Assembly (NCBI GenBank): GCA_008802785.1
Contig: VUYT01000023.1
Span: 1-64,000, forward strand
Direction of reading: 5' to 3'
DNA: 64,000 nucleotides
Source of the DNA: Symmetrospora coprosmae
Taxonomy: Eukaryota > Basidiomycota > Cystobasidiomycetes > Symmetrosporaceae
Below, in pieces: positions 1-64,000 of this stretch. The notes under the pieces were generated by a model, which searched no databases, had not been told where the DNA came from, and worked only from the letters and a program-made list of their open reading frames with translations. Numbering within the stretch: position 1 is the first letter of the stretch; each line of letters opens with the position of its first letter. Position numbers and translations under genes: made by a program.

Positions 1-448
1 AGGAGGCACCGCGGACATACCGTCTCTGCGACTGACTCTATCCGAACGGCGTGGACTCCCGGCATTGACCGTCCCCTCCCCCCCCCCCCCCCCCCCCCCC
101 CGGCCGAAACTAGTCGCGTCTCGCTGGCACCCACAAAGTCGAGCTCGAGGCTTTTCACCTCAGTGCTCCATCCGTTGAAGCCGAAGACCTCGTTGGCGAG
201 GTTGATGATCCTCCAGCCTTCCACGTAGGTGAGCTTTGCCCCTCCTCCCCCGCTGCGTGTGCTCAGATACTCTGGCCCGAGCTGCCTGGCGAGGAGAGCG
301 CCCATCCGCTCGACCTGCAGGCTGGATTCTGGGGAGGGGAGGAGACGAGGACAAGGATCAATCCATGCGGGTGTTCAGCAGGGATGCGCTCATCAGGATG
401 CTGCCCACCCTCGTCCATCCCTGTCGCCGTGCTGAACTGCGTGCTCAT
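1..448 (-). CDS. RAD52: RAD52, recombination mediator (5' part; gene runs off the left edge)
   Basis: Single-strand annealing and Rad51-loading protein of homologous recombination. Start codon at 448; exon 1 409-448, exon 2 135-328, exon 3 from about 37 or 31 into the window edge. Exon 2 encodes the family's N-terminal DNA-binding core: QVERMGALLARQLGPEYLS, then LTYVEGWRIINLANEVFGFN, then GWSTEV, matching the hallmark Rad52 N-terminal block. Exon 1 gives MSTQFSTATGMDE and joins in phase through a GTGGGC donor. The exon 2 donor GTGGGT follows LDF; exon 3 seems to read RRYVRGAS, where the family has a similar stretch, but its acceptor is ambiguous by 6 nt. The second intron carries a 24-base C run. 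Identity is certain from the motifs; the exon 3 boundary is inferred. Confidence 0.9.
78..101. repeat. 24-base poly-C (poly-G on the sense strand) tract in a RAD52 intron
   Basis: Uninterrupted run of 24 C on the plus strand, inside RAD52 intron 2. Sense-strand poly-G of this length could form G-quadruplex structure; it could also be a sequencing or assembly weak spot, so its exact length is unreliable. Confidence 0.8.
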
Positions 449-787
449 CGCCTGTGTCCCTCCTCCTGGCCCCATCTTGCCGCCCGTCGGATGCAGCCTT
501 GGTGTCCATCCAGACATGGCTGCGTGCGATGCTGTCCCCTGGTGCAGGCTATGCCATGCAGAGCGGTGTGATATCGTCTATCGTCGTCGTCGTTGTCCCC
601 GAGTTGGAGCAGAAGAGAGCCTGGGGATGGGATGGTCGCCTCTCTCCTTCGCTCCAACCGGGCTCTGGTGGCAAAACAGCATCGACGCAGTAAACAACAC
701 CAGATATCACTGGCAAGGAGGGAAGGAAGGAAGGAAAGGAAGGAGGGAAGGCTTGGAGAGAGCATACGCCATCACTGTCTGTCATCC
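449..787. promoter_or_regulatory. Shared divergent promoter of RAD52 and RAD54
   Basis: All 339 bp between the two start codons. Nearer RAD54 lies a GGAAG-rich array at about 718-751 (GGAAGGAAGG repeated); nearer the middle a TCGTCGTCG stretch at about 576-595. No clear TATA box is seen. A short bidirectional promoter would make the two partner genes co-regulated; that is inference from layout. Confidence 0.7.
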
Positions 788-3700
788 ATGCTCAGGTCCG
801 CCCTCCTCGCCGCAAAGGCAAAGGCCGCAGGGAATGGCGCAGGCGCAGACAGCGACATCGAGAATGCGACCCCAAATAAGAAGGGAGGACCGCTCGGTGG
901 CAGCGTAAACACACCCAGGAGCGCATCCGGAGGCGGGTTCGGGATCGTCTCGTTCAAGCCGTTCAAGCTCCCTTCGTCAAAGCTGCAGAGGGACACCCCG
1001 ACGCGTCTGGCCGCGTCTGCAGGAGCGTCAAAGAGGAAGCGCGTCGACTACAGGGAAAAGCGCGGGGGTGACGACGACGACAGCGACGACGACGACAACG
1101 GCAAGGGCAAGCCCAAGAATAAGAAGCGGTCGAGCGACGACTCGGGCTACGATGACCGGGACGGGAGTGGCGACGAGACGCCCAACCTCAAGTCGCTCTT
1201 TCCCAAGTTCGAGGCACGACCTGCATCCGAAGTCTTTGGCAGCTCGTTCGCCATACCCACAATGAAGGACAAGAAAACGGGCGAGGTCATAGAGACGCGC
1301 ATGGCATGGGGCGCACTCGGCGTCTGCAGGCGGCCCAACATCCTGCCCCGACCCCTGCACGACCCGCTTGCAGATCACGCCATTGTCCTCTGGGACCCTA
1401 CCGTAGACGATGTCGACACAGAGGAGAAGCGCATCGCCAGAGCAGAGGCCAAGAAAGCCGAGGAGGAGAAGAAGAAGGCCGCGGATGAGCATGGAGTACA
1501 CCGCTCGCTCGCAGACATGCTCGGCCTCAACAAGGACAAGGATAAAGACCCGAAAGATATCAAGGTCCCCGTCGTCATTGACCCTCGACTCTGCAAGGTT
1601 CTCCGCCCGCATCAGGTCGAAGGAGTCAAGTTCCTCTACAGGGCGTCAACCGGCATGATTGCAGAGGGAGCAAAAGGGTGCATCATGGCTGACGAGATGG
1701 GACTAGGCAAGACGGTGAGGTCCCTTCACGCTTAGACCAGAGGCTTCTCTTTTCTTCGCTGACTTTGCGCCTACTGCAGCTCCAGTGCATCAGTCTCCTC
1801 TGGACGCTCATCAAGCAATCGCCAAAAGCCAACAAGGCGACCATCGACAAAGCAATTGTCGTGTGTCCCGCTTCCCTTGTCCGGAATTGGGCGAACGAGC
1901 TGGGTAAGTTATGCGCGCCGCTCTTGCCTGTCCGTCGGAATCGAGCTGACCCTCTTTGGTATATCCACAGTCAAGTGGCTTGGCCCTACCGCCATCAACG
2001 CATTGGCCTTCGACGGGAGCATGCAAAAGGCCGAGCTGCACGCCAACATCCGACAGTGGTGCTCTGCGAAGGGCCGCTCCATCGTCCAGCCCGTCATCAT
2101 CGTGTCCTACGAGACACTTCGCACGCTCGCCGATGAGTTGGGGGAATCACCCGTCGGACTCATCCTGTGCGACGAGGCGCACCGCCTGAAGAATAGCCAG
2201 AACCAGACGTACACCGCACTGAACGCACTCAACGTCCAGCGACGCGTCCTCCTCACCGGCACCCCAATCCAAAATGATCTCACAGAGTACTTTGCCCTCC
2301 TCGACTTTGCAGTGCCGGGGTACCTCGGCACACGAGCAGAGTTCAAGAAGAACTTCGAGAACACCATCATGCATGGACGCAACGCCGACGCGACCGAGCT
2401 TCAGATCGAGAAGTGCCAGGGAAAACTGAAGGAGTTGACCACGCTCGTCAACCGGTTCGTCATTAGGAGGACAAACGATCTCCTGACCAAGTACCGTGAG
2501 TGCTCCCCTTGCTCTGTCGAAACACAGCTCTGATACACGCTGACGCACAGTGCTCACCGCTTCCGTCAGTCCCTGTCAAGTACGAACACGTTGTCTTCTG
2601 CTCCCTTTCGCCCTTTCAGCTCGCCCTCTACCGCCTCTTTGTCTCCTCACCTGAGATCAAGCTTCTCATCAAGGGCAAAGGAAGCAACCCACTCGTCGCT
2701 ATCGGTATGCTGCAGAAGCTGTGCAACCACCCTGACCTCGTCAACCTCGAGCGGGACCTGCCAGGCAGTACCGAGCTATTTCCGGAGGGGTACAGCCAGT
2801 ATGGAAGGAAGCGAGAAGTCTGGCCGGCTCTCTCGGGCAAGATGCTCGTCCTGGAAAGGTGAGCCAAATGCGGCTGTTCTTGCCCTTTGCAAGCGGTCCT
2901 CACAAAGCACTTTTCATCCTCAGATTCCTCGACAAGATGCGCGCCGAGTCGGATGACAAGATTGTCCTCATCAGCAACTATACCGAGACGTTGGATGTCA
3001 TCGAGCGGCTGCTCAATGCAAAGAAGTGCGCCACACCTGCCTGCAAGCCACTCCTGCACTTTCAACCTCGCTGACTGCCACCCCTCTCTTTCCCTAGGTA
3101 TGGCTACTTTCGCCTGGAAGGGAGCACTGCTATCAAGAAACGCCAGAAGCTTGTCGACCAGTTCAACAATCCTGAAGGGAAAGAGTTTGTCTTCCTGCTG
3201 TCGAGCAAAGCCGGAGGGTGCGGTATCAACCTTATTGGCGCAAACCGCCTCGTTCTCTTCGACCCCGGTGAGTATGGCTGACAGCGATATAGCAGGACAG
3301 ACCGTGCTGACGAGCGGGAGGTCCCCTCACCCCTGTTCAGACTGGAACCCAGCTGCTGACCAGCAGGCGCTGGCGCGAGTCTGGCGAGACGGACAGAAGA
3401 AGGCGTGCTTCGTGTACCGCTTCATCGCGACAGGCACGCTCGAGGAGAAGATTTTCCAGCGACAAGCTCACAAGCAGGCGCTATCATCGTGCGTCGTCGA
3501 CGACAATGAGGCGGCCGAGCGACACTTCAGCAAGGACAATTTACGTCAGCTCTTCGACTACAAGGAAGGGACGTGCTCGGAGACGCACGACACGTTCAAG
3601 TGCAAGAGGTGCAAAAATGGAAGACAGAGCATCAAGGCGCCCGCCATGCTCTACGGAGACACCAGCACGTATGTCTTTGTCTGTATCTCACGCTGTTCTT

Positions 3701-3846
3701 GGCGCTCATCAGCTGACGTTGCCGATCTCGACGACAGCTGGAATCACTTCAGCAATTCGTGCCTAAAGAGCATACACGACGATCTGCTTAGAGCAGAGAC
3801 CGACCTCGGAGCAGTGACCGCCGTCTTCCAGTTCATCTCGTCATGA
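788..3846 (+). CDS. RAD54: RAD54, SNF2-family DNA translocase
   Basis: ATP-driven translocase that stimulates Rad51 strand exchange and remodels chromatin during homologous recombination, in the nucleus. Eight exons: 788-1714, 1780-1903, 1971-2495, 2570-2858, 2924-3025, 3098-3267, 3341-3668, 3738-3846; 857 aa. The N-terminus has KRKRVDY and a long acidic/basic linker. Helicase signatures are complete: Walker [10 protein letters not shown] split by intron 1, DEAHRLKN (Walker B), [10 protein letters not shown], then [51 protein letters not shown] and [13 protein letters not shown] (motif VI). The C-terminal zinc-finger-like CKRCKNG and the WNHF tail are those of Rad54 itself rather than other SNF2 proteins. 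The first ATG giving a Rad54-like N-terminus is at 788; the open frame extends upstream but with no conserved sequence. Transcribed away from RAD52. Confidence 0.95.
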
Positions 3847-4032
3847 TAACCCGAAAGCCAGTCTCAATCCGGAGCTTCAGCGCCATTCTTTTCCATGCAA
3901 CACCGCACAGCAGTCCTTAGCAGCACATTCTAGCCCATGTAGCCCGACCAATGCCTCATTCCAGCAGTTCATGTTGTTGGTGCGATTACATGCTATGCTT
4001 TGCAATGCAGCAGCAACTGCCTTGCGCCTCTT

Positions 4033-5694
4033 TTACAGGAGCAGCTGCCCTATCGGCTTGGACAGGAAAGGCTCGCTCGCTCTGCTGTCGAACACAAGCT
4101 GGCCTCTGACGTACGTCCGGTCGACTGATCCGGCGACCTCCATGCCCTCGTACGGGGAGAGCTTGTTTTTAAAGATGAGGTCTTGTTTCGCAATCTGCGG
4201 CGCGTGTGGCTTTAGTCGTCGTGAAGCAGGTGCACTACTAGCTGCCCGTGCTCACCTTCGCTGGGCGCTTCGAGTCAAAGATGACGAAATCGGCATCTGC
4301 TCCTTGGCTCAGCTCGCCCTTCTTGCCCTGCAGCCCGACCTGCTTTGCGGGCTTGCTAGCCAACCACTCGACGAGCCTGCAAATGCCAATCCCTCTTTGT
4401 TCGCACTCGGTGTAGAGCAAGCTGAGACCGAGACCAAGTCCGCCTATGCCACCCCATGCCTTCATGAAGTCACCAGTGTCGAGCCTCTTCAGCTCGGCCA
4501 CACAGGGCGAGTGATCTGACACAATGAAGTCGATCTCGTCATGCTGCAGTGCAGTCCAGAGCGCATCGCGATTGGCATGGTTGCGGATTGGCGGGCAGCA
4601 CTTGAAGTCCGTCCGCCCATGCGGCACCTTCTCCGCCTCGAGCGTAAGGTAGTGAATGCAAGTCTCGACCGTCAAGGGCAGCTTGTTCTCCTTCCGTGCT
4701 TTGTTGAGGATCGGTAGAGCGGACGAGGCGGAAAGGTGGACAATGTGCGTGCGCAGAGATGGATACTGCGCATTGAGCCGGCTGACAAGCGAAATGGCGC
4801 TCTCCTCCATGGTCTCTGGTGACGACTTCAGGAAGGTCGAGTAATGTTCGCTGGCAGAAGAGGCGTCCTCGTGCCTGTCACCCAGCTCGGCATGGAAGAG
4901 AAGGAGACTGCCAGAGTCCTGCAGCGATTCCAGCTAGGTCAGTATCGTCCGGAAGACCACAGCAAGCTGACCAACCGACCTTCAGCTTGTTCATGGCGAG
5001 ATGGAGATCTTTCTCTTCCACATTAGGGAACTCGTCTACCCCGCTCGGGCACAGGAAGCACTTGAAGCCCTTGACGCCTGCCTCGATGAGGGGAAGGAGG
5101 TCGTCCTGATTGCCTGGGATGACGCCTCCCCAGAACCCGACGTCGACGTGGCACTGCCCATTGCTCGCGTCCGTCTTTTCGCGCAGGTTGGCGACTGTAG
5201 TCGTCGGAGGGATGGAGTTCAAGGGCATGTCTATCACAGATGTCACACCGCCCGAAGCGGCGGCTTGAGTGCCCGTTGCGAAGCCCTCCCATTCCGTTCG
5301 CCCAGGCTCATTGAGGTGGACTGCGAGACGAGGACGCAATCAGTGGACAGGAGATGGACTTAGGCCAATGCGAAGGCTGGCTGACCGTGCTGTCATCGCA
5401 ATGAGCGAGGCATCAGCTTGACGTCTCTGACGCGCTTGTCTCGGACCACCTCCGTCGCGACGGCGCATGTCGGTCAGGACTCACCGCGTCTACGAGTCCA
5501 GGGAGGAGTATCTGTCCATCGTTGAGCTCGACGATCTGCGCGTCCCCGAGCGAAGCGTAATCCTGACGCGTCTTCGCCGCTTCGTAGATTCGGGTGATGC
5601 GTCCGGAGGATGTGTCGACCTCGAGCGTCGCCGGACAAGGCTCGCTTCTGCCAGGGAGGACAGCCTGATGCGCGGAAACGATCAGGACTCCCAT
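4033..5694 (-). CDS. DAL1: Allantoinase
   Basis: Hydrolyses allantoin to allantoate in purine-nitrogen use; cytosolic amidohydrolase. Five exons on the minus strand: 5485-5694, 5386-5389, 4980-5320, 4256-4933, 4033-4194; 464 aa, the family's usual size. Metal ligands are visible: DAHVHLNEPG (HxH), GVKGFKCFL (lysine that becomes carboxylated), [17 protein letters not shown] and FIVSDHSPC. The first His of HxH is supplied only by a 4-nt exon (CACG) flanked by CAG and GTCAGC; without it the metal site is broken and the frame shifts. Start at 5694 gives [13 protein letters not shown], a typical amidohydrolase beginning; an upstream in-frame ATG at 5853 adds an unconserved 53 aa. Start lies only 38-86 bp from the divergent gene to its right. 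Other pathway genes are not in the window. Confidence 0.93.
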
Positions 5695-5779
5695 TTCGTG
5701 ACCTTTCGTTGGCGCGGTCAAGGGCGACGTCTTGTGTATTGAGTTATTGATAAGAGGGGTTGGCCTGCAGTCGCTCGAG

Positions 5780-6793
5780 ATGCTGTTCGCGCCGACGAGA
5801 GGCCGAACGGTCCTTGCCTCCGCTCCGCAATCATCCTCGAACTTCGTCAACAAGCACGCAACCTATAATAGACCGCACTCATCATCCAGTGAAGGCGTAG
5901 AGGCCGGATGGCAACGACTTCTCCCGAAGGATGTGGAGACCCTGCTCGCAGATCACTTCTATCCAGAGACGCTCACCGTCGTAACGACGGACCAGCTTTA
6001 CAAGGTCAACAGACGCATCGTGGACCTGATCCAGGTTGGACGGCTGCGTCACGCCTCGTTCAGCGCACACACCGATCCTACGATCTCAATCTTTCTCTCG
6101 CTCCGGCGAGAGCCCATTCTCAAGCTAATGAAGCGCGCGGCTGCTACACTACAAAGCATCAGCATACCGCCCCACTCTGACCAGCACCGCCCAATCGTCT
6201 TCCCAGCCCTGCTCCAGCTCCGCAAGCTCGACATCAGCCCCAATCCAGGCTTGTCGATGGAGTTCCTGGTAGGGCTGTTGAAGAGGTCGCCTCTCTTTCA
6301 CGAGCTGTCCTTTCAGACTCCTAGCGACCATGAGGATATCGCCGATACCGAGGAAGAGATGGACGAAATTGATACGGAGCTCATTCATAGCGGGCAGCGG
6401 GTGGTGGAAACGCTGGCGCCACTGTGCAGATCGTTGACGCTAACGAGTATGGTGGTGGCCTGGACGAACGATGATAATGGCCTCGACTGTTTCGACCTCA
6501 CGATCGCCACGGATGTGCGCGAGATGACCATGAAATTTTTGCCTGACCTGCAGTCACTACGCTTCCTACCTCCCGAGTCCGAATCCTTGTCGTTCAACGT
6601 CAACGGCGAGTGGATGACTTATAACGACAGTCGGCTTTCCGCATATTTGGAGGATTCAAGCTGGCAGCCAAAGCTGAAGATCCTGCGACTCGTCTTGTCT
6701 GGCTACTGGGGTCCTTCAACCAAGATGCAGAAAGATTGCAGTCAGCTTCGACTACTCTGCACAAGTCGTGACATCAGGCTCATCGTTCAGTAG
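5780..6793 (+). CDS. Leucine-rich protein of unknown function
   Basis: Single open frame, about 338 aa from the ATG at 5780 (an in-frame ATG at 5732 would add 16 aa). The sequence is rich in leucine with spaced L-x-L segments (for example LLQLRKLDISPNPGLSMEFL and LKILRLVLSGYWG) like the irregular leucine-rich repeats of fungal F-box-type proteins, but I see no convincing F-box at the N-terminus. An acidic patch EDIADTEEEMDEID sits mid-protein. It is divergent from allantoinase with almost no space between the start codons, so the two 5' ends probably overlap as transcripts. A TATAATAG is at about 5863. The gene is likely real because the frame stays open for 1 kb; its function is unknown. Confidence 0.6.
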   Translation: MLFAPTRGRTVLASAPQSSSNFVNKHATYNRPHSSSSEGVEAGWQRLLPKDVETLLADHFYPETLTVVTTDQLYKVNRRIVDLIQVGRLRHASFSAHTDPTISIFLSLRREPILKLMKRAAATLQSISIPPHSDQHRPIVFPALLQLRKLDISPNPGLSMEFLVGLLKRSPLFHELSFQTPSDHEDIADTEEEMDEIDTELIHSGQRVVETLAPLCRSLTLTSMVVAWTNDDNGLDCFDLTIATDVREMTMKFLPDLQSLRFLPPESESLSFNVNGEWMTYNDSRLSAYLEDSSWQPKLKILRLVLSGYWGPSTKMQKDCSQLRLLCTSRDIRLIVQ

Positions 6794-7388
6794 GACAGCC
6801 GCCGCCAGGAGCTCGCAAGTGCACTACAGCAGCGACGACTTCACATTTGCGAGCGGTTGCCTAGCGGCGCTACGCAGGGGAGAGGGATGCGTAACCGGTT
6901 GCATGGGCACAGATAGACATGGTCGGCAAGGGAGGACAGCAGCACAATTGGTCGTGACCTGTATCGTAACGGAAGCATCCACAGAAACGCATCTGCATTG
7001 CCTGCTGACTCTTACGATGATGTGTCGTGGCAGTGGCTTCAGCCCTGGCAGCTCATGATGGCACGGACTCGAGGCCGTGGACTTACGAACGGGTTCAGAC
7101 AAGGCGTGGGAATGATGGACCTCGATACAGTAGGAAGTGCGCAGCGCCCGGCAGCATATCAGCAGATTTAACTCCACACCACTGGTCTTCTGGCACCTTC
7201 AGCTTTGCCCGTCCAGCAAGCCGGTCGAGGTCAAGTCAATGTCCGCGGTGTCATGCAGGAAATGATTGCCATCGGGCTGTGATGTAATGTAGAAACAACA
7301 TGGGCAGGCGAGAAGTGACGAAGTCGTGCGTATGAGACAGGTGGATAGCTACTGCGTCGTGATGTGGGCGTGAAGGGAGGAGAAGCAT
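6794..7388. other. Intergenic, no gene seen
   Basis: About 600 bp between the leucine-rich protein and the convergent histone H3 gene. Short open frames here have no recognisable content. Probably two 3' untranslated regions plus spacer. Confidence 0.5.
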
Positions 7389-8334
<946 letters not shown>

Positions 8335-10384
8335 ATGGCAGACAGGGTGCAGCAGCTGACAGAGGTGCGTCCACAGTATACGCTGCACAAGCAGGTGGCC
8401 AGGCGCTGAGCGTGTCCAGCGCAGGCCATCCGAGTCGTCCACGAGGCAGAGACGCGCAGCGACAGCGCCGATCCCGACAGGCGCATTCAGGAAGCAGCCA
8501 AGCTCCACGCTCAGCGATGCACAGCCCACATCGAAGCTCAAGACTATCCCGCTGCCCTGGCCGATGCTCAGCATCTTGTCCGCGCTCTGCCTGACGCGCC
8601 TGTGGTGGGTCAACGCGTGACCCAGCTGGTCGTACCCACATCGACAGAGACGGCCAACAATGCCATACGGACTGCTGATCTCCCACACATCCTCAGGGCT
8701 ACCTCAAGGCCGCTCGCTGCTACAGGCTGCTCCGCCGCTGGAAGGCCGCAAAGACCATGCTCGAGGCCACACGGGCCAGAGCGCCCAGATCGGACGAGTC
8801 CACCCTCAAGGCGCTCAAGAGCGAGCTCAAGAAGCTACAGGCTGCAATGGCAGAGCCAAAGGTGCGTGTGCAGGTGGTGCAATGTAATGACGCACCGCTA
8901 TCCACTCCTTGAGCTGATCTGTCCCTACTCTAACGCTCACACAGTCCTCGTTCATCGAGAGACTGCCCACCGAGCTGTTCGTCCATGCACTCTCGCACCT
9001 CCCACAAGCAGACATCATCCATGCATCGCACGTCAGTCAACGCTGGCGGACCGTCGTCCACTCTCATCGCGAGCTGTGGACGTCCGTGGAGCTCATCGTG
9101 CCCAACACGTTCACGCGAGCCACTGCCAGAAGCCTAGACGACAAGGTGCAGTTCTACCTCGACAGACTGCAAGGAGCCTCCCTCCAGCATTTCACTGTCG
9201 GCTACGCGTCTCCACTTCCGCCAGCGAGCTCGGTCCCGGGAGCAGCGCCGCCGTCACGGCAGGAAAAGGTCGCCTTCCTCGCAAAGCAGAGGAAGGCTCT
9301 GGGCAAAGATGGCGCCTTGAAGAGAGTCGTCTCCGTCGCGCTCATCAATGTGCCAAGTCACCCGGACTGGAGCATCTACCTCAGTCTCGTCGATGCCGAG
9401 TCCCTTCTTCACCTCAAGTACATTCTGCCTTCACGGGCTTCGCTGCCGGAGGATGCTTCACCAGGGAGCATTCTGGAACGCTTTCCGAAGCTGCAGACAT
9501 TGGTGCTCAGCGATCAAGGGGCAGGTCAGCGACGCAAGGACTGGCCGCCTACGGCAAACCAGTCTTTAGTCCCGGAAGGAAGCTCGCCTCTCCGCGTCTT
9601 GCGCCTCGACCTGTCGGGCCCTTCCGGCTTTGTCGACTCACTGGAAACAGAAGACGAGCCTGGTGCAAAGATCTTCGAGAATCTCACGTCCCTCTACTAT
9701 CGCTCGAATCGCCCGTTACATACACCCTACCCACTCTCGCACCTTCGCCATATCACCCTGCAAAGCACGCCCATTTTCACAACCGGCTCTGTCACCGGCC
9801 ATTCAGACAGCTTCACCCAGCTCGAGAGCCTAAACATACTGGCTGGTGTGCACCCAGTTGCAGTGCGCGCGTTACTCGACGCGACCGACAGCGGCGCGAC
9901 CCTCCGGACACTCGTGCTGGCATCGCCGCTTTCCGGCGCAGACATGCCCGGTGCCCCTGCTTTGCAGCTGGCGGCAGCGTCGGGTATCACATGGGATACT
10001 TTCGTCAGGCGTCATCCGGATCTGACAACCCTCCGCATCGCCAACATCTCCATACCGTCTCTGTCCTCGTCTTTGCTCAACCTACCTCAGCTTACCGAGC
10101 TGTCGTGCACCAACTCGGAGCTCCCGGTAGCGCTACTCGTCAGCGCCATCAGCCCCAATTTGCCTCACTTGCGAAGTCTAGATGTCAGTGGCTCGACCAA
10201 CATCACCAGCTCGCCGCTGCTGCGCCTAGTGCAGAGCAAGGAAGGTCGCCTGCAGGAGCTGGGCATCGAGGGCTGTCGTGACCTGCACAAGGAGGCCGTC
10301 GACTGGCTCAAGAAAAGCGTTGCCAAGGTTAGATGGACGGGATGGGGAGAGAAGAATGCAGGCAAACCGTTCGGGTTTCGGTAG
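8335..10384 (+). CDS. DIA2: Dia2/Pof3-type TPR, F-box and LRR protein
   Basis: Probable substrate receptor of an SCF ubiquitin ligase tied to the replication fork. Four exons: 8335-8364, 8425-8604, 8697-8861, 8945-10384; 604 aa. Residues ~1-125 form TPR-like helices (AQRCTAHIEAQDYPAALADA, then GYLKAARCYRLLRRWKAAKT). An F-box follows at ~130-175 (IERLPTELFVHALSHLPQAD, then HVSQRWRTVVHSHRELW). The rest is leucine-rich repeats ending in NLPHLRSLDVSGSTNITSS and an LQELGIEGCRDL repeat. TPR then F-box then LRR is the order of budding yeast Dia2 and fission yeast Pof3, which help unload the CMG helicase and protect replication forks; the assignment rests on architecture, not alignment. Pairing with histone H3 fits an S-phase role. 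Confidence 0.75.
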
Positions 10385-10513
10385 CTGCCTGTATCTAGCT
10401 TAAAGTCGCAAATCTGGAACAGCAGGAATAGCGATAATGCCTGCCAGTCAATAGACCCGAGCTCGCTTACTGTCCCAATACCCCTGCTGCTTACAACACG
10501 GTCGTCACCATCC

Positions 10514-12580
10514 CTAGACCATCTTTTCGTCGTCAGCGTAGGCGCAGATGATGACGTGGCCGCCGAATTGGCGTCCCGCAAGCGCCGCCATTGCCTTTTT
10601 GGTGTCGTCGACCGACTCGTACATGACGAAGACCTTGCCGAGGTCCTCCATAGCATCGCTGGCCGCGCGGTCGATCTTCTTGTTCTCGCCAATGACGGGG
10701 CGCGGGATCTTGACATCGAGAATGGTGCCGTACTTGCCACACTCCTCACGGATGTCCTCGACGATCTCCTCGTACTCGGTGTCGTCGACAAGCTCCTCCG
10801 AGCTGACCATGTTGAGCAGCTGCAGGACTCGGGTCGGCTCTCGGTCCTCGGCAGCGTTGGCGGCTGCCAGAATGTTGGGCGGAAGCTGGGCCATGTTAGC
10901 ACCTGAAGGACCGCCGCCGTTCTGGCCATCGCGCCCGCCGCCCTGCCTTCCTGCTCCGACTGAGGCGCGCTGGACGACCAGGTATCGATCGCCAAGCTCC
11001 ATGCCGTTCAAGCCCTGGCAGGCAATGTCCGTGATGGACGGGTCGACATACTCGCAGAACGCAAAGCCCTGCAGGATATGTATGCTTGGCATCAGCCAGA
11101 TACCGGCTTGTCAAAGCATTATGCTAAAACCCACTTTTGACGTATTTGATGTCCCTTCCTTGACGAGGTTGAAAGAGCGGAGTTCTCCGAACGTTTGTAG
11201 CAGCTCCATGACTTGCACATCGTTGAGATAGCTGGGCAAGCCACCAACAAAGATCTTGTTGGGCGTGTCGGGTACGCTGGTAGATACGACGCCCGGGACA
11301 TGACCTCGGTTGCCAAAGTCTGTTCCGACGTAGTCCTTTGGGCGTCGGATCTTGAGGACCTGCCCGTAGAATACGATGCCGTCGAGGCCCATTGCCCGTG
11401 TTGCCTCCTCTGCGCTTCTGAACTCGACGAAGGCGTAGCTCTTCTCGTGGTTGACCTGGACAGAGACGACTGGATCGGGGCCCTGCACTCCGCTTGGATC
11501 ATTGTCGACTGCCCACCCATTCTCCCGCATCTGGTGATTGAAGAACATGCCCGTGTTCATCTCTGTTGCCTCGTGGTCGACGTTACCGATGTACAAACGG
11601 CGGGCCTGGCGGGCGTAAGCAGCACCGGCCTGCTGAGGGGGGGCGTCGCCCATTCCGCCGAGATGGATCTCTGGGAGCGGGCCGCCGGCCTGCATGCCGT
11701 TGTAGCCGGTCATCGGTCGCGCCTGCCCGGGGAGGTTGAAAATACCTGCAAACAGAGTGCAATCGACCGCAGATCAGCTCGCAGCGAGCAAGGCCAGCAA
11801 CCGTCCTCGACCCGGACCCACCCGTCATCTTGGCCTGCATGGCGGTGAAGCCCTCAAAGCCGGCTCCCTTGGTGTCCCAAGCCGTCTTTGGGCGTTTCCT
11901 CTTTGAAATGGGCACGGTGCCTTCTGGCGTGGGCGAGCGCGCAGAGTTGCCGGCGCCAAAAGTGTCTGATTTGCTGTCCCGGGGATCACCACCGCGTCCT
12001 CTACCGCCGTCGCGGTCTCCTCCTCCTCCTCCTCGCCCGCCTCTGGAATAGTCATCCCTGTCGTCCCTCCTTCGCCTATCATCGCCCCGCCTGCTGTCTC
12101 TGTCGCGGTCGTCGCGGTAGCCGCTGCCTCCATCCCTCCGGCTGTCCCTTCGGTCATAGTCCTTGCCGTCCCGGTCTCTGTCGCTTCGACGGTAGTCGCG
12201 GTCGCGGTCGCGGTCACGATCCCGCTCTCGTTCTCGTTCTCTGTCCCGGTCGCCGCCGCCTCGAGAGCTGCCTCCATCCCTGCTGTCTCTCATCCTGTCG
12301 CTGCCCCGTTCTCGGTCGCGGTCATCCCCACGCCGCCTGTCCCGGTCATCCCTGCCGTCTCTGTCGTGTCGGCGGCTGCTGCTGCCCGTTGCAGATCTGC
12401 TGCCGTCCTCGTCATCGTTGTACCTCCTCGACTTTCTGTCTCGCTCCCTGTCGCGGTCGTTTGGGTCGGCGCCCTCTCTGGGCGAGCGTGAGCGTCTCCT
12501 GCGGGCTGGGAGATGGCACACAAGCACGTCAGATCAACCACACCACATGTCTGTATCTCACCAGTATCCGCCGCTCCCAT
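10514..12580 (-). CDS. U2AF2: U2AF large subunit (U2AF65), splicing factor
   Basis: Binds the polypyrimidine tract at 3' splice sites and recruits U2 snRNP. Four exons on the minus strand: 12562-12580, 11822-12505, 11135-11745, 10514-11068; 622 aa. Order: long Arg/Asp/Ser low-complexity N-terminus (RDRERER-type repeats, ~residues 10-200), the U2AF35-binding tryptophan in KRPKTAWDTKG, RRM1 (RRLYIGNVDHEATEMNTGMF), RRM2 (NKIFVGGLPSYLND, then GYAFCEYVDPS-like GFAFCEYVDPS), and the UHM domain (RVLQLLNMVSSEELVDDTEY, with a KVFVMYESVDDTKKAM end). The start is uncertain: ATG 12580 with the acceptor before 12505 is used; an upstream ATG and a slightly shifted acceptor give an alternative N-terminus. 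The arginine/aspartate repeat replaces a classical RS domain. Confidence 0.92.
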
Positions 12581-13073
12581 TGCTCGCTGCCCAACCCACC
12601 TCCAGCGCCATTGCTGTCCCCCTCGAACCCGGCCAGCGCGGCAGCTTCCACTGCGACGGGGCACAACGGCGCCGAATGACGAGGCGAAGAGTGGTTCAGT
12701 GTCGTGCGTCCTGGAGCGTGCTTGCAGCTCGACCGCCCCGCCTCACTCACGCTTGTCTGCCTGCATTGCGGCCTTGTCCGTGTCCGTGTGTGGGAGAGAA
12801 AGAGACGGGCCGCACAGCCAGGGCCGGGCTCTGAAAAAACGCAAAGAGGGAGAGGCGGGACAGATGGAGCAGGATCCAACAACCACACCCAGGATGGACA
12901 CGGAAGGCGATAACAGAGGCACGTAACGACGAGCAGAGCCACTGCGGAACTGCAAAGGATGAGCTGAATGTACCAGGCCATTGTCCATTGTTCGGCCTTT
13001 GCTCCTCCCCCCGGTCCAGCAAGGGGGAGAGGCGGTCTACACGCTATTGAACAGAAGCACATTCTGGCTGCCC
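12581..13073. other. Intergenic between U2AF2 promoter and CSC1 3' end
   Basis: About 490 bp; open frames on both strands here have no recognisable content. Presumed U2AF2 promoter and CSC1 terminator region. Confidence 0.45.
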
Positions 13074-16000
13074 TCATTGCTGGTAGAAGCCATTGAGATC
13101 CTGCTGGCTGCCGCTCGAGGGGTACATGCGGTGTCCTCCGGCACCTCTCGGCAGCCCGCCCTGCCCGTACGGCTGATGCTGCGGCGAGCCTTGCGAATAC
13201 TGCCGAGCCATCTCGGGCGAAGGAGTACGATAGCCCCCGTTGTCATGCCCGTACTCCTGACCCTCGTATCCTTGCCGAGGCGAGAAATGCGGAGCCTGGA
13301 CAGGGGATGCCCCAGCCGGTAACGGCGGATACGAGTAGGCATCGGGCGGCGGCGCCGTCGAGCCCTGCCGCCGAGGGGCAGGAGCATGGTACGCCGGCGC
13401 GGGTGTACGGCCAGAGTAGGTCGACTGAGCATCATCGTATGGTCGTTGCCGTCCGTCGCCGTGGAAGTAGCCCGAGGCGTTTGAACCGTATGCCAATCCC
13501 ACGTCGTCGTACGAAGCCATTGCCGTCTTTTGGTACCCATTCCCTCCTGCGCCTCCGGAGTACATCATCGCTCCGGCCGGCGGAGCAGGCGGGTAGCCTG
13601 GTCCGGCACCCCTGCCTGCCATTCCGCCTGCGCCGTAGAGCAGATTCTCCTGTGATTCCTCCGCTCCGTGAACGCCATACCCATTTCCTGCACCATCCGG
13701 CAGCTGATGGCCCGGCGCCCGGCTGAGGTCGTACGAACCTGGTGTGCCAGGACGGTCCATACCGCCATTGGCACCTGGACCATGAGCGAGATATTCTCGC
13801 TTCTTGGCCTCGAAGAAGCCCTGCGCCGCGTCCACACGCTCAAACGGTGTCTCTGCTCCAAGTGCCGTCGAGATCGAGCCCGTCTCCCAGGCATTCTGTT
13901 CCCGCAGATACGCCTCCCTGCTTTGCTGCAGGTCCGATTCTTCGATAGCCTTGAAGCGCAGCCCACCTGTGTCGGCATTGGCAATACCTCCTCCTGCTTT
14001 GAGACCTGCCTCGTAGTTGCCCACGTAATCATCCTCTCCCATCCTGCCAGAGTAGATATCCCGCAAGAGATGCTGGCTGGCTTTGTGAATCATCGGAGTA
14101 AAGAGAGGCTCGCTGAGGACTGGATTGCCGAACCGCTTAAAGAGTCGCGCCTTCCGCTCATCAGACTTGTGCAGAACAGCATTGGCAACTTCCTCCTCTG
14201 ACGGGTTGAACCAGTCGTACTGCTCGTCGAAGGTGCGCGACAGCGCAATCTTGAAGATGACGATGAGCAAAACAGGCGGAACGCAGGTGATTGATCGGAT
14301 CCATCCTTGCTGGAGACCGATAGTGAGGACGAGGATGGCTGCAAAGATGGCGTGACAGAGCGAGCATGGTCAGCAGACGAGGCATCTATACTGCAAGAGA
14401 TGTCCTCACCTTGCTGAAAGACCAAGCAGATGAGCATCCGGTTGACGAGCAGGCGCCACATTCTTCCGCCTGACTCGACCTCGGTAACCTGGACATAGAT
14501 GAGCATGTACCTTTAGGTAGGAGCGAAGCGTACTGTCAGACTCCGTGTCGTCACTGTGAGAATCGTAGTTTACCCACTTATAAAGCATCGACGAGATGAA
14601 AAAGGTGATGGCCGCAATCGCGGGGACGACAGGTGCTAGAGGTGCATAGATGAGAGCGACCGCTACGACGAGCAGACTGTTGGCGATGTAGACCGCGTAG
14701 TCAAACGGCGGCGGACGCGTCCACTCTCGGATCTCTCGAGGGGTGCGGCCGAATGCCTTTGTGCGGCCCCAAACCCAGATGAGGTTGATGACCTGAGCGA
14801 TGTCGAATACGGCAGCCCAGGCTCGAACGGCGAGGAAGCCAATCCAATAGTTCGACTGTGACAGGTATGAGTTGTTGATGCGGGCCGGGAGCTTGTTGAC
14901 TTCGCGTAGGATGGTCGTCAAGGCGTTTCCACCCTTGCCGAATCTACGGAGGTGCGAAGGTTGTCAGCTAGCCTGCTCTCGGCAAGAGTCCAGGAGGAAT
15001 GGTAAACGCACTCGATGACGAGCTGTAGGGCACACATTAGCATGCAGTCGACGAGCTGAAGTCAGCAGTTCCCCCGAAATCTGCTGGCGCGGCCTGACGC
15101 ACCTCGGTGATCAGATTGAAGACGACACCCAGCAACGAGAAGATGAATAGCTGCGTGATGATGAGAAATGCCCAATACCGAGCTAGAACTGTCCTATCAA
15201 CCTGGTTACGAGTGAGTAGCCCCTGCCTCGAAGTGAGTGACCGCATGATTATTGGCAGGACGAGCTGCAGAATGGCGGAAAGGAGAGGCGGAGCGATACC
15301 GACGAAGGCAGAGAAGCTCCATTGGCTGTTAATACTCCACCGGTCAAGAAAGCCGACGTATTGTGTGATAGCCTGAAAGCACAAACGGGTCAGCCTGCGC
15401 ATCGCCAACAGCAATCTCGAGCCAATCGAAACGCACAGCCAGGTTCGCAAGGAAAGATACGGCAATTAAGGGCACTGTGTAGAAGCCACAGAGCACGATG
15501 AGGAGGATCGCGAGCAGACCTCGGCCCATGCCCTTCTTCTTGTGGTAGCTAGACAGATTCTTCCAGATGATGTCTGGGCAAGCGGACCCATCAGCAAAGG
15601 CCTGACAAAGCTCTCAGAAGACGAGCTCACCAGAGGGGAGTGGAGCAAGCGAAAACTTGCAACCCTTGACCTTCTTGTCCTGCAAGCGCTTTGCAACCAC
15701 GTGTGCGTACGGCACAGCCTGGAAGCTGGCGAATCCGTACGGCTCGCTCTTCTTGTCCGAAATAGTATCCCTGGTCTGCTCGACCTTGTCCTCGAATCGC
15801 TTGATCTTGGCCGTCATGTAGTCGATCGTGTCCACCTTTTGACCTCCAATGCCCATGAACCCTCCGATCTGCATGGTGGGCCGCTTCGAGCCAAGCTGTC
15901 CATTCTTGGTGTACGTGGTGAGAACCTTTTCGAGCTCGCGGACAGCGTCGTTGTGGGCTTCGACTAGCTCCGCCAGCTGACCGACTTTGCGGCCGATGTG

Positions 16001-17111
16001 CACGCTTGTCGTTGGGTAGGGAACGTTCAGACTGGTGAGCAGGCTGAGCACGCCTTCGTCTGACTGGTACTGCCGCTGGATGCCGGTAATCATGATGCTT
16101 CGAGCGTGTAGACTGTTGCAGTAATCTTTGCTGCGGAAGTAGGCGTGGCGCAGGGTGACGACGGTCTTGTAGCTGGAGGATGGGGAGACAGAGCACGTCA
16201 GTCGGGTCCTTGACCGGCCACTGGTGCGTAAGCGCAAACGCTGAACTGACTTGCTCCAGATGAACCAGAAGGCGATGAAACAGATGATGTATGATAGAGC
16301 AACGTGGGCATACAGCCAGTTGCCCTTTACATTGGAAATTGTCAAGCTCGAGAGGAAATTTCTCGAGCTGCTGGGAACGTTGTTGAGGTTGTAGATGAGG
16401 TTTATGGGGATGAGAACGCCACAAGTGACGACCGCAACCGTTGCGAAGCTGGACGAAAGGGTCAAGCTTCAGCTTCTGGAGATGCAGTTTTGGCAAAGCC
16501 GAGGCCGCGCTTGACCCACAGCCACCGGCACATGCGAAGAAAGCGAAGGAAGACGACGGCATCGAGCCCGGCGTCGACGAGCATGTCCGTCTCCTTCATT
16601 GTCCGCAAGGGTCCGATCCATGACAACAGGCCATCATCGATTTTGGGGGGCCGCTTCTCTTCTGTCGAGTATTTTGAGCGAGGCGCGTAGATAAGCTTGT
16701 TCCGGGGCCGGAGGACGCTGAATGCGAAAATGGTGACGAGCGAGAGGGCAATCATCTGTGCGATATGGCTGATGAGCTGAAGCGAAGCGGTCAAAATGGC
16801 GAGGGGGCGTGGTCCAACTCACCAAAGCCAGCTGGACTGTTGCCGTCAGAACGTTCGAGCCATACGAGCAGGTCAGCCCTTGCCATACGAGAGGAACGCC
16901 CCGCACGAGCAACCGCGCAAAGTTGGCCATCATCTTGGACTTACTGCCCACTGCCCGCGGGTTGACGTTCGAGAGCTTCTCCTCGTAGCGCTGCGAATGG
17001 GCACAAGCGAGCACCGATGGTACCGTCAGCTTACAAAGTATGGGCTGAGCCATGATCTGGATCCAAGCCGACCTGGAGGAGGTCCTTTGCAGCATCGCCT
17101 GCGTCTGCCAT
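13074..17111 (-). CDS. CSC1: CSC1/OSCA/TMEM63-type calcium-permeable stress-gated channel
   Basis: Predicted polytopic mechanosensitive/osmosensitive cation channel. Twelve exons on the minus strand: 17073-17111, 16945-16990, 16823-16836, 16526-16776, 16251-16466, 15631-16172, 15437-15573, 15103-15372, 15012-15055, 14578-14943, 14410-14510, 13074-14338; 1096 aa. N-terminal membrane segment ends in FSVLRPRNKLIYAPRSKY, then VDAGLDAVVFLRFLRMCR, the family signature before TM2; a cytosolic loop with ARSIMITGIQ and PTTSVHIG; then the multi-helix core (DIIWKNLSSYHKKKGMG, WSFSAFVGIAPPLLSAIL, QSNYWIGFLAVRAWA). The C-terminal ~250 residues are a Gly/Pro/Tyr-rich cytosolic tail. Exons of 14, 39, 44 and 46 nt cluster around the ends; the 14-nt exon and the 44-nt exon (an 11-nt version, 15012-15022, is also in phase) are the least certain parts. 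Confidence 0.88.
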
Positions 17112-17903
17112 CTTGACGTCTTGACGCTGTCGACGCCGTTGGGACGGGTGTGTGCAGGATTCTATTGTGTGCGCGGCCGTCCTCGACTGAGCCGGCTCAG
17201 GCGATGCGGGCTCGAGCTCCGGAGGGCGATGTGTCGACGCGAGGTGAACAGTCCCCTACTGTCCTGCTATGCTATGCTATGCCTTGCCTTGCAGGCTGGT
17301 TCTGCCGTTGTCTACTCTGAGGTAGCTGCCGGGGTTTGGGTGGCGGATGGCGACCTCCTTGCTCGCTCTATTTCCCTCCTTCCCGCTGACCAGAGCGGGG
17401 CTGCAGAAGAGTGTATAGCGTGATGGTCTATCGTGTGTGCGTGTGTGTATGTATGTACGTATGTATGTATGCGTGCAGCAGCGTACATGCATGTAAGATG
17501 ATGCTGTGAATGGACGGCAGGCCGAGGTGCGCGCGCCCAGGCAGAGGGAGGGAGGGAGGGCTCGAGGCACCCCTCCGGCGGCACAATTGCAGTAATTGCA
17601 CGATATAGCAATACAGCTGTGGGACGACGTGCGATATGTATGCAGTACACTGCTGCCGCGCTGCTGTGCTGACGTGCCGCTCCCGTGCTCTGCTGATCAT
17701 GTCAGCCTCCCAAAGGATGAGGCATGTCCGCACTCGCGCGTGCGCAGGCGAGCACGGGGCGCATTCCAGCGTGAGGAGGATGGGATGGACCACAACGGAC
17801 ACTACATAGCTGCTGCACTCTTGCTTCTGCTCTTCTCGTCTACATTTACACCATCTGCCCCCATCTCTCCGTCTTCCTCCGCTCCGCCCTTCCGTACCCT
17901 TTC
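17112..17903. other. Divergent intergenic region with simple repeats
   Basis: About 790 bp between CSC1 and the membrane protein to the right. It holds CTATGCTATGC short repeats (17265-17290) and a GT/ATGT microsatellite (about 17425-17485). No gene recognised. Confidence 0.5.
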
Positions 17904-19425
17904 ATGATGCATCACCACCCACACGCGTCCTCGTCCATCCTCGACGCGTCAACAAGACCAACAGGCGGCCCGTCGTCCTGGAACAGCGGCGTCGCCCTCG
18001 ACAGAAACAGGAATGTCAGCGCAGAGAGCACTCTGAGCACAATCAGCAGTGCAAGCAGCTCGGATGCCTACAGCTATGGGGGCTCCTCCCCTCCACCTCA
18101 GTCCAGGTGGGTCACTCTCGCTACACGGGCTCTTAGCCGCAGCCTCCTCCTGACTGACAGTCACGCGATACAGCCCCGAGTACACGAGAGCGGGCAAGCA
18201 TGAACAGGCTCACCATGGCCTCGGGCTCGGATGGCCCCGCACGGACAGCAGCACCGGTGTCGGCGACCGACGCAACCTGTCGTCTAGTCACAGCCACCAG
18301 CCATCGGTGACACGCCACCGGCTCACCTCGTCCATGTCAAAGACGAGCAAGCCTGCTCTGCGAGCATCACTCTACCCTTCAGCCACATCCACTGGCCCAT
18401 CCTCCGTTTACTCCCAGAAGACCCTGACCGGCTTTCTCATCCGCATCTCTCGACACGCAGCATCGCCGGAGCTCCTCCTCAAGCTTGCTTTCCTTGCAAG
18501 CATTGCCATCTTCACCCTCGCACTCTGCGGATCGGGCTACACTCCGTCGACACTGCCCGCAGTCTCAACTGCTACCCTCAGGCAGCATCAAGCAGAGTAC
18601 GGGGATATTCCCGGCACGGCACTCTTGCTCGAGAGGGACCGTCATCAGCAGGCTGGGCAGCACGGGGATGACATTCCCGGCACGGCTCTGCTGCTCGAGA
18701 AGGAGAACGCGGAGCGTGAGCTGCACATGACGCAGGACAACGATGCCCATAACGCCGATCGTATCCTCCGGATGGAGCGAGATGACGATGTGACACGCGC
18801 CGCGCTCCTGCGACAGCGAGCCGAGGGCGGAGATTCCGTCACACCTCGTCAAGTCATAGACGAGAACGACGATGAGATGGCGCACATGGGCCCCGTTTAC
18901 GGTCGAGCAGACAACATGGGCAGAGTCGAGCACTCGTCGAGCGATCTCCGAGAGGCGGAGTTGCCAGCCTTTGATGAATCTACTCTCAAGGAACACCGAC
19001 GCGACGATATCGCAGCAGAGGACGGTCGTGTAGCAGAAGACCGAGACGAGGGGGGTAATCTGGAACAGGAGACTCGAGACCGTGTCGGGAAGAACGCCGA
19101 GCGTGAAGTCCTGCAGCTGGAAGATATGCAAGAGCAGGAAGCCCGAGACCGCGACAGGGTGGTCTCGGCTGAAGACAGCAAGCCCGAAGCGGCTATTCAG
19201 GCGAGAAGAGGAGGGCAGCCATTGCCCTTGCTCAACAGGGCCCGGGGCAGGACCAACCCGGCTGGTGGAGAACGACCCCAGGCGAGACTGTCACTGCGGA
19301 GATCTAGCGCCAACCGGGAAGCCGCCGAGGCTGCTCCGAATGCGTTTGAGGAGCATCTGGTCATGCGTTCGCGAACTAGGGGTCGACAGATCCAAGTCCG
19401 GCCAGATAGTGAGGCAAAAGAGTAG
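17904..19425 (+). CDS. Single-pass membrane protein of unknown function
   Basis: Two exons, 17904-18106 and 18174-19425, 484 aa. The start MMHHHPHASSSIL fits; exon 1 joins in phase to SPEYTRAGKHEQ. Residues ~1-165 are Ser/Pro-rich and disordered-looking; one strong hydrophobic segment (LLLKLAFLASIAIFTLALCG) lies around residue 190; the C-terminal ~280 residues are highly charged (Glu/Asp/Arg) and probably helical or disordered. Two near-identical copies of DIPGTALLLE follow the membrane segment, about 25 residues apart. With no signal peptide it would be a type II membrane protein with the charged part outside or in the lumen. Family not recognised. Confidence 0.6.
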
Positions 19426-19566
19426 GATGTGTCTGTTCGTTATTTTGGACTACACTGTTCTCCTGGCGTCGCCAGAATCGTACTGTAAAGGCAGGCTGTG
19501 TACAGAGGGAATATGTCGAGCTGGCTACACTGGCAGCGACGTAGCAGGAGGAAGACGATGAGCTGG

Positions 19567-20561
19567 CTACGGCCTCGGCCTTTGGACCAGCAGACTCAGG
19601 CCCGTGACGCTTGCAGCGGACAAAGACAGCACTCGGAAGAGATGCAATAGATTCCAGCGGATAATGAGTCCCTTTGCTTCTCGCGTCTCCTCCTCGCTAA
19701 GGTTCCCTTTATGGTGGTGGAGGCGCTTGAGGCGGTCTGCAATGAGGCTGCCTTTTAGCCGGTGATCTTATACAGCGTGGATGTAATATACGCTCGCTAA
19801 CCGTTGGTCTTCAACATTAGCCCCAGAGTCAGGACAATATGGCCAAGACTCAAGATAGAAGCGATTGCAAGCCGGCTGAGCAGGAGCGGGGTTAATGGTC
19901 AGCTGCGACAGGGCTCTGACCACTGCTGCCGGGCGAGCCAGCCTCCTGCGCACCCAGTCTGTTTGCCTCCTTGATATGCTGTGGATGTGATGCCCGCGAC
20001 GATGAAGGCAGAAGAGGCGATGACGGGCAGCGGTACTATGGCGGTCAGCTAGAGCAGGCCGGAAAGAGAGGAGAAGCGTGTTAGAATTGACTCGGCTACA
20101 CGTGGCGATGAAGGTCAAGTAGAGACGCTACGCACGCCTGCATTGTATGCGGCGTTCCAAAGTGCCAGCCTGTGGCGGATGTTTAGGGCGGGCGTCCCTC
20201 GTATTGCGGCGTTCAGGATGATGGGGTATGACGCTGCAAGACCCTATGGGGGCGCAATGCGATTCTCATGAGAGGCGATGTGGATGCAGTCGGACGGGAT
20301 CAGGGAGGCGGAGGATCGAGATTTGGAGGAAGAGGAGAGGGGGAAGGAAGAGGAGGTGCAGAAGGGGATTGAGCGAGGTCAGGCACCGTAGCAGGTCAGG
20401 TCAGTCCATGCTTAGGTCCAGTGCAGTCCAGTCCAGTCCAGTAAGGATCCTCATCGCACCGTGGCCAGCCCGACCGAGGCTGTCCCTACTGCGACTGTCG
20501 CCCTAACTGCGAGTGCATAGTCGCGAGGATTAGCGGTGACGGGCGTCTTGATCTTTGTCAT
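19567..20561 (-). CDS. DUF1772 (anthrone oxygenase-like) small membrane protein
   Basis: Five exons on the minus strand: 20460-20561, 20136-20243, 19954-20048, 19802-19875, 19567-19736; 182 aa. No exon exceeds 170 bp, so single-frame scans miss it. Four hydrophobic segments: AVRATVAVGTASVGLATGLA; VPLPVIASSAFIVAGITSTA; LAIASILSLGHIVLTLGLML; and FRVLSLSAASVTGLSLL. The segment LWNAAYNAG and the final IRWNLLHLFRVLSL match the DUF1772 pattern, whose members include noranthrone monooxygenase-like enzymes and many uncharacterised membrane proteins. I cannot say whether it is an enzyme; no polyketide genes are nearby. Every exon junction keeps phase. It is divergent from the wall-type protein at 20850. 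Confidence 0.72.
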
Positions 20562-20849
20562 TGTTGCTCGGAGTGATGTTGATGGCGGTCATCCCCTCCC
20601 CTCCCCTTGCCTGCGACTGGCGGTGCACGTGCCCTCCCTCCTTCCCTCCTCCTTGTTTTCGGAGTCGCCCCAGTCTCCTCCTTTCCCTCTTGCTCATACT
20701 GTAGCCCATCGACAGGATTGTGCAGTGCAGTCGAGTAGCAGCTCCACATCCCCAGCAGCCCGACCCCGCATCGTTCATCGCCCTTGCCCTCCACTCGCGC
20801 AAACAGATTGCACCCCCCCTTTGATCCCAGCAGACAAGACCGGAGACGC
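20562..20849. promoter_or_regulatory. Divergent promoter, DUF1772 gene / wall-type membrane protein
   Basis: 288 bp between start codons; contains a pyrimidine-rich stretch (CCTCCCTCCTTCCCTCCTCC, about 20631-20650). No TATA recognised. Confidence 0.45.
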
Positions 20850-22548
20850 ATGAGGGACACCATGCACAGCCATGCACCGCTGGTGCAGCTTCAGAGACGA
20901 GCTGCTGCGAAACGGGATCCTCAAGCGACATCGCCCGCAGCTGCTGGAGGTGAGCCTCACTCAGCTCGGCCCCCTCAGACGCGCCGCACCGGTCTGTGGC
21001 AAGAACAGCCCCTCTCTAACCACCTGGGATCGCTTACAGCCTGCAGCGTCTATCAGTCACCCGCTGCCGGGGACACTATCGTCGCCTATGAAGCGCACAA
21101 TGTCACCTGGGACTGTGCGTGTGTCGGGACAGACGTCGCAGGTAAGTCGCACATCCAGAAGGGTCAAAGCGGAAAGGAACGCGTGTCCCAGGCTCACCCG
21201 GTACAAACCGCCCAGAAATCGACATTACGCTCTATCTAGTCAATGGAGGAGCTCTGCATGGCTGGCAGCAGTGAGTCGGGCGAGCGCTACTCGACGGCCA
21301 CGCCCTTGAACGTTGGAATTTGACTCCCAATCCGTCGTCACTGTACCCAACACCACCAGCGTGCCATGCCCGCAGAACACCTACCAGATGACGCTCGTCC
21401 CGTCGTGGTGGAACAGCACAGAGTCGGCTCAGCTTCAGTACCAGATCACACAGTCGGACCAGCCTGTATGGGCCACCACGACCGGGATTGGGCCAAGCTT
21501 CGAGGTCACCTGGAATGGGACCATCCCCGCTTCGGCAACGGGATCAGCCAGGAATGCCACATCCACAGGCGCCTCGATAGAGAGCGTCAGAGCACCAGAC
21601 ACGAGTGGAGGCGTAGCAGGGGAAAAGCTGGCCGCGGCGGTCACGGTGCCCCTCATTGTCGCGGCTATCGGCGTTGCTGCATACATTCTCTACTCGCGTC
21701 GCAAGAGCAAAGGGCAGAGGAAACGTTGGTCCGCCTATGTCGACAATCGCATGTCGCACTACTCGACCCACCCAGATGTCTCGGCCTCACCCAGCATGGC
21801 CGACCTGGGCCGTCCCTCCATGACCATGTCGATGCATGCCGCCCGGCCCTCCCTGTCATCGGTGCGGCCAGACAGCCAGAACTTTGCCGGCGTCGGGTCC
21901 TCCACACAGGCCGCCGTATCTCGACAAATGCCGGCAGGCACTAGCAACCATCGTCCAGCCTCGTCCTTCTACGCCATAGATGGACATAGCATGCTCGCCG
22001 CACCGGGCCCAGGGGAGCACGCATCGGAAGACCAACGTGCAGCAAGGGGCAGTCTATCTCATGCACGAGACCATGCGCTCGAGCGGAGCATTGGACAGGG
22101 TGATCGCGTATCGAGGGTCTCCTTTGCCGACACGGTCTCACATCCTCGGGCTTCCTCCTTCTTTGTCGACACCTCGCCGTCCCTGCCTCGACCAGAGTCA
22201 TCCGTACCGACAACGAGGGAAAATGAGCCAGCCACGCGTTCAGCAAAGAGGCAGCATCAGATCACCGTTTCCACCTCGATGCCCTACATGGGTAACCCAA
22301 CGGGGAGGCAGAGCATCATGTCGCCCGACGATCTCCTCGCGGCCTACTCGAAGGGACGGTCAGCGGCAACCGTCGGCATGCCGTACGCAGGCTCCGGGAC
22401 TTCTACCGCAGGCCCGCCCGACGATGATGACGATGAGGCTGTCAGATCGTCAGAAGAAGGACCAGATCGGCGAAGCGGGACTGGGACTGGAGGTGGTCCT
22501 ACCACGAAGACGAAGTCGGGCTGGAGAGGAAGGGCCCAAGCTAATTAG
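20850..22548 (+). CDS. Single-pass protein with Kre9/Knh1-like N-terminal domain
   Basis: Model of four exons: 20850-20949, 21040-21141, 21216-21270, 21360-22548; 481 aa. Around residues 35-120 it resembles the extracellular Ser/Thr-rich Kre9/Knh1-like N-domain of fungal surface proteins (VYQSPAAGDTIVAYEAHNVT, WD, then EIDITLYLVNGG). A transmembrane helix (AVTVPLIVAAIGVAAYILYS) and a basic stop-transfer RRKSKGQRKRW follow; the ~290-residue cytosolic tail is Ser/Pro-rich, ending with an acidic DDDDDE. This is the layout of a surface sensor or adhesin. The first exon lacks an obvious signal peptide, so the 5' end is doubtful. The last acceptor is also doubtful: the frame upstream of 21360 (FDSQSVVTVPNTTS) looks family-like but has no usable acceptor. 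Confidence 0.6.
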
Positions 22549-25500
22549 GCTGGCACAGAGCAGTAGGATGAGGAAGCGATGCAGTGCATCTTGTCGATCC
22601 TCTGTTAGGGCTTCTGTTGTTGTTGACTTGTCGGTGGGCAGCACTTTCCAGCTTGACGGGTAGCATACCATGGCGTTATTGGCGACTGGCCGATAGGGCC
22701 CTGCACAGTCTGGAAGTCGTGTTTGATCTTGCAGGGTACTGAGAGAAGCGGTTGTCACGGCCTGGGCTGAGCCGAACAATAGAACTTTGCCCTGCAGTTG
22801 CCGCATCCAGCTTGTGCTGCTCGGCTCGACATTCAAGACTTCCGGAACCATAACCGTGGAGAGCCCTGTCGCGCCTCTGGCTAGGGGTCATCCCTCTAGC
22901 TCCGTGCGTCTGTCATGCAAAGCGGGATCCAACAAACGGCTACCGCTGGTGCCGGCATTAACAACGCCAGGTCAATGTCGAGACCGCGTTCCGCCTGCCA
23001 TGGTCGGATTGAAGCCTCCATTCCGGTGAAGACATGGAGGAAGACATGGAGGAAGCTTGACTGCCCCTAAGCGACACTATCTTCTGCTTTGTGTGGTATG
23101 CAATTGACAGGCGGGCTTTGTCTGCGGCGAGCAGTGCTCTCGATGTTGTATCGCTCAGCGCGTCCTGTCTGATGCGTTCCTGCCATAACTCATAACTTGA
23201 GCCTGGGCAGTCTGAAGTTAGTCGCTTGCATGAAACCACTTTCAACCATCTGCGATTGCGACCTGACCGCTCAGAGTCGGTCATTGCTCTTGAAGCAGGC
23301 GCCTGCCATGGCTAGATCGGCGCAGCAGCAATCCATAAAATTGTTAGAGCTCATCGGCTGGCGTTCGCCTAAGAATATAAGACTTGCACACAGCAGCGTG
23401 AAGAACAAGGCGCAGATTGAGGGAAAGGATAAAGACGGGCCGATGGAGGCATCCAGAGCCAGTTCGAGAAGAGTGAAACATGTATGGCCATTTTCATCGG
23501 CGCTATCCGCAGGTCTCATTGCGTAGGAAAAGTATTGTATGGCGCTTGACAAAGCTCCTGAATCTCTCTCTTGATTGCGTGTTCTCCGTAGTACGTAGTA
23601 AAGAGCAGGGACATCGAGAGACAGCGGAATGGCTCCTGGGCGCAATTGGCGCGCATCCGCATGTGGTCCTTCGCAGACGCCGACTGTGAGGTGGATTGGC
23701 GCGTATCGGGCTGGACAGCGCTCAACTGGCAAGCGTAGAGTAAGCAGTGTCGACGTCTTGATACATCATAGTCACCGTCCGAGCAAGGTAGCTTGACGTT
23801 AGAAGCTAGATCAACAGACTCAGATAAGGAAACCGCAATTGTAACGTGAGATGTCGATTCCCGGCTCCCGGCTTGATACGATAGGAGAGAACCGGCATTT
23901 TGAGGCGGCCTGGAGGGAACGGCAGGAATAGAAAATAGAAATGCCGGCGCCCACACCTATGTCCTGATCGTTGCTAGAAAGCCTGGACAACGTCGAGATA
24001 GGTGGCCTGCCTGAATTTCGCTTGCAATCCGCTGCGGATGGCTAAGTTAAGCGGCAAGTTCAGTTCGAAGTTACTCCGACACTTCCGCCTTTGTTTCGGC
24101 GGTTAGTAATAATCTTCGGTCGTTCAGTCCTTCCGGCGTGACGCCAAATCCACGCCTGTAAGCGAGAAAGAAAAGGTTATTCGCCTGCGAGGTTGGTATC
24201 TGGATAATTTGTGCAGAATTTTCCTCTCGATTTTGGTGCAGATTTCCGTCTTATATTTGCAAAAAATCGATCGTAGTTATTCTGCCGGTTTCCGCTCAGA
24301 ACGGTTTATGTAGCCTTCGTTCAGAATTTGTAGTGAGTCTGTCGCGGTCGTCCCTCGTTGGGCACTCTGGCAGTCCGTTGGGGAATTCCGAGAGCGCTTC
24401 TAATCGCCGTCGTCCACGCTGCCCGCAGGCACTACGGGCTGCGTATTTGATGCTCTTACTAAGCCGTAACAGATTTTCAGTGACATCTGTGGTCGTACGA
24501 GTACCGCCACCTCGTGGGGTACCCCTTGTCTGGCTCGTCAGAAGCCCGCAACTCGCAAAATGCTCTGAAAAAGACCGGTAACGCCGATAAGACGGATACC
24601 TGACCGTAGCGTTGCTATGAAGACGAGCTGCTCGGCTACCGCGACTGCTAGAGACAGCATACACCAGAAAGATGTGTACACTCCTCCCGAACATGACTTT
24701 GTGTTGTATCCACTTTTGCTTGTTCGACCAAGACTCTAGATGCAAGTTCACAGAGTACATTGCATGCACATAGACAAATGCCTGTTCAAGATGCTTAGTG
24801 GCGGGATAAACAAACCTTCCCGGGCGACACAATTCCCGTTAGGATATTCTACCTCCAGCGGTATGTTACACCTGTGAAACTCAATTTGAGACGCTACCTT
24901 GAGAACGGACGCTCTCCCAGACTACTAGTTTTGCATCCAATGCTGCGATACGACCCATACGATGCGGACAACGATGAAAAAGTACATGAGGCCAGGGTAC
25001 GGGGTAGGTAGCTCGTAGCCAGTCCTTTCTACCTTTCCGACAGGCGTGCTGGCTTTGTGAGAGCTGCATCGTCTATTGTATCACGTGTCACTACGGACTG
25101 GCGGTGATCTCCCACGAAAACGCGCCGACGGACAACGGCAGATGCCGGATCGCATCCCTTCCGAGAGGCAAATCTTTTGACAGCGCGGAAGGTCTGTCCT
25201 GCAAGAACCGCACACCAGCAGTCTTGATCAAGACTGAGCAACGCCTGCGCAAGAATTGACCGCATCGAGTAACCATGAACAGAATGTTGCGAAGCCAAGG
25301 GATGTCGCACGATGTGATCAGCGAACGGGGCATGACACCTTCTCAGGTAGCGCTAGAGGTCATAAACCCCCTTCTGCTGCGTGCGATTGCGTTGTGGCTG
25401 TAGATGATTGTTCATGGCCGCCGTGCTCACTGCAACGGTAATACAATGGTCATCAGAAACTTTCTTGGCACAAGGATTATCGAATGTGAGTCACTATGAT

Positions 25501-26339
25501 AGCCCTCCTCGCTAGAAAATAGTTTTCCGGTCGCGACGGTGATTGGGCAATTTGTCCACGATAAGTCCGCGTCTCCCCTGCCCACTGCTTCCAACCTCAA
25601 ACATTTGCGGCAGGCCCGTCAGCCGAGTCCTTGGTGGCGGCAGAGTTCCGAATGCTCTTCTCATTCCCAGCCCGCGAGCCTCCGGTCAGTGTCAGTGACG
25701 AATTGGACCAAAAGATACAAACTGTCCGTCGACCGTGAAGCACAGGGAGTACAATGCCACGCATGACATGTCGTGCTACTTACTACCACCACAGCTAGGC
25801 GGCCCAAGGTCTTACCAGGCTGATATAAAGGCTCTACAATTCGGGTCACTTCAATCTTTGGGCGGATAAAAAGCATAGGGAAATGGAAGTGACGGCAACG
25901 TCCAGTGAGCAAGAGGCATGGGTGCTCAGATGGTGCACAAATTTAGACATGTTCGAACGAAGCTCACAGGTAAGCAAGTAGTGCGCACTTCTCGGCAAGG
26001 TGCCAACACCGAAAGCGTCGTAGAAAGTAGTCAGTAGTCAGGGGGCCTATTGTTGAGTACGCGATGAGTCCCGCCAGTGAGCTATCCCAAACATTAAGAA
26101 ATATGTCGAACCTGAAAAGTCGCACCTCGCCCGGCAATTATAAGTCAAAGTAAAGCCAGAGAGCGTGTAAATCTAGATCACGGCCGAGGAAAAGTCACGA
26201 CGTCTTTCAGTTGCTCATATTGTGGTCAATGGAGACAGGAGGTTTTTTTTTGTTTTTGTTTTTTTGGCGCAGCCGGAGTTTTACGTTGTAGCAGCGGCGT
26301 TACCGCTCGGTTGCGAGTGGTATCCTGAATCAATCCGCT
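22549..26339. other. Gene-poor stretch at the left of the repeat island
   Basis: About 3.8 kb without a gene I can support. Base composition is visibly more A+T-rich than the flanks. Small repeats occur (GAAGACATGGAG twice at ~23027-23053; long T runs at about 26242-26265). The longest frame (178 codons, minus strand, near 24.3-24.8 kb) has no recognisable motif. Probably decayed repeats. Confidence 0.5.
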
Positions 26340-26587
26340 AACACTCCCAACCAGCCTGCGTAGGTAACGAGGCCTAGAGCCTTCACGCCCGCCTCGTGTA
26401 GAAGCTTGTCCAATGGCTTGGTAAGTACGTCCGCCGCGTTGTCGGCAGTGAGGCAGTAGTGTACTGCCAAGATTTTGCGTTGTACTGCGTGACGTAATCC
26501 ACGCATCCGGATGTCTATGTGCTTGATACGAGACTGATGTTCCGGATTCTTTGCGACGCGTATTGTGCTCTAGTTGTCAATAGCGAG

Positions 26588-26687
26588 GGAATTGAAACTA
26601 GTGGTTCCGGTTACTTCTACTTATTGCAACTGGTAAGAAGACAAGAGGGTATAAGGGCTAACACAGACATAAGACTACATTCTAACA
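26588..26687 (-). repeat. ~100-bp repeat, LTR-like end (inverted partner at 28289-28389)
   Basis: On the minus strand it starts TGTTAGAATGTAGTC and follows directly after the RNase H end and a purine-rich AGTAAGTAGGAG, as a 3' LTR would. It is about 92% identical to 28289-28389 in opposite orientation. Terminal TG..CA ends can be drawn. Fossil remnant. Confidence 0.75.
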
Positions 26688-27774
26688 CTCCTACTTACTC
26701 TGATGTCTGTGGTTCCTCTATTCGGAGAGTCCGCAACTGCTTCTGCAGTGTGGCTCGAGGGAGAGGCTTCGCAAGGATATCCGCCAGATTCTCCGTTCCT
26801 GCAATGTGCTGGACATTGACAACTTTCTCGCCGACGAGTTCGCGAACCCAAAGATAGCGAGAGTGAATGTGCTTAGTCGAGTCGTGCGATGTCCGGTTCT
26901 TGGCGAGGTCGACCGATGCGCGATTGTCAATCTTGATCTCCGTTGGGCGATCCCCAACTCCTGCAACACCCAAAGCCTCAAAGGCTCGTCTTTCCCAAAC
27001 CATGTCTCGAGCGATGTCATCGAGGGCCATCATCTCCGATTCGGCCGTTGAGTGCGAGATTGTGTTTTGCCGTTTGGACTTCCATCCGATGAGTCCGCCT
27101 TTGAAGAGCACGACCCAACCAGTCGTTGATCTCCTACTGTCCAAGCAGCCTTGATGGTCCGCCTCCACGTATCCCACTAGTCCATCGTGGCTTCCGCCGA
27201 GTGCAATGCCGTATCTACGCGTGCCAGCAACGTAGCGAAGCAGTCCTTTGCCAGCATCCAAGTGCTTCTGCGTCCAGCAGCTGTTGCAACTTCCGAGCTT
27301 GCTGACGGCGAAAGCAATATCGGGTCGAGTCATGGTTGCCAGATACTGAAGTGAGCCGATGAGTTCGCGATACGGGAGGTGTGCTGCAGCGGCGTGGTCT
27401 GCGGCTGAACCTTTTTCGAAAAGAGAGGATGGCGACAATGGCGCGGAAAGCGGATTGGCGCTCGGTGTAGACTGTCTGCGTGATCCACAGAGTGCGCTCG
27501 GATCGATTGCGATGAACTTCCACGCCCAGGAAGTGTCGAAGGTTGCCTTGACACGTGCAAGGGAACTGTTTGTCGAGCTTCTGTGCAAAAGCGTCAATGT
27601 CGCATTCGCGGTGGCCAGCAATAGCTGAGTCGTCGACGTGAAGATAGAGCATGAGGATGATGGCATTCGTGTTCTGGAGTGTGTGAAGACACGCATCGGT
27701 TGCGTTCGCTGTCCAACCTTCCCTTTTGAGCCATTTGTCCAATCTGTCATTCCAACACTTGTGTGACAAGGGAC

Positions 27775-28288
27775 GCGGCCAGGCTCGGAAAGAACCTGTG
27801 AGGATAGGGCGAAAGAGAAAGAACCGAGCTCGGGCGAAACCGAGTTCAGCAGTAACGATCCGAAGTCTGTGGAAAGACTTCGGGAACCTCGATTCGGTGG
27901 GCGAGGCAGTCCTACCTAGGCACGGAGAAAGAACCGATCAAGATGTGAGTCTTAACCGATTCCTGGCAGAGGTGATGCTACGATACAGAGGAAAGAGGCG
28001 CTGGCTGATGCCAGCTCCCTCTTAAGCAGCTCCCTTATCAGCTCCCTTATCTTGGCAGCGCATGCAGAGCTTTGGCTTTTACATGCGGTGCGCTCGCGCA
28101 TCTCTTCGGGCCTCAGCCCCTGACCGGTCCCCGCCCGTCAAGCGAGCAGCTCCCAGACAGGAGGTGAGCTCGGTCCTATTGCGCCCAAAGAGCCTTACGT
28201 GCTGATACTCCCACTGGCTCTGATGGGCGCTCAGACCCCCATGGACTGCCGATGCTCCTCGAAGCGGTCCTGCGGAAGAGCTTTAGTG
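27775..28288. other. Unclassified insert inside the copia fossil
   Basis: About 510 bp between the reverse transcriptase part and the repeat at 28289. It has no coding similarity I recognise; it contains CAGCTCCCT/CAGCTCCCTTAT short repeats near 28010-28050. It may be another element's end or spacer from a rearrangement. Confidence 0.4.
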
Positions 28289-28389
28289 TGTTAGAATGTA
28301 GTCTTGTGTCTGCGTTAGCCCTTGATACCCTCTTGTCTTCTTACTAGTTGCAATAAGTACAAGTAACCGGAAGCACCAGTTACAATTCC
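28289..28389 (+). repeat. ~100-bp repeat, LTR-like (inverted partner of 26588-26687)
   Basis: Begins TGTTAGAATGTAGTC on the plus strand and ends CAATTCC, abutting the integrase part of the copia fossil. Together with 26588-26687 it frames a 1.8-kb segment with inverted ends. Confidence 0.75.
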
Positions 28390-30680
28390 GGCGGCGTCCG
28401 CTCGGCGTTGTCTTGGACCCCTTCGTCGTTGATAGTGCGCTCGATTGGCGCGACGACTTTGCGCCGTTCGGGCATGTTTGCGGACTGTAGCTCTAGGAAG
28501 TGCGCGTCGAGACTCATGAAGACTTCGCGAGTGACTGTGTCGTAAAACTTCCAGATCTTCACCCCGAGTTCGTATCCGATGAAGGTGCACAGGCGCGAGT
28601 GCGGACAGAGGTGTCGGCGAGTGTGTTTGAGAACGTGAACATACGCTTTGCAGCCGGGCAAAGGTTGTGGACCACGTTGTACGCAGCTAATGCTTCTCCC
28701 CAGAAGCGCTCAGTGAGATGAGCGTCCTGCAACATGGCAACGATTCTTTCCTCGGCCGTGCGGTTGAAGCGCTCCGGAACTCCGTACCGCTGCGGGGTAA
28801 CTGGCGCGGTCCGGTGCCGAAGGATCCCTGTTTCTGCGTATAGTTGGCGGAGATCGTGTGACTCGTACTCGCCTCCTTTGTCGTCGCGAACGACTTTGAC
28901 GCGCGCGCGGGTCTCGAGCTCGACTTTAGCTTTCCATGCTGAGAAGGCGCGAATGGTGTCGGACTTCCGTACGAGCGGGTAGACCCAAAGATAGCGCGAG
29001 AAGTCGTCTATGGAGGAACCCCAGTGTCGAGCTTCAGCACGCGACTGGACTGGGAGCACGTGTAGGTCGGTGTGAATGAGTTCGAATACTTTGCTGGCGC
29101 GAGTGTTGGAAAGAGGTAAAGGATCCCTGTGCTGTGTCTCCAGAACGCAATCTTCGCAGAAGCAGCGCTCTATCTGTCCGGTGACCTTAAAGCCTGTGGC
29201 CATGTCTCCGTCGTGTAACACCTTGATGGCGTCGTGATTAAGGTGACCCAATCGCTTGTGCCAGATTTCTGCTGCGGTTGCGGCCATTTGCTCCGTCGTG
29301 TTGCAGATGCCTGCTCGACCGTCGAGACACGCAAGGCTGCCGCGACGCTGTGCGCGGAGGAACAAATGTCCGTCGCGATAGAACTGCATTCCCTGATCTG
29401 ATCCTTCAAAGGTGGATCCAGCTTTCTGCATGAAGGAAAGAACGGCGAATAAGTTGAATGCCAAAGCTAGAACGTGCAGGACACTGGTCATGGCGAAAGA
29501 GGCGCCCTCGTAATTGGTGAAGAGCAGAGTGCCCACACCTTCGCTGAAGACTAATGCACCTTGTACTACATGAATCGGAGTGCGGTACGATCGATACTCA
29601 ATGAAGTAACCGCGGTGCGGAGTCATATGAGAGGCAGCGGCGGTATCACAAATCCAATCGTGAGCGTGCTGTCCAGCTTGAATAACAGCATGGGCACTGA
29701 CAGGCAGCTCCATAGTCGCAATGGCAGTGTGGCCAGCGTATTTGCCACTGTTTTTGCCGAAGCGCTGCTGCTTCAGGCAGTCCTGATGCTCATTCGAAAG
29801 CTGCTTGACGGCGTCGCACTCGGCGGTGCTGTGGCTCGCGGTCTTGCGAAAGATGCAAATGCAGTGGGACGTGCACCACAGGCGGTGCTGCTGTGTAGAG
29901 TGCCGTGGTCGTCGAATCGTTTTCCTCGGTGTTTTCGCTCGAGAATGCTTGTCGCACATCGGCAAGAGTGAGGGAAGCAGCGAGAGAGGGGGATCGCTTG
30001 AGAACCTCGTACTCCGAGGGTAGTCGTCTGAGGGAGCCCAGACTGAAGTCAAGAGAGCAGGTGAGCCCTTCCCCTTGATCACAACACTAATGTTGCAATC
30101 GAACTAGAGACTGAAGTCAAGAGAGCAGCTATCTTCATTTGACTATCAGCTTCGATCGCTCCTCTATCCTTCAATACTCCAATTTATCCTCCAGCTTGTC
30201 CAACGTGTAGTCGGCGTCATGGAGACGTGAGAGCGTTGACGGTAGCCATTGACGCGGCTTTCGAAACACTGAAGCGTCTCGTCCGGCTGCTTCTTGGCGA
30301 AAAGGAGATCTCCTAGAGCGTTGATACGCTTCTTCTGAGCATGCTGCGCCGAGAGTGCTCTACATTGCGACTGGATCGTCGTCAATGCCATCGACGTGAA
30401 CTTGCTGGGTGTCGTCCAACGACAGTACCAAGTCGGCAGCAGCAAAGCCTCTATCATTGTCCCACTTCTCCTGCAGCTTGTCCTGCGCATCCCTCGTTTC
30501 GCTGTCCGCTCCGGGAGATGGGTCGGCTGGTCGCGAGCGAGAAGCGGCGACAAGCGACCAAACACCACGCTTGCGAAAGCGGGCTTTCATCCTGAATTGC
30601 TTCCAGTTGACTGCTTTGAGCATTGGATTATTCGCTGCCTTCCCTTCACTGCCGTGGGGGGACTGTCCGTGGGACATCGT

Positions 30681-33275
30681 TGTTCGGATTGAGATTCTTG
30701 CTGTGACGGAGATCGAGTCGAGTGCTAGTTGAACCTCCACCGCCAGCTCGGACTTCAAGATGACATTAAACACAGACGCGACTACCAGTTTCGAAGCCAC
30801 TCCAAGCTCCGGATCGACTTTGAAACGTTGGCAGAGGTTCACGTGATGGATTGAGGCGGGTTTCATGAAGTTTGAGGCGAAAGCGCTTCGATTCTGAGCT
30901 GGTTTCACATTTCAACCGCGTCAAAATGATTGCGCTGTGATTCTTACGGAATTCCGTTTCATATGGCATGCTGGCAGGTTGGCAGCTCCTGGCAAAATTG
31001 ATCGGACAATAGCCGAGAAGAACCATGAAAATGGTCGAGGCGGGATGTAGGGACTAGTGAATGTCGGTAAGTGGCGGAGACAATGCATTGAAGACATGGT
31101 GACGGAATCGAGAGGCTTGTGATGGACTCCGAGGTTTGCAATTCACTTGTGGAAACGCGACGCGGCTCGAGGATCCTCTTGAAGAGTGATCCCCATTGTG
31201 CTAAGAGGACTTGACCGGACCGTGACTAAGAAGAAATTGAAGCTGGCCCGAAGGCTGTGAAGCAGGTTGCAGGGTTTGAAGAGGTTCGATTCTTTGAAGA
31301 CGGTTCGAGGAATGACAAGACGAGGAAGTCGTACGCGAGGCGGAGCTTTACAGGATTGAGGACCAGGAAAAGACGGTCAAGATACAGCATGGTGATTGAG
31401 ACATACTTCGGAGTAGAGTCGAATCGAATAGATGAAGGAAGACGGGCACCACACTCGTCGGCACAGCGTGCCGAAGCCCAGAAGATTCCTCGAGCTACCT
31501 CGACCTACATCGAAGAGGCTCAAGTCTCCAAGTCTCCGGGGAATCCAAACGGTGCTTCGAAGCCAGTCAAAAGTCCGAAGGAGAGCTTTGGACCGCTTCA
31601 AGCTGTCCAGACTGTGAAAACATACGGAGCTTACGTTGGAATACGCTGAGTGTACTGGCACGGCCATACGACACGACCGACGGCCATATCTCAAGAGACG
31701 CCCAAGAGGGCCATAGTCGCTAGCGCACCCTGTTTCCAATTGACAAGTATGTGTTCCAAGTCACTAGACACGTGGCTGACACTGCATTATATAAAGCTCC
31801 AACCTGCGAGTGGCTTTCTGCGACAGGTGTTTGCACCACAAGTTATCAAGGAGCTACTATGACCTATCGGACAATTGGTATAAGGGCCAGCGGAACGAAA
31901 TAGGCATGATCTAGATTCTTTCGATGTGACCTTCTCATCTCGCAATGCGGGAAGGCTTTGAGGGTACTTTGAGGGTACTTGTGCATATGGAGGGTACTTG
32001 TGCATACGAGGGTACTTGTGCATATGCAATTCTTGCGAATGGTCCCTGAAGACCAAGCACGTGTCACGCCAGGACTGTGTAGCTCGAATGCCGGCAACGG
32101 AACGCGCAGCTTGTTTATGCGAGTTCACTGCATTCCTCCTCACGACTTTCATTTCAGTATGCCTGTCACCCTATGACAGATTCAATGAATCAAACCATGC
32201 CCTTCTAGTCACGGGCTATTATTACATCCGATATTATCACCGAAGGAATGGGGGAGTGCATTTCCTGTTTCCACAATCTATTGAGTATGATAACGAGCTA
32301 CTCCGACACAAGCGAAGAGCACACTCCCCTCAGCTGCTGCCTCAGTACAGCTATGGCATTAGCCAAATAACTTCGCCAAACGATTGCACAACCGCGAACT
32401 CAGTTCGATCTGCTGCGGAAGAGTCTGAGAATGCTAATGCGTAATGCATGCACATTGTGCAAATTGCTCACAAAAATCTCGTTCCTTTCAGCTCTGAACG
32501 AGACAAGGCGCAGCTCTGAATCAGACGGAGCACAGCTCAGGAGTCCTTGACGTGCTGCTGGAGGTGAGGTATTTGTGGCGAAAGGAAAAATTGGCCTGAT
32601 GAAGTCGTTCGCAATCTCTACCGCGTCACATGTCGGACAGATCTAATTAGCAGTCGAGACCGACTGCAAGTGTAAACTTGAGCGGACTGCAGATATTGCA
32701 GGAAGCTCCCCGCGTTGTACATAAATTCTGTAAAAGATTTGCCCGTTTACCAAATTTTGTTTCGATAAGGAAACTGTTTTGTGCATCCCAATTCAAGCGA
32801 TCGTAACTGTGTTTCATCCACGCCGCATTTCGCGTTAGTATGCTTCGCATTTTGTTTGATGTCGGCTTACGCTTTTGGCGGCCGCCTTCTTTTCTATGCT
32901 GCGAATGGAGTGACTTCTGTCACCCGTCGTGCTCTGCACCTCACTTCGCTTTTCGAGAGTGTCGATCTCTCATACTCTTGCTTATCTCGAGTAACAGTAG
33001 CGCCAACGAGATTCGACTCTAGCCGGCAAAGGGCTATGGCCCGGGCCCTTGCTTCATCGCAATCTAGCGCGTATGACGCGTGGGCTCGGTATGTCATGAC
33101 TACCGTCCAGCTGCCGGGTGGGCTAGTGCCAGACGTCCACGTCCGACCGGTGCGCCAGCGTTATTCCTCCGGAACGATCTGGCAACGATTAAGCCCACTT
33201 CCGCACGATACTCACCTCGCGCTTACGGCGTTTCCGCTTCTTCATCTGCGCTCGTAGGGCATCGCAGTTATCAGT
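30681..33275. other. Gene-poor stretch at the right of the copia fossil
   Basis: About 2.6 kb with only short frames of no recognisable content, A+T-richer than flanking genes. It carries one tandem repeat (31960-32026). An ATGGCCCGG at about 33036 could begin an extra first exon of the VanZ-like gene (donor GTATGT at 33090), but this is weak. Confidence 0.45.
31960..32026. repeat. Short tandem repeat, GAGGGTACTTGTGCATA-type units
   Basis: About four copies of a 10-18 bp unit: GAGGGTACTTT, GAGGGTACTTGTGCATATG, GAGGGTACTTGTGCATAC, GAGGGTACTTGTGCATATG. Intergenic, within the repeat island. Confidence 0.8.
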
Positions 33276-33792
33276 ATGCTCTTACTGGGAGCTATGGCGG
33301 TCCTAGGCTTCCATCCTACAATGGGTTCGCATTTCCCTGCCCATTCGGACAAGGCGCTCCATTTCTTCGCATTCGGAAGCGCTACCTTCCTGTTGTACTG
33401 GATACTGGAAGTCCCCGATGAGGCATTGCGGCGACGCCATTGGCTCTGGCGACACCTTCCAGCCTTGATGACGGGAAGCGCATGCATGAGTAGGTGGCTG
33501 CAGATGTGCATCTTTGGTTTGCGCGAACAGACGTCCTTCTAACGCTTCTGTCATCCGCTCTGGTACGGCAGGCGCTGGCATTGTCTCGGAGTTCGTGCAA
33601 GCGGCTCTACCCTACAAGACGTTTCAAATAGGAGACATCGCTGCGAACCTGCTAGGCACAGCTTGCGGACTGTATGGCTCAATGCAGCTAGATCGCTCTC
33701 GGCGACGTCGCATGGAGGAGGTAGCGCACTTCTACCTACCAGCCGACGACGATGACGATGAGGGCGACGAGCAAGTCGGGTTCCGCGCATGA
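33276..33792 (+). CDS. VanZ-like small membrane protein
   Basis: Two exons, 33276-33489 and 33572-33792; 144 aa. It has the VanZ-like pattern: hydrophobic MLLLGAMAVLGFHP, then HSDKALHFFAFGSATFLLYW, and after the intron IVSEFVQAALPYKTFQIGDI followed by AANLLGTACGLY. Fungal VanZ-like proteins share the DK..HF and SEFVQ..LPYK..Q.GD..AN signatures; their function is not known. The C-terminus is acidic (DDDDDEGDE). The intron joins A|GC to give ACMSAGIVSEF. Compared with fungal relatives the N-terminus looks short by one strand or helix, so an upstream exon may be missing. The frame is intact, so this appears to be a surviving host gene at the edge of the repeat island. Confidence 0.7.
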
Positions 33793-34579
33793 CCTTTGCG
33801 GCTAGAGAGGCACCCGTGCATATCCCTGTACTCGTACTAAGGGGGGACACTTGAGACGATCCATGGGCCCCGCACAGCTGGTATACCTTGTGGTGCGTAT
33901 TCCTGATGGTGGCCATGACTGCCGGTGAGCTCTGATGCTGGAGGGAGCATGGCATGACGCGGTAGCAGGACTTTGCGAGGCGAAAGTCGTCCAAGGCCGT
34001 CACGGGATGGCTCGTATTCCTTGTTCCACGACTTTACAGCACGCGATTCCGTTGGTCAAGTATGCGTGTATTTTCGAGCCTTTGGCAAGCTCGCTATGGC
34101 TGACGGCAGTGCTTGCCTGGCGGCCGGGGGAGTTCTGATGCGGCGCTTCCCGTAACCGCAAGTATGCTCAGCTGCCGATAGAGGCGGAAGTCGCGATGAC
34201 CGGTATAGGGATTAGACTGATCGACCTCGATAGCTAGTGCGACAGGAGCTCCCATTTGCCTTCGAGCGCGTTCCTGCTTGGCATTGGAGGGTGAGCGTGG
34301 ATGGCGTGTGTGTGTGTGTGTGTACGGCGAAAATGCTCGTGCTCGACACGTCGTGAACCGTCCTGCAGATCAGTGAGGCGGGCACGACAATCGGCAATGA
34401 GCTTGCTTTGATATCGAGTCCAAGGTGTCCTGCATGCTGCAACCTGACACAGTGAGGTGTCCTCACTTTGAACGGGTTGACGCGTCTTCTTCGTGAGAGC
34501 ACGGGTCTGGCGGTTTCCAACCAGAGCAAGGGAAGCTTTTTCGACAGCATATCGAGAGCATATCGGACTTCAGAGATCA
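33793..34579. other. Intergenic upstream of the SART3-like gene
   Basis: About 790 bp; contains a (GT)n run at about 34306-34322. No gene recognised. Confidence 0.45.
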
Positions 34580-37500
34580 ATGGCGGAGCCCGGGGCGCCC
34601 GGTGATCCCATGGTGGATGCAGCAGTGCCTGAGCGCGTTGGAGGCCTGGGTGATGCGGGAGAACGAGGACAAGAAGGGGACGGCGTTGACGGCAACGGCA
34701 ACGGCGATGACGCTGCGACGCTTGCCAGACTGGAAGCACTTGCCAAATCACCGTACGATAGAGCACTGCATCGTGCCAATGTCGACGCTGCTCGCACCGT
34801 GGACGAAAGGGAAGAGGCGAGGAGGTTCATGTCGCAGATGATCACCCTCGAGGGTCAAGACTGGACGGCCTGGATCGACGACAGGAAAGCAGCAGCAGCA
34901 CAAGCGTCAGACCCGCCAGCATTGGAAGCATCAATAGAGATCCTCGAGCTCTACAAGCGAGCCTGCGCCGAGTTCCTACGTGGGTGGCGGTCTTCTGGTT
35001 CCTCGATACACGCAAAGCTGAAGACTCCATATTGCATGCCTACCTTCTTCATTCCGGGTCATAGACCCTCAGCTGCACCATTCCTACGCAGACTACGTCG
35101 TGTCTCTGTGGTACTCCGCTCGAGGTCTAACACGACCTATACTCCTCGAGGACGGCACGTCCGCCGAAGATGGCGATGCACCTTCGATGGACATCGACCA
35201 GGTCGCATCCGGTGTGTTTGACGATGCTTTCGTTCGCGAAGAGCTCGAACAGGCCATCGGACAGACGATGCGATGGCACCTCAGAGATGTGCGTCTCCAG
35301 AGCTGACAGCGCTTCTCGAGCGGAACAGCATGAGCACACGCTGATCCACGTGTGCGTCTCTATTGCTCTCAGGGCGACAAGGTGTGGAGGATCTTGCGAG
35401 ACTTCGAGGTTGATCAACTACGACGCCAGAGATCGCCAGAGGCCATTGAGCTTGTCAAAGCCATGTACTTGCAACGCCTGGCGGAGCCTCATCTTACCCT
35501 CTCAGACACGCACCAGCTATACAGCACGTTCATTTCGACATTCGCAGCGGACCAAGACTACGAGGCCAACATGGTAGCAAGCCAGCAGATCTACAACAAG
35601 ACACGCAAGCTCGTCGACCAGCGCGAGCGGTACGAGGACGGCCTGGCATCGGCCAGATTCTCCAGCGATGCATACAAGACGTATCTCGCTTGGGAGCTCG
35701 AGGTTAAGCGACCCAACTTTCACCTCGTGCGAAACCTTTTCGAACGAGCGCTTCAGGCGCACGCCAGCGACGTTGAGCTCTGGCAAAGCTACAGCGAGTT
35801 CCTAGTGCGTTTATGCAGGGCCTTGGATGGTGACAGACGCGATACACTGCCATGGTGGACACTGACATGGCCGTGGGCGTAAACCAGCTCAAATCGCACA
35901 TCGACTCAGCCGTTGCTTCTTCTTCCTCTTTCGTATCAGCCAGCGCAGAGGATGTCCTAAATGTCAGCGAACGGATGGTAAAGAGCTGCCCAGCTTCGGG
36001 CGACCTTGCAGCTCTCGCTATCCGGGCGATGGTGAGTTGACAGGGAAATGAGAGCCAATTCAAAGAACCCTGCTGACCTGTCAGCGAATCTATCCGGGTC
36101 CGCCAGGAGACCTGCTGCGACTTCACGCAAGCGTCGGCTTTTGCTGAAGGTGAGCGGCAGAAACACTCAGGTGATCCGCAACTTGCTGACCATTGAGCGG
36201 TTCCAGCACAAACGACCAAGGCGCTCGAGTCGGATCTGCACACTGGACAAGTCGATGGCTTTGTCGCAGCAATGATGGCACGAGCCGATCTCCTCAGGCA
36301 CCACCATGAACTGGAAGGTTAGTGTTCACGAAATCTCCGGTCACCTTCTTCTCCACTCTGATCATCTGTAAGGGCCACCTAGAGATCGCTGCGCCCTCCC
36401 AAGATCTTGTGACCCTGCTGCAGGCAGCCATAGCCAAGATCAAAGACATCTCAGGCGGGACTGGAGACCCTCACCTGCGCCTGGAGAAGTATCTGGTTCG
36501 GCACTACGAGCGCTCATCTGCTCAAGCGGAGGCCCGCACTTTCTTCGCCTCACTGTCCAAGACTTACCCGACTTCCGTGGTTGTCGCTCTGGCTCGTGTT
36601 GATTTTGAAATGTGAGCAGACAGGAGCGTCCGATTGAGGGATCACTGTGCCAGCTCTCCCCTTTCGCTGAGCTTCTTGTCGACTGCACGCAGCAAGCAAG
36701 ACGACATTGAGGCCGCGAGAAAGCTCTTCGCCGCAGCGAGCAAGAAGCGCCTCGACTACCCCGAGTACCTATTCGATGCCTGGGTCACGCTGGAACACCG
36801 AGACGGGACACTTGACACGCTGGAGACGGCACTCGCTACCGTCAAGAGAGAAATGAATTTTGTCAATGCGAGACGCCAGAGAGTGAGTTGTTGCGCTCGT
36901 GTCTTCCGTGAGCGCTTCAGAGCATCTCTGACATCGATCGTAGGAGGCTGCCAAGGGTGCTCAGCAGTACGCTCAGACCACCGCAAATGACACGGAACCG
37001 GCAGCGATCACAGAGACGCTTTCGACGAGCCAGCCTGCTCAGCCAGCCCAATCGTCTGAACAACCAACCTCAACCGGCGGCATCAAGCGGGCGGCCAGCA
37101 GCGAACCGCAAGACGCGAAGGCGCAGAATGCTGAGCAAGCTGTCAACGGCAACAAGCGAAGCAAGCAGGGTACGTTCAGGAGGCGTGTAAGAATGTCACC
37201 AGAAGCTGACTGCCACTCTGTGCCCATTTCCTTCAGAGCATACCCCCGCTGTGGAAGTCAAAAGGTAGACTTCCGCTCTACACGCGACCCAATCAATTGC
37301 GCCGCTGATTTGCGTCATCCGTGCCACAGGGATCGGGAGAACTCGACTGTCATGGTGTCGAACCTGGCGCCCACGACGACCGAAAACGATCTCAAGAAGC
37401 TGTTCCGAGACGTGAGAGCATATTCGAAATATAAACCCAGTAGAAGTTCAGGCTAACACGGCTCTTACTCAGTGCGGGGACATCCGAGAGATGAAGCTTA

Positions 37501-39223
37501 AGACTATCGGAGATCTGACAGTCGCGACCGTCGAGTTCACATCCAGAGTGCGTCAGCAAGGGGGCCCATACTAGTTCGGGGAAGCGTGCAATGCTGATCG
37601 TTTCGTTTGCTCTTACATAGGACGCGGTGCCAACAGCTCAGACCCGCGACAAGAAAACGGTGGATGCCTGGGAAGTCACTGTGCAGCCGGACTGGCAATC
37701 GACACTCTACGTCACCAACTTCCCTGAGAGCTTTGATGCTGCCGACATCCACCACCTCTTTGAGAAGGTCAGCTAAAGCCGCTCTCGCCATCAGTCGGCC
37801 AGCATCGGGCTGACTCTCTTTCGTCTGCCCTGACTGCTAGTATGGCACAATCTTTGAGACCCGCTGGCCCACAAAGCGACTCAAGGCTACACGACGCTTC
37901 GTTTATATTCAATTCGTTTCCCCGGTGAGAGCGATTCTGGCGGTCTCCGCAAAGGCTCCCGCTGACACTTTACTTGGCCCTGCTCGCAGGCTGCCGCGCG
38001 CGATGCCTTGGTTCTGCATGGATCGGAGATTCCTGCCGGATCGGGTCAGCACATGCAAGTGAAGCTCTCGGACCCCACTCGCAAGCTCACCAGAACCGAT
38101 GCAGACGCAAACAAGAGAGAGATCTACGTTACTGGCCTCCACAAGTTCGCCAAGGAGGCCGACCTTCGCAAGCTCTTCGAAGAAGTAAGTTCGTCTCGCG
38201 TTACCGCAAGCGGATCTCCCTAGACGCTCATGTGTTCCCGGTTGGCCCTGTCAGTATGGTACGATCAAGGGCGCGCGGGTGGTCACAGACGATCAGGGGC
38301 ATTGCAGAGGCTTTGGTTTTGTGGACTTTGACGCCGAGGTGAGCAGCAGCAGCTCATCTTAGTCGATTCGTAACCAGGCTGACACCATGGTTCTCATCCA
38401 CGGCGCGCTCTGTCCCTTCGCACAGGCCGCAGCAACTGCATCGTTGGCGAAGAACAACGTGGAGTACAGGAAGCGCCGCTTGGCCGTCGTGCTCGCGGAC
38501 AGCCGAGTTGCAAACAAGCCAAAGTGCGTTCTTCGGCACTGCTTCGGACCTACTTACAGTAGACTCTTGTCCTGATCCGAACAACCCTTGTGACTCATAT
38601 CCTCACTATACAGACCCAGCGAGAGCGGACAAGGACGTGCAGCTGATCTGGCCAGCCGAAGCATCCACGTCAGGAACCTGCCCGCAGGTGTGCAAGAAGC
38701 CCTCCTACAGCAAGTCTTCGAAAAGCACGGCAGGATCGAAGCGGTCAACGTACACAGCGGGACCAATACCGCAGTAGTCGTTTTCACCGATGTCGCGGTG
38801 CGTTTGCCGGACTGCAGCTTTGCGTAAATGTCTATGCGGCGGCTGACTACTCATGCCGGCTCGTTCGAGTAGGATGCGGCGAAGCTCGTGCTGCGAGTCG
38901 AGCCTCTCGAGTACGATGGTCAGCCTCTTGAGATCTCGGACGAATCATTCCCGACGCCTCCGAAGGCTGGGAGATCCGGAGGAACATTTCCCGGTCAGCC
39001 TCGGAGCGTGCGAGGCGGCAGCTCACAGCGCGGTGCAGGAGCGGCCGGCCGAGCTGGTCGGGCGCGAGGCAGCAGGCTCGGTATCGGGGCATCGCGACCT
39101 GTGCCGCGGGCGCCAATTGTTGCAGCAGTCGGCAACAGCATGAACAGCAACAAGCCCCCACCCGCCGAGGCTGGCGCACGCAGTCAAGCGGATTTCAAGG
39201 CGCTGCTGCTGGGTAAGCAGTGA
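34580..39223 (+). CDS. SART3: SART3/Prp24-type U4/U6 snRNP recycling factor
   Basis: Re-anneals U4 and U6 snRNAs after splicing. Nineteen exons: 34580-34979, 35065-35288, 35373-35804, 35888-36031, 36107-36149, 36207-36317, 36383-36611, 36693-36882, 36944-37169, 37237-37264, 37330-37411, 37473-37547, 37621-37767, 37841-37924, 37990-38184, 38255-38338, 38426-38523, 38614-38797, 38873-39223; 1108 aa. Residues ~60-620 are HAT-type helical repeats (AYKTYLAWELEVKRPNFHL and VELWQSYSEFL). Four RRMs follow: near 680 (STVMVSNLAP), 749 (STLYVTNFPE), 848 (REIYVTGLHK, with GFGFVDFD) and 946 (SIHVRNLPAG). The last residues SQADFKALLLGK are the C-terminal Lsm-interaction motif that docks on the U6 Lsm2-8 ring. 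HAT repeats plus RRMs plus this motif define the family. All 18 junctions keep phase. Convergent with TAF10. Confidence 0.92.
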
Positions 39224-39264
39224 GCCCTGCGCCTTCAGAAGGGCGCAGGGAGGAGCCCTGCGCC
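39224..39264. other. Three-arm hairpin region just after the SART3 stop
   Basis: GCCCTGCGCC (39224-39233), its complement GGCGCAGGG (39242-39250) and a second GCCCTGCGCC (39255-39264). The middle arm can pair with either neighbour, giving two mutually exclusive 9-bp stems. It begins at the base right after the stop codon, in a 206-bp convergent 3' region shared with TAF10. Confidence 0.7.
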
Positions 39265-39429
39265 TTCACCAACCTCGAGGCATTTCAGACGAGATTGAAC
39301 AGTACCGGTACGGTTGACAACAACAAGATGAACTGCAGACGGATCGACAGAGTGCGACGTGCGAGTCCAAGGGAGGGCGGCGGATGAGGCGTGACAGTGC
39401 CTGTCCAGGGCCGTCATCAGCGGCTAGCT

Positions 39430-40313
39430 CTAGCGATAGTACGGTGCTCTAGAAGAGCAATAAGAAAAGGCATGAGCGAATGTCTGTCTTACACCGAGTC
39501 CATAGTGGATCATTCTAGCTCACCTTCCAGCTTCGATGCCATATTCGCGCATCGCTGCAGCGAGATCGTCGAGAGTGAGAGTCGTCTTTCGGTCCTGATT
39601 TCGGAAAGGCGCCGGGACGGCTCAGTTCTCGCACTCGTGCAGGCCTTGCCTGGTTACTGGTTGAGGTGTCCCACCTTCTGTTTTCCACTGGCAGCCTGCG
39701 CGGCAGAGGCACTCGTGCCATTGACGGCGTGGGAGGTTCTGCCAGGTCCCGCCATTGCTCGCGTCCGCGCATACGCTAGAGCATCGCCGGCGATATCGCT
39801 CACGAACTTTTGCGCTGCCAGTCCCAACAGGCGAGTGCTGCATGGAGATGGAGAATGCGCGATGGCTCGTCCTGTCAGTGCGTGCCTCCCGAATGAAGAT
39901 ATGGGGATCCTCCTGAATGCGGGTTGCGCTCACACCCGGTCGTCATTGGATTGAAAGCCGGCTCGCTCGAGGTAGTACCGCGTCACATTGTCTGGCAGTA
40001 TTGGCTCGTACTCGTCCATCTTGGCGAGGAAGGCTGCCAGCGTAGCATCGTCCTTCGAGTCGGCGTGCGCTTCTCCTGCTGCTGACGGTCCGGCAGCCGA
40101 CGATGACGCGCCCTGCGCTGCGAAAGCATTGCTCGCGTCTGCGCCGTTGGCGTCTCCTTGCCGTTGCTGTTGCCAGTCTGCTCCGCCCTCCTCCTGCTTC
40201 ATGACTGCATCTCCGTCGCCTCCTCCATGGTGGTTCGCATTGGACGTGCTGTTCACTACCTCCTGCTGCTGCTGGCCTGCGTAGAACAGCAGGGAAGGGT
40301 CAATGGCAGACAT
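39430..40313 (-). CDS. TAF10: TAF10, TFIID (and SAGA) histone-fold subunit
   Basis: General transcription factor subunit. Four exons on the minus strand: 39934-40313, 39675-39837, 39524-39594, 39430-39448; 210 aa. The N-terminus is Gln/Ala-rich and disordered; the histone-fold begins at LAAFLAKMDEYEPILPDNVT, then YYLERAGFQSNDDRV, LLGLAAQKFVSDIAGDALAY, a family-variable insert, DRKTTLTLDDLAAAMREYGI, and the short end EAGRAPYYR. These blocks and their order match TAF10. The last exon encodes only five residues. Start at 40313 gives MSAIDPSLLFYAG. Convergent with SART3. Confidence 0.93.
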
Positions 40314-40652
40314 GCGGACAGACGTGCCACTTTCGCAATTGCTGTCCTGTGTGCTCGCTGTCTGTCCTTTGGCGCGAGTCGGCAAGAAGCAGGGAGACAG
40401 GCGCGCAGGCACTTTCAGTCTTGGGCAACCCCGAACCCGGTGGCGGCGACATCGATGACACTACTATCCAATGGGCTCTCGAGCCATGCGCGCACAGGAT
40501 TTGACTCGGCAGACTGCTACAATGTACAGCATATCTGAAATGGGACCGCCGCTCCTGATCTTCCCAGAGAGTACTTCGGCCTCGAAGAGAGGTAGTCGGC
40601 CCACAATGTCCACCCCTGCGCGTTCTTGGACCCTCTCTTCGCGAGCGAATCC

Positions 40653-41734
40653 CTACCCGTTTGCCGCTGTCGAAGATAACAAGGCATTATGGACAGCCTC
40701 CAGAGCAGCAGCCGTCTTCCTTTTCCTTCGCTGCTCCGTGAGGATAGCCGGTCTTTTGGCTCGACTGGCATCACGCCGCGCAAGCGTCTCAATCGGGAAC
40801 TTCAGCTGGGATAGGTCCATGAATCAGCTCTGCGTGCACTAGCTCAGTGACAGACTTGAAGACAGCTATGGGTCTGGCCGCCTGGCTATGGCAGCCAGGT
40901 GGTAGTACCCTCTTCAAGAGCTTAGGGCACGTCGCGCTTGCTCACCCCTGCGCGTTTGTAATCCTGATGATTCTGGCGATTGTACTCGCTCAGCAGAGCT
41001 TGTATGCTGGATGCTGTAGTCGGGAAAAGGTGATCAAGGACAGTACGACAGTCAGGACTCCTTCTCCCCTTTCCGGATCATACCCGTCTGACAATGCCCA
41101 AGCAACTCACCCAACTTTCGACTGTCAGACGCGCGTGCCAGCAGAGCTTCTTCCATTCTTTGCTCCTCCTTGAGATGGAAGAGCATCTCTGACCAGACTC
41201 TCTCCCGGGAGACGCGCTTATCTCTAGCTTCTTGCCTGCGATGGATGAGCATGCTGATATGCTCGGGCTGAGGTTTGAGTCTGGGTAGGGGAGGACTGTG
41301 CACAGAGGGGTAGATGAGGCCGGGTGTGACAATGGGACGGAGAGTTGCGCGAGCATCGCGGATGGCCTGACCCTGGAGGTTCGAAAGGGTAGCGCAGTCG
41401 ACGCACGAGGAGAGAGTCGTGTGATGGGCAAAGTAGGATATCAGTGCTTGAGGATTCCTATAACGTTGGGTACTTGGCCGAGGGTGAGTACGGGACAGCA
41501 GAACCCGCTTACATATTCCTCCACGACGAGGGCGTCCAGCTGGATCTGACCGTCATGGCGCTTTGCCAACTCTTTCAGCTGGTCCAACCTCTCCCTGATG
41601 GAGGAGTCGATCTTATGAACAGTATCTGCTGCCGTGTGGGCATGGTATGCCTTGTAGTCCTCGAGCCAACGGTGCTCGAGCCGAAGTAGGGCAAGCGTGA
41701 TGGGCGGACTGCGGCAGTGTCTGTTCTTCGACAT
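40653..41734 (-). CDS. Unknown protein, coiled-coil-like
   Basis: Four exons on the minus strand: 41513-41734, 41111-41372, 40946-41013, 40653-40805; 234 aa, every junction in phase. The sequence looks like a real helical protein: LRLEHRWLEDYKAYHAHTAA, RERLDQLKELAKRHDGQIQL, EARDKRVSRERVWSEMLFHL with EEQRMEEALLA, SIQALLSEYNRQNHQDYKRA, and the basic tail ILTEQRRKRKTAAALEAV. I do not recognise the family. Exon 2's acceptor was chosen because it is the only AG keeping both phase and this frame. It is on the same strand as TAF10, 340 bp upstream of it. Confidence 0.6.
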
Positions 41735-43238
41735 CCTCCATCTCCTTCTTATCTGCTGCCTGTGCACACTGTCTGGGGCGAGTTGGAGAAGGGAGCGGTA
41801 TAGGTGCCAGCGGACGGGGACGGTGTGGGCGCGGAGGCGGTAGAAGGGGACCTTGAACCTTTGCTCTTGACGAGTCCGGGGCGAAGGGGGAGTTATTGTC
41901 TGGCCAAAGATGTGAATCGTAGGAGGGGATGGAGGGTGGTGAGGAGCGATGTTGTGAATGGTGTTTGGCGGCAGAGATGTGGTACCTGTGCGGGATGGGG
42001 ATATGGAGGCGGAGGCGGAAGAGGAGCAGGAGAATGGAAGAGATGAAGCACGATTGTGATGAGGTAGGAGAAGCGGAAGCGGACTCTTTAGACGGTGTTT
42101 AGGGATGTAGAATATTGCCATTTGATTGCTTTCCGTTTTTACAGTGAGGCGTTTCGGTAGTCGAGGATGTCAGAGCGCATGGAGACGCGAGCGAGCAGTC
42201 AGAGGGGCAATTGAGAGGGGAGAGTGCAGGACAGCAATACTGTACACACACGTCGAAGCGGCACCCCGGAGCAGTGGTACAGATCTGTATCGTGTTCACC
42301 ACCTGATCCACAAGTTGCAATGCCCTGTTTGAACACTATTGCTGGCATCTGCTGCTGCTGCTGCTGCTGCTGTCCTCTCCCTCCCTTGCCGTGCCCCGCC
42401 GGTGCTGCCCCTTGCCCCTTACCCTTTCCCCCTTCCGCCGTCAACACCGTACTGCCCCTATCGAGGCAGCCCTCGCCCTCTGATTGGTCCGCTCAGCCAA
42501 AAGGAGAGGAGAGGCCTTCCCCCCTGCGCCCGCTGCCCGCTGTCCGCGCAGACCCACTCGCCAGCCGAAGGGGGCACTCGCCCACACGATCCAGCGAGAA
42601 CTTACGGGTTAAAGGGACATCGCTGGATAGTCCACAAGCAGGGCAACCCAGTGGTCCAACCCACATCTCTGTACGTTGTCTGGTTGTTGCGCAATTCCCG
42701 GTCAAATCTGTCCCTCCCTCCCTCCCTCCCTCTGTCGCCCTTCCCCTCACCTGTCCCTTCGGCTGAAAACTCCGATCAGCCAGCCTTCGGAAGTCGGCCG
42801 ATGGGGGAAGGTGAGGGAGGGATGTATCGAGGAAACAGCCTGGCGTAGATGGCGTACACAATCCTAGCTGTGCATCGCGCTCGCGCTTCCGCTTATCCGT
42901 CCGCTTTCGCTGCACGGCCAATGTTCCCGCCGTGGTTGAGAGCGATGCGCTGACACCGTCGTCCTCCTACATCTCTCTTATGTTTGCTGCCGCCTGCTGG
43001 CCACAGGGTCTACCAACCTCGCCCGGAGCGACTGCTTAGCTGCTCGTCTCGCTCTCGGTCCTATCCCTGACATCCGGTCCCATCCGCGGATTCTCCTCTC
43101 CCCACTTCTCGCCTTGCCCCTCCAGCCTCAGCTTCATCCACCTCATCCCCCTCCGCTCCGCCTACAGACCCATCCCCTCCGCACTGACCCACAGCTCAAT
43201 CGCCCTATCCTCTCCCGCAAACTCATGTCCTCCGAGCA
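41735..43238. other. 1.5-kb divergent intergenic region upstream of EPL1
   Basis: Largest spacer in the right-hand dense block. It holds a (CTG)8 run at about 42349-42372, CCCT repeats at about 42713-42731 and CCCCTT-rich pyrimidine strands, and no gene I can support. It could contain a long EPL1 5' leader, an untranslated exon or a non-coding RNA. Confidence 0.5.
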
Positions 43239-46027
43239 ATGCCAAAAGCTGTCAGTAGGGCCTGTCTCTCGCATCTAGGGTCAACCTCTAGCTCACACAT
43301 CCCATCGCATCACAACCCCCGCAGTCCACCCGTTTCCGCACGCGAAAGATCAACTTCAAGTCGCAGATACAGATCTATGTCGGATCTCTCGATAACCCGT
43401 TCGAAGACGACTATGGCTCGTTCGCATCCGCCGTTCACAGTCCAGGCGGAGCTGGCGCAGGCGGCATCCATGGCTTTCCTGGTACGCCGTCTGCAGGCAG
43501 TGGCTTCAGCAGCGGCATTGGAGGAGTGGCAGGAGCGGAGAATGGCGACGAGACTATCCGCGTCGAAACGGGTGTCGACAAGGAGGAAGAAGGGGAGCTC
43601 CACCTCCAAGCCGTCATCTCCGCGTCGGCAGCAGCCTTGCAGCGCTCAACAAGAGGCGGACCAGGAGCCAATGGTACAGCCAACGGACTTGGCAAGGGCG
43701 CAGCGGCCGTCGCGCACATCCCTACACCGGACGCGACAGGCTTGGCCAAGAACTACGAGGCGCTGTACCGGCGCAATGCCTACGTCGACCCGCAGTCATA
43801 TATCCGATTCAGCGACACGGTCGAGGAGACCATGGGCGTTGCATATACAATGGACGAGGACGATGAGGATTTCCTCATCGACCACAACGTCCGTGCCGCA
43901 CGGGCCAACAAGTTGGCTCAAGGCTCGCCCGCTTCGGCCGCCGGCACTGCTCCTTCATCCCGGCCCGCATCACCTTCATCTGCCGTGAACGGCAAGCTTC
44001 CCCATACGTCCGTAACCCCGTTACAGCATGACGATCAGCTCCCCACTGCCGATACCTCTCTCATCTCTCTGCAAGGCCACTACCCCCGAATCCACCACAT
44101 CAACGGCCTTAAGCTCCCTCGACCGCCTCGCAACAAGGATAAGAGCAAAGATGCCTTCGCTGCAAGCAATCCGCTCATCTCTGAGGACGACTTTGAACTC
44201 ATCATGGATCTGTTCGAGCGCATAACCGACAGGAAGACGCCTACCCTTCACCTCGTGCGCGCTCTAGGATGGTCTCATTTCGAGTACAGCCCACTGACCT
44301 TGTCCCATGCGCCATGATTAGGACGTCTCTCGAATACCCACCCTCGAAGATCTAGAACCCTCTTTTCCCACCTACCTTCCGCCCTGGAGCCTCAGATCTG
44401 CACGCACGCTATCAAGGATCATCTACCCGCACTGGAAGTCGCGCCGTCTAGGTGCTGGCGGAAAGAACATTGTCCCTCAGCTAGACGTGAGTGTAGAACT
44501 CTAAGCTATGCGGAGCAATCCAACTGACGCTTCATTCGACACGCTAGTACGACATCACCAACGAGACGCCATACGTCTGCTTCAGGCGGAGAGAAGTCAA
44601 GTTCGCCCGCAAGACGCGAAGGACCGACACCCAAACTGTCGACAGGCTAGTCCGCCTTCGCTCCGATCTCTCGAGCGCGCAGGAGCTGTTACTCAAGGTG
44701 CTTGAGCGAGAGCGGTGTAAGCGGGAAGCGCTACTCGCCGATGCACGCATATTTGAGGGGCGGATCCGGATGAGGGAAATGAAGCGCAAGCTGGGCGAGG
44801 GTACAGGTGATGAGGCCATCCTCATCGCGCGTAAGGAGAAGAAGCGGCGCAGGGACGAATTGCAGCAAGGCATGCCTGGGTAAGTCCGGACCCAGCTGAC
44901 ATCCGATCAGGGCTGTTCGCTGATGCGGCGTCCTATTTTGCAGCACGACCAAGATCGTCTTGCCCAACCGCGCAACTCTCACACCTCTCACGCCTGGACT
45001 GCTACCCGAAGCGCTTCCTCTCTACAAGGACCGTACAGTCAACGCGACTCAGCGACTGGAGAGGGACATGCAGCGGAAGCGCGAGCAGGAGGTCGGGTGG
45101 GAAGACCTCACGGATACGGCTTACGCGCCTCTACCTCCACCAATGCCATCTCGCTATTGGCGGGTCGCAGAGCGCCGTGATGGCCTTCCGGAAGAAGCGC
45201 TCAGGGTTCCATCTCACCGCATCGTCTTCGAGCGGGACAATTCGCCTTTCGTCCAGAGTATCGGCCATCGGTACCGGAAACGCTTGGGACGTGGAGGCCG
45301 AATACATCTGGATCGCCTGTCCTTGCGTTCCGCGCGGCCGCCAGACGAAAACGACGAGCAAGACAGGCGGTTCCTCTCGCGACAGCAAGAGCGATGGCGT
45401 TACGACAGCGACGTCATTACCGAGCTCCCTGCGCCCCTCGGCCCGATGGTTGTCGACGACTTTGACACCAAGTACTCGGCTGCACGGTCCTGCCTGGTTA
45501 CCCAAGTCGATCTCGACTCTTTGGGCCCGAATCTTGTCTACATCGACGATGCTATGCGGTGGACGGCAAAGGAACCCGATCGCCTTCCTCCCATCCAGGT
45601 GCTCGGCAAGCTCCCAGGTCAGCAACGCTCGCATCCTGCTGGCAATGGCGGCATGGGTATGAGCATGGGCCTGGGAAGCGGTGGCGGTGGCGGCGGATTC
45701 CCTAACGGCATTAACGGCGGTCTGTCCAACTCTGTGACGGCCAACATGGCCAGCCAGATGTATGCGGCAGCCAATCGTGCCATGGGCGTCGCGCAGGCTC
45801 AGGCCAATTCTGTTGCAGCGCAGCAGCATCACCAGCAGCTCCGACGGGCGAGCTCGGGTACCCCTAATCCTCCACCTCAGCAGCAGCAACAGCAGCAGGC
45901 CCAGCAACAATCAGCTCAGGCGCTCCCTCCTCTACCAACGTCAGCGCAGCAACTCGGCATGCAGTCAAGCGCGCCTCTACCGCAGCCGCCTCAAATCCGT
46001 CGATTAATGTGGGAGAATGGTGCCTGA
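43239..46027 (+). CDS. EPL1: EPL1, Enhancer of polycomb-like subunit of NuA4 acetyltransferase
   Basis: Scaffold of the NuA4/piccolo histone H4/H2A acetyltransferase. Five exons: 43239-43250, 43325-44254, 44322-44486, 44548-44879, 44944-46027; 840 aa. After a 12-nt first exon (MPKA), RFRTRKINFKSQIQIY is the start of the EPcA domain; later FELIMDLFERITDRKTP, then PPWSLRSARTLSRIIYPHWK, TPYVCFRRREVKFARKTRRT and a long basic coiled segment (VLERERCKREALLADARI) follow as in the family. The C-terminal ~130 residues are Gly- then Gln/Pro-rich. A start ten codons long at 43225 (MSSEQCQKLS, using a GTAGGG donor) is an alternative first exon. Both keep phase. Confidence 0.93.
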
Positions 46028-46479
46028 AGTTGTGGGTACAGGAACAGGAGAATTCTGTGAGGCGGCCCCTTGCAGCCCGGCGCAGAGCAGGAGAAGGAGC
46101 AGTGGGCTAGGAACGTTGCCGCGCTTGTGCCTACAGATACATCTTGGCTTTTAAGGAGAATTGCACGGCGGTCGCTCTTGTGCGGAAGGAAGGGAAGCGA
46201 ACGAACAAACAAAGGCAGCAAAGTGTGTGTAGCAGCGAATGATGGTGAATAAACCTGGATGCGCTTGGACGATAGTCCAGAGTATCGTAGTCGTACTCGT
46301 ACGGAACTGCCACTGCCCCCTGCGTCTCCGTACTGTCGGCTGTCACGTGACCCATCTTGCACCGGCTCGTCCGGCCTTTCAACGCCTCCGCCTCTGATCG
46401 TTTCGACAGGATCATACTGACTACGAGTATAGAGCATCTGCATCAAGCATAGGCAGTTGAGCACTCAATATTCGGAACG
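46028..46479. other. Intergenic between EPL1 and HADH
   Basis: About 450 bp; no gene. EPL1 terminator region plus HADH promoter. Contains CGTAGTCGTACTCGTACG-like repeats at about 46286-46303. Confidence 0.45.
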
Positions 46480-48214
46480 ATGCTCGCTCTCATCGGCACC
46501 CGGCGATGCGGGCCCCGCCTTGTTCGGGTCACGCCGAACATGCTCAAGGCGTCTTCATCGAGACCCGGCCGCGCACTGCTGTCCACCACTACAGGCAGTG
46601 ACAGTGCTTCCGAAACAAACGAGCTTCCATCCATCCAGCGCGTGACTGTGTTTGGGGCCGGTAAGCCATGGCCTGGCGTACCGGGACCAGCGCCTGGCGG
46701 ACCACTGACTTCGGCTCTCTTGACTGCGCGTGCGACACCAAGGCCTGATGGGAGCTGGCATCGCTCAGGTTGCTGCTCAGCATGGTGTAAAGGTAGGCTG
46801 AGTTTCCCGTCGGTCTATTGCGGGAGAGCACCGAGCGCTTCCGGCATTCCCGGACATCGTGTCTTGATCTCCGCACTGGATGCCAACAAAGCTGACAGCG
46901 AGGCAACAGGTCGTTCTGACGGACGTCTCGGACTCGGCCATTGCGAACGGCCGCAAGATCATTGAAAAGTCACTCACGCGCGTCGCTCGCAAAGCCCACC
47001 CTGATTCCGAGGAGGACCAGCGGAGCCTCGTCGAGCGCACATTCGCCAACCTCGTCACCACTACAAACTCGGAGGAGGCCGTCTCTGACGCAGATCTCGT
47101 CATCGAAGCTATTGTAGAGAACATCAAGGTGAAACGGCAACTTTTCGGCAAGCTCGATGGCATCGCACCCGCCAAGACCATCTTTGCGACAAATACAAGC
47201 TCGCTGTCCGTCACGGAGATTGCGTCATCCACCAGCGAGGAGCGTCAAGCTAGCTTTGCTGGCCTTCACTAGTGGGTCAAGGCGCTCATTCAGAGATAGC
47301 CGGCCGACTGCTGACCTTTTCTATCCAGCTTCAACCCAGTACGTGACAAGCACGTCGACATGGTCCTCTAGCGTTCCTGTGGGAGCGCAGCTCACATGGG
47401 TCCCACCCATGCACATAGGTGCCGCAGATGAAGCTCGTCGAGGTGATCCGGACAGCCAAGACGACCGATGCTGCCTTTGACCAGCTTCTCGAGCTCTCCA
47501 AGAGGATGAGGAAGATCCCGGTCTCGTGTCTCGACAAACCGGGGTGAGCGTCGTGATGCGCTCCTCTTTGTTGATGACGATTGGCTGATACAAGTCCTCA
47601 CAAGCTTCATTGTGAATCGCCTTCTCGTCCCGTACATGCTTGACGCGCTCAGACTGGTCGAGCGGGGCGAGGCGACGCCAGAGGATGTTGACACGGCGAT
47701 GAAGCTCGGTGCAGGTGGGATTGCACGCCCTACATGATGCATGATTGTGAACTCACATCTGTCAGTTCCCCTGTGTCCCATCGCCTGTCTGCCAGGCATG
47801 CCTATGGGACCGTGAGTGGCACTTGGGGTATCGTAAGTGAGGGGGAGCCCGCACGGCTGACAGCTGCATCATCTCTGTCATCAGCTTTGAGCTGTCTGAC
47901 TATGTCGGGTTGGACACGCTCAAGGTGGGCAGTCTGTGTTTAGTGTCATCTTACCGGGTGTTTGTCCTCTCTGACACGCGGGATCTACAGAACATTGCCG
48001 ATGGCTGGCGAGCGAGCCGAGTTTCAACTGGCGAGGTGGGTGCTGATGTGCTGTGCCATGTCTCAAGGAAGTGACTTGATGCTGGCCTGTTCTGTCTGAC
48101 CCGTCTCTTGTGCAGATGAGCGCCGAGACTGTTGCGGCGGTGAGCATCCTGGACGAGAAGGTGGCAGCTGGACGGCTCGGGCGCAAGACGGGCGAAGGTT
48201 TTTTCAAGTATTGA
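46480..48214 (+). CDS. HADH: 3-hydroxyacyl-CoA dehydrogenase, mitochondrial type
   Basis: NAD-dependent oxidation of 3-hydroxyacyl-CoA in short-chain beta-oxidation. Ten exons: 46480-46660, 46743-46792, 46910-47271, 47329-47338, 47419-47543, 47605-47714, 47796-47811, 47885-47924, 47991-48035, 48116-48214; 345 aa. The N-terminal ~50 residues are Arg/Ser/Thr-rich without acids, like a mitochondrial presequence. NAD fold: [19 protein letters not shown]; catalytic region [15 protein letters not shown] and [20 protein letters not shown] (His/Glu pair); C-terminal domain [50 protein letters not shown]. No peroxisomal SKL-type end. Exon 4 (10 nt) encodes FNP next to the catalytic His, and exon 7 is 16 nt; both are required for the conserved protein. 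Confidence 0.93.
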
Positions 48215-48436
48215 TGGATGGACGAGTCAGAGTGTGCAGCCGTAACCGAACTCATTGCACGCACTCGTGTCCTGTTTCGATGATGTTCGGAATGCAATGC
48301 CCATCGGTGTGATTTGACCGGTGTGGGCTGTCCCCCCTGCCCGCGATGCTCGGCGATCCCGCAGAACGATGGCCGAGCTTCTTGGTTGCTCCTCTTCTTC
48401 CTTCGAACAACTACTAGTAGAGCAGCACAGTTGAAG

Positions 48437-49873
48437 ATGGCACCTGGTCCAGGAATTGAGATGGTGAATGCGATGCAGCACGGCCGGACAGCTGCGACCG
48501 CCAATGGCAACGGCAGCGAGATTGCCAACCTCGAGCACAACGGCGGCGACGAGATGCGCCAGAGGAAGAAGGCAGTCAAGGAACAACAGCAGCCATTGGC
48601 CAACGGCGGAGACGACGAAGACGAGCTCGACTTTGACGTCGACATCGCAGGCCACCACGCAATGCCTCAGCGTGGGTGGATCTGCATCATTTGATGATGG
48701 CGACGATGCTCTCGGCCGAGGACTGACAGTGGTGGCTGCCTCGCAGATCCCATCGCAATGGGCGTCGAGAAGGAGCTGGTGCGTGCAGCAGAGCATTGCA
48801 GGACATCAGTGACATCCAGCGTGTGCTGATGCTGGCGTGTGACGATGCTTCCACTTCCCTCCCGTGCTGGCTTCTCGCCCGCATCGCCATCTCAGCACAA
48901 ACCACGTGAGCACCTTTCGCTCCACACCGACGCCTATCTCCGCAATTCTCGCATATACATAGATCCCAACACTGACTCTTGCTGCATCTGCTGATCCCCC
49001 ATCTGCCCTCGTTCTCGACACGGCAGACCTACCGCGGGCTAACCTCGCCGTGACACGCGAGTGCCCTTTCGGCTCGACCAAGAACGGATGGGCGAAACAG
49101 CACAAGAACTACTCGACTCTCGAACAGCACTGCCTGTTCTTCGACCCAGATGCGGATGGCGTCATCTGGCCGGTGCGTTATCATCGATCATGCCTAGCGA
49201 AGTGACTTGATTGACTGATGCATCTTACCACACAGACCGACACCTTCAGAGGACTCTGGCAGCTCGGCTACCCCTTCTGGCTGATTGTGTCTGCAACCGT
49301 CATCATCCACACTGGGTTCTCGTGGTTCTCCTCCGACGCGTGGATCCTGCCAGACCCCTTCTTCCGCCTGAAAGTCAAGCAGATGCACAGGTCAAAGCAC
49401 GGAAGCGACACGCACGTCTTTGACCAGGAAGGCCGATTCCACCCCCAGCTCTTCGAGAACATCTTTACAAAGTACGACAAGGAGAACAAGGGTGGATTGA
49501 CCTTCATGGATGGCATGCGCATGCTGGTGGGTCTCGACCATCTTGTCGCCCTCAAGTCTTCGTAGACGCTGACTGCATTACACGCCTATCGTGTGCTGGC
49601 AGTATGGCAATAGAGTCGTGGCAGATTTCGCGGGGATGCGTCAGTGCTCGCGCTCTGCATTCTGCTCTGCTCTCTCATACGGTCCTGACACCTGTTTCTA
49701 CGCATCTCCCAGTCGCCGGCTTCATCGAGTGGCTCCTCACCTACTTCCTCATCGCAAATGAGGAAGGCCTGTGTATGAAGGAGGACCTGCGCAAATGCTA
49801 CGATGGCTCTATCTTCTTTGAGAAAACCAATAGCAAGGACAATCATCCAGTCATCAGGAACGACATCAAGTAG
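48437..49873 (+). CDS. Caleosin (calcium-binding, haem peroxygenase family)
   Basis: Lipid-droplet-associated EF-hand protein; plant and fungal caleosins have peroxygenase activity. Five exons: 48437-48671, 49027-49172, 49236-49526, 49603-49639, 49713-49873; 289 aa. The N-terminal ~80 residues are hydrophilic and unconserved. The core starts LEQHCLFFDPDADGVIWPTD (haem-type His then EF-hand), TFRGLWQLGYPFWLIVSATV (start of the amphipathic/hydrophobic segment), then FRLKVKQMHRSKHGSDTHVF (second conserved His), FENIFTKYDKENKGGLTF, and a C-terminal EWLLTYFLIANEEGLCMKED. The first intron is long for this genome (355 bp) and could hide an exon. It is on the same strand as HADH; a diverged copy of its 3' end occurs at 51147-51352. 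Confidence 0.88.
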
Positions 49874-50050
49874 GGGTCCGCAAATGCGCAGCAGTCTTCT
49901 CGCATGTCATACTCTTCCATAATAATGATTCAGCTGTAGAGGCATTGCTCTGGAGCTGCAAAGTAATCCTCTGTACCTCTCGCATTCGCTCGTAAGACGC
50001 CTTTGGCTTACTTGCAAGGCAATTGACTGCGACCGTTGCTCGTACACGCC
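49850..50050 (+). repeat. Direct repeat copy 1: caleosin 3' end and downstream flank
   Basis: From the last caleosin codons (AGGAACGACATCAAG) through ~180 bp of 3' flank. Shared blocks with 51147-51352 include TCTCGCATGTC, GTAATCCTCTG and TCGTAAGACGC in the same order and orientation. Confidence 0.75.
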
Positions 50051-50217
50051 GGCGCGAGATGATCCGGTCAACAACGAGTTGATGACTCCCACTGCAAAGA
50101 TTGTAGGCGAACAACGCTGTGCTAGGTGAGACTGAGAGAAATTGCTTTCAGTATGAAGGAGCTCAATGGAGTGTGTGGTGAGGGAAATGAAGAGTCATGA
50201 ATTGGAGCGGCACGAGC

Positions 50218-50944
50218 TTAAGCCTCTTGAGCCTGGCCCTCGATGTTGGCAGTCTGCTCGTCCTCCGAGTCGGGCTCCCTCTCCACAAATTCGAGGCCCG
50301 AGTCCGAGGAATCGGGCTCCTCCTCCTCCATGGCGTCTCTTTCGCCCTCAGCCGAGTCGTCCGAGACGTATTCGTCGTTGCCGAGCTTGCCCTGGGCCAA
50401 GGCGACGGCATCCTGGAAGTAAGCCAGGGAGCAGCAGGCCTGCGGGAATAGGCGGTGTTAGCAGAAGACTTGTGTGCGTAAGACTGCAGAGAACCAGCTT
50501 ATGCACCTCAGGAAGGGGCTCCTCCTTGATGCGAGGATCTGGAAGGTTGTTCTTCTCGGCCCTGGCCATGAAGCGCAGGGAGTACGCGCGGTCGCTCAGA
50601 ACCTTGAGCACTTCCATCGGCGCCCCGCCATTGACCGCCTCGCCCTTGATAAGGCCTTCAAAGAGGTCGACTGCCTTCTCTGACAGCTCTTTGCCTTTGT
50701 CGAGGGCGGAGCGGATGAACTGGCCGTGGGCGTGGTGACAGTAGATGATGCCCTGCTGGAGCGGGAAGGCGGCAGTAAATAGGTCCGAGCTGTGCAGGAA
50801 GCGAGCCAGACGGTAGGTGAGCGTGCCGTTGAAGCGCTCGTCCAGCGTTGCGAGTGCTCGGACGAGGTTGTCAAAGCGCTCTCGTGGCATGGCGACGACG
50901 ACGACGGCGTCCTGCCTGTCGCGCGCGCTGGGGGCGTTGTCCAT
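50218..50944 (-). CDS. Unknown protein with acidic C-terminal tail
   Basis: Two exons on the minus strand, 50507-50944 and 50218-50439; 219 aa. N-terminal half is helical-looking (FDNLVRALATLDERFNGTLT, YRLARFLHSSDLFTAAF, then IRSALDKGKELSEKAVDLFE). The C-terminal ~50 residues are strongly acidic (EEEEPDSSDSGLEFVEREPD). The intron keeps phase and joins EEPLPE to ACCSLAYFQDA. No family recognised. It sits between two ~200-bp direct repeats that carry the caleosin 3' end. Confidence 0.6.
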
Positions 50945-51748
50945 CTCGAAAGGGGAACAAGGGCTGATGCGAGCGGGAAGGGGACGAGATGAAATGAGAT
51001 TTGTACGACTGTGTGCAGATGAATGCTCTGATATGACTGCTGACTGCTGCTGTTGCGGAATAGGTATAGAGGGATGCAGTAACTCGGTGCTGTTTGCGAT
51101 GATAGAGACGAGTGCTTCAGAGGCATAGGGAGGGCTGCAGCGCGGTCTTCAGGAACGACATCGATATCAAGGAGGGATCCGCAATTGTCCCTAGCAGTTT
51201 TCTCGCATGTCGTATCCCCCCGTCCGTAATGATCTAGCTGCGAATTGCATTGCACTCGAGCTGCACGGTAATCCTCTGCACCGCTCGCAATCGTTCGTAA
51301 GACGCTGTTGCTGATTAACTTGTAAGGACACTGATTGGCGTTGGTCGTACATGGCGCGATACTTAGGTCTCGGAAGCTCGGCGACCCTCGCGAGATCGCG
51401 CTCGCGAGACGACCGCAATCTCGAGCGCGTTGCACCTCCCTGTGCTCTCTGGACAAGCAGGATGAATGGCCGCGACTTGCTGCTGCCCAACGCAGAACCT
51501 TGATCGATATCAGGCAAACTGTCGAGAGTGGGCATGTAGATTGATTGCAGCAGTGTTCCATCAAGGAGCAGGGAATGAGAGAAAGAGAGCGGGGACTAAG
51601 AAGAAACGATGTACTAAGTGAAGTAAGAGAAAGCAAGGGCAACAAGCGACGACGGTAACGACAACTACAGACGGACTCCTTCGGTGTGCGTATGGATACA
51701 GATCTTGCAGAGAGCAGGCGTTGCGATGGCAATGGGCGCCATGGCTCT
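50945..51748. other. Intergenic, holds the second caleosin-end repeat
   Basis: About 800 bp between the acidic-tail gene (start 50944) and the RNR2 stop. Apart from the repeat at 51147-51352, no gene recognised. Confidence 0.5.
51147..51352 (+). pseudogene. Direct repeat copy 2: decayed duplicate of the caleosin 3' end
   Basis: Begins TCAGGAACGACATC, matching the last caleosin codons at 49850, then continues through homologous 3' flank with many substitutions and small insertions. The upstream caleosin coding sequence is not present, so only the tail of a former duplicate survives. Confidence 0.7.
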
Positions 51749-53661
51749 CTAGAAGTCGGCGTCGACGGAGAAAGCATGGCTGTCCACCTTGACATCTGCG
51801 TCGCGGCCAATCGATGAGTTGACTCCGGCTGTTGGTGCAAAGCAAGACAGGTTAGCAGAGGTAGATAGTCGCAATTCTCTAAGGTGAGAAGGCGTCCATT
51901 TTGCATAATCAGATACGCGCTGTTTGTTTGAGAACAAAGGATTGTTGCGTAATCAGAAACATGTCCTGTCCCCTGACCCTTCCACCACTTTGCCACTTAG
52001 GTGGCAAAGCAGCCGAAATAGTGCAGCTCACCTTCTCGAAGAAATTCGTCTTGCCAGACAGCGAGATCATCTCCATGAAGTCGAAGGGGTTTGTGCTGTT
52101 GTAGTGCTTTGGGTTGCCGAGTGCGACGAGGAGTCGGTCGGCGACAAACTCAATGTACTGGCACATGAGCGTCTCGTTCATGCCAATGAGCTTTACGGGT
52201 AGTGCCTTTGTCAAGAACTCGCACTCAATCTCGACGGCCTGCTCAATGATGCGGAGGACCGTGTCTGGGTGCGGGCGGCGCTTGAGGTGCGAGAAGAGGA
52301 GGCAGGCAAAGTCCGTGTGCAGACCCTCGTCGCGGCAGATGAGCTCGTTCGAGAAGGTGAGTCCGGGCCTGGAAGAGATCATCCACGTGGGTAAAGGGTC
52401 AGCCTTGTGTGGCAGCGGGGATGGACAGCGACAAGCAGTGACGGCCCAGACAACCCACATGAGACCCCTCTTCTTGAGCCAGAAGATGGACGCGAACGAG
52501 CCCGAGAAGAAGATGCCCTCGACGGCGGCGAATGCGACAATGCGCTCTCCGAAGGTCGACTCCTTGTCGCTGATCCAGGTGAGTGCCCACTCTGCCTTGC
52601 GCTTGATGGCGGGCATAGTCTCGATGGCGTTGAACAGGCGAGTGCGCTCTGCCGTCTCGCGGATGTACGTGTCGATGAGGAGTGAGTAGACCTCTGCGTG
52701 GATGTTCTCACTGTGTGCGTGCACGTAGTAATTGAGGTTGCGTCAGCATGGCTCCTGAGCAGTGATGAAATGTGTCCCGCCTCGATGGCCGACCGCCAGG
52801 TGGAACACCCCGACCACGAGAGAGCGAGACAGCACAGGCAGTGCAGGACCACGCACATCATGATCTGGAAGCCGTAGAAGCAGCGTGCCTCTGCGACCTG
52901 AACCTCATTGCTGAAGCGCTCGAGCAGGTTCTCGTTGACAATGCCATCTGCCGAGGCAAAGAAGGCGAGGACGTGCTTGATAAAGTACTTTTCGTTTTCC
53001 GTCATCTTGTTCTCCCAGTCGTGCGTGTCCTTGCTCAGGTCAATCTCCTCTGCCGTCCAGAAGCTAGCCTGTGCGTGTGCGTTGACACAGGTGTGCGGGT
53101 AAGCGCGTTGTCACAAATGTGGGAGACTGTAGCCAGCCGATCGAGCGCAGACGCACCTCTGCCTTCTTGTACATCTGCCAGATCTGTGAGCAGGAGCAGG
53201 GTAGAAGGCAGCATCAGCACAGATACTCGTATTAGACATGCCTGTGTGCATGCACAGAGTTCCCCTGCACACACCTCGTGGTACTGGATGGGAAAGAGGA
53301 CGAAGCGCGATGCCGTCTCCTTCAGGAGGGGCTCCTGCGAGTCGTCCGTGATTGAGAGATCGCCGACAAATTTTGTGCGTGGTGCGACGGATGCATGCTG
53401 GAGCTTTTCACCGTTGTTCAGAGTGAGCTCGTGGTATGTCCTGCTCTGGTCCTTTGTGGACATTGTTGCCTGCATCTTGGAGAGGAGCGAAGGGGCGGCT
53501 GCGGCTGCTACTGCTGCGTCGCCGGCTGCTGCTCCCTTCTCGGCGGCTCCTTCCGAGGTGGTCGAGGCTGCCTTTGAGTTGAGGTCAAACTCGGCGAGTG
53601 CCTTTGCTGCGGCCTTTGAGGGTGTCTCCTGAGGGATGATGGATGCTGCAATGGATGCCAT
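51749..53661 (-). CDS. RNR2: Ribonucleotide reductase small subunit (R2)
   Basis: Makes dNTPs with the large subunit; carries the di-iron/tyrosyl radical site. Six exons on the minus strand: 53275-53661, 53157-53183, 52857-53068, 52459-52710, 52032-52368, 51749-51919; 461 aa. Visible: [46 protein letters not shown] (radical Tyr), [13 protein letters not shown] (E..H), [32 protein letters not shown] (E..H), [20 protein letters not shown] and the C-terminal FSVDADF that binds the large subunit. After RVSDYAK, where relatives continue straight into AGV, this copy has ~23 extra in-frame residues (51898-51830) that look like an intron: branch-like TGCTAAC and a CAACAG end, but no GT donor. The first ~60 residues are Ala/Thr-rich. 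Confidence 0.93.
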
Positions 53662-54607
53662 TGTGTGTGTGGGTGTGTGGGTGAAGTGAAGGTGGGTCGC
53701 TGAGGGCTAGCTGGCTGGTTGATCTATGGACGAGGCTTTGCAGAGGTTGTATGCTCTGCTGCGTGCTGTGTGTATGTAGATGGATGGACGTGTGTAATGA
53801 TATATGTATATCGGATGTAGTTGGAAGGGAGAAGAGAGGCAGAGAATGGGTGGATCCTCCCCTCTAAAAAGGCAGGGGGGAGGGAGACGCGTCGGCGACA
53901 ACAGCACGGGCGAAAGGGAGAAAGGGGCGTAAAGTGCGACGACGACGCGCATGCACGCGCGCGTGGATGAGACTGACAACGACGTGTAAATGGGGTGATG
54001 CGTGCTCCTCGCAATCGCGCAGTGACAGGGCGACGCGACCATCCCGGATCCTCCTCGACCTCGACGCGCCCGTCTCGCATGCCTCACCCTGGACGCGATC
54101 GACTGATGGGCATGCATGCACACATGCCACAGACACAGGCATGCAATCGTACTCGTACACATAATGCACAGTGCATCTCATCTCATCAGATTAGATCAGA
54201 TCGGATGGGGTGGGGGATGGAGATCCAGGACCTGCACATGCTACACCGCAGTTCTAGACGTCTCACTCTGCCTTGCACTCTAGCCTGCTCGATATACACA
54301 CTGCCTCGCCGCCTAGTGTTTCGCTGTGTCGCACACAACGCTCCTGCTGCAGCCACGCCGCATGCTGACCGTCCAAGGCGAAGCTTGACTGCGCCCGTTA
54401 GTGCCCGTAGACCACCCCGTCGGAAGGCTGGCCAGTGCTGTACCATGCTCGCCTGCCGAAGCGCGTGCGATCACAGGTCTGTGCGGCCCGTGAAAGGAAT
54501 CGTGCTCGTGAGCAGATTGGGGTGATAGTCCAGCTCGGTGGCCTAAAGGGCGGGAATAGTCTCCCGGGGTGAAGACCTCCCATGAGCAGGAAGTGCGCGT
54601 GGAAACA
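53662..54607. other. RNR2 promoter and intergenic region
   Basis: About 950 bp upstream of RNR2, adjoining the DUS1 3' end. Simple sequence includes TGTGTGTGGGTGTG next to the RNR2 ATG and ACGCGCGCGTGG at ~53955. ATCAGATTAGATCAGATCGG repeats lie at 54184-54203. No gene recognised. Confidence 0.5.
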
Positions 54608-57013
54608 CTACGCGGGACTGGCAACCTCCTCTGCAGAGGCTGCCTCGACTTTGTCGCCATCATTCAGACTACCAGCGACCAGACCCTGCCGTCCCTTTTG
54701 CCGCTTCGCCTCCTTCTTGGCCAGAGCGTCGGCCTTTTGCTTCTGCGCCCGTGCCTTCTTGGCCTCCTTTGCCTGCTTCCGCGCCTCTGCCTTTGCAGCC
54801 TCCTTGCGCTCCTTGCCCAGATGCGCCTCGCACGGCTCGGCGTCCGCGTCATTCTGCGTTGCCAAAGTGCAGCAAACGCGGCAGACGCGCCGGACGCACT
54901 TTTGCGCCGCAGCGGACCCTTTGCACTGTGGGCATTGGACAGTCTGTGGGAGCAGCTGCACGCCGGGCGGGAGCTCCGTCTTTGCCTTCTTGACAGTTTC
55001 GTTGCCGTCTGTAGGCAGCGTTATTGCAGTCAGCCTTGGCCGCGACAGATGGCCCAAGAACCGCAAGACGCACCACCGAGGGCGACCCCTTCATGCTGCA
55101 CAGAATCGAGACCCCGCTTCTTCAGATTGACACTTGCAGCCTCCGTCTCGCTCAAGGGCCGCATGCATGGCTGGCAGTGCGAATACGGAATGCTGCGGCT
55201 GTCTTGCGTTTCTGGCAGCGCAACCTTGGGATCCGTGGTAAGCTGGCCGCTCGCAAAGTCGGCCTGAGAATCGGGGCAAGGCATCCCACATCAGTCCGGA
55301 TCATCTCGTAGTGGTATGCTCCAGCCCACGCCGCCCGTCCCTCACCTCGAGTTTCCTGCCCAGCTTCTCGGTCAGCTCGACATACTTTGCAATGACCTCC
55401 TTGAACTCCTCCGTCCCGTCGGAAAGGCTCGAGATCCTCGAGAGCGCGTCCCGCACATCAATGTGATGGCCCGCGTTGAAGACGGGCTTCCACATCCGGA
55501 AAAGGTGCGCCTTGACGGCCGACAGCGCCGTCTCAGTCTCGAGGCCAGCCACGATAGTGAGGTACTCGAGTGATAGCTGCACGATGGGGTAGTAGGCGAC
55601 CGTGGCACGATCGACTTTGAAGCGATTGTCGATGATGTCGAGCGCCGCTAGCAGCTCGGCTGGCAGTTGTGAGCGGAAGGTCTGCGCCTGAGACCGGTTG
55701 AGCGGCTCGAATAAGGCCGGGTTGTACAGATTTCCCTCGGCGGACATGATGCCGTCTGCTTTCGTCTCCTCAAGACAGCGGCTGATGTCTTCATGCGTGA
55801 GGATGTTGCCGTTCGCGAACAGTGGGACCGAGACGGCTTCCCTCACTTTGCGGATCTTGTTCCTGCAGGCCGGGCGCGGGTTGGGCAGGGGCTGTCAGGC
55901 CTCGCGCGCAAAATACGAGGGGACGTGTGCGCCCTCACCAGTCGGCCAGCCCTGTCAATTGCCCTTTCTGGTCTCGCGTACGCCCGTGCAGGGTGAGGAT
56001 CTGAGCTCCTGCGCCTTCGAGCATCTTGGCATAGGCGAGCGTCTTGTCTAGATCATCGTACACTCGGAACTTGGCTGTGATTGGGACAGCGAGGTTTTTG
56101 TGAAGATGACTGACTGCAGGACTCGCCGTGTCAGAAGAATTGACGCGCGGATCCGCTGAAAAGCGCCGCACTCATCCGCTCAATCAGTCCCCAGTCTTCC
56201 ATGAGAAAGGCGCCGTACTGCCCTCGCTTTGCAATGCCTTGCGGGCAGCCCTGCAAAGGGTTCCGCTTAGCCGTGCCAAGTGGCTGCAAGTAGAGCCCAT
56301 CTCGCCACAGTCACGCACCAGATTGAGGTCGACCGCATCCACCTGACCAGACTCTGCTAGCCTGGTGGCGGCCTGCAAGAACGTGTCTGGGTCGTTTGCG
56401 CAGAACTGTGCGACGACGGGCCTGTCGAGCGTTTCGTGGCCTTCTTCGCCCGCGTGTAGGTCAAACTGCTCCTTCCTGTAGCGCGAGTTCTGCGGGTTTG
56501 CAAAGAGTGCGGCGTGTATCATGGGAGTGTAGGCGACGCTCGAGCCGTGCAGTCGCGAGAGGATTCGCCAGGCCTGCGGATGAAGTCACGCCAACTGTGA
56601 GAGTGGACTACGGTGTTGAGTACGGGCGGCGGAGGTCCAGACTGACGAGCTCGGACTGGTCGACCATGGGCTGGGACGGCGAAAGAGGTTTCAGCTGCTG
56701 GCATTTACTAGCGGGAGCCAAAGGGTGTCTCAGTGGGGAGAATTAAACCGACTGCGACGATGAACCTAGGCGAGCCCATGCTCCTGAAGAGGTTCCAGCT
56801 GGTGAGCTTCTTCACGGCCGGCGGGCCCAGCGGTCGCTCAATGGCCTCTTCTGCTGCGGCGGTAGCGCCATTCCAGTCCGCGTTCAAGGCCATGGTGCCC
56901 GTGGTGGTGTATCTTGGCCGTGGGAGCGTCCTTGCAGTGCTGCAGGCCAGCCTGCGTATGGAGAACGTCGTCGTCGTCGTCGTCGCTGTTGTGCGTAAGA
57001 TGGATGGTGGCAA
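54608..57013 (-). CDS. DUS1: DUS1, tRNA-dihydrouridine(16/17) synthase
   Basis: FMN enzyme reducing U16/U17 in tRNA D-loops. Eight exons on the minus strand: 56753-57013, 56647-56670, 56319-56573, 56172-56250, 55939-56113, 55346-55862, 55077-55263, 54608-55008; 632 aa. Signatures: [75 protein letters not shown] (catalytic Cys), [40 protein letters not shown] and [12 protein letters not shown]. The C-terminal ~180 residues add a Cys-rich basic extension ([20 protein letters not shown]) and a Lys/Ala-rich helix. The first 40 residues before an internal Met (56893) are Arg/Thr/Ser-rich without acids, like a mitochondrial presequence. Exon 2 is 24 nt. Head-to-head with LCL2. Confidence 0.93.
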
Positions 57014-57200
57014 AAAAGGTCGATCGGGCAGAGGGAGAGCTGCGACAGGAACAGGGACAGGGACAGGGACAGGGTCTCCTTCAGGTCAACAACTGCGCAT
57101 AGCAGCAGCAGGCGGAGGGACAGCAGGCGGAGGGACAGCAGGCGGAGGGACAGCAGGCGGAGGGACAGCAGCAGCAAGGACGATATCAACCATCGCAATC
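57014..57200. promoter_or_regulatory. 187-bp divergent promoter of DUS1 and LCL2
   Basis: Contains two tandem arrays on the plus strand: (GGGACA)n at about 57045-57074 and four perfect 15-bp units CAGCAGGCGGAGGGA at 57106-57165, the latter ending 35 bp before the LCL2 start. Confidence 0.65.
57106..57165. repeat. Minisatellite, 4 perfect copies of a 15-bp unit
   Basis: CAGCAGGCGGAGGGA repeated four times without a change at 57106, 57121, 57136 and 57151. Perfect copies suggest recent or active expansion. Confidence 0.9.
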
Positions 57201-57769
57201 ATGCTCCGCATCCTCGTCCTGCTCCTCGTAGCCGTCCTGGCTACGCCGGCGTCTGCACAGGGGTTGTGAGCCGCGCCGGGCATGTCGGGGTAGACGTATA
57301 CAGCCCATCCATGCTTACCCTCCATCTATTCGCTTTCTCATTAGCTTTGACCAGTTCTTTGGAGGTACGCAGGACAGATGGGCATATCTGTGTGCGCTGG
57401 CACGCCCGCCCACTCTGACGGCCGCTCGCGTTCGCACTTGCAGGCCAGCAGCAGCAACAGCGCCAACCAAGCCATGCCGAGCGCTGGCGAGCGCACAATG
57501 CCGCCATTGACTGCTCAGCATACCTCTGTCCGATGTGAGGCCATGCTCGGCGCCGCGCGTCTCCTTACCGCTCCTGCCGCATGATGCTGAAAGCTGACCA
57601 CTGACATCTCCGCCAACCCAGCACCTTCGACTGCGTACCCACACCCGGAGAGTGCCCATGTCCGAACGAAGAGGATGTCAAATGCCCCTTGAATGGTGGA
57701 GCGACATATGCCTGCGTGAGAGGCGACGCAGACTGCGCTGCTACGTATCGCCTGCAAAAGAAGATATGA
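57201..57769 (+). CDS. LCL2: LCL2, long chronological lifespan protein 2 family (secreted/ER)
   Basis: Small secretory-pathway protein; the family is named from a budding yeast lifespan/ER-associated phenotype and its molecular role is not settled. Four exons: 57201-57265, 57345-57364, 57444-57534, 57622-57769; 107 aa. A clear signal peptide (MLRILVLLLVAVLATPASAQ) is followed by the family hallmark GFFDQFFG and Gln-rich GGQQQQQRQ, then a Cys-rich body (DCSAYLCP, TFDCVPTPGECPCP, VKCPLNGG, ATYACV). The order signal peptide, FF..FFGG, poly-Gln, then three Cys clusters matches Lcl2. Exon 2 is 20 nt and holds the FDQFFG core. All phases fit. Confidence 0.88.
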
Positions 57770-58358
57770 TGGATGGACGCCCGCCCAATAATACGATCTA
57801 CACCATCACCCAGAGCTGGCCTCCCGGGTGTACGCCGCTTTGAGGTCAAGCTGAAGCCCCTTCTGCTGGCCCGCAAACCGACGGCAGAGACTTGGTCGAG
57901 GTGCACCCGCAAGATCTTGCGCATTGCGCGAATCTGGAAGCGGTGGCTGGCCAGGCTGATGCTGCAGCCCTGGCCCATAATCAGAGAACGGAACAGGCGA
58001 ATTATGCACGGCCCATTATGCTTCCCATGATGCCAGCTCTCTCAGGCAGACATGCAGGACTGCGCTTCGTGTCCGGAGCGAGCACAAGGGGGTCTGGTGT
58101 CGAGTCGGGACAGGGCCAGGCCTGTAGTCTGGCCTGCACGCTAAGCCTTTGTATATGGAAAAGCCGGCAGGCAGCCATTCCATTCACGCCTTGCCATCTT
58201 ACAATCCGATAGGCACCCGACTTGAAGGTTCTTCTGGCCCTATACGAGTGGCAGGCTGCCGGTCGGACAGCTCTTTCTCCATTACACCGATCCTACTCCG
58301 CGATCCTCCTCTCTGAATTAGCTCTGAATTAGCACAACTATCCAGCGCTGGTCACACC
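57770..58358. other. Intergenic between LCL2 and the secreted-protein cluster
   Basis: About 590 bp. Open frames exist on both strands at about 57800-58200 but have no recognisable content or supportable splice structure. CTGAATTAG is repeated in tandem at 58313-58333 just before the first cluster gene. Confidence 0.45.
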
Positions 58359-59097
58359 ATGTCCCCAGCCACGCTTGTCCAGCGTGCCTGCTTCGCTTTG
58401 GTCGCACTTCTCGCTATGGGGCTGGGCGTATCTGCGGCAACCGACCACGACACCTTCCCGGCAGTTCCCTTGTGGTCCGACTTCGAAGGCGCTACGGACG
58501 CAAGCTCTGGTCCGAGCGCTTCTAACAGCTGGCTTTCCCTGCAGTATGACGACCACACTTGGAAACGTTCTAAGGACCTGAACAAGGTCTTTCTGAATTT
58601 GACGAATGAAGACACCCATGTAAACCGTGAGTTCCCGGCCAACAGGAACCGGGCGGCGGCCAGACGCTGATTGCCGATCCGATTTTCCGATGCAATTCGT
58701 TATTGTCCCGACTGGCTCGCCTCTCGCAGAGGGATTATGGTATACTCCGACTGAGACCGGAGCTTACACGGAAGTGTCCTTCCAAGACGAACCGGAGGCC
58801 GACGGTGCGTTGGCAGCTAACCGCTTCTGGATGTAGCACACATGCGTCTGAAAGTCTTGCCGTTCGACAGGAACTTGGAAAGTGAACTTTAAAGCCGAGA
58901 CCGTCTGCGTGTACAAGGACAACAATCCTACGCTGGGCACATGCACCTGGGTACGCTACCTCGCTAGCTAGCTGTCCACCACCGCAATGAGGCTGACTCG
59001 TGTTGTCCAGACCTACACCGAAGTCGATGGCGACAGCCCGGCTCCCATCACCCAGGACTTTGTTTTGGTCACGAAGTCGGTAGTATGGCAGTACTAA
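58359..59097 (+). CDS. Small secreted protein A of a tandem three-gene family
   Basis: Four exons: 58359-58626, 58730-58804, 58871-58950, 59011-59097; 169 aa. A signal peptide (ALVALLAMGLGVSAA) is followed by TFPAVPLWSDF and SNSWLSLQYDDHTWKRS. After the first intron come GLWYTPTETGAYTEVSFQD and GTWKVNFKAETVCVYK, then the end LGTCTW, intron, TYTEVDG, finishing FVLVTKSVVWQY. The mature protein has two cysteines, 13 residues apart, in the third exon. Exon phases 1-1-0 and the positions of WL..YD, the second-exon block (75 nt) and C..CTW are shared with the genes at 59831 and 61231. Family not recognised; being small, secreted, fast-diverging and tandemly arrayed, it resembles fungal effector-like proteins. 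Confidence 0.75.
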
Positions 59098-59258
59098 GAC
59101 TTGATCGCTCGAGCAACGTCCACGCGTCCTCGTGAATTTCAAAGTCTGTCTTGTTACCGACGTCGAAACCCCCCGCTGCTTTCACTGCTTCACTGCTTAG
59201 ACAGCCTTCACCCTAACTGACAGAACGCCCTTACCTGTCGTATCATTAAGCTCTCATG

Positions 59259-59699
59259 CTATGTACACTGCCGGCCCTTGACAGCCAGTATCGTGCAGAG
59301 CGTAATGTCCCGCCTTGGTGAGCTATCCACCTTACACAGATCTTCCATAGCCAGCAAATGACCCTCACTGCACACATACGTCTCCGATCCCCGGCCGTTG
59401 ACGATTTTAGTTGCCTCCTGTCGTGTCCCATCCTGACACGCCCAGTACTTGAAGAAGTGCTCCATCATCGTCCTTGCCCGCATTCGCAGCATCACCCATC
59501 CGGCTCGAGCGTGCCAGACACACGCAGCTAGCGTGCAGAGGTTCACGGCTTTCAGCTCCGCGGTTTCCCAGGCGGCCATGCGGTGATCCGCGGCACACCC
59601 GGGTGCTAGTAAGGGAAGCTCGTCGACCTGACTCGCTCGCCGGACGTGTTCCACGAAGCCTTTGATCAAGGCAGCGGTCGCGCTCAGCTGATAGTGCAT
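59259..59699 (-). CDS. Uncertain open frame between secreted-protein genes A and B
   Basis: 146 codons, minus strand, uninterrupted, in the 730-bp gap between A and B. It has no signal peptide, six cysteines and no motif I recognise. An open frame of this length can arise by chance in G+C-rich DNA; it may be a real small gene, a shadow, or nothing. Kept only because no other gene occupies this stretch. Confidence 0.25.
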   Translation of the reverse strand: MHYQLSATAALIKGFVEHVRRASQVDELPLLAPGCAADHRMAAWETAELKAVNLCTLAACVWHARAGWVMLRMRARTMMEHFFKYWACQDGTRQEATKIVNGRGSETYVCSEGHLLAMEDLCKVDSSPRRDITLCTILAVKGRQCT

Positions 59700-59830
59700 C
59701 GCTTCTGCCCCGATTTGCTTCGACTGCCATCAACGCCTCAAAGGTAGCGCTCGCCAACATCACCTTTCTGCTTCACTCCAACCCGTTACTGCCGTAATCA
59801 TTAGATAAACCGCAATCAGCTTCCCCCACC

Positions 59831-60519
59831 ATGCACACCATCACCGAGTATGCACACTTCGCCTCGGCTCTGGCCCTTGCCGCTGGACTTCTTGCATCCG
59901 CCGAAATTGTGGAGGTTCCAAAGCCTCCGGCCTATACAGACTTCGACGACTACAAAGCCACTCTCCCTTCCGATCTCTCCAGCTTGACTTGGCTGATCCC
60001 GCAGTACGATAACAGCGGATGGACACGTTCCGGGGACTCATTCCTTGATCTGAATCTGGTCCTCGACGGGAAGAGCGTTAGGCGTGAGCAACTCGCACTT
60101 TATCACGTTCTAGGGCTCCTTCTGCTTTGACTGATCGATGCGCGCTGCCGCAAAATGCCGTTCGTGCTGCAGAATCGCTTGATCACAGCTCGTCCAACTT
60201 ACACATTGCGTTTTACATGGCTGCGTCGGATGACGTCGACAGCGATTGTGAGCGGCCCATTCTAGGCCTTCAGAGTCGTACCCCTCTCTGACCTGCCTTT
60301 GTCCGTTCAAGGGTCATACACGGCAGACATCGCTTGTAAGCTCGCCGATCAAGCTCAGGCTACATGCACATGGGAGCGTGGAACCACTGACAAGCTGTCA
60401 ACTGGCTACAATGATCTGACACGCGCTTCCTCCAGACCTTCACCCCACAGGGATCTGCCTCGTCGTCACCTAAGGAGCAGACGTTCGATCTTTCTATTGC
60501 GAAGATCAATGTCGCCTGA
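59831..60519 (+). CDS. Small secreted protein B of the tandem family (last donor non-canonical)
   Basis: Exons by homology with genes A and C: 59831-60083, 60173-60247, 60312-60373, 60436-60519; 157 aa if so spliced. A signal peptide (ASALALAAGLLASAE) is followed by PAYTDFDDYKATLP and LTWLIPQYDNSGWTRS. Then come HIAFYMAASDDVDSDW, YTADIACKLADQAQATCTW, TFTPQGSASSS and FDLSIAKINVA. Exon 2 is 75 nt as in A. After CTW the expected GT donor reads GA (TGG|GAGCGT), while the acceptor TCCTCCAG is intact. If the intron is kept, the frame shifts into an unrelated Arg-rich tail. So the gene may be splice-damaged, use a rare donor, or hold a base error. Confidence 0.65.
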
Positions 60520-61230
60520 CCGCGCGGCTCAGTGCTGGCAGGCCCTGTCATCATTGAGATGAGTCCGCTCCTACTCAATCACCTCCTCTCGTCTCCTACG
60601 TCTTCCACATCCGTGCCCGAGTCTCGTGCCTTTTACATGTACTAGTCTGCTGCATTGCGGGTCATTCACAGTAAGCTATGTCAGACAAGCTCGAAAGCCG
60701 ATCGAAGTCGCTCCGCCTAGCGTATCGGCAAGGTTTGCGTCGACGCCTTCTGCCTCCACTGAATCGCCAGATGCCGCCCACAGTGCTCAACCAGCTCGGT
60801 CAGCTCTCGCATGTCGAGCCCAGCTGAGTTGGTCGAATCTAATTCTGAACCACGATCTACTCCAGGCGCATAGCACTGACCATCGAGCTGACGGCCTGCA
60901 CCTTCGACGCTGACCGTATCGGACCATAGACGTAGCAATGGCCCAAGACCGCTAACATTGGAAGGGCAGCGCGGCGACGCCTACCCAGATTTTGACGGCT
61001 TCTTCCCAAGCTGGGCCCCTTCAGCTCCGCTCGGTAGCAAGCCATAGGCTCCCTCGCCTCCTAGTCCGGCACATCGCCTTTCTGCTGCCTTTTGAAGTAC
61101 AAAGGGGCAAGTCTCGATTTACAAGAGCCTACGGGGTCGCAGTAGCTTCTCTCATCCGACGAAGAGTGAGCACAGATCACCACCGAACCTCTCCAGGGTA
61201 CTTCACATCATCATCATCGCTACAATAGTC
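60520..61230. other. Intergenic between secreted-protein genes B and C
   Basis: About 710 bp. A short frame from 60678 (MSDKLESRSKSLRL..., 49 codons) is visible but unsupported. No fourth family member could be traced here. Confidence 0.45.
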
Positions 61231-61973
61231 ATGATCACCGCAAAACGGACACCATTTCTCCCGGCACTCGCCTTGTCAGTAGGACTGGCTAGCTTCGTAG
61301 GCGCTGCATCGCACACATTCCCGGGGATCCCCTCGTTCAAGGACTTTGGCTCGCCTGTCAAGATGGCGTTCAATCTCCCCGAAGACTGGCTCGCAGTGCC
61401 CTACGACAGCAAAGACTGGAAATTTAGCGAGAAGCCCGGCTACGAGACGGCGTATATGCTGTCACGCAGGATGGGCACTGACGTAGTCGAGAGTCAGTTC
61501 GCGGGCGATAGATCAGACCGCCAGAACAGGACGGGACTGAGCTGTCCGCCATTTCGTTTTCTCCAGCCCTCCTCTCCGAGAACAAGGGCGGGACGCACGG
61601 AAGCTTCGACGTAAAATTCGGCGGCAGCAACGGTATGCGTACTACGTAGAGTCATATGGAGGACGCTTACTTGCTATTCTGACTGCCGGAGGCTCCTTGG
61701 CTGTCTGCGATCTACAGACAAACATCACCACGCCTGGATCGACTGTCCGTATATGAACGAGGCCAGCACGAAGGGCAATTGTACCTGGGTGCGTCATCGC
61801 TTGAATCGCTGTGAGCTCAGCAATTACAGCAGCATTGGGCAGACACTGAGATCTGGTACCTTTCTGTGCAAAGCCAGACTTACGAGAATGATGAAGGGAA
61901 GGATGGACAGGAGTGGAGGAATGAGGTCAACAAGGAGTTTACGCTCAAGACTGTTACCATCGAGACGGCCTGA
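61231..61973 (+). CDS. Small secreted protein C of the tandem family
   Basis: Four exons: 61231-61492, 61567-61632, 61718-61788, 61878-61973; 164 aa, all junctions canonical and in phase. A signal peptide (LPALALSVGLASFVGAA) is followed by SHTFPGIPSFKDFG and EDWLAVPYDSKDWKFSE, the same block as in A and B. The second exon reads LLSENKGGTHGSFDVKFGG. The third has WIDCPYMNEASTKGNCTW: the two-cysteine core ending CTW. The fourth reads TYENDEGKDGQEW and ends FTLKTVTIETA. Its TFPGIP..DF opening is closest to gene A (TFPAVP..DF). Same strand and spacing pattern as its neighbours. Function unknown. Confidence 0.75.
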
Positions 61974-62107
61974 TGGCGAATATGGTCCTCCAAGAGTCGT
62001 CTATGCCGCTACAGAGCCTATGTTGGCGGACTTGGCCGCGCCTGTGATCTATCGACCTATCGCGGCCGCCTGGCATTGTACTACGTACTACGAAAGTCTT
62101 GCCTTTG

Positions 62108-63524
62108 CTATTGCCTTCGCTTCACAGGCCCGCCTTTCATTGCCTTAACCAGGACGAAGTCCAGCTTTGGTCCTGCTGCCCACCACTTCAGCACTTTGGC
62201 AAATCCGACATACTGGCGCACCTTGCTCCCATCGAGGGCATTGGCCAGCCGGACGTCTGTTCCTATGCTATTGATGTAGGTCGCGAGCCCCGCAAAGACG
62301 TGCTGAGTAATGACCTCCATCTCTATGCCAGAGTAGCCGATCTCCTCCAGCTGAGCGGTGTAAGCTTGCCGAGTGATGAGATTCTCGTACGGCACTTTGG
62401 CCAGCAGGCAGATTGCGCGCAGGCAGAGCTTTGACCAGGGCGAGAGTGGTTGCTCCGGCAGCATTAGCTCCGTAAGGCCGATCGTACCAGTGAAGTTCAG
62501 GAGATCGTGCGCGTTCTGCAGGAATGCGCGGCGACTTTGGAAGCTGAGTCGATAGGCGTCAATTCGGAAAGCTCTTTGGCTTCCGCACGCGCTTTTTATA
62601 CAAGCCGCTCACTGGTAGGCACAGTCGAGCGCGAGGATTCGATCAAATCGATCCTCTCCTTCGTTCAATCGCGAGCACGCTTCCTTTGTCCAGGCTACAG
62701 CATCTCCCGAGTGTAGCTCTATAGTCGTGTCCATGGGGATGTGTTCGGACGCCGAGACGGCCTCTTCCGCTATTCGGCGGTGCGCTTCGAGCGAGGTGAC
62801 GCCGACAATCCTGGAAGGGCGGAAATTGCGCGACCAGAAGGGTATCGACTCGCCGCAGCCATAGCCGGCCTCTGGGTCCGAGAGGACGCAATATCAGCGG
62901 CAGGTCTAAGCTTTGTTCAAAGATCCTGATGGAGAACGAACCCAGGATTGTCTCGCCTGGCTGTAATCCGGCAAACTCGCCGAGCCGTCGTGCGAGAGCT
63001 GGAGCGTTAGAGAGGTATCAGTTGACGGAGTACATTGCGCAATCTGGTCGGGTGCAGGCACCCACCTTCACAAGCGACAGGGAAGGAGGCAGTGTCCTGA
63101 CAGGTTGGCAGCTACAGGGCTATCAGTCAGGTCAAAGGCTACAGGCCGGCCTTTACTTCTTCACGAACGTTCCACAGACCCATGTTCAACCACATTGTCT
63201 GTGGGCGCTGGGTGTTCAGAACGGCATGGTCCAGGTCGTACGCCTCGGCAGACTTGGTTGCCTGCAGGAGCGCATAGGAGATGCCGTCCATGAGGTACAG
63301 AGGAGCGGCAATGCAAGCAGCGTTATTTACCAGGCTCTACCATGCCAGTCAGGCGGATCCTTACATACCCTCCGCAAGATGAGGGGCGCAAGTGACGCGC
63401 AGACCATGGTGAGGAGCGCTGAACCGAGCCATAGCTGGGCATGACGCGGCAAGAACACGGCGAGGGAGTATGTGGCTAGAGCGACGAGGGAGTGCGATAG
63501 CAGCATATCGTATACTGACGCCAA
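62108..63524 (-). CDS. Membrane-anchored SAM-dependent methyltransferase
   Basis: Six exons on the minus strand: 63369-63524, 63169-63336, 63066-63111, 62942-62998, 62613-62871, 62108-62543; 373 aa. The N-terminus has a hydrophobic anchor (HSLVALATYSLAVFLPRHAQ and LLTMVCASLAPLILRR). Then TQRPQTMWLNMGLWN, LARRLGEFAGLQPGETILE, AGYGCGESIPFWSRN (SAM-binding glycine motif), IVGVTSLEAHRRIAEE, IELHSGDAVAW, FDRILALDCAYHF, and a C-terminal region YTAQLEEIGYSGIEMEVI. This is a class I Rossmann methyltransferase of the small-molecule/lipid-modifying type; the substrate cannot be read from sequence. The exon 5 acceptor (CCCAG before 62871) was chosen for phase. Convergent with the secreted-protein cluster. 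Confidence 0.8.
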
Positions 63525-63836
63525 AGCTGCTCTGCACGTGGCAGCGGGGATGACCTCAAGCGGTCGGGCAGAAACGCGCGTCCAGCCAGGCAGGCAGGCA
63601 GGATGCGGCAGTCGCTGTGTTCGAGGATGCGATGCGACCCAGCTGCAGTGTTTCAGTCTGGTCCAGTCTTGCTAGTTCGAGGTGAATGCAGTTTGCTCAA
63701 ACGTCGAGGTCGAAGGGGATGCGCGTGACAAGGGCAGCGGGAAGGCCGACTCTCTCCCAATTGACTACCAATCCAACGTACTGTGCACGTAAGCTACTGC
63801 TAGACACCTTCACACACATACACACGGCATTCCGCC
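63525..63836. other. Divergent intergenic region
   Basis: 312 bp between the methyltransferase start and the partial gene at the right edge. AGGCAGGCAGGCAGG lies at about 63588-63602. No gene. Confidence 0.45.
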
Positions 63837-63970
63837 ATGTCGTTCATGCGCAAGTTCCAGGACGTCGTCTCAAAGGCGCAGGAGCAGGCGTCGGTGCAGG
63901 GAGGGAACCTGTCGAGACAGATGGGGACGGGCAGCCAGCAGCTCACGAGCAATTTCACGCTCGAGAAGGA
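63837..63970 (+). CDS. First exon of a gene cut by the window edge
   Basis: ATG at 63837; exon of 134 nt ending at a GTGAGT donor at 63971. It encodes MSFMRKFQDVVSKAQEQASV, then a Gln/Ser-rich stretch and SNFTLEKE. The ending, just before a donor, resembles the run-in to SYLF/Ysc84-type lipid-binding domains (which continue with Cys/Ala/Ala-rich helix), but too little is present to be sure. Divergent from the methyltransferase. Confidence 0.55.
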
Positions 63971-64000
63971 GTGAGTGCCATGGTCGTCGCCATTTCGGAT

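Follow-up and report, generated by a model that had tools for sequence, protein, structure and literature searches.

At this locus three small genes follow one another on the plus strand, and the question that they raise is whether they are genuine members of one family, how far such a family extends in the genome, and what its products might do. Within the window (the whole stretch of 64,000 nucleotides that was analysed) the tandem arrangement described in the initial annotation was confirmed, with the following coordinates and exon layout:

58359..58626, plus strand: gene 1 exon 1, with a signal-peptide-like N-terminus and a WL..QYD...W block
58730..58804, plus strand: gene 1 exon 2, 75 nt
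58871..58950, plus strand: gene 1 exon 3, with C-x11-C-T-W
59011..59097, plus strand: gene 1 exon 4, TY...QDFVLVTKSVVWQY, then stop
59831..60083, plus strand: gene 2 exon 1
60173..60247, plus strand: gene 2 exon 2, 75 nt
60312..60373, plus strand: gene 2 exon 3, with C-x9-C-T-W; the next intron would start with GA instead of GT
60436..60519, plus strand: gene 2 exon 4, TF...QTFDLSIAKINVA, then stop
61231..61492, plus strand: gene 3 exon 1
61567..61632, plus strand: gene 3 exon 2, 66 nt
61718..61788, plus strand: gene 3 exon 3, with C-x11-C-T-W
61878..61973, plus strand: gene 3 exon 4, TY...KEFTLKTVTIETA, then stop

The gene models agree with the four exons per gene, the second exons of 75, 75 and 66 nt and the intron phases of 1,1,0 that had been proposed. 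The first intron of gene 1 reads GTGAGT..TCGCAG. In gene 2 the third intron would begin, after TGG, with GAGCGT, that is with GA and not GT, a feature absent from the initial annotation; the next GT, at 60378, throws the tail out of frame, and the frame of exon 4 was recovered by a family profile that contained gene 2 itself. The two core cysteines, which had been placed about 12-15 residues apart, were found to be 12, 10 and 12 residues apart in genes 1, 2 and 3. An Rfam scan of the 64-kb window gave no match.

What had been described as a family of three is indeed a family, its size being at least 13 members in the 20-Mb genome: the three window genes, six further genes on the same contig, three on contig C20 and one on contig C5, so that the paralogues occupy two clusters on one contig and two further contigs. 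Three introns with phases 1,1,0, and thus four exons, are found in 12 of the 13 members; the exception, m142, has two introns only, having lost intron 2 as well as the first core cysteine, and the model of its last exon is uncertain. When an exon enumerator was run with no phase constraint, accepting GT donors and introns of up to 135 nt only, 1,1,0 was the best solution in 9 of 12 members (the exceptions being gene 2, m142 and C20b). The enumerator's profile held 6 of these 12 members, three of them earlier modelled under a 1,1,0 constraint, and 1,1,0 was also best in four of the six members outside it (m146, m145, C20a and C5). The models given above for genes 1 and 3, both in the scoring profile, were picked by the enumerator, while that of gene 2 was not, because its third intron starts with GA instead of GT. 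C20b was modelled by eye as 1,1,0 with an exon 2 of 48 nt, the length found in m145, and the model of C20c, whose first intron of 185 nt is above the enumerator's limit, was likewise set by eye.

That the tandem genes form a real family with a common exon structure is further borne out by profile scores. Each of 12 members, scored against a profile of the other 11, reached 62.6-106.8 bits. The background, 13,869 spliced candidates starting from 735 of the 1,706 ATGs that 200 kb of contig C15 contains outside the family, stayed at or below 9.3 bits. The comparison is biased toward the members inasmuch as their models were chosen partly by profile score and those of the background by splice score alone. 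Exons 2-4 alone gave 15.5-41.2 bits (the background consisting of full models only), and the fit of exons 2-4 of C20c was 10.1 bits.

In the alignment of the 13 members a proline, a tryptophan, a tyrosine, a second tryptophan, a leucine and the second core cysteine are present in every row, and the first core cysteine in all rows except that of m142. The spacing of the core cysteines is 10-21 residues in the 12 members having both. The CTW core noted initially holds for genes 1-3 and is restricted to them, the other members carrying C-x-[W/M/F/I/L] at this place. Exactly two cysteines occur in only 7 of the 13 mature proteins, and a single disulfide is therefore not general. The claim of signal peptides is in keeping with the hydropathy of 12 members, all of which have a hydrophobic N-terminal stretch and no later membrane-like stretches; these calls are based on hydropathy and the -3,-1 rule only, with estimated cleavage sites. 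The mature pI is 4.2-5.5 in 11 of 12 proteins tested (7.6 in the C5 member), and the family proteins are probably secreted. Small, signal-peptide-like tandem paralogues with no known domain have the general features of clustered fungal candidate effectors.

As the initial annotation had stated, the family was not recognised. Pfam, scanned with 12 members (C20c being left out), gave no significant match (best E 0.032, for one member), and NCBIfam gave nothing above its curated cut-off for the same members (best E 0.13, for one member). Among PDB sequences, a 12-member profile found no match up to E 10 and a 6-member profile none that was significant (best E 0.13). Placement in a known family, which the suggested profile search might have brought, was consequently rejected for these three collections. 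In a protein collection, searched via short words and length and thus liable to miss annotated fungal relatives, 12 different unnamed open reading frames (ORFs) from other sequence sources were matched, all covering exon 1, with 53/79 to 79/79 exon-1 residues kept past the signal peptide. ORF P0001 is identical to exon 1 of gene 1 at 66 of 67 such residues, and P0008 and P0010 match exon 1 of gene 3 at 62/65 and 52/65. Conservation falls at the predicted edge of exon 1 and intron 1, with 175/200 residues kept on the exon side versus 22/48 on the intron side, as counted in the three of the 12 ORFs that differ from the query and extend into the intron by 13 residues or more (P0008, P0010 and P0005). 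A PHM7-like ORF of the window was used as a yardstick of rate: its matches at 99% were taken to be from the same species, unnamed relatives aligned with part of the query at 72-80%, and its best organism-named match, at 46%, was from Trametes coccinea.

The paralogues of the family are distant from each other, with a median identity of 23% among 12 members. Fast divergence after duplication, as proposed initially, was not borne out: dS between paralogues ranges from 1.5 to saturated, and dN is below dS in 5 of 7 tested pairs, those with a finite dS, at a ratio of about 0.29-0.47. The proposed dN/dS check thus did not reveal positive selection, and a recent duplication driven by such selection is unsupported. 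Since only one of nine inner branches in a tree of 12 members is well supported (m145 with C20b) and the end branches are long, a cluster-by-cluster origin is not resolved. A telomeric location of the two members at the ends of C20 was also considered and is unsupported; the TTAGGG repeat is absent from both end stretches, one end being a poly-C run.

The family genes are linked by a mostly shared upstream word, CAAAGG, whose association with them is new here. Upstream of the three window genes it occurs at the following positions:

58146..58152, minus strand: ACAAAGG 5' of gene 1, at about -213
59659..59665, minus strand: TCAAAGG 5' of gene 2, at about -172
59738..59744, plus strand: TCAAAGG 5' of gene 2, at about -93
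61099..61105, plus strand: ACAAAGG 5' of gene 3, at about -132

Within 350 bp upstream, CAAAGG was found in 12/12 family genes versus 7/65 controls, [AT]CAAAGG in 11/12 versus 2/65, and TCAAAGG, the commonest form, in 9/12 versus 0/65; in the distal stretch from -1050 to -701, CAAAGG was present in 3 of the 12 family genes. A 7-mer scan of the upstream sequences gave 1.8e-6 with a Bonferroni factor of 8192, and blastn among the 12 upstreams detected no similarity at E 0.01. In a control that took the maximum over all words, the best 6-mer and 7-mer of the family (12 and 9 genes, respectively) were level with, and not above, the highest count reached by any of 60 random groups, and the thirteenth member, which was not used in finding the word, has no CAAAGG within 350 bp, the nearest lying at -431. 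The shared word supports co-regulation, to which it would point without indicating a role toward a host.

Taken together, these observations lead us to a reading to which we give roughly even chances, namely that the genes are co-regulated members, at least 13 in number, of one orphan family and encode secreted, mostly acidic proteins clamped by a disulfide, with an effector-type or surface role; the initial interpretation as a whole is thereby partly supported. The three window genes would be part of this set of small, probably secreted paralogues. Each protein is likely to be one compact domain, predicted as strand-rich from a crude average of strand propensities, with the block P...W(L)...Y(D)...W in its N-terminal part, a conserved leucine, a late strand pair of roughly AxIxCx[Y/F] ... 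Cx[hydrophobic] that may be clamped by one putative short-span disulfide, and a final v.L..V.Ie strand. With the core kept and the loops drifting, the paralogues could bind different extracellular partners. Expression of the genes seems to be turned on jointly, possibly by a putative factor reading the HMG-box-like CAAAGG about 90-340 bp upstream. The likeliest role would lie in interactions of an effector or surface kind, either with a host, as we infer along with the initial annotation, or with another organism.

Among the other explanations, it is a distinct if smaller possibility that the family is an outlying branch of one with a known fold (for instance RNase-like, MAX-like or a galactose-binding jelly-roll), masked by low identity; this concerns the fold and is compatible with any proposed role. 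We count in its favor the W...YD...W block, which presumably resembles a motif present in certain jelly-roll domains that bind sugars. A precedent comes from powdery mildew, whose candidate effectors, in the parts of the literature cited, retain the position of an intron despite sequence erosion, many of them being ribonuclease-related (PMC3582587). Against it stand the absence of any match of the 12-member profile to PDB sequences, a search that a shared fold may escape, and the core cysteine spacing, which is shorter than the 34-49 used for MAX proteins. It is unlikely that the family consists of surface or matrix proteins of the mating or dikaryon stage, serving cell-cell contact or fruiting instead of a host encounter under an HMG-box regulator of the pheromone-response type. 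The enriched CAAAGG matches, in the portions of the sources cited, the core of ACAAAGGGA, the pheromone response element (PRE) of smuts to which the HMG-box protein Prf1 binds (PMC4466345, PMC3248468), and one-mismatch PRE sites, counted in family upstreams only, lie within 350 bp of gene 3, m141 and C20b; however, TCAAAGG is the commonest form and the exact element was found in only 1 of 13 upstreams, that of m146 at -632 (700 bp being scanned, 469 bp for C20c), and within 350 bp in none of the 13.

We regard as decidedly unlikely that a free-living or surface-dwelling fungus uses these proteins against microbes or competitors, in the manner of killer proteins or lectins; small, probably secreted multigene products with a conserved cysteine pair and unnamed counterparts in other sequence sources would suit such a use, but no toxin or lectin family was matched in Pfam, NCBIfam or PDB. 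That the models are artefacts (chance ORFs, mis-spliced non-coding sequence or decayed copies) is very improbable: the GA intron start of gene 2, the weak fit of exons 2-4 of C20c and the three models set by eye are outweighed by leave-one-out scores well clear of the background, an exon plan common to members on different contigs and the contrast between exon and intron in the unnamed ORFs. Returning to the reading as a secreted orphan family, a bolder version of it, which we hold to be rather unlikely, would make these proteins secreted fungal scaffolds of a new structural superfamily, with the four-exon 1,1,0 plan, a single short-span disulfide and scattered members under one HMG-box-type regulator. 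If that is so, the fungus would express its scattered paralogues together, as a battery of binders that share one fold and reach many targets. The known clustered orphan proteins of secreted type in fungi are joined by an unnamed family with 13 or more genes; exon plan and upstream word unite its divergent paralogues, and two handles are provided, the word leading toward a regulator and the 13-row alignment being a starting point for structure.

The candidate effectors (CSEPs) of Blumeria are RNase-like and are called 'RALPH' in later literature. Like them, the present proteins are small, probably secreted paralogues that keep intron position and cysteines while their sequence is eroded, as far as the cited parts of the sources describe them (PMC3582587, PMC6759760). 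In the same partial description, an aromatic-x-Cys is seen near the N-terminus in 307 of 491 CSEPs, and the intron in question separates exon one from exon two (PMC3582587), whereas aromatic-x-Cys was found in 0/13 family members within the first 30 mature residues (from estimated cleavage sites), the cysteine pair sits in the third exon and, compared by description, there are three introns of phases 1,1,0 in 12 of 13 members (two introns in m142) instead of one intron position. Similarly, the MAX effectors (AVR-Pia, AVR1-CO39, AvrPiz-t and ToxB) are small, secreted and highly diverse with one conserved cysteine pair, but the MAX search, in the section cited, used a spacing of 34-49 (PMC4624222), outside the range of the family; a MAX protein would also be expected to form a beta-sandwich of six strands. 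As in the smut PRE regulon, a core of CAAAGG precedes genes that are presumed to work jointly; in contrast to the PRE, most sites here are without the GGGA end, and the sole exact promoter site lies beyond 350 bp. A further parallel in description comes from a smut genome, with its clustered families of orphan secreted proteins, such as those of cluster 19A of Ustilago maydis (e.g. Tin1-1 to Tin1-5), in which two families show 34-48% and 33-51% similarity in the text cited (PMC4081774). Both are clustered orphans, probably secreted in the present case, with low mutual similarity and no recognised domains; while the 19A families are described in that portion of the source as confined to their cluster, with no paralogues elsewhere, and as lacking a characteristic spacing of cysteines (PMC4081774), the family found here is spread over two clusters and two other contigs and has conserved both its four-exon plan and its cysteine pair.

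The initial annotation described a tandem family of three small secreted proteins; the tandem trio is real, and the family proved larger, comprising at least 13 loci on C15 (the contig of the window) and two other contigs of the same genome, C20 and C5. These were found by searching all 20,053,935 bases (77 contigs) with single members as queries, the final two of which added no new place, and by a profile search covering 200 kb of C15 and three further stretches. A long poly-C run at the end of contig C20 is probably an artefact of assembly.

Loci of the family
Window, C15, genes 1, 2 and 3 starting at 58359, 59831 and 61231, + strand: three members
C15:140478-147886, - strand: six members, second cluster, ~79 kb from the window cluster
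C20 at 3.9, 239.1 and 264.5 kb: three members
C5 at 92.5 kb: one member

Rebuilding genes 1-3 from the sequence reproduced the four-exon models proposed initially, with second exons of 75, 75 and 66 nt and intron phases 1,1,0 in all three genes (exon lengths 268/75/80/87, 253/75/62/84 and 262/66/71/96 nt, respectively). An enumerator that tried GT-AG splice combinations, leaving phase free and scoring with a profile built in part on genes 1 and 3, gave the same models for these two genes. In gene 2, intron 3 (window 60374-60435, +) begins with GA instead of GT after the TGG of the CTW ending the third exon, the sole non-GT start among 35 introns in 12 genes. Splicing at the next GT, at 60378, would put the reading frame out and remove the homologous tail QTFDLSIAKINVA; the GA start may reflect a rare intron, a decayed gene or an error in the assembly. 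The four-exon plan with phases 1,1,0 fits 12 of the 13 members; for three of them, gene 2 and two C20 members (C20b and C20c), the model was placed by eye and was not the enumerator's choice. The remaining member, m142 of the second C15 cluster, has exons 2 and 3 fused and lacks intron 2 (C15:141975-142120, -), and a Tyr replaces the first cysteine of the pair encoded by the third exon.

This first core cysteine is present in the 12 other proteins, at a spacing of 10-21 from the second, which is invariant in all 13, as are the initial Met, one Pro, Trp, Tyr, Trp and one Leu; the position +2 from the second cysteine is W, M, F, I or L in every row. Exactly two cysteines occur in seven of the 13 mature proteins and three or four in five, while that of m142 has three. 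Each of the 12 members tested carries an N-terminal hydrophobic stretch, and no later membrane-like stretch was found in them; the mature pI is 4.2-5.5 in 11 of these and 7.6 in the C5 member. A simple propensity average weakly suggests that short strands may lie near the W/YD block, the cysteine pair and the tail.

In leave-one-out profile tests of 12 members, full-length scores were 62.6-106.8 bits; exons 2-4 by themselves, for which there was no matched background, gave 15.5-41.2 bits. The top background score was 9.3 among 13,869 spliced models from 735 of the 1,706 non-family ATGs of C15. The gap is large, despite a bias toward members, whose models were picked partly by profile score and those of the background by splice score alone. 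For C20c, which was outside the leave-one-out test, the profile of the 12 other members gave 39.7 bits over the full protein and 10.1 over exons 2-4.

Alignment searches of a 5.8-billion protein collection matched 12 different proteins, all unnamed ORFs spanning exon 1, from sources marked lgn or ena that we assumed to be environmental or read-archive contigs; they were matched by eye to genes 1 and 3 and to m147, m146 and m143 of the second cluster. Past the signal peptide, exon-1 identity is complete or one residue short of complete in five ORFs (P0001-P0004 and P0009), and the other seven keep 62/65, 52/65, 70/79, 53/79, 61/70, 58/68 and 54/69 residues. Three of the ORFs that differ (P0008, P0010 and P0005) extend at least 13 residues into intron 1, and in these 175/200 exon residues are kept versus 22/48 intron residues, which supports exon 1 as coding and the position of its end; seven ORFs that reach just 2-3 residues into the intron, and two that are nearly identical, are uninformative here.

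The initial annotation had also held that the members changed rapidly after duplication, a claim that the paralogue comparison does not support. Median pairwise identity of the mature parts is 0.23 (12 members). Among seven paralogue pairs, with dN of 0.52-1.22 and dS from 1.52 to saturated, dN/dS is ~0.29-0.47 in the five with finite dS, dS being unreliable at such distances. The comparison gave no sign of positive selection and favours a reading of the members as old duplicates under constraint.

The members' 500-bp upstreams share a single outstanding 7-mer, TCAAAGG, which nine of the 12 contain (1.8e-6 after Bonferroni correction, against a background of 0.047 per piece). In a cruder control with 60 random groups of 12 pieces, the best count of any word (9 for 7-mers, 12 for 6-mers) was no lower than that of the family, and the claim therefore rests on the word-specific test. 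Within 350 bp upstream, CAAAGG occurs in 12/12 members versus 7/65 long non-family ORFs, and [AT]CAAAGG in 11/12 versus 2/65, the control upstreams beginning at the first ATG of long ORFs, some of which are presumably inner exons. In the distal stretch (-1050..-701) CAAAGG is found in 3/12 members, and 400 dinucleotide shuffles reached at most 5/12. Because no blastn matches at E 0.01 were found among the 12 upstreams, the common word does not simply reflect recent copying. At the thirteenth locus, the sole one unused in finding the word, the nearest CAAAGG lies at -431, outside the 350-bp range. Across the window, WCAAAGG occurs 24 times versus 12.9 expected (0/100 shuffles reach 24), once within gene 2 intron 2 (60296-60302). 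The smut pheromone response element contains an HMG-box core, which the word resembles (PMC4466345, PMC3248468); the exact element lies upstream of one of the 13 genes, more than 350 bp away, and one-mismatch forms lie within 350 bp of three.

Other features of the window
572-1735, +: neighbouring ORF, Rad54_N/SNF2 domains
8918-10384, +: neighbouring ORF, F-box/LRR domains
15617-16468, -: neighbouring ORF, PHM7_cyt/RSN1_TM domains
28562-30103, -: retrotransposon fragment of Ty1/copia type, with Pol_BBD and gag_pre-integrs domains and rve scores just above and below usual limits
43292-44317, +: neighbouring ORF, EPL1 domain
56184-56522, -: neighbouring ORF, Dus domain

Searches of Pfam, NCBIfam, PDB sequences, the protein collection and the literature found no name or known family for the members, other fungal proteomes not being directly searchable. 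The family is new, and its kind, clustered orphan small secreted proteins, is known; its members may act as effectors, surface proteins or antimicrobial proteins. Similar clustered orphan small secreted proteins form the families of Ustilago maydis cluster 19A (PMC4081774), and powdery mildew candidate effectors likewise have kept their gene structure while their sequence has eroded (PMC3582587, PMC6759760).
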